Origin: Synechococcus sp. UW140
GTDB taxonomy: Bacteria; Cyanobacteriota; Cyanobacteriia; PCC-6307; Cyanobiaceae
Reading direction: 5' to 3'
Length of the DNA stretch: 34,842 nt
NCBI GenBank assembly: GCA_945860085.1
Contig: CAMAPJ010000021.1
Coordinates: 1 to 34,842, forward strand
How positions within the stretch are numbered: the stretch's first letter is position 1; every line of letters begins with the position of its first letter. This document shows, in pieces, positions 1 to 34,842 of this stretch. A model generated the notes under the pieces. It had not been told where the DNA came from, did not search any database, and saw nothing but the letters and a program-made list of their open reading frames with translations. Made by a program: the position numbers and the translations under genes.

Positions 1-85
1 CACCGGGGGAACGTTTCGCGGGGTTGGACCGGCATTCGGTGCACTCAAGAGTGATCACGAGCCGGACGCCCTTGTTTTTGGCCAT
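1..85 (-). CDS. rpmG: 50S ribosomal protein L33 (5' part only)
   Basis: Read on the minus strand from the ATG at 85, the frame starts [20 protein letters not shown] and continues NPAKRSPG to the window edge. This is the start of bacterial ribosomal protein L33, including the first CxxC pair (CTEC) of the zinc-binding type of L33. L33 is a small protein of the large ribosomal subunit near the E site. The 3' half lies outside the window. It is divergent from pheT, with about 115 bp between the two start codons. No Shine-Dalgarno sequence is evident upstream of the ATG. Identification is firm despite the truncation because the N-terminal block is highly characteristic. Confidence 0.9.
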
Positions 86-200
86 AAGGACGTTGCGCCG
101 CTGTTGCGATGCAAATGACAATGCAACACCTTACCCCGTCGCCGGACCCTGTGCTGCCAAGGCCGGTGCCTAAGATCCCCCCTACTTCCCCCTTAAATCA

Positions 201-2729
201 ATGCGGGTCTCGCTCCAATGGCTGCGGGAGCTTGTGTCCTGTGATTTGCCGGCAGCCGAGCTGGGCGAGCGCCTCTCGATGGCCGGTTTCGAGCTTGATG
301 GCCTAGAAGATCTCGCCGCCCAAGCCGCCGGGGTGGTGGTTGGTTACGTAGAACAGCGCGATCCCCATCCGAACGCTGACAAGCTGAGCGTCTGCCGGGT
401 GCAGATTGGCGCCGCCGAAGCGCTGCAGATTGTCTGTGGGGCCTCCAATGTGCGTGCCGGCATCCATGTGGCCGTGGCCACCGTGGGCGCCCACTTGCCC
501 GCCGTTGATCTGACGATCAAGCCGGCCGAACTGCGGGGCGTGGCCAGCAGCGGCATGATCTGCTCCCTCAAGGAGTTGGGCCTGGCTGCTGGCTCCGATG
601 GCATTGCCATTCTTGATGAGCTGCTGGAGGTCGTGCCCGCACTGGGCTCACCGGTAGGCCCAAGCTTTGGCCTCGATGACCAAGTGCTGGAGCTGGCGAT
701 CACCGCCAACCGGCCCGATGGCCTTTCGATGCGGGGCATTGCCCGGGAAGTGGCCGCCCTCACCGGGGCCGCCTTGACCTTGCCGCCGGCCGATCCGGTG
801 ATCGCTGCTGAGCCCTTGCCCTTGGCGGCAGACCAGCTGGCGGCCATCGAAGCTGGCGGCCTCTTCAGTCTCACGGCCCTAACGGGCATCCAGCTGGGTC
901 CTTCGCCGCGCTGGCTACAGAGCCGGCTGGAGCGCTCGGGCCTGCGGCCGATCAATGCTGTGGTCGATATCACCAATCTGGTGATGCTGGAAACCGGCCA
1001 GCCCCTACATGCCTTTGATGCGGCGCGCCTGGCCGGCTTAGGCCCGGCGCAGGAGGAAGGAGCTGGCCCCAGCATCAGCGCCATCGGCCTGCGCCAGGCC
1101 GCAAGTCAGGACGTGTTCCATGCCCTTGATGGCAGCGAGCACCAGCTCAGCGAGGAGGCCCTAGTGGTGACCTACGCCGAAACACCGATCGCCCTGGCCG
1201 GGGTAATCGGCGGCGCTAATAGCGCGGTGAGCGGCAGCACCACGGCAATTTGGCTGGAGGCGGCGGTGTTCGCCCCCCAGGCGGTGCGCCGCAGTGCCCG
1301 CAGCGTTGGCCTGCGCACCGATGCCAGCACCCGCTTTGAAAAGGGCCTACCGCCCGAGGTCACCCTGGCGGCGGCAGATCGGGCCGTGGCCTTGCTGCAA
1401 CAGCTCTGTGGCGCGTCCGTTGTGGGTCGCTGGTGTCACCAGCGCCCGGCATCAGAGCCCACCCCCTTGCTGCTGCGCCGCGATGCGTTGCATCAATTGT
1501 TGGGGCCCGTGCAGGTGCTGGGGGGGGAGCCCGGTGACTATGGCGACCTGGAAGACGAGCAGATCGTCCTGACCCTGACCGCCTTGGGCTGCCAGCTGGC
1601 CGAACGGGCCAACGGCGAGGGTTGGGAGGTGGTGGTGCCGCCGTCCCGCAGCCAGGATCTGGTGCGGGAGGTGGACCTGATTGAGGAGGTGGCCCGCCTA
1701 GTGGGCTACGACCGCTTTGCCTGCCATCTGCCCGACCCCCTTGAAGCGGGGGGCCTGAGCCCCGAACAGCAGGTGGAACGGCGCCTGCGCCGCGCCCTAG
1801 CCGCTGCCGGCCTGCAGGAAACCTGCCACCTTTCCCTGGGCCCAGCCAGCAGCGTGCTGAGCGCAGGACTGGCCGAAGCAGACAGCCCGGCCGCGACTTC
1901 CGCCCGCCTGCCCCTGGCCAATCCACTGCTGGCCGATTACAGCCACCTGCGCGATGGCCTGGTCGAGGAGCTGCTACTTGCGGCGCGCCGCAATCTGCAG
2001 GCCGGCCGCTCGGGCTTCTGGGCCTTTGAGATCGGCACGGTTTTTGCCGCCGGGGCCAAGGGCCCCAGCCAAAGCCAGCGCCTGGCGGGGATTGTTTGCG
2101 GCAGCCGGACGTCCGAGCTCTGGAGCACAAGCGGCAAGCCGGCAGCCCCTGGTTACTTCCAGGCCAGGGGCCTGTTACAGCAGGCCCTCAGCTCCGTGGC
2201 GATCGCTGCTGAGGACCGGAACCTTCCCGTTAGCCCCTCAAACCATCCGCTCTTGCACCCGGGACGATCGGCCCAGCTGCTGATCGAAGGGCGCCCTGTG
2301 GGCTGGTTCGGCCAGCTCCATCCGCTCCAGGCCGAAGCCCTCGATTGTCCTGAAGCCACCCACCTGTTCGAATTGGAGCTGGCCCCCTTGCTGACGGCAG
2401 CCACCCGCCGCAATCGCTTCCAACCCGGCTTTGCGCCCTACGCCACGGTGCCCGCCTCGGAGCGGGACCTGGCCCTGGTGGTGGCCACCAGCGTCAGCTG
2501 CGGTCAGTTGCTTGCTGCGATCCGCAAGGCCGGCAAGCCCCTGCTGGAGCAGGCCGACCTGCTCGATCGCTATGAGGGGCCCCAGGTCGCCGCTGGTTCC
2601 TGCAGCCAGGCTTTCCGGCTGCGCTATCGCGACGCCAAGCGCACCCTCACCGAAGCGGAGGTGGAGCAGGCCCACCAGGCGGTTCGGACCGCCCTGGAGA
2701 GCCAGTTCAAGGCCCAGCTGCGCAGCTAG
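201..2729 (+). CDS. pheT: Phenylalanyl-tRNA synthetase beta subunit
   Basis: 842 aa, normal length for bacterial PheT. This is the large subunit of the alpha2-beta2 enzyme that charges tRNA-Phe; the catalytic alpha subunit (PheS) is not in the window. Domains visible in order: N-terminal MRVSLQWLRELV; the EMAP-like tRNA-binding fold (about residues 40-150, with PHPNADKLSVC); the B3/B4 editing region with LAGVIGGANSAVSGSTTAI and RTDASTRFEKGL; the B5 region ending VREVDLIEEVARLVGYDR; the catalytic-like core; and the C-terminal FDX-ACB anticodon-binding domain (about 745-842, starting near YATVPASERDLALVV). The ATG at 201 is preferred because translation begins exactly at the family's conserved start; no clear Shine-Dalgarno sequence precedes it. 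The gene is divergent from rpmG and appears to be transcribed alone, ending at a strong hairpin. It contains a G8 run at 1520-1527 but reads through intact. Confidence 0.97.
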   Translation: MRVSLQWLRELVSCDLPAAELGERLSMAGFELDGLEDLAAQAAGVVVGYVEQRDPHPNADKLSVCRVQIGAAEALQIVCGASNVRAGIHVAVATVGAHLPAVDLTIKPAELRGVASSGMICSLKELGLAAGSDGIAILDELLEVVPALGSPVGPSFGLDDQVLELAITANRPDGLSMRGIAREVAALTGAALTLPPADPVIAAEPLPLAADQLAAIEAGGLFSLTALTGIQLGPSPRWLQSRLERSGLRPINAVVDITNLVMLETGQPLHAFDAARLAGLGPAQEEGAGPSISAIGLRQAASQDVFHALDGSEHQLSEEALVVTYAETPIALAGVIGGANSAVSGSTTAIWLEAAVFAPQAVRRSARSVGLRTDASTRFEKGLPPEVTLAAADRAVALLQQLCGASVVGRWCHQRPASEPTPLLLRRDALHQLLGPVQVLGGEPGDYGDLEDEQIVLTLTALGCQLAERANGEGWEVVVPPSRSQDLVREVDLIEEVARLVGYDRFACHLPDPLEAGGLSPEQQVERRLRRALAAAGLQETCHLSLGPASSVLSAGLAEADSPAATSARLPLANPLLADYSHLRDGLVEELLLAARRNLQAGRSGFWAFEIGTVFAAGAKGPSQSQRLAGIVCGSRTSELWSTSGKPAAPGYFQARGLLQQALSSVAIAAEDRNLPVSPSNHPLLHPGRSAQLLIEGRPVGWFGQLHPLQAEALDCPEATHLFELELAPLLTAATRRNRFQPGFAPYATVPASERDLALVVATSVSCGQLLAAIRKAGKPLLEQADLLDRYEGPQVAAGSCSQAFRLRYRDAKRTLTEAEVEQAHQAVRTALESQFKAQLRS

Positions 2730-2738
2730 CGAGAGCCC

Positions 2739-2777
2739 CAGGTTCCGGGCCCCGGCGTAAGCGGGGCCCGGAACCTG
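2739..2777. terminator. Bidirectional hairpin between convergent pheT and rlmD
   Basis: A perfect 16-bp inverted repeat (left arm 2739-2754, right arm 2762-2777, 7-nt loop GCGTAAG) fills the gap between the pheT stop codon and the rlmD stop codon. The stem is very GC-rich and symmetric, so it can fold in both transcripts. Neither side has a good U-tract, so it may act as a transcription terminator or as a 3'-end stabilising structure. The position between convergent genes supports the terminator reading. Confidence 0.7.
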
Positions 2778-2790
2778 CAAACAACCGGAT

Positions 2791-4173
2791 TTAAACCCGT
2801 TTCAACACGGCCAAGGTCTCGACATGGCTGGTTTGAGGGAAGAAGTCAATCGGTTGCACCCGCTGCACCACCAAGCTGCCCTCAGCGGTCAAGAGGGCCA
2901 GATCCCTAGCCAGGGTCGCTGGGTTGCAGCTGATGTAGGCCACTGTTGCTGGTGGCGTGGCCGCCAGGGCAGCGCATACGGGTCCGGGCAGGCCCTTGCG
3001 AGGCGGGTCGACCAGCAGACCATCGCTGTCGGGAAGCCACTCCATCAAGCTGGCCGCCACATCGGCCTGCTCAAAGGTGGCCCGGCTCAGGCCATTGGCA
3101 GCGGCATTAGCCCGGGCCTGCTCCACCGAGCCGAGGTGACTTTCCAGTCCCAGAACTGTGGCACCGGCTGCGGCCAGGGGCAGGCTGAAGGTGCCGATGC
3201 CGCAATAGGCATCCACCAGCCGTTGGCCCTCCAAGGGCCCAAAAGCCTCTAGCAACAGGGGCACCAGCCGCTCGGCCTGGACTGTGTTGACCTGGAAAAA
3301 GGTGTCTGCGGCGATGGTTAGGTCGATGCCGGCAAAGCGTTCGCTCACGTAGCCCCGACCAGCCAGGATGCGGGTCTCCGGACCCATCAGGGTGTTGGTG
3401 GCCAGCGGCTGGAGGTTGAGGCAAACCCCCACCACCTGGGGCCAGCGCTCCAGCCAATGGGCGGCGATCTCCTCCAACCCATCGAGCTCGTCAAAGCTGC
3501 TGATCAGGGTGATCAGGATCTCGCCACTGTGGTGGCCGACGCGCAGGGCTAGATGGCGCAGGCCGCCCTCCTGCTCGAGGTGGACATCCACGGGCCAGTC
3601 GCTGGCCTCCAGGTCGGCTTTCAGGGGGGCGATCAGTTCATCGATGCGGGGATCGAGCACCGGGCAGCGGTTGAGGTTGACGATGCGGTGGCTGCCGCGC
3701 CGGTAATAACCGGCCCTAAGTTGGCCATCGCCCTCGCGACGTTCCAGGGGGATGGTGGCGCGGTTGCGATAGCCCAGGGTTGTCGCCGGAAGCAGCAAGG
3801 GCTCGACGGGGCACTCAAGGCCGCCGATGCGGCGCAGGGCCTGGACGACCAGCTGTTCTTTCCAGCTGGCCTGGGGGCCGTCCTGCCAGTGCTGCAGGCT
3901 GCAGCCGCCACAGCGCTCGGCCAGGATGCAGGGGGGCCGACGGCGATGGGGCGATGCCACCAGCACGGCCTGGAGTTCGGCTTCGAGGTGGCGCTTCTGG
4001 ACGCGGCGCACCACCACGGCCACCCGTTCCTGGGGCAAGGCCCCCGGCACGAACACAACCCGGTCCTGCCAACGGCCGACCCCCTGGCCCTCATGGCCCA
4101 GGTCACTGATTTCAAGTTCAAAGCGATCGCCGATGCGGCCGATCGGCGCAGCGGCGGAGGGGGGATGGACCAT
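2791..4173 (-). CDS. rlmD: 23S rRNA (uracil-C5)-methyltransferase, RlmD/RumA type
   Basis: 460 aa. Class I SAM-dependent RNA m5U methyltransferase of the TrmA/RlmD family. An N-terminal TRAM-type RNA-binding segment (about 15-72) precedes four cysteines typical of the [4Fe-4S] cluster: Cys82, Cys88, Cys91 and, after a gap, Cys169 (motif CILAERCGGC followed by NRCPV). The C-terminal half holds the SAM-binding motif LVDAYCGIGTFSLPLA, the DPPRKG motif and the catalytic YISCNPATLARDL block with its cysteine nucleophile. Family members methylate U1939 or U747 of 23S rRNA, or tRNA U54. Which uridine is modified here cannot be read from sequence; the RlmD symbol rests on general architecture. It is convergent with pheT and divergent from apcD (92 bp between start codons). 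The ATG at 4173 is the furthest plausible start; a shorter start is possible. Confidence 0.92.
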   Translation of the reverse strand: MVHPPSAAAPIGRIGDRFELEISDLGHEGQGVGRWQDRVVFVPGALPQERVAVVVRRVQKRHLEAELQAVLVASPHRRRPPCILAERCGGCSLQHWQDGPQASWKEQLVVQALRRIGGLECPVEPLLLPATTLGYRNRATIPLERREGDGQLRAGYYRRGSHRIVNLNRCPVLDPRIDELIAPLKADLEASDWPVDVHLEQEGGLRHLALRVGHHSGEILITLISSFDELDGLEEIAAHWLERWPQVVGVCLNLQPLATNTLMGPETRILAGRGYVSERFAGIDLTIAADTFFQVNTVQAERLVPLLLEAFGPLEGQRLVDAYCGIGTFSLPLAAAGATVLGLESHLGSVEQARANAAANGLSRATFEQADVAASLMEWLPDSDGLLVDPPRKGLPGPVCAALAATPPATVAYISCNPATLARDLALLTAEGSLVVQRVQPIDFFPQTSHVETLAVLKRV

Positions 4174-4236
4174 GCCCCGACCCTATCGGTGCGTAACACC
4201 TGGCGGCAGATGGCCGGGTTGAGGCGGGATGCTGGA

Positions 4237-4242
4237 TACAAT
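4237..4242 (+). promoter_or_regulatory. Possible -10 element of the apcD promoter
   Basis: TACAAT lies 23 nt before the apcD ATG, in the 92-bp gap between the divergent rlmD and apcD genes. It differs by one base from the sigma-70 consensus TATAAT. No convincing -35 box sits 16-18 bp upstream. This is a candidate only. Confidence 0.3.
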
Positions 4243-4265
4243 TCCAGAGCGCGTGGTGCTATCAG

Positions 4266-4760
4266 ATGAGCGTCGTTCGGGATCTGATCCTTCAGGCAGA
4301 TGATCAGCTGCGTTACCCGACCGGCGGCGAACTGCGCTCCATGGTCGAGTTTCTCTCGGCGGGAGGCAGCCGCTTGCGGGTGGTGCGGGCCCTCACGGAC
4401 AACGAGCGCAAGATTGTCGATGAGGCCGCTCGCCAGCTGTTCAGCCGCAAGCCCGACTATGTGGCTCCCGGCGGCAACGCCTATGGCCAGAAACAGCGGG
4501 CCCAGTGCCTGCGGGATTTCAGCTGGTATCTGCGGCTTGTCACCTACGGGGTGCTGGCGGGCAGCACGGAAATGATCCAGCAGATCGGCCTGGTCGGCGC
4601 CCGCGAGATGTACAACAGCCTCGGCGTTCCCATGCCAGGCATGGTGGAAGCCATGCGCTGCATCAAGGAGGCGGCCCTGGTGTTATTGGGGGCTGATGAT
4701 GCGGCCCTGGCTTCTCCCTACTTCGATTACCTCATCCAAGGTATGCAGACGCCCAACTGA
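4266..4760 (+). CDS. apcD: Allophycocyanin-B alpha chain (phycobilisome core, terminal emitter)
   Basis: 164 aa, typical allophycocyanin-subunit length. The phycobilisome globin fold is recognisable throughout ([76 protein letters not shown]). Cys81 in QCLRD is the phycocyanobilin attachment site. [21 protein letters not shown] and the [11 protein letters not shown] ending match ApcD rather than ApcA, whose equivalent reads more like GEEMTATCLRD. ApcD is a minor alpha-type subunit in the core of the phycobilisome. It passes excitation energy towards the photosystems and is linked to state transitions. The gene stands alone: divergent from rlmD, with its own rho-independent terminator. The ATG at 4266 is the family start; the Shine-Dalgarno sequence is weak. 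The main alternative would be a diverged ApcA copy. Confidence 0.93.
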
Positions 4761-4820
4761 GGCGTTCGCCCCCTTGAATCAGGTCTGCGTCAAGCCAGGA
4801 CCAGGCAGTAACTGACTTTT

Positions 4821-4844
4821 AAGGGCCCAGAGGCCCTTTTTTAT
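4821..4844 (+). terminator. Rho-independent terminator of apcD
   Basis: A 7-bp GC-rich stem (AAGGGCC, 4821-4827, pairing with GGCCCTT, 4832-4838) with loop CAGA is followed by a T-rich tail (TTTTATT). It lies about 60 nt after the apcD stop codon, in the right orientation for apcD. Confidence 0.85.
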
Positions 4845-5334
4845 TGGGTAGATACAAAGGCATTTTCAGGCAATGCCGATGGGCTGGATTTGCAACCCAT
4901 CGACATTCTTGCTTATCTTCAGTGAGACTAGTGAGTGGACCCAGGTTGCGTCTTACTCATCCCGGTACTAGATAGGACGAGACCCAATGTTTTGGTTCAA
5001 GTCAGGGCCGCTGAACCTGCCGGACAACATCGGCCTGAACGGCAGAAGTGGCCGATTCAGGGAGGCAACTACGGCCAAAAATGTTGCCCCGAGCGTGCTG
5101 CTTCAGCCAACATCCTGCCGCAAAAGAGCGCTCCCAGGCATCTCAGTCTAGTCTTTTTTTAAGACCTGAATTGAGTCCAATTCAAGAATAATGAGACTAG
5201 CTAGGGCATTGCTGAAGGTACCAGTCTTCGTCGCTCGCGAACGGGCGAAAAACTCTCGCCGCCCTGCTTCTCGCATGTTGCAGCTAGGTCCATTAATTAG
5301 ACACATGGCGAGTCTTGTACGAGACATCACAGAC

Positions 5335-5362
5335 TGCTTGAATCGGCCTGCTTGAATCGGCC
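5335..5362. repeat. 14-bp direct tandem duplication
   Basis: TGCTTGAATCGGCC occurs twice back to back (5335-5348 and 5349-5362) with no mismatch. It lies in the noncoding island and looks like a recent slippage duplication. Confidence 0.9.
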
Positions 5363-5618
5363 TTCCTGAGCCAGCCCAGGCGTAACGGACAGCGCCCAAT
5401 AGAGCGCAAGAACCAGCAGACTTAGGTCTGCGTTGGGGCTGAGCCTGCAAGACCCAAACGCGACAAGCCAGCATCCGCCAGCGAGACGGCGACGCCTCAG
5501 ATTGCGCGGTGGCTCACCAATGCAATGTCGCTTGCACTCGCAACGTACATGCGGGCTGGACAGGAGACGTTGTCCGCTCTCGAAGCAGCCGACAAAGGGG
5601 CCCGCCCAGGACCAGGAG

Positions 5619-5655
5619 CGCTTGCGTACCTGTGTAACCCACAGGTACGCAAGCG
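5619..5655. repeat. Perfect 16-bp inverted repeat with 5-nt loop
   Basis: CGCTTGCGTACCTGTG (5619-5634) pairs perfectly with 5640-5655 around the loop TAACC. No T-tract follows on either strand, so it does not look like an intrinsic terminator. There is no adjacent gene for it to terminate. It could be the stem of a small RNA, a cruciform-forming site, or a remnant of a short inverted-repeat element. Confidence 0.9.
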
Positions 5656-6134
5656 TCGATCAGTCTGTTGCCACAGGGCTTTTGAGCTGCAAATGGCTGC
5701 CTGGACAAACGCTCCAACCCGTATTGGACAAACATTGGCCAAGGATTGAGCTGTGGTCTCGCTGCGTCGAGGGCTGCCGCAGAACTGGGCAGCGATCCGC
5801 TTGAAAGGTCAATTGTCGTTGATTTGGACGGTTGGACCTGCTGAAACTCTGCGCCTACTGAGGGCGAAATCGCGTCTTTTTTAGGTTTCCAGCTACCTGG
5901 AATGCCATGGCTCTAGGAGCGGATCGGTTTTGTCGACCTCAGCTAGCTCCGTTCAACCCCGCAAGCCCAGGGGCATGGTGATCGACCTGGACAAGCTGTC
6001 TGTATCTTTGTCTCATTCATCTTAGTTGAGACCCGCTAAGAGTCTGATTATTGGTCTCGCTAGAGATTGCTGAAATTGGGCTTGATCGTTTTGCGTCTCA
6101 ATGGGACGGCAGGGAATCGATAGGGATCGATTAA

Positions 6135-6148
6135 GTCCCATATGGGAC
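6135..6148. promoter_or_regulatory. 14-bp palindrome within a TGGGAC cluster (candidate protein-binding site)
   Basis: GTCCCATATGGGAC is a perfect palindrome. Single TGGGAC half-sites lie at 6102-6107 and 6167-6172, giving four half-sites in 71 bp. It sits about 70 bp beyond the 3' end of the RHH-J gene. No adjacent promoter is evident, so a regulatory role is only a possibility. Confidence 0.4.
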
Positions 6149-6219
6149 ACATTATTGGTCTTGAAATGGGACGCAGGTGAGATCGGTGAACTGCGCTTAA
6201 AGATTCAGGCCTTGGCCTC

Positions 6220-7245
6220 TCAGGGCTTATCGCGATAGAGCTCCTTGAGCAATTGGTAGGCCTCATTCAGGCGGCGCATCACATCGGCGGAGCCGCCAGC
6301 ATCGGGATGGTGACACTGGGCCTGGTCCCGGTAGGCCTCGCGGATCTGGACCAGGGAAATGGCCATATCGGGGGTGGTGGGCATCTTCAGCAGTTTCAAA
6401 GCGCCCAGCACCGTCATCGTGTGGTCAATGGCCTGGAATGACTGGTGTTTTCGCCGTTTGCGCAGCCGCTGCACAAAGCGGCGGATCAGGGTGGGGATGC
6501 GTAGGGGCAGGGTCCTGGCGCTGAAGGGGTCCTCCAGGATTCCGGCTGCCACGATCACCCGTTCGAAACTGGCCGCCCCTGCGGGCCAGCTAGGTGCCAC
6601 GCCTTGAATCACCTGCACCAACAAAGACCAGGTGAACGGCCGGCCCTCGCTTTGCTCCGCCTGAATCCACACCTCCTGGGCCATCCAGACCATGGCGGCC
6701 TCCAGCACCGCCTCCGTGGCGGCTTGTCCGTAAAGATCAAACCAGTGGTCCCTAGCTGCGCCTAGGGCCTCCGCGATCGCGGCTGCATCAATCAGTTCCA
6801 CGCCCTGGAGGGTTTGGCTCGCCCCTGGGCTCGGGGGCTCGAGGCTGCGTTTGAGCTGCACCGATTGGCGCCGCACAAAACCGGGAAGGTCGATTCCACC
6901 GCCAGAGCGCCCGGCCTGGGCCGCTGCTGCTCCGGCCCGCCCGGAGCGCTCGATATCAATCTTGGGAATCTCATCCGAGACCCGATTCAGGTCTGATGAT
7001 GAGACTAGATCGCGATTAATGAGCACGATGGCGCCGGTCTCGTTGAGGCTGCCAGGGGGCTCCGGTTCTGCTCCATCCTCCTCGTCGCCATCGTCCCCTT
7101 GGGCAAATTGCTCCAGTAGCCGTTCGAGAATGTCTCCCCGGCTGCGCAGGCCCCACTCCGCCTTGAACCCATCAATCCAGGCCAGCAGCTCTTCGCTCAG
7201 CTCCAGGCTGATGCGCCGCCGGGCCTGGTCACTCTTCTCGACCAC
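6220..7245 (-). CDS. Ribbon-helix-helix-like / J-domain protein of unknown function
   Basis: About 341 aa from the GTG at 7245. This start is chosen because an AGGA Shine-Dalgarno sequence lies 7 nt upstream and the frame's longer N-terminus would overlap the preceding gene. Residues about 7-47 (QARRRISLELSEELLAWIDG followed by FKAEWGLRSRGDILERLLEQ) resemble a ribbon-helix-helix DNA-binding segment: a basic strand followed by two helices. An acidic stretch (GDDGDEEDGAEPEP) and a Ser/Gly-rich linker follow. The middle is a helical domain I do not recognise. The last 46 residues (from ISLVQIREAYRDQAQ through HHPDAGGS to LNEAYQLLKELYRDKP) form a compact J domain with the HPD triad at about 313-315, which in DnaJ proteins stimulates Hsp70 ATPase. 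DNA binding and Hsp70 partnership are inferences. It follows the DUF3370-type gene by 23 nt, so co-transcription is likely. Confidence 0.75.
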   Translation of the reverse strand: MVEKSDQARRRISLELSEELLAWIDGFKAEWGLRSRGDILERLLEQFAQGDDGDEEDGAEPEPPGSLNETGAIVLINRDLVSSSDLNRVSDEIPKIDIERSGRAGAAAAQAGRSGGGIDLPGFVRRQSVQLKRSLEPPSPGASQTLQGVELIDAAAIAEALGAARDHWFDLYGQAATEAVLEAAMVWMAQEVWIQAEQSEGRPFTWSLLVQVIQGVAPSWPAGAASFERVIVAAGILEDPFSARTLPLRIPTLIRRFVQRLRKRRKHQSFQAIDHTMTVLGALKLLKMPTTPDMAISLVQIREAYRDQAQCHHPDAGGSADVMRRLNEAYQLLKELYRDKP

Positions 7246-7268
7246 GGGGACGTCCTGACCGTTGCAGC

Positions 7269-9356
7269 CTATCGGCCGCCAAGGGATTTGATCACCAGTT
7301 GCTGGTTCTCCAAGGCCTGCTGGTAGCGGTCCATCAGGGTCTGGCTCATCCCCGCCGGCGAGATCGCGGCAGAGGGCTCTGCTCCTTGCCATTCGAGCGG
7401 AGCGGCCCCATTCAGCCCCTGGGAGGGTGGCAATGGTAGCAGGGCTGGCAACAACAGCAACGGATCGAGAAGCCGTTGTGAGCTGAGCGGCGGCAAGTTG
7501 GCAACCAGGGTCTTGGTCTTGCCTTGAGAAACAGGCCTGACAAGAGCCACAGATCTAGGCGCTGCGGCTGGCTTGCTGCCAGAGGTTGCTTTGCTGCTGC
7601 TGGCCCGGTTGGCCTTAATCGTCAGTTTGGCAGGAATGGATGACCGGGCAGGCCCAAGCTGGGCTGGACCTTGAATGGCTGCCTGACCTGGCGTGGACCA
7701 AAAGCTGGCTTCGACGGTTGGGCTGGTAGCTGGACTGGTTGTTGTTGGACTGCTGCCAGAAGCCGCAGCTGGAGCGCTTGCTGGGGGAAAAGATGGCGGG
7801 GTAGCTGTGGAAATGGATGGGGCAATCGTGATCGCAAGGCGGGCATCGTTGGCATTGGCGAGCCCGTTATCGCCGCCGGCTGGATCGAAAAGCCCAGTTG
7901 GTAGAGGCGGCTGACTAGGTCTGGGGGTTGCCCGGTTGGCTCGGCCCTGGGCCAGGGCCAGTTGCTTGAGCTGCTGCTGGACCTGGGCCAATTGGGCGCT
8001 GGGCACCACGCTCAGCAAGTGGCCCGGGGTGGCATCGGCCGGGTAAACCAGCGCGATCCGCACCGGATTGTTTTGGCCGGGGATCAGGTCCAAGGGGGTA
8101 AGACTGAGGCTTTCGCCGGAACGCATCCCCACATGGACCTCGCGATAGCCGCTGTCTGTGGTGATACCGATCGATCCCCTAAAGGCGGTGAAGGGGCGGC
8201 CATTGGGACTGGGATGGCTCAGGACCAGCTCGTAGGGGCCGCTTCCCTTCAGGTTGAGGTTGATATCGAAACGCACCCCGTAGGTCCCGACGTTGTTGAG
8301 GGAAGAATCGATCATGCGGCTAGCCAGGGGGTTCACCTGGATTTCGCCGGTGCCGAAGTTATGGCGCACCGTACTGGTGAGAGGCACATGCAGGGGGCCC
8401 TCACTGAGGTCGTAATTGAGGCTCGCCTGATAGGTATCGCCGATCGCCACTCCCGCCACGCGGGAAAACACATAACCCGCTTCAATTTCCCGTAGTCGAC
8501 GCAGGTAGGTGCGCCCTGGCGCCAATTGGCCGCTGTCGAGAACAGCAAGGACATCGTTGTGATCGCGGCCCTTGCGGGCGGCCACAACGGCCACCTGCAG
8601 GGGGCCATCACTGCGGCCCCGGATCAGGCCGTTGGCAATGCCATTGGCCGGTAGCTGGGTCTGGAACAGCACGCTGCGGCCACGGGGCGGAATCACGATC
8701 CGCTCGGGAAGATTGGCATCTAACTTGCCCCTCAGTAGGGCAATGGCGGTGGCATCGCCGGGACCGGTGTTCCAGGGGCGAGGACCTAGGGGTTTGACCC
8801 CCATCAAATTGTTAGGCAGATAGGGCGCATCAAAACTGTTGCGCACCGATCCTTGCTCAAATTCAACGGTGAGAGTTACGTCGGATGGATTGATCAAAAT
8901 AGCCGCGAGGGTTAACTCTTCGCGGCGACCCGTTGCCCCATTCCAACTGGAGCCAATCGGATTGTATTTGTGATGGATATGCAGACCGAATTCGCCGTTA
9001 AAAGTGTAGGTCGCGTTATCAAGCAACTGGTTGCTTTCTGGGCTGTAGGCCTGGCCGGGCATTGTATTAACCAGAATTCCAGCCCCTTGCACTTCCTCCG
9101 GCTGGTTGGAATGGAGCACCGGCACGGTGTTGAACTTGCCGACAAGCGGTCGAGCCGGCTGGCCAGCCATCAAGGCCACGTAGGCCTGGGCCTGGTTCGC
9201 CCCCAGCACCACGCTGGCCAGGAGAACCAGCAGCAGGGGCCGCTTGCGACCTATGGGACTGTTTGGTCTCAACTGTCTTTGTCTTGGTGTTCGCAGAAGC
9301 TGGGCGGGGGTTGGGCGGCTTAACCCAGTGGGGACTTTGGGGCTCGATCGGGGCAA
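7269..9356 (-). CDS. Secreted DUF3370-family protein
   Basis: 695 aa. An arginine-rich N-terminus leads to a hydrophobic core (about 40-52, PLLLVLLASVVLG) and an AxA cleavage site after NQAQA (residue 58), so the protein is probably exported to the periplasm or outer surface. Residues about 60-470 form one large domain (VALMAGQPARPLVGKFNTVP, GEFGLHIHHKYNP, PRPWNTGPGDATAIALLRG, FRGSIGITTDSGYREVHVGM) that I recognise as the cyanobacterial DUF3370 family; its function is unknown. Residues about 470-650 are a low-complexity Pro/Ser/Thr/Ala tail. A short conserved-looking end follows (MSQTLMDRYQQALENQQLVI). The long tail may be a spacer to the cell wall or outer membrane. The start at 9356 leaves about 35 residues before the signal core, so a later start is possible. 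The RHH-J gene follows 23 nt downstream. Confidence 0.8.
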   Translation of the reverse strand: MPRSSPKVPTGLSRPTPAQLLRTPRQRQLRPNSPIGRKRPLLLVLLASVVLGANQAQAYVALMAGQPARPLVGKFNTVPVLHSNQPEEVQGAGILVNTMPGQAYSPESNQLLDNATYTFNGEFGLHIHHKYNPIGSSWNGATGRREELTLAAILINPSDVTLTVEFEQGSVRNSFDAPYLPNNLMGVKPLGPRPWNTGPGDATAIALLRGKLDANLPERIVIPPRGRSVLFQTQLPANGIANGLIRGRSDGPLQVAVVAARKGRDHNDVLAVLDSGQLAPGRTYLRRLREIEAGYVFSRVAGVAIGDTYQASLNYDLSEGPLHVPLTSTVRHNFGTGEIQVNPLASRMIDSSLNNVGTYGVRFDINLNLKGSGPYELVLSHPSPNGRPFTAFRGSIGITTDSGYREVHVGMRSGESLSLTPLDLIPGQNNPVRIALVYPADATPGHLLSVVPSAQLAQVQQQLKQLALAQGRANRATPRPSQPPLPTGLFDPAGGDNGLANANDARLAITIAPSISTATPPSFPPASAPAAASGSSPTTTSPATSPTVEASFWSTPGQAAIQGPAQLGPARSSIPAKLTIKANRASSSKATSGSKPAAAPRSVALVRPVSQGKTKTLVANLPPLSSQRLLDPLLLLPALLPLPPSQGLNGAAPLEWQGAEPSAAISPAGMSQTLMDRYQQALENQQLVIKSLGGR

Positions 9357-9476
9357 GGCGCCAAGGCTGGGGAGGATCAGGGGGTGGGGCTGGTCCGAGG
9401 AGCCCCAGCTGGTGGCCTGGCTGCCGCGTTGGCGCCAAGGGTCTGGCTAGAAAGGCATCACTGTCACCATTTTCCC

Positions 9477-9659
9477 ATGATCCCCCCCTTTGCTTGCTGC
9501 GGGCAATCCGACTCGCCTGAATCCTTCCGGCGTCGCCATCAAGAACGCAAGTTAAGGATGCTGACCTTCTGGCGTGAGGGCCTTGAACGACAGCTCGCGG
9601 CCCTCGATGCCACGATCAGCACGCTACGGCGCCAGATGGAGACTCCAGGCGACGCCTGA
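9477..9659 (+). CDS. Small hypothetical protein with a basic coiled-coil-like core
   Basis: 60 aa from the ATG at 9477. It begins MIPPFACCGQSDSPESFRRR and continues with a charged helical stretch (RKLRMLTFWREGLERQLAAL, then DATISTLRRQMETPGDA) that looks like a short amphipathic helix or coiled coil. The CC pair near the start is notable. I recall similar short proteins in marine Synechococcus but do not know a function. Its last 44 nt overlap the 3' end of the sigma-factor gene on the opposite strand. No Shine-Dalgarno sequence is evident. Reality is supported by protein-like composition and by the gap between the DUF3370 and sigma genes; it remains uncertain. Confidence 0.55.
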   Translation: MIPPFACCGQSDSPESFRRRHQERKLRMLTFWREGLERQLAALDATISTLRRQMETPGDA

Positions 9660-10461
9660 GTTCGGCCAGGCCCCTGTGCAGGTGGCGGTGCACGGTGCTC
9701 GCACTCACCTGCCAGTCGCTGGCCACCTGCCTGAGGCTGCGGCCCGAGAGGATTACCGCCTTGATGGCCTCGGCTTGCTGGAGCGGCAGCTGGGCCAATA
9801 GGGCCACGGCTTCAGGACCACGGGGATCCTCCAGGCTGGCTTCTTCCCTGTGCGGGGCTTCGGCCTCAAAATCCAGGGGCACAAAGCGCAGGCTGGCGGG
9901 TGCCTGATCGAGGCGGGTCCACTGGGCCGCCGTTAGCCCCATGGCCAGACGCACCGCCTCCGGCGGCGGCGCCATGCCGAGTTCCGCCTCTATTCGGCTT
10001 TCGTGGCGGCGGCGCTGCTGCTCCAGCTCCTGTCGCCGGCGCGGAATCCGCAGCATGGGGGCCTGGTCCCGCAGGTAATGGAGGATGGCGCCGCGGATGT
10101 GTTGGCGGGCAAAGGGCTCAAAGGGCAGTCCCCGGCTGGGGACGTAGAGCTCGGCGGCGCGCATCAGGCCCAGCAGCCCCACCTGGGTCAGGTCGTCGGC
10201 TGATTCAGGCGACAGATGGGCGTAGTGGCGGGCGATTGGGCCGACCAGGGCCAGGCTGGCCTCGATGCGGACGCTGCGGCCGTTCTGGCGGCCCTTGGCG
10301 GGCTGGCTGCTTGGGCGCCCTTGGTTAGGAGCCGCGGTGGACTGGATGCCGGGAGATTGAGAGGCTGGCCTATTAGATGAAAGCCTTTTAGATGAAAGCC
10401 CATTAGATGAAAGCTTTTTAGAGACAGGCCCTTGGAAGGCAGAAACTGGAGAAGCAGCCAT
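9616..10461 (-). CDS. Alternative RNA polymerase sigma factor (sigma-70 family, group 3-like)
   Basis: 281 aa from the ATG at 10461; a TTG at 10506 would add 15 residues. After a low-complexity N-terminus comes sigma region 2 (SLALVGPIARHYAHLSPESA, DDLTQVGLLGLMRAAELYVP, FEPFARQHIRGAILHYLRDQ), with the core-binding and -10-reading helices. An intermediate region follows, then region 4 with a helix-turn-helix (SGRSLRQVASDWQVSASTVH, RHLHRGLAELRRRL). Region 1 is absent and the protein is shorter than primary sigma factors, which fits the type-III (SigF-like) alternative sigmas of cyanobacteria. Target promoters cannot be inferred. The N-terminus holds a 15-bp in-frame tandem repeat encoding LSSNG/LSSKR/LSSNR (residues about 17-31). 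The gene ends a minus-strand run and follows the Ap4A phosphorylase-like gene by about 100 nt. Confidence 0.85.
   Translation of the reverse strand: MAASPVSAFQGPVSKKLSSNGLSSKRLSSNRPASQSPGIQSTAAPNQGRPSSQPAKGRQNGRSVRIEASLALVGPIARHYAHLSPESADDLTQVGLLGLMRAAELYVPSRGLPFEPFARQHIRGAILHYLRDQAPMLRIPRRRQELEQQRRRHESRIEAELGMAPPPEAVRLAMGLTAAQWTRLDQAPASLRFVPLDFEAEAPHREEASLEDPRGPEAVALLAQLPLQQAEAIKAVILSGRSLRQVASDWQVSASTVHRHLHRGLAELRRRLESPSGAVAC
10370..10414. repeat. Three 15-bp tandem repeats in the sigma-factor gene
   Basis: Units 10370-10384, 10385-10399 and 10400-10414 share the core TTAGATGAAAGC and differ only in the three leading bases. The array is in frame with the sigma gene (minus strand) and encodes three copies of the pentapeptide LSSxx. 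It is clearly AT-richer than its surroundings. Confidence 0.95.
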
Positions 10462-10562
10462 GAACTGGCAAGACAGGGTGTTGTAAGGGGGTAAGGACGG
10501 GGACAAGCCCAGCCCTCCCTTTTCCAGAAACAGCCCAAACGCCGTTTAGCGCCAGCGTGAAA

Positions 10563-11570
10563 TTACGGAACTTCGCTGGCCACCGTTTGCAGCAGGGCCC
10601 AGGGTCCCTCGGCCCGCAGCCAGTCCAGATCGGCGCGATCGGTGACCAGCAGGTAGCCGGCAAAGCCCAGGGCATTGACCGAGAAGCCAGCCCAGTCATC
10701 GCGGCGGCGGCGCACGGTCAGGAACCACTGATCATCAAACAGCAGGTTGTAAGGGTGCCGGGGTTGGGGATCGGCAACCGGATCACCAAGGCCGAGGTCC
10801 CGGGCGTGGTTGGCGTAGAGGGCCTCCAATTCGGCGGCGCTGCCGCTCTGCTGCCGGGGGCTGAGGCGGTATTGCCAGGGCCACTGGCGTTGAACCCCCT
10901 TCAGTTGGGCAAGGAACTGGGGGGCCATCGGGCAGCTGGGAACACCGGCCGCCCGGGGGAGCAATTGCAGATGCCGGTGGGGCTGGCTGGCACCGGCGGC
11001 CGGCGAGCTGTTGAAAAACCACAGGCCGCCCGTGTCCCGATCAACATCGGCGACCGCCGCCCAGTCGCCAGCCCCTAGCCAGCCCTGCTGCGGCTGCCAC
11101 TGCTGGGTGATGACGAGCACATGGCCAGCCTGGACCGGGTATTTGTTGAGCAGCAGCAGGTGGCTCGATCCCAGGGGCGCCACAGCTAGCTCCTGGTCCC
11201 AGGGCAGAAAGGGATTGGGGCGCGGGCCGGATCGGCTGAGATGTTTGGGGGTGGCCGAAAGCAGCCGCCGCACCACAAAGGGGCCCCAGTCACCTGGGCC
11301 GTTGGGCCCCCGGGCGGGGCGCGGCTTGGCCGCAAGGGTGAAGGGGCCGTCAGACCCTTCGCTAGCTGGACGACCAGCCCTGGCGTCCAAGTCCTGGCTG
11401 TCGCTCAAAGACTGGCTTTCAGCCGAGCCTTGTCGCCCGCTGGACCCCTGGCTGGCCTTAATGAACGCGCCCAGGTCCAGGACCTCGGTGTCCAAGGGCA
11501 CCAGACTGCCGCTCGCCGCCGCTGACTGGCTGCGTTGCAACGCCTGCTGCCAGTACCGTTCAGCCCGCAC
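10563..11570 (-). CDS. ATP adenylyltransferase / Ap4A phosphorylase-like protein (HIT superfamily)
   Basis: 335 aa from the GTG at 11570. The conserved blocks ATPKHLSRSGPRPNPFLPWD, LLLNKYPVQAGHVLVITQQW, LWFFNSSPAAGASQPHRHLQ and HPYNLLFDDQWFLTVRRRRD match the Apa2-type Ap4A phosphorylases. These cleave diadenosine tetraphosphate with phosphate to ADP and ATP. The catalytic HIT-type motif is His198-Arg-His200-Leu-Gln. An extra Ser/Gly/Asp-rich segment (about residues 40-95) sits between the N-terminal helix and the first conserved block and makes this copy longer than I expect for the family (about 290 aa). The start overlaps the SpoIID stop by 11 nt, suggesting coupled translation. The sigma factor lies directly downstream. 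Ap4A is often regarded as a stress nucleotide, but a regulatory link to the sigma gene is only inference. Confidence 0.85.
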   Translation of the reverse strand: MRAERYWQQALQRSQSAAASGSLVPLDTEVLDLGAFIKASQGSSGRQGSAESQSLSDSQDLDARAGRPASEGSDGPFTLAAKPRPARGPNGPGDWGPFVVRRLLSATPKHLSRSGPRPNPFLPWDQELAVAPLGSSHLLLLNKYPVQAGHVLVITQQWQPQQGWLGAGDWAAVADVDRDTGGLWFFNSSPAAGASQPHRHLQLLPRAAGVPSCPMAPQFLAQLKGVQRQWPWQYRLSPRQQSGSAAELEALYANHARDLGLGDPVADPQPRHPYNLLFDDQWFLTVRRRRDDWAGFSVNALGFAGYLLVTDRADLDWLRAEGPWALLQTVASEVP

Positions 11571-12552
11571 CGGTCTTGAGGCGGGCCAGGGAGGCCCCCT
11601 GGTAGTAGTGGCCCAGGATCTGGGGGTAGGACTGGCCCTGGTTGGCCAGGCTGTTGGCGCCCTCCTGGCTCATGCTGGCGCCCAGGTTGCGGTGGGCTTC
11701 CCAGCTGATCTGGCTGTTGGCCGCATAGAGGCTCTCGACGATTCCCCCCTGATAGCTGAGGATCAGGCCCGCCGTGGTGGCTGTGGCGGTTCTGGTGCGG
11801 CCATTAACCGTGTCCAGGCCCCTGTAGGCCTGCCAGCGGGTGGTGTTGCCCAAGTGCCAGTGCTGGCTGGGCGGCCTGGCCATGTGGGCCACGGCGTAGG
11901 AGCGGGCCGCCACCGCCTGGGCCTTGAGGGCCTCCAAGTTCCAGCTGCTGGGCATTTCCGAACCCACCACCGAGGCGATGTAATCCTCCAGGGGTAAGTG
12001 GTTGATCACCAGTAGAGAAGCACCCTGCTGTACCAGCCGCAGACGGCCGGCATAGGCCTGCCCGTTGATCAACAGCGTCTGCTCCCGGGCAGGCTCGAGC
12101 CATAGTTCCGGCTGGCCTAGGGCCGTCCCCGCCAGGGAGACGCTCTGGCCGGGGCCGCCCTGGTTGAGCACACGGCCATCACGGCTGCGCAACCACCAGC
12201 CGCCGCTGCTGCCGAGCTGCAGGTTCTTGGGCAGATCGAGCAGGGCGATGCGGATCTCCAGGTTCAGGGCTGGTCCCGCCTGGGGTAGGGCCAGCTCCGG
12301 TGCGGCCAGCTTGGCCAGGCCAGCGCCCTGGCCAAGCCGTTGGGCGGCCACGCCTTGGAGATCCTCGCGGGCATTGCCGCGCACCGACCGGCCCGCGGGG
12401 GGGGCCTCCTGCAGGGCCGAGACCATGGCAGCGCTCAAGGTCGTGGGGCCTGGAATCAATCCTTCGGCCGCGAAGCCGATCGCCAGGGCCCCCAGGCCGA
12501 GGGGCAGGCCAATCAACAGGGATTTAAGCGGGATCCGGGGTGCTGTTGCCAT
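11560..12552 (-). CDS. SpoIID/LytB-domain protein (probable peptidoglycan lytic enzyme)
   Basis: 330 aa. One N-terminal hydrophobic segment (about 10-30, PLKSLLIGLPLGLGALAIGF) acts as signal anchor. The SpoIID domain is clear: INHLPLEDYIASVVGSEMPS followed by WNLEALKAQAVAARSYAVAH, then the GLDTVNGRTRTATATTAGLI block. Glu199 in VGSEMP corresponds to the catalytic glutamate of SpoIID lytic transglycosylases. In sporulating bacteria SpoIID trims denuded glycan during engulfment; cyanobacteria do not sporulate, and their homologues probably act in septal or general wall remodelling. It lies 3 nt after the PhzF-family gene and overlaps the Ap4A phosphorylase-like gene by 11 nt, so it is part of a compact operon. 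The family call is firm; the cellular role is inferred. Confidence 0.88.
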   Translation of the reverse strand: MATAPRIPLKSLLIGLPLGLGALAIGFAAEGLIPGPTTLSAAMVSALQEAPPAGRSVRGNAREDLQGVAAQRLGQGAGLAKLAAPELALPQAGPALNLEIRIALLDLPKNLQLGSSGGWWLRSRDGRVLNQGGPGQSVSLAGTALGQPELWLEPAREQTLLINGQAYAGRLRLVQQGASLLVINHLPLEDYIASVVGSEMPSSWNLEALKAQAVAARSYAVAHMARPPSQHWHLGNTTRWQAYRGLDTVNGRTRTATATTAGLILSYQGGIVESLYAANSQISWEAHRNLGASMSQEGANSLANQGQSYPQILGHYYQGASLARLKTGAG

Positions 12553-12555
12553 CGT

Positions 12556-13470
12556 CTAACAATCACAGACGCTCCAGCCAGCCGGATCCAAGCCCGGGGG
12601 GCCGCCAGCGAGTTCTCCATCCCAGAGCAGATGGCCCCTGCCCGTCAAGGCAATGGTTCCGGGCTCCGCCGTTGCGCAGACCATGCCACCGGCTGTTGAC
12701 GAGGGTTGCCAGCCGACCACAGTCCTTCTGCCAAGGCGCTCCTGCCAGAAGGGCGCCACCAGGGCATGGGCCGAGCCAGTGACGGGGTCTTCGCTGATCC
12801 CCAGCCCCGGGGCGAAGAAACGCAGTTGGTAATCCGCGGGCTGCCCCAACACCTGGGGGAGCTGGCCGGACCCTGCCTGGCCCCTGCTGGCCTGCCGCGG
12901 GCGCAGGGCCTGCATGACCACGAGACCTTGGCGATCCTGGCCCTGTAGCTGGTCCGAAGGCACAGGCAGGGCCGCCAGGTCAAAGGACTCAGCGAGCAGG
13001 GCCACCCGATAGCCCAGGGGCGAACTCCAGTAGGTCAGGGGTGGCTCGCCGAGCAGATCGGCCAGGTAAGCGGGCGCGGGCTGGACATCAAGGCCGGAAC
13101 TGGGCAGCACAACCCGGGCGCTGGCGGGCTCCAGGGACTCCAAACGCACGGCCAGGGGCCCGCTACGGCTGCGTAGGGCCAGCGGCTGGCCAAGGGACAG
13201 CTGGCCCCAGTGGCCCAGGGCCAGGGCCGCCGCCAAAGTGGCATGGCCGCAGAGGGGCACCTCGCAACTGGGCGTGAACCAGCGCAGACGCCAGTCACCA
13301 GGGGCGCCGGCCCAAAGGAAGGCGGTTTCCGATTGCTGTAGGCGGGCGGCCACGGCCTGCATCCAGTCCGGCGTCGCCGGTTCTTGCAGCCACACCACCC
13401 CGGCCCCATTGCCGCCCAGGGGAGCCTCGGCAAAGGCCTCCACTAGGGCGGCTTGGAGGGGCGCTCTCAT
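12556..13470 (-). CDS. PhzF-family epimerase/isomerase-like protein
   Basis: 304 aa. Typical PhzF fold signatures are present: an N-terminal VEAFAEAPLGGNGAGVVW, Glu48 in RLQQSETAFLW at the place of the PhzF catalytic glutamate, TPSCEVPLCGHATLAAA (residues about 66-83), and the second-half repeat GISEDPVTGSAHALVAPFW. Members isomerise small cyclic or amino-acid-derived substrates, and most bacterial copies have no assigned substrate. Nothing here suggests phenazine production. The start codon overlaps the gpsA stop (ATGA, 13467-13470), and the SpoIID gene follows after 3 nt, so the three genes are probably co-translated. Confidence 0.88.
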   Translation of the reverse strand: MRAPLQAALVEAFAEAPLGGNGAGVVWLQEPATPDWMQAVAARLQQSETAFLWAGAPGDWRLRWFTPSCEVPLCGHATLAAALALGHWGQLSLGQPLALRSRSGPLAVRLESLEPASARVVLPSSGLDVQPAPAYLADLLGEPPLTYWSSPLGYRVALLAESFDLAALPVPSDQLQGQDRQGLVVMQALRPRQASRGQAGSGQLPQVLGQPADYQLRFFAPGLGISEDPVTGSAHALVAPFWQERLGRRTVVGWQPSSTAGGMVCATAEPGTIALTGRGHLLWDGELAGGPPGLDPAGWSVCDC

Positions 13471-14456
13471 CGGCTGGCGCTGGAGGCGCTAGGCGCGCTG
13501 GCGGCAGCCGCCAGGTCGGGCAGCCGCTCCTCGCGCAACTGGCGCTCCATCAGGCGCCGCACAGCGGCGGCTGGACTGACGTTGCCATCGACCAGATCAA
13601 GTACTTCGGCGCTGATCGGTAGGTTCCAGCCCCGCTTGCCGGCCAGCTGCATCACGGCCCGGGCGGTGGGAACCCCTTCGACCGTGGCTCCGATTCGCTC
13701 GATTGCCGCGGCGCTGCTGAGGCCTTCGGCCAGAAGCAGGCCAAAGCGGTAGTTGCGGCTCAGGGGGCTGGTGGCTGTAGCCAGCAAATCCCCCAGACCG
13801 GCCAGGCCATAGAGGCTGCTGGGATGGCCACCGAGTTCGCCCAGCACGAGGCCCATCTCAACCAGGCCTCGGCAGAGCAGGGAAGCCTTGGCATTGGCCC
13901 CCAGGCCCAGCCCATCACTCACCCCGGCCGCCACCGCCATCACGTTCTTGAGGGCGCCGGCAACCTCGGTGCCGATCGGATCGGAGCTCGTGTAGAGCCG
14001 CAGGCGTTCGGAACTGAGCCCATGCTGGAGCTCCCGGGCCAGGGAGGCATCGCTTGCCGCCAAAACACTGGCGGCGGGCAGGCCCTGGGCCAGCTCCTTG
14101 GCCAGGTTGGGGCCGCTGAGCACCAGCAGGGGCATGGCGGGATTGGCGCGTTGCCAGAGACCGGAGGCGGTGCAGCCCTGCTGCAGATCAATGCCCTTGC
14201 TGCAGCTCACTAGGGGCAGGCCGCTCGGCCAGGCCGGCGCCAGCTGCTGAGCCAGCTCGCCGACGCCGGCCATGGAGACCGCTGCCACGATTAGGTCCTG
14301 GCCGGCCAGCAGCGAGGCGGGATCGCCGCCGTCACGCCGACTCCAGCCCTCGACTTGATGCCCCCGATCCCGCCATAGATCCGCCAGGGTGCCGCCCCAG
14401 GCGCCCAAACCCAAAATGCCGATGCGCAGCTGGCCCATCGGGGCATCATGCGACAT
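13467..14456 (-). CDS. gpsA: Glycerol-3-phosphate dehydrogenase [NAD(P)+]
   Basis: 329 aa from the ATG at 14456, chosen because GGAAGG lies 8 nt upstream. An ATG at 14438 would remove six residues. The N-terminal Rossmann fold carries IGILGLGAWGGTLADLWRDR. Other family blocks are VSCSKGIDLQQG, LVLSGPNLAKELAQGLPAAS and the C-terminal catalytic part with EVAGALKNVMAVAAGVSDGL, GANAKASLLCRGLVEMG and LAGLGDLLATATSPLSRNYR. The enzyme reduces dihydroxyacetone phosphate to sn-glycerol-3-phosphate, the backbone of membrane lipids. It overlaps the upstream DUF2237 gene by 11 nt and the downstream PhzF-family gene by 4 nt. The Ala/Ser-rich C-terminal tail (residues about 312-329) is an ordinary extension. 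Confidence 0.95.
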   Translation of the reverse strand: MSHDAPMGQLRIGILGLGAWGGTLADLWRDRGHQVEGWSRRDGGDPASLLAGQDLIVAAVSMAGVGELAQQLAPAWPSGLPLVSCSKGIDLQQGCTASGLWQRANPAMPLLVLSGPNLAKELAQGLPAASVLAASDASLARELQHGLSSERLRLYTSSDPIGTEVAGALKNVMAVAAGVSDGLGLGANAKASLLCRGLVEMGLVLGELGGHPSSLYGLAGLGDLLATATSPLSRNYRFGLLLAEGLSSAAAIERIGATVEGVPTARAVMQLAGKRGWNLPISAEVLDLVDGNVSPAAAVRRLMERQLREERLPDLAAAASAPSASSASR

Positions 14457-14856
14457 CAGGACCGCCTTCCCGGGCCGCCGCATGGCCTTGGAGCACCTCC
14501 AAGGGAATCACGGCCAGGCTGCTCTGTTCACAGGCCTCCAGACGCACCGGGGGCGCCATACCGTCCTCGTAGGCCTGGAGCCAGCGGCGGGCGCAGAGGC
14601 ACCAGTGGTCTCCGGGCTGGAGGCCGGGGAAGCCGAAGGCCAGCACAGGCGAAGAGAGGTCGTTGCCCTGGGCGCGGCTGTAGGTGAGGAAGGCCTCGCT
14701 GACGATGCAGCAGACCGTGTGCATTCCCTGATCCTGGGCATCGGTGCGACAGCTGCCATCGCGATGCCAACCGGTGAGGGGATCGCAGCCACAGATCTCC
14801 AGCGCCTGGCCGAGGACGTTGAGGGCTGCTGGGCTGGGGTCGGGAACTTGGCTCAT
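14446..14856 (-). CDS. DUF2237-family protein
   Basis: 136 aa from the ATG at 14856 (MSQVPDPSPAALNVLGQ). A longer reading frame upstream is proline/arginine-rich and unlike the family. The conserved core LNVLGQALEICGCDPLTGWH, then RDGSCRTDAQDQGMHTVCCI and SEAFLTYSRAQGNDLS, plus the cysteine/tryptophan-rich FPGLQPGDHWCLCARRW, matches DUF2237, a small family found in bacteria and eukaryotes. Several invariant Cys and His residues suggest metal binding, but no activity is established. It is the first gene of the compact minus-strand run leading into gpsA, with which it overlaps by 11 nt. A divergent small gene starts 125 bp away, so the gap probably holds the operon promoter. Confidence 0.85.
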   Translation of the reverse strand: MSQVPDPSPAALNVLGQALEICGCDPLTGWHRDGSCRTDAQDQGMHTVCCIVSEAFLTYSRAQGNDLSSPVLAFGFPGLQPGDHWCLCARRWLQAYEDGMAPPVRLEACEQSSLAVIPLEVLQGHAAAREGGPDVA

Positions 14857-14981
14857 GGTTTCGGCGGGCGGGCGACGCCCGGATCGGGGCGATTCTGGCG
14901 AAGCTCTGGCACAAATTCTCGCCAAGAGGTTGACGGATTCGGGGGGGAGCGCGTTAAAGGTCATTCAGCAGACCCCCCTAA

Positions 14982-15209
14982 ATGAGCTGGGACTTCACCG
15001 AAGACGCGGCCTTCATGGCCTTGTGTGACGCCTTCAAAGAGAGTGGTGAAACCTCCGCCATGGAATTTCTGGCCAATGGCGAAGGCGCCTTCCACTTCCA
15101 GGAACTCAGCCAGAACGCGGCCGGTGAGGGGATCGACCTCAGCGACTCCACGGATCTGGAGGAGTTCCAGCAGGAGGTGATCGACAGCCTGGAGCAGATT
15201 TGCCTTTGA
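14982..15209 (+). CDS. Small acidic hypothetical protein
   Basis: 75 aa, strongly acidic (MSWDFTEDAAFMALCDAFKE, GEGAFHFQELSQNAAGEGID, LSDSTDLEEFQQEVIDSLEQ, ending ICL). No signal peptide, membrane segment or known motif is seen. The amino-acid composition and predicted helices look like a real folded small protein, unlike the shadow frames around it. It is divergent from the DUF2237 gene and convergent with the DUF4090-like gene. I do not recognise the family and infer no function. The Shine-Dalgarno sequence is poor. Confidence 0.65.
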   Translation: MSWDFTEDAAFMALCDAFKESGETSAMEFLANGEGAFHFQELSQNAAGEGIDLSDSTDLEEFQQEVIDSLEQICL

Positions 15210-15226
15210 ACCCCAGCGGGCCAGCA

Positions 15227-15244
15227 GCCCTTGCGACCAAGGGC
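15227..15244. terminator. Weak hairpin after the small acidic gene
   Basis: GCCCTTG (15227-15233) pairs with CAAGGGC (15238-15244) around the loop CGAC, 18 nt after the stop codon at 15209. There is no U-tract, so termination is uncertain. Confidence 0.4.
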
Positions 15245-15339
15245 CCGGCACCAAGCTTTGTCCGATTCGGGAATCCGCACCGTAAAGATCGGATCGTTAC
15301 AGAATTGTTGCGCTAGGGGAACGCCGGCATTAACTCCCT

Positions 15340-15355
15340 GGGGGCCGATGCCCCC
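15340..15355. terminator. GC hairpin before the 3' end of the DUF4090-like gene
   Basis: GGGGGC pairs with GCCCCC around CGAT, just beyond the stop codon of the minus-strand gene ending at 15372. It may serve that gene. There is no T-run. Confidence 0.35.
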
Positions 15356-15371
15356 TAAGGAAACTGGAACG

Positions 15372-15644
15372 TCAGCCGTAGAAGAAGGCGATCTCCTTGG
15401 CCTTGAGACCGTCCCATCCGGCCGACTGGAGGCGACTGTTGAGGGTTTGTTGGTCGAGGTGTTTGGAGCCGGTCTTGACGATCCGGTTGCGCATCGATTT
15501 GGTGACGCCACTGCGGGCCCGGCGGCTTTCCAGTTCCATCACCTCGTTGTAGAGGCTGAGCATCTCGGCGGGAATCGGCGAACCGTCGAGGTCGAGACCT
15601 GCGGCAATGGCGTCATCAACGCCTCCGGGACCGGCAATGGCCAT
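15372..15644 (-). CDS. Small conserved cyanobacterial protein, DUF4090-like
   Basis: 90 aa from the ATG at 15644 (MAIAGPGGVDDAIAAGLDLD). A start at 15686 would add 14 residues that look less conserved. The body reads GSPIPAEMLSLYNEVMELES, RRARSGVTKSMRNRIVKTGS, KHLDQQTLNSRLQSAGWDGL and KAKEIAFFYG. From memory this matches a family of short proteins conserved across cyanobacteria (DUF4090). It is basic and helical, with no signal peptide or membrane segment; function unknown. It lies upstream of and convergent to the small acidic gene. The interval to metH holds a 12-bp repeat array. Confidence 0.7.
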   Translation of the reverse strand: MAIAGPGGVDDAIAAGLDLDGSPIPAEMLSLYNEVMELESRRARSGVTKSMRNRIVKTGSKHLDQQTLNSRLQSAGWDGLKAKEIAFFYG

Positions 15645-15742
15645 GGCTGTTGTTGGGCATTTTGGGGATCTATCCGAGCCTGCCATGGCTGCAGCAGCCC
15701 CTAGCTGGATCAGGGCTGGGGCCGCCTGCCCCCGGAGTCCGT

Positions 15743-15802
15743 CAGCAGGCCTTGAGGCAGGCCGCCAGGCAGGCCTTGAGGCAGGCCGCCAGGCAGGACT
15801 TC
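15743..15802. repeat. Array of about five 12-bp repeats at the metH 3' end
   Basis: Units starting at 15743, 15755, 15767, 15779 and 15791 follow the pattern AGGCAGGCC plus TTG or GCC (first and last unit diverged). They alternate so that a 24-bp unit (15767-15790) is also repeated, with 22 of 24 matches at 15743-15766. The array abuts and enters the metH stop codon (TGA read at 15803-15801). It could form GC-rich structure in the metH 3' end. Confidence 0.85.
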
Positions 15803-18800
15803 AGGCGCTGAAGTAGCGGGCTTGGCTGTGCAGGGCGACCAGGGCCGTGGTGCTCTGTTCCGGTTCGAGCTGGTCGCTGTCATCGATACGCAGGCCGATG
15901 CGCTCGGCCCCCAGCCAGGCGAGCTGCTGGCGCGAATCAGCCACATTCGGGCAGGCCGGATAGCCGAAGGAGTAGCGGCTGCCGCGGTAACGCTGGACTA
16001 GCACCTCCCTCAGCTCGGCCGGTTCGCTGGCGCCAAATCCCAGTTCGCCGCGAATGCGGGCATGGGTCCATTCGGCCAGGGCTTCGGCCATCTGCACGGC
16101 CAGACCATGGAAGTAGAGGTAATCGCTGTAGCGATCGGCCTTGAACAGCTCCTGGGCGACGCTGGTGGCCCGTTCGCCCATGGTGACGGCCTGCATCGGC
16201 AGCAGGTCGGCAGGACCCAGGGACCCGCCCAGGGACCCCGGAGAGCTCTGACTGGGAGCGGCAACCAGCAGATCCCGGTAGAAGTCGGCGATGCAGTAGC
16301 GGTTGCCGCCCCGTTGGCGCGGCAGCTGGAAACGACCCAGCTCCTTGGCGGGGACGGCCGCGCTGCTGGCTGGGGGCGCAAACACCACGAGGTCATTGCC
16401 GCTGCGGCCGCAGGGGAAGTAGCCGTAGGCCACTCGGGGGGTGAGTAGGCCTTCCTCTAGGCAGCGGGCCAGCCAGTGCTGCAGAACCGGCTCCGCCTTT
16501 TCGGCCAGCATCGCCTCGTAGTCGGGGCGACTTTGCTGCTGGGTCTTGCGCAGTTGCCACTGACCGGCGAACAGGGCAGTGCGATCCAGGTAGCCAAACA
16601 CCTCGAACAGGTCGATGTCGGCCTCCGTCAGGATGTGGCTGCCCCAGAAGGGGGGGGTGAGGGCCGGCTCCTCGGGAACGGCGGCGGAGCGGCTGGTGTC
16701 CGGCGCTACAGGGGCTAGGGGGCTGGCGGATTCGGCAGCAGCTGGGCTGGCCTGCGCCGCCGCGTCCTCCCTGGTCTCACCTGCTGGCGTTTCAGCGCTT
16801 GGGCTTTCAGAGGCTGGGCTTGCGGGGCTGGAGCTGGCCGGGCCTGGGGCTGCCGCTTCGGGCGCAGCTGGGTCCTGGGTCAGGCCGAGACCTTCCGGAG
16901 CGCCCTGCAGGAAGCCCTGGCCGTTGTCCCAGTCGCCGCTGGCGCGGGCGGCCACATAGGCATCCATGAAGCGCAGGTCGGCAAAGGCATCGCGGCCATA
17001 GATCACCTGGCCCCGATAGACCTGGCGGCAGTCGTTGTTGACAAAGCGGGGCGTCAGGGCTGCTCCGCCCAGGATCACCGGTACATCAATGCCGGCCTCA
17101 TTGAAGGCCTGGAGGTTGTCCTTCATGAAGGCCGTGGATTTCACCAGTAGGCCGCTGAGGGCGATGCAGTCAGCCTGGTGAAGTTTCTGAGCCTCAATGA
17201 TTGCTTCAACTGGCTGCTTGATGCCCAGATTGATGACTTCATAGCCATTATTGGTAAGAATGATATCCACCAGATTTTTGCCGATGTCATGGACATCGCC
17301 TTTGACGGTGGCAATCAGGAATTTGGCCTTGGCGCTGCTTTCGCCTTCGGCCCGCTCCATTAACGGCTCGAGGAAGGCGACGGCAGCCTTCATTGTTTCG
17401 GCGCTTTGCAACACGAAAGGCAGCTGCATCTGGCCGGAGCCGAATAACTCACCGACCACCTTCATGCCATCGAGCAGGAAGGTGTTGATGATCTTTAGGG
17501 GCGGATGGCTGAGCAGGGCCTCCTGCAGGGCCACCTCAAGGCCGATGCGTTCGCCATCGATAATGTGCTGCTTGAGTCGCTCTTCCACCGGCAGATCGGC
17601 CAGGGAGGGACCCGATTCGCGCGCCTGCTTGGCGCTGACCCCTTCGAACAGTTTGGTGAGCTCGGTGAGCGGGTCATAGATGCAGACCGGCCCGTCAAAG
17701 CGACGCCGGTCATAAATCAGGTCGCGGCAGATCTGTTGGTGGTCTTCCGAAATCTTGGCTAAGGGCAGAATCTTGGCCGGGCTGATGATTGCGGCATCCA
17801 AGCCGGCTTGAACACAATCGTGTAGGAACACCGAATTGAGCACGATCCGGGCTGCCGGCGAGAGGCCGAAACTGACATTGCTGACGCCCAGAACCACATG
17901 GACACCCGGTAAATCCCGACGGATCCTTGCGATCGCCTCCAAGGTGGCAGCGCCGTTGTTGCGATCCTCTTCGATGCCGGTTGAGATCGGCAGGGCTAGG
18001 GGGTCGTAGAAGATTTCATGGGCGGGGATGCCGAATTCGACGGCATCGCGGTAAGCCCGCTGGGCAATCGCAAATTTGCGCTCGGCTGAGCGCGCCATCC
18101 CCTCCTCATCAATCGTGCCGATCACGACCCCAGCCCCGTAGGCGCGGGCGAGTTCGAGCACCTTGAAAAAGCGTTCATCACCATCTTCGTAGTTGGTGGA
18201 ATTAAGAATGCATTTACCGCCGGACACCTTCAGGCCCGCCTCCATCTTCTGCCACTCGGTGGAATCGAGCATCAAGGGCAGATTGACATTGGTGACGAGC
18301 CGGCTGACCAGCTCATGCATATCTTTTTCGCCGTCGCGTCCCACGTAATCGACATTGACATCGAGCACATGGGCGTTTTCTTTCACCTGGCCCCGGGCCA
18401 CCGCCACCAGCCCATCCCAGTCTTCGGCGCTGAGTAGGTCGCGCACTTTCTTAGAGCCGCTGGCATTGAGCCGCTCGCCGATGATCAGGAACGATTGGTC
18501 TTGGTGGTAGGGGGTGACCCCATAGATCGAGGCCAGGGCCGGCTCGTAGCTGAGGGCGGGCCGTTGTCGCTGCAGTTCGGGGCGGCGCACCTGGCGGGCT
18601 GCTGGTTTGAGCTCCTTGGCCAGTTCGGCTAGGGCACCGATGTGGGCCGGGGTGGTGCCGCAGCAACCACCAATCACCTGCACACCCAGATCTTCAACAA
18701 AATGCATCAACTGCATCTTCATGGCGATCGGCGTTAGCCGGTAATGGGCCACGCCGCCAATATTTTCAGGCAGTCCCGCGTTGGGAATACAGCTGATCAC

Positions 18801-19646
18801 AAACGGGCAGTGCTCGCTTAAGTAGCGCACATGCTCCTTCATCTGCTCCGGTCCGGTGGCACAGTTGAGCCCGAGCACATCAATCGGGAAGGGCTCAAGA
18901 ATGGCTACCACAGCGGCAATATCCGATCCCACCAACATCGTACCGGTGGTTTCCATCGTCACCGACACCATCAGGGGGCGGCGCTGACCGCAGCGGCTGA
19001 AGGCCTCCTCGATCCCCTGGAGGGCCGCCTTGATCTGCAGCACGTCCTGGCAGGTTTCGACAATGAAGAGATCGACATCGCCGGCGAGCAGACCTTCGGC
19101 CTGTTCGCGGTAGGACTCCTTAAGCACATCAAAGGCGACATGGCCCAAGGTGGGCAATTTGGTGGTGGGCCCCATCGAGCCCGCCACAAAGCGGGGCTTC
19201 TCAGGCGTGCTGAAGGCGTCGGCCACCTCGCGGGCCAGTTCCGCCGCCCGCTTGTTGAGGGCAAAAGCCTGCCCCTCCAATCCGTATTCGGCCAACACGA
19301 TCGACGCCGCACCAAAGGTGTCGGTTTCGATCACATCGCAGCCCACTTCAAGGAACTGGCGATGGACGGTCTGCACCACGTCGGGGCGAGTCACCACCAG
19401 GTTCTCGTTGCAGCCCTCCAGGGCCGGTCCGCCGAAGTCTTCGGCGCTGAGATCCATCTGCTGCAGGGAAGTGCCGGTGGCGCCGTCAAACACCAACACC
19501 GGCCGCTCGGGGCTGTGCAGCCGCTCCAGAAAGCCAAGGCGAGCTTGGGGCTGGTTCGAGCCCTGGTGCTGGGCAACGGCGCCTAGGCCCGCCCCTGGGT
19601 TGGGGTTGAGGTTGACCGCTGGGGTCCTGGTCGAGGTGGTTGCCAT
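15801..19646 (-). CDS. metH: Cobalamin-dependent methionine synthase
   Basis: 1281 aa with the full MetH architecture. Residues about 35-370 form the homocysteine-binding domain with zinc ligands: [12 protein letters not shown] supplies one Cys and [13 protein letters not shown] the CC pair. The pterin-binding (methyl-THF) domain follows ([33 protein letters not shown]). The cobalamin module comes next, with a cap helix region and the Rossmann part carrying [20 protein letters not shown], whose DxHxxG histidine ligates B12. At the C-terminus is the AdoMet reactivation domain ([53 protein letters not shown]). The enzyme transfers a methyl group from 5-methyl-THF to homocysteine. About 80 residues of Ala/Pro/Ser-rich sequence (about 915-995) separate the B12 and AdoMet domains. 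A C8 run sits in the coding strand at 16650-16657. Its ATG overlaps the ilvE stop by one base. Confidence 0.97.
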
Positions 19647-20563
19647 CAGCCGTCCAGGCGTACGCGGGTGACCCAGTGGTCGTAGGCCGGATCACGGCCC
19701 TCGGTGATCGCCGTCAGCCGATCGCGGATGGCGTCCATCACGGGCCGGTGGCTGGGGATGTCGGTGTTTTCAACCCGACGTACCGGGGTGACCCGGGCGG
19801 CCGTACCGCTAAGGAACACCTCATCGGCGACGAATAATTCGGTTTTGTCCACCGGGCGCTCCAGGGTGGGGATGCCCATGGCTTGGGCAAGCTCGAGCAC
19901 GCTGGCCCGGGTAATTCCTTCGAGGATGTCCTGGTCGACCCCCGGGGTGATTAGTACCCCCTCGCGCACGATGAACAGATTCATGCCACTGGCCTCACTC
20001 ACCTTGCCGCGGCTATTGAGCAGCAGGGCTTCATCGAAGCCGCTTTTGACCGCTTCGGTTTTGGCCAGGGAGCTGGTGATGTAGGCGCCGCTGATCTTGC
20101 CGCGCAGGGGCAGGGACCTGTCTTCCTGGCGGGACCAGGAGCTGATTCGGCAACTGACGCCATCGGGGGAAAGGTAGTCGCCTAGTTCGATGCCGTAGAT
20201 CAGGAAATCGGTTTCGATGTCATGGAGCCTAGGGGCGATGCCGAGATCGCTGGTGTACACGAACGGCCGCAGATAGACCGGCGTTGTGGGGCGATTCGCC
20301 CGCAGGATCTGCACGATCCCCTCCATGATCGTCTCCTCGGCCAGCTCGGTGAGCAGCAGGCGGGCGCTTTGGCTCAGGCGCCGGGCATGGCGTTCGGCGC
20401 GGAACAACAGAATTTCACCCGGATCGCTCGGGTTAGGCAGGGCCCGCATGCCACCGAAGGCTCCCGTGCCGTAGTGGAGCGCATGGGTGGCCACGGAGAT
20501 GGTCGCCTCGGCGAAGGGGACGCAGCGCCCACCGAACCAGGCATAGGGAAGGAATTGATGCAT
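19646..20563 (-). CDS. ilvE: Branched-chain amino acid aminotransferase
   Basis: 305 aa, usual length for class IV aminotransferases of the IlvE type. It catalyses the last, PLP-dependent step of leucine, isoleucine and valine synthesis. Lys156 in [18 protein letters not shown] is the expected Schiff-base lysine. Other marks are the N-terminal [17 protein letters not shown], the phosphate-binding [16 protein letters not shown] block and the C-terminal [19 protein letters not shown]. The start ATG at 20563 fits the family N-terminus ([17 protein letters not shown]). Stop and metH start overlap as TGATG, so translation of the two is probably coupled. A divergent cobN starts 183 bp away, leaving room for two promoters. 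Confidence 0.95.
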
Positions 20564-20745
20564 GGGATCGCAAACGGGATCGGGGGTGCGTGCGCCGCAG
20601 GCCGAATGGCCAGGGGCCCAAAGGATGCGGGCATCTTCTCACCGCCAAGTGCAGCGTTGGGTCGCGCCAGCGCAGGGCAGTCGGAATCATCGAAACCAAG
20701 GCCGATCAGGCCCTGGCCCAGCCGATCAGGACCCAGGATGGCGCC

Positions 20746-23700
20746 ATGCATCGGCTCGCGGCGGTTCCCGGCAGCACCAGTCCCCAGGAGGGACCCGTTT
20801 ATGTGGAGCAGCCGGGGGCGCCCGTACTGGTGCTCAGCAGCGCTGACAGCGACCTGGCCGGCCTGGCCTCCCTGCTGGCTGTTCCGGGCGAGCGCCTCAA
20901 CGGTTTGGTGCGGGGCCTGAATCTCCAGGCCTTGGCCCATCCGGCCGTGATCGACCACTACATCCGCACCAGCCTGGGCCAGAGCCGGATTGTGCTCGTG
21001 CGACTGCTGGGGGGCCGGGGCCACTGGAGCTATGGCCTAGAGCAGCTGCGCGCCTGGGCCGCTGCCCGGTCGGATCGCCAGCTCCTGGTGATTGCCGGTA
21101 CAGAAGAGGAAGCTGAAAGCCTGGCGAGCCTGGGCACGGCCGAGCCTGCTTTGGCCCTGGCGATCGGCCGCTGCCTGCGGGAGGGCGGCCCTAGCAACCT
21201 GGCGGCGGTGCTGCATTGCCTCGGCCAGCTGCTGGAGGGCAGCCCCTCGGAGCCGCCGATCTCCCTTCCCCAAGCCGATCCCTTGCCCCATGACTGGCGC
21301 CAGGAGCCGGGAGCCCGGGTGGGGGTTGTGTTGTATCGGGCCCTGCTCCAGGCCGGAGATCTGCAGCTGGTGGGGGCCTTGCTCGCCAGCCTCAGGCAGC
21401 AGGGGCTGGCGCCCCGGACCCTGTGGGTAAGCGGCTTGCGCGACCAGGCCGTGCAATCGGGCGTGGCTGACCTGCTGAGCCGTGAAGGCGTGGAGGCGGT
21501 GATCTGCACCACCTCGTTTGCGTCGGTGCAGTTTGAGGAGGCCGGCCTCGGGGCGCCCCTGTGGGAGCGCCTGGCCGTGCCGGTGTTCCAGCTGCTTTGC
21601 AGCAGCCAGAACCGCCAAACCTGGGCGGACAGCGCCATCGGCCTGGGGCCCCTCGACCTCAGCCTGCAGGTGGCCCTGCCGGAACTCGATGGCCGTATCA
21701 CCACCCGGGTGGGCTCCTTCAAGGAGGTAAGCGGCGCCGATGCTGGGCTGGCCACGGCCCTGCATCAGAGCCGGCCCGATCACGGGCGCCTCGACTGGGT
21801 GAGCCAGCTGGTGGCGCGCTGGTGCGAGCTGCGCCGCACGCCAGCCGCCGAGCGCCGCCTCGCCCTGGTGCTCGCCAATTACCCCACTCGCAACAGCCGC
21901 CTGGCCAATGGCGTTGGCCTCGATACACCGGCCAGCGCCACAAATTTGCTGCACTGGCTGGCCGAGGCGGGCTACGGGCTGGGAGACGCCCCCCTGCCCG
22001 CTGATGGCGATGCCCTGATTCAGCGGCTCCTACAGGGCCAAACTAACGACCCGGAAAGCCAGCACCGCCCGCCCTTGGCCCATCTGCCCCTGGCTGCTTA
22101 CCAGGGCTGGTACGACACCCTGCCCCTAGAGGGTCGCCAGACCCTGGAGCGGCGCTGGGGGGCCCCTGAGGCCGATCCCAGCCTCACGGCCCAGGGGTTC
22201 CCCGTGGCCGGGCTCCAATTCGGCCAGGTGTGGCTGCTGCTGCAACCGGAGCGGGGCTACGACCGCGATCCCAGCCTCAATTACCACTGCCCCGACCTGC
22301 CGCCCCCCCACGCCTACCTGGCCCGTTACCTGTGGCTACGCCAGGAAGCGCGGGTGCAGCTGATCTGCCATGTGGGCAAACACGGCAATTTGGAATGGCT
22401 GCCCGGCAAGGGTCTGGGCCTTTCAGCCAACTGCTTCCCGGAATGGGCCTTAGGGCCGATGCCCCACCTCTATCCCTTCATCGTTAACGATCCCGGCGAG
22501 GGCTCCCAGGCCAAGCGGCGCAGCCAGGCGGTGATCCTCGACCACCTCACCCCACCCCTGGGCCGGGCCGGCCTGCATGGGCCCCTACTGGAGCTGGAGG
22601 CCCTGCTCGATGAGTACTGGCAGGCCAGCGAACTGGGGGCGGAGCGCAGCGGCCAGCTGCAGGAGCAAGTTCTTGAGCGTCTCAGCCAGCTGCACCTGGG
22701 CCCGGAGCTGAACCCGAATGGGGGCCCGTCAGGCTCCGCCAGCGAGTCAGGCTCTGGGACTAAAGCGACTGGTGAGGAGAGCAACGGCGCCCGACTCCAA
22801 CGGCTCCAGGCTGCCGATGGCTACTTGTGTGAGTTGAAGGAGGCCCAGATCCGCACGGGCCTGCATGTGTTTGGCCAGCTGCCCCAGGCCGCTCCCCTGG
22901 CGGAATTGCTGCTCTGCCTTGCCCGAGCGCCCCTGGCCGAGGGGCCGGGCCTGACCCAGGCCCTGGCCAGGGATCTGGGCCTGGGCTTTGACCCCTGGGC
23001 CGAGCCGGAGGAGGGGCCCCTCGAAGCGACGGATCGCCGACGTCTGGAGGTCCTGGGCCTGGCGGAGAGCCGCCATGTGGGCGATGGGGTGGCCTGGCTA
23101 GAAGCGCAGGCCCTCGCCCTGATGGAGGGGTTGCTGGCCCAGGCCCAGGGCGCAGCGATTGAAATCAACGCCCCGGCCCAGCCCCCAGGCCCGGCCACGG
23201 CCGCCGTGCTCGAGCGGGTGGCCGGCTCCCTGCTGCCCAACCTGCTGCGTTGCGGCGAGGCCGAACGCCAGGCCTTTCTTACCGGTGTTGCCGGGGGCCG
23301 TATTGCCGCCGGCCCCTCCGGTGCCCCGACCCGGGGCCGGCCCGACCTGCTGCCGACGGGCCGAAATTTCTACAGCGTCGATCTGCGCGGCCTGCCAACT
23401 GAAACCGCCTGGGACCTGGGTCGCCGCAGCGCCGAGCTCTTGCTCGATCTTTACCTCCAGGAGGAGGGGGAGCCCCTGGGCCAGCTGGCCCTGTCGGTAT
23501 GGGGCACGGCAACGATGCGCAACGGTGGCGAAGACATCGCCCAGGCCTTGGCCCTGCTAGGAATCCGGCCGATCTGGGATGGCCCGACCCGGCGCATGGT
23601 TGACCTGGAGACCATTCCCCTGGCCAGCCTGGGCCGGCCCCGGGTGGATGTGACCCTGCGCATCTCCGGCCTGTTCCGCGATGCCTTCCCCCAGCTGGTG

Positions 23701-24516
23701 GCCTGGTTCAACCGGGCCACGGCGATGGTGGCGGCCCTAGACGAATCGGAACTAGACAACCCCTTGGCGGCGGCGGCCCGGCGCGAGGGCGGCCAGAGCG
23801 GCCGCGTCTTTGGATCGGCGCCTGGGGCCTATGGCGCCGGCCTGCAGGGGCTGATCGACAGCGGCATCTGGGAGGAGCGCGGCGACCTGGCCGAAGCCTT
23901 CCTGGCCTGGAGCGGCTGGCGCTACGAGGGCAGCGGCCTGGCCGTGGCCGATCGCTCCGGCCTGGAGCAACGGCTTGCGGCCGTGCAGGTGGTCTTGCAC
24001 AACCAGGACAACCGGGAGCATGACCTACTCGATTCCGACGACTACTACCAGTTCCAGGGCGGCCTGAGTGCGGCGGCGGAACGACTCCAGGGCCAGGCAC
24101 CAGCCCTCTGGTTTGCCGACCATTCCCGCCAGCAACGGCCCCGAGTGCACCGACTCGAAAAGGAACTGGACAAGGTGCTGCGCTCGCGCCTGCTCAATCC
24201 CCGCTGGATCCAAGGCATGCGAGCCCATGGCTACAAGGGCGGCTTTGAATTGGCCGCCAGCCTCGACTATCTCTTCGCCTATGACGCCAGCACCGGCCGG
24301 GTGCCGGACTGGAGCTACGGGGCGATCTGCGACACCTGGCTGGGCGCTGGCGACACCCTGGAATTCCTACGCCAGGCCAATCCCTGGGCCCTGCGCGACA
24401 TGGCCGAACGCCTGCTCGAATCCCACCACCGCGGCCTCTGGCAGGGGGCCAGCCCCAGCCAGCTCGATCGGTTGCGCAACCTCGTTTTAGACAGCGAAGC
24501 CCTGGTCGAGGGCTAA
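20746..24516 (+). CDS. cobN: Cobaltochelatase subunit CobN
   Basis: 1256 aa from the ATG at 20746 (MHRLAAVPGSTSPQEGPVYV), which has an AGGA 8 nt upstream. The longer open frame upstream has no family resemblance. CobN is the large subunit of the cobaltochelatase that inserts cobalt into the corrin ring during B12 or pseudocobalamin synthesis. It is homologous to the ChlH subunit of magnesium chelatase. Diagnostic blocks are LICHVGKHGNLEWLPGKGLG, LYPFIVNDPGEGSQAKRRSQ, LPTGRNFYSVDLRGLPTETA, SVWGTATMRNGGEDIAQALA, RISGLFRDAFPQLVAWFNRA and NQDNREHDLLDSDDYYQFQG, followed by RWIQGMRAHGYKGGFELAAS. A short Ser/Gly/Glu-rich insertion (coding around 22700-22790) lies in the middle. It is divergent from ilvE-metH, placing B12 synthesis next to a B12-dependent enzyme. 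Confidence 0.96.
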   Translation: MHRLAAVPGSTSPQEGPVYVEQPGAPVLVLSSADSDLAGLASLLAVPGERLNGLVRGLNLQALAHPAVIDHYIRTSLGQSRIVLVRLLGGRGHWSYGLEQLRAWAAARSDRQLLVIAGTEEEAESLASLGTAEPALALAIGRCLREGGPSNLAAVLHCLGQLLEGSPSEPPISLPQADPLPHDWRQEPGARVGVVLYRALLQAGDLQLVGALLASLRQQGLAPRTLWVSGLRDQAVQSGVADLLSREGVEAVICTTSFASVQFEEAGLGAPLWERLAVPVFQLLCSSQNRQTWADSAIGLGPLDLSLQVALPELDGRITTRVGSFKEVSGADAGLATALHQSRPDHGRLDWVSQLVARWCELRRTPAAERRLALVLANYPTRNSRLANGVGLDTPASATNLLHWLAEAGYGLGDAPLPADGDALIQRLLQGQTNDPESQHRPPLAHLPLAAYQGWYDTLPLEGRQTLERRWGAPEADPSLTAQGFPVAGLQFGQVWLLLQPERGYDRDPSLNYHCPDLPPPHAYLARYLWLRQEARVQLICHVGKHGNLEWLPGKGLGLSANCFPEWALGPMPHLYPFIVNDPGEGSQAKRRSQAVILDHLTPPLGRAGLHGPLLELEALLDEYWQASELGAERSGQLQEQVLERLSQLHLGPELNPNGGPSGSASESGSGTKATGEESNGARLQRLQAADGYLCELKEAQIRTGLHVFGQLPQAAPLAELLLCLARAPLAEGPGLTQALARDLGLGFDPWAEPEEGPLEATDRRRLEVLGLAESRHVGDGVAWLEAQALALMEGLLAQAQGAAIEINAPAQPPGPATAAVLERVAGSLLPNLLRCGEAERQAFLTGVAGGRIAAGPSGAPTRGRPDLLPTGRNFYSVDLRGLPTETAWDLGRRSAELLLDLYLQEEGEPLGQLALSVWGTATMRNGGEDIAQALALLGIRPIWDGPTRRMVDLETIPLASLGRPRVDVTLRISGLFRDAFPQLVAWFNRATAMVAALDESELDNPLAAAARREGGQSGRVFGSAPGAYGAGLQGLIDSGIWEERGDLAEAFLAWSGWRYEGSGLAVADRSGLEQRLAAVQVVLHNQDNREHDLLDSDDYYQFQGGLSAAAERLQGQAPALWFADHSRQQRPRVHRLEKELDKVLRSRLLNPRWIQGMRAHGYKGGFELAASLDYLFAYDASTGRVPDWSYGAICDTWLGAGDTLEFLRQANPWALRDMAERLLESHHRGLWQGASPSQLDRLRNLVLDSEALVEG

Positions 24517-24531
24517 CACTCCACCAGGGCT
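24498..24531 (+). terminator. Hairpin spanning the cobN stop codon
   Basis: AGCCCTGGT (24498-24506) pairs perfectly with ACCAGGGCT (24523-24531). The loop of 16 nt contains the cobN TAA. No U-tract follows, so it is at best a weak or factor-dependent terminator. Confidence 0.4.
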
Positions 24532-24637
24532 CAGGGACTGGGCGAGATCGAGGAAACAGCGGAGCTTCCTCAGCCTTGCGACCAAGGCCCGGGCAGGTCC
24601 AGCAACACGCTGGCCCCAGGCACCCACGCAGGGGGCT

Positions 24638-25162
24638 TCAGCCGGTGATGTCCTTGGCCATGCCCTTGAAGCCATCGATGGCGCCGGGACGGGCGCCTTG
24701 GCGGCTGATCTCGGGCTGGTCGGAATCGGAGCTGGCCTTGCGGCCGGTGGCGGCAACGCCGGGCACATTGACACCGCCTACAGCCGATCCCTTGAGCCGT
24801 TGGCTGAGTTCGGCGGGACTGAGCTTTTCGGCGAAGGTCTTCTTCACCGGCTTAGGCACGCCACCGGTGAGATCGATGGAACTGTCAGCCGCTTCGGTGC
24901 CAGGCATGCCATCGGTGAGCTTCTCGAGCCGGGCCTCCATCGAGGCCACCACATCCACCCGTTCCTTCAAACCGGGATTGTCGGCATTGCCAGGAAATGT
25001 GCGCCGGATCGTATTGGAGCGGCGCATGAATTCGACATTGCCCAGGGAGCTGGACGCATCCGCGTCCAGAAAAACGGCGTCCTGTTGTTTGGCGGCAGGC
25101 TTGGCGGCAGCTGGCGCCGACTTGAAGGACTTCGTACCCAGCAGACGATCGAGCAGTCCCAT
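24638..25162 (-). CDS. Conserved picocyanobacterial hypothetical protein
   Basis: 174 aa from the ATG at 25162 (MGLLDRLLGTKSFKSAPAAA). Conserved-looking blocks are DAVFLDADASSSLGNVEFMR, RSNTIRRTFPGNADNPGLKE, LTGGVPKPVKKTFAEKLSPA and ELSQRLKGSAVGGVNVPG, with a C-terminal RQGARPGAIDGFKGMAKDI. The N-terminus is an amphipathic helix (MGLLDRLLG) that could lie on a membrane. No catalytic motif is visible, and much of the chain looks disordered apart from a central helix. I recall close relatives throughout Synechococcus/Prochlorococcus without a known role. It is convergent with cobN, and the PHP gene ends 29 nt upstream of its start, so it may share that operon. Confidence 0.8.
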   Translation of the reverse strand: MGLLDRLLGTKSFKSAPAAAKPAAKQQDAVFLDADASSSLGNVEFMRRSNTIRRTFPGNADNPGLKERVDVVASMEARLEKLTDGMPGTEAADSSIDLTGGVPKPVKKTFAEKLSPAELSQRLKGSAVGGVNVPGVAATGRKASSDSDQPEISRQGARPGAIDGFKGMAKDITG

Positions 25163-25191
25163 CGGCGAGCAGCGGAAAGTGTGTGCAAACC

Positions 25192-25944
25192 CTAGCGGCC
25201 GCGCAGGGCCAGCCCGTGGGTATCGGTGCCGCAACTACGCAAAAGTCCCAACTTCTGCAACTGGCTGGCAATCGCCTCGCAGACCAGGGGCGTCGGCTGC
25301 CAGCGCGGGGCCATGGCGTAGTCGTAATAGGCCTCGGCGCCATCGAAACCCAGGGCCGCCGCCGCATCGATCAACGGACCAAAGGGTTTGCGGTAGCGAC
25401 CCGGGTGGGCCAGCAGAGCCAGACCACCCGCCCCATGCAGGCGTTCGACCACCTCCGCCGCCCTCAGGGCCTGGCCAACCGGCGCCTGGCCCTGGATGTA
25501 GGGCTGAAGGGCCCTGGCCTGGGGATCGAAATCGAGCCCGAGCACATGCACCAAGCAGCCCTCGAGGAGACAGCTGATCTCGATGCCTTTCCAGAGGCGG
25601 GGCACCGGCCTGCCCTGCTCGGCGAGCTGGTCGAGGGTCTGCTGGGCCGGCCCTAGGGCGGCGGTGCTGTGGTGATCAGTGATGGCTAGATGGCGCAGAC
25701 CCAGGTCCACGGCCTGGCGGGCCAGGGCCTCGGGCCGCAGGCTGCCATCGGAATGGAGGGTGTGGCAGTGGAAATTAAGTTCTCCAGGACAGCTGCCGCC
25801 ATGGACGCCCTGGAGAACCTCCACTAGGGACGGGCCGGCAGCGGCAGCGAGGGAGGACCGGCCAGCCCCCGTAGCAGCGCCAAGCCCTTCCGGGCTACTG
25901 CTCGGGCCCCTGGGGGGGATGGGCCTGGGGGCGGAATCAGCCAC
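25192..25944 (-). CDS. PHP-domain phosphoesterase
   Basis: About 250 aa from the GTG at 25944, which overlaps the hemJ stop by 8 nt. A GTG further in could be the real start, since the first 30 residues are low-complexity. PHP metal-binding motifs are all present: ELNFHCHTLHSDG (HxH), LRHLAITDHHST (DHH), WKGIEISC (Glu), LALLAHPGRYRKP (His) and the terminal CGTDTHG (DxH). PHP enzymes bind two or three metal ions and hydrolyse phosphoesters. Related stand-alone proteins include histidinol phosphatase-like and YciV/RnaAM-type nucleotide phosphatases and 5'-3' RNases. The substrate here cannot be told. The order hemJ then PHP within a five-gene minus-strand run suggests co-transcription only. Confidence 0.85.
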   Translation of the reverse strand: MADSAPRPIPPRGPSSSPEGLGAATGAGRSSLAAAAGPSLVEVLQGVHGGSCPGELNFHCHTLHSDGSLRPEALARQAVDLGLRHLAITDHHSTAALGPAQQTLDQLAEQGRPVPRLWKGIEISCLLEGCLVHVLGLDFDPQARALQPYIQGQAPVGQALRAAEVVERLHGAGGLALLAHPGRYRKPFGPLIDAAAALGFDGAEAYYDYAMAPRWQPTPLVCEAIASQLQKLGLLRSCGTDTHGLALRGR

Positions 25945-26518
25945 CGGCGGCCTGGGCCGCTGTCTCTTGGCGCAGCCGGCGCCAGCGGGCATAAAACTGG
26001 ATCGAGGCGGCCATGAATACCACCAAGCCCACCTGTAGCCAGGTGGCAGCGCCGGTGGGGAATTGGGCCTTGAACACCACCAGCATCACCACGACCACCA
26101 GCAGCAAGGTGGGCAATTCATTGAGGGCCCGCAACTGTTTCGGACTCCAGCGGCAGCTGCCTGCCTGCAGCTGGCCCATCAGCCGATAACAGAACAGGTG
26201 ATAGGCCACAAGCACGGCCACAAAGCCCAATTTGGCGTGCATCCAGCCCTGGTGCAGCCAGGCCGGCTGGCTGATCAGCAGGCCGATCGCCATCGCCACG
26301 GTGAGCACCAGGCCCGGGGTGGTGATGATGTTGGCCAGGCGCCGCTCCATTAGGCCGTATTGCTGTTCAAAGGCCGCCCGCAGCGGTGGCTCCAGTTCGG
26401 CGGCTTCTGCGTGATAGATGAACAGCCGCACCAGGTAAAACAGTCCGGCGAACCACACCACCACCCCCACGATGTGAAGGGTCTTGAACCACAGGTAGGC
26501 CTCAGGCGGCAGGGTCAT
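25937..26518 (-). CDS. hemJ: Protoporphyrinogen IX oxidase, HemJ type
   Basis: 193 aa integral membrane protein with four or five hydrophobic segments (about 10-33, 64-84, 92-114, 133-150 and 158-176). The conserved signatures LWFKTLHIVGVVVWFAGLFY (His15) and GWMHAKLGFVAVLVAYHLFC (His94, Lys96) match the HemJ family. HemJ replaces HemG/HemY in most cyanobacteria and many proteobacteria. It oxidises protoporphyrinogen IX to protoporphyrin IX, the branch-point precursor of haem, chlorophyll and bilins. His15 and His94 are candidates for haem coordination and catalysis. The gene lies between a small secreted protein gene (38 nt upstream) and the PHP gene, which overlaps it. The ATG at 26518 gives the family N-terminus. 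Confidence 0.92.
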   Translation of the reverse strand: MTLPPEAYLWFKTLHIVGVVVWFAGLFYLVRLFIYHAEAAELEPPLRAAFEQQYGLMERRLANIITTPGLVLTVAMAIGLLISQPAWLHQGWMHAKLGFVAVLVAYHLFCYRLMGQLQAGSCRWSPKQLRALNELPTLLLVVVVMLVVFKAQFPTGAATWLQVGLVVFMAASIQFYARWRRLRQETAAQAAGG

Positions 26519-26556
26519 CGGCGGGTTTGGCCTATGGGGCCCAGGTTGGGGCCAAG

Positions 26557-26934
26557 TTAGGCGGCCGGCTTCGCTGCTGGCTCGGCGGCCAGCCGGCAGG
26601 CCCGGCGCACAACGGCAGCGCCGAAACCCCGATCTACAGGCCCGGCCAGGGGGCTGATGCCGCCATCACGGCAGTCGACCACCACCCGTTCATGGCGAGC
26701 CCGCTGGTCGCTGAGCCGCAGTCGCAACTGCCAGGGGAACTGGCTGCTGCGGCTGATTTCGTCGGCGCAGATCGGGCCAACGCAGAGGCCAGGGGTGGCC
26801 TGGGCGGCGCCAGCCCCCAGCCAGCCGAGGGCTGGTTGTTCGGGCCAGGGGAGGCAGGCAAGCCCCAAGGCCAGCACCAGGCTGACCACCAGTCTCGGCA
26901 CCAATGTCCGGAGCAGTCTCAGTACCAGTCTCAT
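26557..26934 (-). CDS. Small secreted hypothetical protein
   Basis: 125 aa from the ATG at 26934, which overlaps the uvrC stop as ATGA. The first about 45 residues form a long hydrophobic signal peptide ([20 protein letters not shown], then LALGLACL), ending near [10 protein letters not shown]. The mature part carries two close cysteines ([20 protein letters not shown]), a basic middle ([20 protein letters not shown]), and a third and a fourth cysteine ([29 protein letters not shown]). Four cysteines suggest disulfides in the periplasm. Function unknown; the context is only an operon with uvrC and hemJ. The start of the signal peptide is encoded by 12-bp tandem repeats, giving a four-residue periodicity ([16 protein letters not shown]). 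Confidence 0.7.
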
Positions 26935-26936
26935 GG
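26889..26936. repeat. Four 12-bp repeats encoding the start of a signal peptide
   Basis: Units at 26889-26900, 26901-26912, 26913-26924 and 26925-26936 follow the pattern ACCAGTCTCNNN. Three keep CAGTCTC; the second is diverged. They overlap the uvrC stop and encode the first 16 residues of the small secreted protein. Confidence 0.8.
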
Positions 26937-29249
26937 CGAAGATTCCCCGGCCGCCTTGGCGGCAGTGGACCTGGGCAACCCAGCCGACTGGGCATCTGGC
27001 GAAACGGGATCTGGTCGATCGACGGCCGGCAGGGCGCTTTCGGCCTGGGCCCCAGGAGCTGGAGCGGCGGGCTGGCCGTCGCCATCGAGGTCGCTGGTGT
27101 GGAAGTACTCCCACACCTGGCGGGCCAGGGCCGGACCCACCCCCGGGGCCTTGGCGATCGCCTCGGCGCTGGCCAGCTGGATCGCATCGATCGAGCGGAA
27201 ATGGGCAAGCAGCTCCTTGACCCGCTTGGGCCCGAGACCGGGGATGTCGCTAAGGCGTGAGCGCTTCATGCGTTCGCCCCGTTGCTGGCGATGGAAGCTG
27301 ACCGCAAAGCGATGGGCCTCATCGCGCAGTCGTCGCAACAGCACAATTCCCAGCTGGCCGGCCTCGCTCTCGATCGGCTGTTTGGCCCCCGGCAGAAACA
27401 CCTCCTCCCGCTGCTTGGCCAGGGAGCAAACCACCAGATCCTCGTCAAGGTCTAGTTCCCGCAAGGCCTCCATCACGGCCGAGAGCTGGCCCTTGCCGCC
27501 ATCGATCATGACTAGATCGGGCCAGTCGTTGAGGCCGCCCGTATGTAGGGCTGAGCTGGCCTGGCGGCGCAGCTCCTGCAAGTCGGCTCCTTCGGCCTTG
27601 GCCTTGGCCCAGCGGCGGAAGCGGCGGCGCATGATTTCGGCCATGGCCATGAAGTCATCGGAGTGTCCGGAGCGGATGCTGCTGCTCTGGATCCGGTACT
27701 TGCGGTAGTGCTGCTTGGCCGGCAGGCCATCGATGAACACCACTTGGGAGGCCACCGCATCGCTGCCTTGGATGTGGCTGATGTCAAAACCTTCGATGCG
27801 CCGCGGCGGGCTGGCTAGATCGAGCAGCTGGGCTAGGTCTTCGGTGGCCAGCTGGTGTTGCTCGGCCGTGCGCTGGGTGCGCTGCAACTCATAGCCGGCA
27901 TTGCGCTCGACCAGCTCGATCCAGTCGACCTTCTGCTGGCGCTGGGGCACGACCAGGCGCACCTTGCGGCCGCGGCGCTCGGAGAGCCAGTCCTCGATCA
28001 GCTGCTGCTGGGGCAGGGGGTACTGCAGGAGCAGCTCCGGCGGAATCTCGACCGGATCCACCTGGCTGTAGTGCTCCTCGATGACTCGCTGGAGGATCAG
28101 CCCCAAGCTGGCGGCATCGGCGGCTGACTCGACTAGAGCCTCGGTTTGAGTCTCAGCTTGAGTCTCAGCTTGAGTCTCAACGGGAGCCTCGCTTGGAGTT
28201 TCCTTTGGAACCTCTTTGAGGCCCTCAATCAGGGCCTCTAGTGGAGCTTCTACAGGGGCAGCAGGTTCGGAATCGGCCTCGCTCGCAGGCGAGCCGGCTG
28301 CTTTGACGGCATCGGCGGTGAAACCGAGCCGGCCCACCAACTTGCCGGCCCGCATCTGGAACAGCTGCACGGCCGCGACGCGGCGATCGGCGGCCAGGGC
28401 CAACACATCACGGGAGATGGAGCTATCGCCCAGGCTCATCTTCTGCTCGGCGTTGAGACCTTCGAGGCCCTGCAATTGGTCACGCACCCCTGCAGCGGCC
28501 TCAAAATCAAGCCGTTCGGCGTAGCGCTCCATCTGGCCAGTGAGCAGGGCCAGTAATTCATCATTACGGCCTTGGAACACCATCGCCACTTTGCGCAGGA
28601 TTAGTTGATAGTCCTCGCTGCTGATTTTCTGCTGGCACACTCCGGGGCAGCGGCCAATATCGAAATTGAGGCAGGTGCGATCGCGGTAGAGGGGTTGGGG
28701 CCGCTGGCGCAGGGGGAACACCCGCTTGACCATGGCCAGGGTGCGGCGCAATTGGCCCACATCCACGTAGGGGCCATAAAAACGATCGTGAGGTTTGCTG
28801 AAACGCCGTTGGCGAGTGATGAATATGCGCGGGTAGTTCTCGCTCCAGGTGATGCACACATAGGGATATTTTTTGTCGTCTTTCAGTAATACGTTGAAGT
28901 GGGGCTGATGATGCTTGATCAGGTTTGATTCCAGCGCCAGCGCTTCTTCTTCACTGTCGGTGACGATGAATTCCAGGTCGCAGACCTGGCGCACCATCAG
29001 GCTGATACGGGGGCTGTGGCCGGGTGAATTATGGAAATAGCTGCGCACCCGTTGGCGCAACACCTTGGCCTTGCCGATATACAGAATGCGGTCATCGCTA
29101 TCGCGCATCAGGTAGCAGCCCGGTTCTGCCGGCAGCTCCTTCAGCCGCGCCTTGAGCCGCTCCGGATGCTGCACCAGGGGACCCGAGCCCGTGCCCGGGC
29201 CGGTCGCTGCCGCAGCCGACCCAGCCCCGTCGGCCAGAGATGCATCCAC
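26931..29249 (-). CDS. uvrC: UvrABC system protein C (excinuclease subunit)
   Basis: 772 aa from the GTG at 29249, chosen because GGAGGAGG lies 5 nt upstream; another GTG at 29267 is possible. UvrC makes both incisions in nucleotide-excision repair. Domains: GIY-YIG nuclease near the N-terminus ([20 protein letters not shown], then [10 protein letters not shown]); Cys-rich segment ([19 protein letters not shown]); UVR motif ([20 protein letters not shown]); the RNase H-like endonuclease ([40 protein letters not shown]); and tandem helix-hairpin-helix motifs ([40 protein letters not shown]). Two oddities: an acidic, repeat-bearing insertion of about 65 residues (about 312-378) between the UVR motif and the nuclease core, and a low-complexity tail of about 55 residues after the last HhH. 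Bacterial UvrC is usually 600-650 aa. It lies downstream of a flavin reductase gene and overlaps the next gene by 4 nt. Confidence 0.95.
28146..28181. repeat. Three 12-bp repeats inside the uvrC insertion
   Basis: TTGAGTCTCAGC is repeated at 28146-28157, 28158-28169 and 28170-28181 (the last with one change). The array is in frame and encodes Glu-Thr-Gln-Ala repeats in the linker before the nuclease domain. Confidence 0.95.
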
Positions 29250-29278
29250 CAGGGCCTCCTCCAGCACCGGGGCCTGGC

Positions 29279-29767
29279 TCAACCGCCGTAGGTCCAGCCG
29301 GTGGCCGAGAGTTCCAGGGCAACGCCATCGCGGTTGAGCTGGGCGGTTTTGACCTCGCCCACAAACACGGTGTGATCGCCATGGGCTACCTGGCCCACCA
29401 GCTCGCATTCGACGCCGCCGAGGGCGTCGCTGAGGATCGGCAGGCCCAGGGCGCCGAGGCTGTAGGGAGCGGCGTCAAAACGGCCGCCGATGCCTTTCTG
29501 GGGCTTGAAGAAAACGGCTGCCAGGTCCTTCTGTTCGGCCGAGAGCACGTTCAGGGAAAAGCGGCCCGTGCGCTGGATGATGCCGTTGCTGGTGGAATCG
29601 GCCCGTACGGCCATTACCACCAGGGGCGGCTCAAACGAGCCCTGGGTGACCCAGCTGGCCGTGAAACCGTTGACGACCTCGCCTTCGGCCACACCGCAGA
29701 TGAACACCCCATGGGGGATCTTGCGCAGCAGGGTCTTCTTGGCGTCCGTGTTGAGGGAGGGGCTCAC
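29279..29767 (-). CDS. Flavin reductase domain protein (FMN-binding split barrel)
   Basis: About 162 aa from a GTG at 29767; another GTG at 29806 would add 13 residues. The chain reads [20 protein letters not shown], then [60 protein letters not shown] and [14 protein letters not shown]. This is the flavin-reductase-like domain that also forms the C-terminus of cyanobacterial flavodiiron proteins; here it stands alone, with no diiron or flavodoxin domain nearby. It probably binds FMN and uses NAD(P)H. The partner is unknown. It is the first gene of the run that continues into uvrC (about 29 nt to the chosen uvrC start), and is divergent from coaD. Confidence 0.85.
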
Positions 29768-29872
29768 GGCACTGGGGGCGATTGAGCGGACTCTAGAAAG
29801 GCGCACGGGCCGGCCAGGGCCCTATCCCTACGATCCCCGGACATGCCGGCCGAGCCGGCCGGAGCCCCTGCC

Positions 29873-30361
29873 ATGAAGGCCCTCTACCCAGGCAGCTTTG
29901 ATCCACTCACCCTGGGGCACCTCGACCTGATCGAGCGCGCCTCGCGCCTCTTCGATGGCCTAGTGGTGGCCGTGCTGCAGAACCCCAGCAAGCAGCCCAG
30001 CTTCAGCCTGGAGCAGCGGCTGGGGCAGATCCGCACCGCCACGGCCCACCTGGACCGGGTGGAGGTGGCCAGCTTTGATGGCCTCACGGTGAGCTTTGCT
30101 GGCCAGTGCGGCGCAGCCGTGATCCTGCGGGGCCTGCGGGCGATGAGCGACTTCGAATACGAGCTCCAGATCGCCCACACCAACAGCAGCCTGGCCCCCA
30201 GCATCGAAACCCTGTTCCTGGCCACGGCCACCCGCCATAGCTTCTTGAGTAGCTCGGTGGTGAAGGAGGTGGCCCGCTTTGGTGGCGCAGTCGAGCACAT
30301 GGTGCCCGAGGTGGTAGCCAAGGATCTCGCCAGCCTCTTTAATCAGGGGCAGCGAGCTTGA
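29873..30361 (+). CDS. coaD: Phosphopantetheine adenylyltransferase
   Basis: 162 aa from the ATG at 29873 ([20 protein letters not shown]), with GGAG 8 nt upstream. CoaD adenylates 4'-phosphopantetheine to dephospho-CoA, the penultimate step of CoA synthesis. The nucleotidyltransferase motif TLGH near the N-terminus, the [20 protein letters not shown] block, [20 protein letters not shown] (a variant of the ISSTxxR-type motif) and the C-terminal [11 protein letters not shown] are all as expected. Length is normal. A coiled-coil gene begins 4 nt after its stop, so the two are almost certainly co-transcribed. It is divergent from the flavin reductase/uvrC run. Confidence 0.95.
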
Positions 30362-30365
30362 CGTG

Positions 30366-31301
30366 ATGACTGAGGCCCAGATCAATTCCGTGTTGGATCA
30401 GCTCGACCAACTGGAGGAGATCGTGCTCGATGGCAGCCGCATCCCCTTCAGCGGCGGTCGCCTGGTCAACGAGCAGGACGCCATAGAGGTGATGGATGCG
30501 GTTCGGGAGGCCCTGCCCGGCCAGCTGGCTAAGGCCGAAGAGCTGATCCGTCAGAAGGAGGATTTCATCAACCAGGCCCGGCAGCAGGCCGATGAGATGG
30601 TCAGCCAGGCCCGCCAGCAGCGCGAGCAACTGATCAGTTCCCAGTCGGTGCGCCAGGAGGCCGAACGCCAGGTGGCCGAGCTGCGCGACCAGGCGCGTCA
30701 GCAGTGTGAGCAGATGCTCTTCCAGACCCGCCAGCAGGTGGCCCAGGCGGAACAGGAGCACCAGGGCCGGCTGGTGCAGATGGAGCAGCAATTTGGAGCC
30801 CGCCGCCAGCAGCTCGAGCAGGAGGGCCTGCAACGGCGCCAGCAGCTCGATCAGGAATACCTGGAACTCAAGCGCCAGTTGGGCGAACAACACGAGCGCC
30901 TGCGCCTACAAAGCCTGCAGGAGCTCGAACAAATTCGTCAAGAGAGCCTCCGCATCCAGCGCGACAGCCAGGCCGAAGCGGAGCGCATCCACGCCGATGC
31001 CCTGCAATTCCGCCAGCAGACCCAGCAGCAGTGCGAAGCCCTGATCAGCCGCAGTCGCCAGGAGGCCAGTGCCATCCAGGAGGGCGCCAACCGCTACGCC
31101 GAGCAGGTGCTTGGTGAACTGGAGGGACGCCTGCAAGACATGGGCAAGGTGGTGATGGCGGGCCGGCGCGAGCTGGTCAAGTTGCAAAGCACCGAGAGCG
31201 CCAGCCTGGCGGCGGCGGCTAGCGATGCCAGCCGGGGCACGCCGCTCGGTCGGGCAGGTCGGGCCGCCGAACGTCTGCGCCAGGCAACCGGCCAGCGCTG
31301 A
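30366..31301 (+). CDS. Long coiled-coil protein with SepIVA/DivIVA-like N-terminus
   Basis: 311 aa from the ATG at 30366; a GTG at 30363 is also possible. The N-terminal about 70 residues (VLDQLDQLEEIVLDGSRIPF, SGGRLVNEQDAIEVMDAVRE, ALPGQLAKAEELIRQKEDFI) look globular-helical. The next about 190 residues are one long, Gln/Glu/Arg-rich coiled coil (NQARQQADEMVSQARQQREQ, EEL- and RQQ-type heptads). The end is Ser/Ala-rich. There is no signal peptide or membrane segment, so it is cytoplasmic. Such proteins are often auto-annotated as ATP synthase subunit B- or DivIVA-like. From memory the N-terminal pattern (xxLDELxxIVExxxxxP, xAIPxxLxxAxxxxxxRD) resembles mycobacterial SepIVA, an essential division/elongation protein. 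A role in septum or envelope assembly is an inference. It follows coaD by 4 nt. Confidence 0.8.
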   Translation: MTEAQINSVLDQLDQLEEIVLDGSRIPFSGGRLVNEQDAIEVMDAVREALPGQLAKAEELIRQKEDFINQARQQADEMVSQARQQREQLISSQSVRQEAERQVAELRDQARQQCEQMLFQTRQQVAQAEQEHQGRLVQMEQQFGARRQQLEQEGLQRRQQLDQEYLELKRQLGEQHERLRLQSLQELEQIRQESLRIQRDSQAEAERIHADALQFRQQTQQQCEALISRSRQEASAIQEGANRYAEQVLGELEGRLQDMGKVVMAGRRELVKLQSTESASLAAAASDASRGTPLGRAGRAAERLRQATGQR

Positions 31302-31378
31302 AGCGCCGCAGCCCCTGGCGCGAGGGCAGGCCTGGGGCCGTAGCACCAACCGGCTGGCTCCTCAGCCCCTTCCGCCCT

Positions 31379-32812
31379 TCAGGGAGTCGGCAGGCAAAGG
31401 CTGCCGTTCTGAACCTGGCGCAGGATCTGGCCGGTCGTGCGGTTGGGATCGCTGGCGCCGTTGGAGATCATGCTCACGTAGCGGGGGCCGGCGGTGCTGT
31501 CGAGGATGCCGCTGATGGCCCGCACGCCGCTGATCGTGCCGGTCTTGCCGCGGAAATGGCCATCCAGCGCGCTCCCCTTAAACAGCTTGCGCAGGGTGCC
31601 CCGTTGGCCGGCGATCGCCATCGAGGCCTGGTAGTCAGGGCCGTAGGGGTGTTGGGCCATGCGCAGCAGCAGGGCGGCTAGCAGGCGACTGGTGAGGCGA
31701 TTGGCCCGATCCAGGCCACTGCCGTCGGCCACCTTCACCCCCTGCATCGGCAGGCCCTGGGCCTGCAGCCACTCCATGGCGGCGGCGCGGGCCGTGGGCA
31801 GGTCCCAGCTGCCGCTGGCCTGGCGCAACAACACCTCGGCGGTGAAGTTGTGGCTGTGGGTGTTGGCTTCGCTGATCAGGCCCAGCATCGAAAGGGACGG
31901 CTCCTCATGCAGCAGTACGGCGCCCGGGTCGTTGCTGGTCTGAACGGAGACCAGGCTGATCTGGGCCCGGCCCCCCTGGGCGGCCAGTTCGCGGCCCAGC
32001 AGCAGCTTCAGCCGGTTGGGCGGGTTAGCCACCGCCATCTCCACCGCATTGCTGGTGACGGCCAGGCGGGTGATCGGGGCGCCGTAGTCCTCGGCCCGAT
32101 CGGCCAGGGACCAGCCAGCAGGCCACCAGCGCTGGGCCGGTTCTTCCACCAGCTGCAGGCGGATTGGCCCGGAGGGGCTGCCCGGGCCACCGCCGGAACC
32201 AAGGGCAAGCTTGGCGAAGCGACGCAGTTGCTCCAGGCCGAAATCGGGGTCACCTTCACCGGTGAGACGCAGGCTGCCATCGCTGAGGCGCCAGAGCTTG
32301 GTGCTGAGGTGGTAATCAGGCCCGAGACGATCGAGGGCGAAGGCGGTGCTGACCAGTTTCTGGTTGGAGGCCGGCAGGCGCGGCTGGCCGCCATTGAGGT
32401 CGGCCAGCAGGCGCCCGCCTGGATCGGCGACGCTGACGCTCCAGACCGGCGCCTCGGCTCCCACGATCGCGGCGATGCGCTGCTGAAGGGTCGGGCAACT
32501 GACTCGCTCCTGCAGCTGGGGCAGGCCCACCGGCGGCGGCAGGGGCGGCAGGTTGGCCAGGCTCTGGGCCCCCAAGCCTGCCGGGGGCAGGGCCACTGCC
32601 AAGCCACCGGCCACAGCTAAGCCCGCGGGAACAGCTAAGCCCGCGGGAACAGCCAGGCCCAAGGGCAAGGCCAGCAGGACCGGGACCAGTCGGTTGAGGT
32701 GCCCCTGACGCGACCCCCCCAGGGTCCGTGGGCACGCCCATCGCCGGTGGCGGAGCGCTTGCCCACGGGGTTGCAGCAGCAGATTCAAGGGCTGATTCAG
32801 GGGCCGCACCAT
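31379..32812 (-). CDS. dacB: D-alanyl-D-alanine carboxypeptidase/endopeptidase (PBP4, S13 family)
   Basis: 477 aa from the ATG at 32812. A long N-terminus contains a hydrophobic signal region (about 41-77), after which the enzyme is periplasmic. The three penicillin-binding motifs are present: SxxK as LPASNQKLVST (Ser149, Lys152), SxN as NTHSHNFTAEVLLR, and KTG as GHFRGKTGTISGVRAISG. The family mark VADGSGLDRANRLTSRLLAA is also clear. PBP4-type enzymes remove the terminal D-Ala or cut D-Ala-mDAP cross-bridges in peptidoglycan. The signal region holds near-identical repeats (GLAVPAGLAVPAGLAVAGGL) encoded by an 18-bp tandem duplication. The gene follows the DUF4330 gene by 9 nt and converges with the coiled-coil gene. 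Confidence 0.93.
   Translation of the reverse strand: MVRPLNQPLNLLLQPRGQALRHRRWACPRTLGGSRQGHLNRLVPVLLALPLGLAVPAGLAVPAGLAVAGGLAVALPPAGLGAQSLANLPPLPPPVGLPQLQERVSCPTLQQRIAAIVGAEAPVWSVSVADPGGRLLADLNGGQPRLPASNQKLVSTAFALDRLGPDYHLSTKLWRLSDGSLRLTGEGDPDFGLEQLRRFAKLALGSGGGPGSPSGPIRLQLVEEPAQRWWPAGWSLADRAEDYGAPITRLAVTSNAVEMAVANPPNRLKLLLGRELAAQGGRAQISLVSVQTSNDPGAVLLHEEPSLSMLGLISEANTHSHNFTAEVLLRQASGSWDLPTARAAAMEWLQAQGLPMQGVKVADGSGLDRANRLTSRLLAALLLRMAQHPYGPDYQASMAIAGQRGTLRKLFKGSALDGHFRGKTGTISGVRAISGILDSTAGPRYVSMISNGASDPNRTTGQILRQVQNGSLCLPTP
32613..32648. repeat. 18-bp tandem duplication in the dacB signal region
   Basis: ACAGCTAAGCCCGCGGGA occurs twice without mismatch (32613-32630 and 32631-32648). A decayed third copy begins at 32649. 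It is in frame and encodes Pro-Ala-Gly-Leu-Ala-Val units. Confidence 0.95.
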
Positions 32813-32821
32813 CACAACAGC

Positions 32822-33418
32822 TCAGTGGGCGCCAGCGGCGCCGGCTGGGGCCGCTGAGGATGGGCTCGCTGCCCCTCCCGCCGCACCGACCTGGAGGCCA
32901 CTGACGGTGCCGCCGACGCGGAATAGGCCACCTTCCAGCTCAATCGGGGTCCCCACCTTGATGCTCTGGTTGCCGAATACCACGCCATCAGCGCTGCGGC
33001 GGCCTTCACCCTGGAGCACGAAGCGGGCATCCAGGGTGCTGAAGATCGTTTGATTGGGATCGGGGGCAATCAGCACGCGGCCATCGGGCGCCAAGGACAC
33101 GATGCGCCGCTGCAGCGGAATGATCTGCTTGACCTGAACACTGCCGTGGGGCTGGTTGCGGATCACGATGCTGACCTTGCCGTCCTGGCGGGCCGCCGCG
33201 ATCAGGCTGGCCGGATTGGCCGCGGGGATGCCACGCACGTCGACGGTGACCGTGACGGTCTGCATACCGCCGGTGGCCTTGGCGATCGCGCCGCTGAGCT
33301 TGGGGCTCCAGATCACTCCCCCCACGGCCAGCAGCACCGCCAGGGCAGCCCCCGCATCCACCAGGCCAAAACGGCGGCGCGGCCCGTCACCGGTGGGGGG
33401 AGCGGATGCAACGGCCAT
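32822..33418 (-). CDS. DUF4330-like membrane-anchored protein
   Basis: 198 aa. An N-terminal basic stretch precedes a single hydrophobic segment (about 18-38, GLVDAGAALAVLLAVGGVIW), so the bulk is probably periplasmic. The remainder is beta-rich (VTVTVDVRGIPAANPASLIA, GKVSIVIRNQPHGSVQVKQI, SADGVVFGNQSIKVGTPIEL, EGGLFRVGGTVSGLQV), with an Ala/Ser/Gly tail. From memory this matches the cyanobacterial DUF4330 family; no function is known. It starts about 144 nt after the DUF1995 gene and is followed 9 nt later by dacB, so a link to cell-wall or envelope work is plausible but inferred. Confidence 0.75.
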   Translation of the reverse strand: MAVASAPPTGDGPRRRFGLVDAGAALAVLLAVGGVIWSPKLSGAIAKATGGMQTVTVTVDVRGIPAANPASLIAAARQDGKVSIVIRNQPHGSVQVKQIIPLQRRIVSLAPDGRVLIAPDPNQTIFSTLDARFVLQGEGRRSADGVVFGNQSIKVGTPIELEGGLFRVGGTVSGLQVGAAGGAASPSSAAPAGAAGAH

Positions 33419-33561
33419 GGCGTAACAGCAGACGCCGAACTTTAAGGACCGCCACCCCGGCCCACAAGGGCTGAACCAGGTCTGGGTTGCTGGCTGGTCT
33501 TGACAGCGGCTCTTGATGGCCGGGCCGGTTTGGCTGGCTAACTGGGCCCGGGGTACTCGAT

Positions 33562-34257
33562 TCAGGAGCGCAGGCCTTCGAGGAAGCGGTCCATGGCCCG
33601 GAGGCTGCGCCCGACCCCGGGAGCAGCGCCGCCTGCCAGGGCTTCGGCCTGCTGCTCGGGATCTGGCCGGGTCTCAAACTCGGCCACAAAACGGTGGCCA
33701 TCGGCGTCGCGGCGGTAGAGGGCCCAGGGCGCCGGGAAGGCCCGTTTCAGGGCGCCGCCATCGAGGGGAAGCAGGGCGTAGGCGCTTTGCCAGCCAGATA
33801 GAAAGCCCTTGCGGCGTTCCCGGGCGACGCTGCCGATGCCGATCGCCGCCTCTTCCAAGCTGCCATTGAGCAGCACCACGGCACCTCCATGGGCAGCGCA
33901 GATCGCTTCAACCTGCCCATAGTCGGCCTGGGCTGGGGCCACCAGGATCAACAGTCCGGCAGTGCTGTCCGCCTGGCTCTGCTGTATGCGTTTCTGGTCG
34001 CCGAGGCTGGCCTGGCGCGGCGCCAGCTCGGGCCGATCCCGCTGGGCCAGGGCCGCGGCGCCGGCATCGGCAAACAGCAGACGCGGATCCCAGCTCTCCC
34101 CCAGGGAAGCCAGGAGGCGCTGGGCCAGGGGTTGGATTTTCAGCCCTTCGAAGCGCAGCTCCACCGTCCAACGACCGGTGGGCTCAGCGCCCAAGGCCTG
34201 GTGCAGGGCGGCGAGGGCCTCGGCCTCGGCCATTCGGAGATCGGCGGGCAACACCAT
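33562..34257 (-). CDS. DUF1995-family protein
   Basis: 231 aa from the ATG at 34257 (MVLPADLRMAEAEALAALHQ), which has AGGA 6 nt upstream; the frame extends further but without family resemblance. Conserved blocks are WTVELRFEGLKIQPLAQRLL, PRLLFADAGAAALAQRD, GLLILVAPAQADYGQVEAIC and AVVLLNGSLEEAAIGIGSVA, with a terminal AMDRFLEGLRS. DUF1995 is shared by cyanobacteria and plastids; plant members such as LPA3 act in photosystem assembly. For the bacterial protein no role is proven. It lies about 100 nt after the cysteine desulfurase gene on the same strand. Confidence 0.82.
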   Translation of the reverse strand: MVLPADLRMAEAEALAALHQALGAEPTGRWTVELRFEGLKIQPLAQRLLASLGESWDPRLLFADAGAAALAQRDRPELAPRQASLGDQKRIQQSQADSTAGLLILVAPAQADYGQVEAICAAHGGAVVLLNGSLEEAAIGIGSVARERRKGFLSGWQSAYALLPLDGGALKRAFPAPWALYRRDADGHRFVAEFETRPDPEQQAEALAGGAAPGVGRSLRAMDRFLEGLRS

Positions 34258-34362
34258 GTCTGTCCTGGTTGGGTCCAACAGCGCCCGGACCCTAGGGCTG
34301 GCGGGCCCAGGCAGCCTGATTTGGAGTGAGCTGGCTTTCAACAAACCAACTGGCCAGGACGT

Positions 34363-34842
34363 TTATGTCGCGTCGCTGAGCTCGGCCTGAACGGCCGCTA
34401 GGGCGGCGCTGACCCGCCCGGGCAAGGTCTCCAATTGCTGGGGGGTGAGCCAGGGACCCAGGCTGAGGCGTAGGCCCGAGCCGGCCTGCTCGGGCGTCCA
34501 GCCCATGGCCTGCAAGACGGGGCTGCCACTGGCCCGGCCGCTGGCGCAGGCCGTGCCGCTGCTCACGGCCAAGCCCCGCCGCCACAGGCCACTGACCAGC
34601 TTGCGCCCCGGTAGGGGCCTGCCGCTGGGGCTGCTCAGCACCAGGCTGAGGTGATGGGGCAGACGCTGCTGGCGGCAGCCGCTGATCGCCACCCCGGCCA
34701 GGGGCTCAAGGGCAGCCAGGAGCCGGTCGCGCTCGGGGCCCAGCGGATCGCGGCCGCCCCAGGCCTGTAGGCGCGCCTGGGCCAGCTGGATGGCGGCAGC
34801 AAAGCCGGCCGCCAGGGCCACCGCCTCGGTGCCACCCCGGCG
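34363..34842 (-). CDS. Cysteine desulfurase-like class V aminotransferase (3' part only)
   Basis: The frame is open to the window edge and reads RRGGTEAVALAAGFAAAIQL, then the C-terminal half of a NifS/IscS-type PLP enzyme: RLPHHLSLVLSSPSGRPLPG, then RGLAVSSGTACASGRASGSP, VLQAMGWTPEQAGSGLRLSL and PQQLETLPGRVSAALAAVQ. The Cys in SSGTACASG is the expected persulfide-forming residue. The enzyme would take sulfur from L-cysteine for Fe-S clusters or thio-cofactors. The PLP-lysine region is outside the window, so sub-type (NifS, IscS or SufS) cannot be fixed; the RGGTE and SSGSACxxG-like spacing favours the NifS/IscS branch. Confidence 0.88.
   Translation of the reverse strand, partial: RRGGTEAVALAAGFAAAIQLAQARLQAWGGRDPLGPERDRLLAALEPLAGVAISGCRQQRLPHHLSLVLSSPSGRPLPGRKLVSGLWRRGLAVSSGTACASGRASGSPVLQAMGWTPEQAGSGLRLSLGPWLTPQQLETLPGRVSAALAAVQAELSDAT

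Follow-up and report, generated by a model that had tools for sequence, protein, structure and literature searches.

A predicted ribbon-helix-helix/J-domain protein and a conserved dyad at the replication terminus of picocyanobacteria: parts of a putative terminus module

The RHH-J gene and its product

The DNA analysed here (the window) is a stretch of 34,842 nt from Synechococcus sp. UW140. Its minus strand carries a gene for a protein here called RHH-J, after its predicted ribbon-helix-helix (RHH) and J domains (Table 1). Read on the plus strand, the same interval is interrupted by stops. An in-frame ATG 5' of the GTG at 7245 would give a product of 390 aa; the GTG is taken as the start because the homologues start close to it. 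In most loci the gene order is Ap4A phosphorylase, SigF-like sigma factor, DUF3370, RHH-J, a gap, a phycobilisome-type gene on the other strand, RlmD and PheT. DUF3370 and RHH-J are only 2–45 bp apart in most loci printed and are therefore probably co-transcribed.

Table 1. Features of the RHH-J locus, in positions of the window (a dot marks features without a strand)
Feature	Positions	Strand	Basis or remark
Non-coding gap ('motif-rich island') between two convergent genes	4761..6219	.	ORF map and neighbourhood comparison
Box cluster, far side of the dyad	4924..5568	.	Box scan
27-bp dyad GCGTACCTG-N9-CAGGTACGC, proposed dif-like terminus core	5624..5650	.	Only match in this draft genome
TGTCCA box, nearly fixed distance (~ -56) from the dyad	5702..5707	-	Box scan
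Phased GTCYY/RRGAC cluster between dyad and gene, including GTCCCATATGGGAC at 6135-6148	6010..6173	.	Spacing analysis
RHH-J gene, 341 aa, GTG start at 7245	6220..7245	-	ORF translation and homologue starts
Predicted J domain, residues 276-338; HPD codons 6301-6309	6232..6420	-	Pfam, alignment, model
Central helical domain, conserved, residues 118-270 (AGxLEDPF, PTLIRRFV)	6436..6894	-	Alignment and model
Low-confidence linker, residues 52-117	6895..7092	-	Alignment and model
Predicted RHH domain, residues 8-51	7093..7224	-	Pfam, profile, model
DUF3370 gene, conserved upstream neighbour of RHH-J	7269..9356	-	Neighbourhood comparison, context only
SigF-like sigma factor gene, conserved neighbour	9616..10506	-	Neighbourhood comparison, context only

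The RHH and J assignments rest on the family, because the single-sequence Pfam scores of the window protein fall below the curated cut-offs: 16.2 bits for RHH_1 (residues 11-47, E 0.011; cut-off 20.5) and 23.6 bits for DnaJ (E 5.6e-5; cut-off 27.8). RHH_1 is matched at E<=0.05 by 18 of 27 family members (best 3.3e-5) and DnaJ by all 27 aligned homologues. Compared with PDB, the family profile finds NikR and a CopG-family regulator at E 0.04-0.06, and T-antigen J domains, as top match, together with Tim14 at E 2e-5 to 4e-5. In the AlphaFold model the N end forms a strand (9-13) and two helices (18-31 and 36-49), i.e. a beta-alpha-alpha arrangement with N-terminal strand, to which NikR 2caj can be aligned over residues 8-51 (Z 4.7). 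The C end is modelled as helices 279-285, 298-312 and 320-338; here 2guz_B, a chain of the Tim14-Tim16 complex, reaches Z 10.0 and other J domains about Z 5-8. The HPD motif is invariant in the alignment (27/27). Among 80 named loci, HPDxGG was found at all 80, LEDPF/Y at 79, and a strict RHH regular expression matched 61; the first 60 residues of the other 19 were read and have an RHH-like start in all but L045, for which the residues printed were upstream ones only. Conservation of both ends to this extent would not be expected by chance. Judged by the modelled fold, the N end belongs to the RHH superfamily, and the J fold together with HPD places RHH-J with the J-domain proteins of the class C type.

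Between the two ends, the linker has a pLDDT under 50 at residues 50-119, and we term it disordered; it contains a conserved NExxALVLI stretch, and a conserved IDLPGFV starts directly after it. The central domain, when modelled alone, reaches a mean pLDDT of 81.6 and a pTM of 0.71. It had no match in PDB or BFVD at E<=0.001 (best VIA-align Z 3.1), which does not show that its fold is new. The genome of the window holds two further RHH-like segments which resemble the N-terminus of RHH-J, at G000:C104:466-606 and G000:C154:1159-1287, in frames of 125 and 62 aa.

RHH-J is a conserved chromosomal family of picocyanobacteria. A profile search found it in 161 of 201 Cyanobiaceae genomes, and in 119 of 130 among those of high quality. 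In a single-protein search of 60 genomes, including that of the window, no full-length RHH-J was found in the 23 from other cyanobacterial families, which gave two J-domain-only matches and nothing longer. Most of the 80 named loci, kept from 332, carry the label Synechococcus, Cyanobium, Vulcanococcus or Prochlorococcus. A mobile origin was considered and rejected, as neither plasmid nor phage records gave a match.

The initial annotation of this DNA had proposed an RHH-like N-terminus and a compact C-terminal J domain with HPD. Both hold up: the profile searches match the RHH and DnaJ families across the homologues, and the predicted structure has an RHH fold at the N-terminus instead of a simple coiled coil. 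It had also noted that the gene adjoins a motif-rich island, and this island is conserved with the gene, in the form of a dyad and phased boxes.

The non-coding gap, its dyad and its boxes

The gap 3' of RHH-J measures 665-4006 bp in 68 of 81 loci (the window and the 80 named ones), the 13 in which no next conserved gene was found being left out. RHH-J and the phycobilisome-type gene converge, thus no promoter accounts for the gap. The Prochlorococcus loci L096, L102 and L109 have retained RHH-J, with RlmD following after a gap of 760-971 bp; sigma factor, DUF3370 and phycobilisome genes were not found there within the roughly 17 kb fetched. At L087, L105 and L091 the gap is enlarged to 2.3-4 kb, possibly through insertions beside the dyad.

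In the window the dyad has the form GCGTAYCTG-N9-CAGRTACGC. A position-specific scan found it in 68 of 68 gaps, with scores of at least 19 compared to at most 2.5 upstream, and in three more loci lacking a found next gene. It was missing in eight further scored loci, with only 88-552 bp there downstream of RHH-J; the remaining two of the 81 had too little sequence for scoring. Because the loci scanned were also the source of the dyad matrix, the upstream scan and searches of whole genomes serve as controls. With up to two mismatches, the dyad was found in 23 of 37 genomes of the family, in all 23 no more than 0.9 kb downstream of RHH-J, plus one weak match (G014); in five of the 23 outside genomes there were matches no better than expected by chance, and in 5 of 60 the reversed pattern matched. 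When 201 genomes were searched with at most one mismatch, 137 had the dyad, 128 of them once and nine twice, compared to 7 of 201 for the reversed control. By this census 135 genomes hold RHH-J and dyad, 26 RHH-J only, two the dyad only and 38 neither. Checked by eye, 67 of the 69 genomes for which both positions were listed have the dyad at most 1.2 kb downstream of RHH-J. For G078 and G193 the match lies on a different contig from RHH-J, and for G083 and G195 the match that was counted is away from the gene, at which a g79-type dyad with two mismatches is found instead.

Fifteen of the 26 genomes with the gene only were read by eye, and in all 15 a diverged form of the dyad stands where it would be expected. 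Eleven of these are lineage variants: five of the g79 variant (GCATAACTG..CAGTTATGC type) and six of the g18 variant, with a shorter GTACTG..CAGTAC core (one with an arm mismatch). The other four have degenerate arms. Among the 11 'gene only' genomes that remain, four have a contig end at most about 0.6 kb away, and in G068, a 'dyad only' genome, the dyad is 0.4 kb from one. Genus g9 lacks both RHH-J and dyad in all ten genomes sampled (G013, G090, G117, G139, G157, G172, G186, G198, G210, G221). Therefore, the module is dispensable in Cyanobiaceae.

One alternative is that the island is a non-coding RNA or a terminator hairpin unrelated to RHH-J. Indeed, the dyad can fold as a hairpin and its arms covary: 7 of 20 distinct arm pairs are symmetric compared to a permutation mean of 2.35 (P 0.005). 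However, the asymmetric positions of 59 distinct dyads show 15 mismatches, seven G-U and five C-A, and since they are mostly not G-U, a DNA site is favoured over an RNA hairpin despite the covariation. Furthermore, an Rfam search of the window from 4500 to 6400 gave no match, and an RNA offers no reason for the terminal, nearly single-copy place described below. We regard this alternative as very improbable.

A k-mer analysis of the 68 gaps found TGAGAC 264 times compared to 55 expected, in 68 of 68 loci, with the dyad arms as second signal. TGAGAC occurs at 3.34/kb inside the gaps and at 0.27/kb in the remainder of the same loci, i.e. TGAGAC/GTCTCA is about 12 times denser there; beside the gap, in the 20-kb stretches next to it in G008 and G014, it is at background (0.30 and 0.40/kb). 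Over 66 loci the boxes lie mostly 100-600 bp from the dyad, on both sides and without strand preference, and only 8 of 259 GTCTCA are found within 100 bp of it. A TGTCCA box lies before the dyad at about 56 bp; in 66 gaps, 92 of 113 same-strand copies are within 100 bp of the dyad on that side.

The spacing of the boxes is strict. Gaps over 2.5 kb were left out, so that 66 of the 68 were used and 64 after a loose redundancy filter; shared ancestry inflates the counts even then (64/66 passed), relatives not being independent samples. In the 64 gaps, GTCYY is followed by RRGAC at a spacing of 9 in 57 pairs from 34 loci, and RRGAC by GTCYY at a spacing of 14 in 75 pairs from 45 loci. All peaks, which by far exceed the medians of 2.5-5, are at 9-10, 18, 21, 30 and 33 for GTCYY to RRGAC, at 14 and 26 for RRGAC to GTCYY, and at 11-12, 23-24, 32, 35 and 44 for boxes on the same strand. 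Such peaks were not found in 189 kb of control sequence, in which the largest count was 17 (same strand 9). The boxes of the window follow the same spacing, e.g. at 6135/6144/6158 and 5151/5161/5175/5193. The array may be read as GTCYY-N4-RRGAC palindromes of 14 bp that recur in steps of about 11-12 bp; operators of such a repeat type are covered cooperatively by RHH proteins. A three-box in-register pattern gave 10 hits in 24 genomes compared to 26 for the reversed pattern, five of the 10 within 0.9 kb downstream of RHH-J (G000, G010, G028, G101, G163) and five elsewhere. This pattern does not count as evidence in its own right, and the array is recognisable as a cluster, not through this pattern genome-wide. 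An EM motif for the boxes was discarded as over-degenerate (about 2500 sites).

Position at the replication terminus

The RHH-J/dyad locus marks the replication terminus. Its distance from dnaN has a median of 0.480 of the circle and exceeds 0.40 in 46 of 48 single-contig genomes; genome lengths were rounded to 0.1 Mb in most of them. Genomes with the locus away from the antipode are G097, G158 and G127. The search set comprised 49 genomes, from which G081 was dropped as its RHH-J position was not listed, and for G124 the position of the dyad was used in place of the gene. The dnaA gene was unusable as a guide to the origin, because four of seven genomes checked are numbered from it. All ten 16S copies of six single-contig genomes run towards the dyad; with the dyad as terminus, 10 of 10 point the way replication travels, and with the dyad as origin, 0 of 10 (a G022 copy, from five contigs, was unused; G010 and G034 yielded none).

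In steps of 20 kb, the AT skew switches within about 20-40 kb of the dyad in G014 and G035. In G035 the change of AT skew, negative to positive, precedes the dyad by about 20 kb, and the GC skew goes from positive to negative at the dyad; this turn holds at third codon positions of genes on either strand, single bins excepted. For G014 the switch of the total AT skew coincides with the dyad; the GC skew there is weak, has no clean switch and drifts over about 200 kb. G008 is consistent with a terminus at the dyad by AT skew on a coarse scale, and G027 is noisy. In the outlier G097 (distance 0.334) the skew shift is gradual and uneven, up to about 0.45, and does not pinpoint the dyad; the antipode lies clearly beyond the skew switch. 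Because the contig of the window is too short, has no skew change, and belongs to a draft genome, the terminal position of the window locus is inferred by orthology.

A 1-kb non-coding region with repeats, whose G+C is below that of the locus in the 12 loci printed, one tie excepted, might also suggest a replication origin. This reading was rejected and deserves hardly any credence: the locus is opposite dnaN, all ten 16S copies would run against replication, and the GC skew of G035 changes from plus to minus across it. It also bears on the role suggested by the initial annotation. A function of the replication or partition type, named there as one possibility, gains from the location at the terminus; the analogy to DnaJ acting on replication initiators is not supported, as initiators point to the origin.

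The position would be incidental if RHH-J were an ordinary autoregulator which binds boxes near its own gene for transcription control. RHH proteins are commonly repressors, and the island adjoins the gene. However, the boxes are downstream, between convergent genes and away from the promoter of the operon, the gap is retained where neighbour genes are missing, and the locus is terminal in 46 of 48 genomes, so that we consider simple autoregulation improbable.

Recombinase candidate, possible mechanism and related systems

The FtsK/SpoIIIE motor domain (PF01580) was over cut-off in none of 28 Cyanobiaceae genomes, with one weak match below it (G127). Among the control genomes, 10 of 14 match, eight over cut-off, and Synechococcus elongatus is likewise without match. 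FtsK control of the type usual for bacterial dif sites is not seen in these 28 genomes. In other respects the dyad resembles dif: it is present in one copy per chromosome (single in 128 of 137) and located at the terminus where the skew switches, G097 being ambiguous. Its form, about 28 bp with inverted arms and a short asymmetric centre in non-coding DNA, fits as well.

A tyrosine recombinase of about 390 aa, here called A2, was found in 31 of 37 Cyanobiaceae genomes and 13 of 23 of other families. It is highly conserved in cyanobacteria (L205:1438-2598, also L206, L207, L208, L215, L216) and its residues read as an R-K-YxxR-H-Y arrangement. In NCBIfam it has only weak similarity to XerA, XerS and XerD, and in PDB it matches one XerC-like protein (E 0.0086). 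It also occurs in seven of nine relatives without RHH-J, two of these with internal stops. An obligate partnership of a tyrosine recombinase with the dyad is not supported by co-occurrence (A2 in 7/9 without RHH-J and 13/23 outside the family). Being present without the dyad, A2 is only a candidate for a chromosomal resolvase. Cyanobacterial XerCD have been described as present but divergent (Kono et al., PMC3025954), and Oscillatoriophycideae as lacking Xer and carrying a separate 'Cyan' subgroup of tyrosine recombinases (PMC8138268). A2, widespread in cyanobacteria and weakly XerA/XerS-like, would be a candidate Cyan recombinase; the passage on Cyan names no target site, and A2 does not track the dyad.

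We think it probable that RHH-J is the DNA-binding protein of a picocyanobacterial terminus module, which coats the boxes round a dif-like dyad and recruits DnaK. Adjacency and co-occurrence of array and gene suggest that the RHH domain would bind the phased GTCYY/RRGAC boxes flanking the dyad as cooperating dimers. The dyad might serve as a dif-like core on which a different protein acts, probably a tyrosine recombinase. DnaK would then be brought to the nucleoprotein complex by the J domain, and might load, remodel or dissolve this complex at the end of replication or at sister separation, in cells without FtsK. We infer this order of events, like the binding, recruitment and recombination steps themselves, from the arrangement of the locus.

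The strongest rival retains all but recombination. RHH-J would organise or position the terminus, as a MatP-like or ParR-like tether, and the dyad would be a loading or nucleation site for RHH-J or a partner. The strict box spacing, the clusters which flank the dyad on both sides with few boxes near it (8/259 GTCTCA within 100 bp), and the failure of A2 to track the dyad fit such an organiser. Yet the arms of the dyad are unlike the boxes in sequence, and near single copy, 27 bp, an asymmetric centre and terminal position are hallmarks of dif (criteria in PMC2731167). We therefore hold the organiser to be unlikely, though to be taken seriously; the autoregulator, RNA and origin readings fit less well than a terminus module.

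A more far-reaching version of the terminus module can be put forward only tentatively, with somewhat more doubt than trust. RHH-J coating a phased array at a dif-like site and recruiting Hsp70 might constitute an undescribed terminus system that replaces FtsK/MatP/XerCD in FtsK-less picocyanobacteria, including Prochlorococcus, and the dyad would be a candidate cyanobacterial dif missed by earlier prediction. In a 2011 survey of dif, a site was predicted in none of five cyanobacteria (PMC3025954). In the open-licence PMC literature, ribbon-helix-helix, DnaJ domain and cyanobacteria were not found treated together, and among the matches listed neither the RHH-J protein nor the dyad site is described, as judged by title or abstract; PMC2921402 uses none of the terms terminus, dif site, XerC and FtsK.

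The components are individually known, namely RHH arrays, dif-like sites and, as in T antigens, DNA-binding proteins that carry a J domain. No J-domain protein dedicated to a chromosome terminus is known to us. The well-known MatP/matS system of enterobacteria likewise has an RHH-type protein with a helical companion domain on short palindromes at the terminus. Unlike RHH-J, MatP has no J domain, and matS sites are spread over a wide region, whereas the RHH-J boxes show no such dispersal and are confined to about 1 kb. In a Pfam scan of RHH-J up to E 10, DnaJ and RHH_1 were the only matches, the MatP model not being among them. ParR/parC, equally familiar from plasmid partition, places an RHH protein beside a box array with about one helical turn per step, as at the RHH-J locus; in contrast, RHH-J belongs to a chromosome terminus, has no plasmid match and possesses a J domain. 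A gene for a partner or motor NTPase was not found in the conserved neighbourhood (sigma factor, DUF3370, Ap4A phosphorylase, RlmD, PheT). Polyomavirus T antigens and E. coli CbpA are familiar cases of a J domain on a DNA-binding protein, as proposed here; they have no RHH, carry the J domain at the N end instead of the C end, and serve other roles.

XerS/difSL, XerH/difH and archaeal XerA/dif use palindromic terminus sites of about 28-31 bp; the XerS and XerH sites are linked to a gene, and XerA is described as FtsK-independent (PMC5357621, PMC2731167). These single-recombinase systems resemble the dyad in palindromic terminus site and gene linkage. Unlike in XerS and XerH, the gene linked to the dyad, a putative recombination site, is RHH-J and not a recombinase. 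In Myxococcus the RHH nucleoid protein CdbA is functionally tied to DnaK chaperones (CdbS/PilZ-DnaK) and to chromosome segregation (PMC10313047); a terminus array is not mentioned in the passages on it, and CdbA and PilZ-DnaK are separate proteins, whereas RHH-J is a single chain.

RHH-J beside a terminal DNA element suggests an undescribed handling of the chromosome end point in cells seemingly without the usual machinery. Prochlorococcus and Synechococcus rank with the most abundant phototrophs. Their chromosome resolution becomes directly testable through a terminal site that has a family-specific candidate binding protein encoded next to it, and DnaK recruitment at the dyad, if it occurs, would give Hsp70 a new use in chromosome biology. 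Furthermore, the dyad provides a sequence landmark for the terminus where the genome skew is weak.
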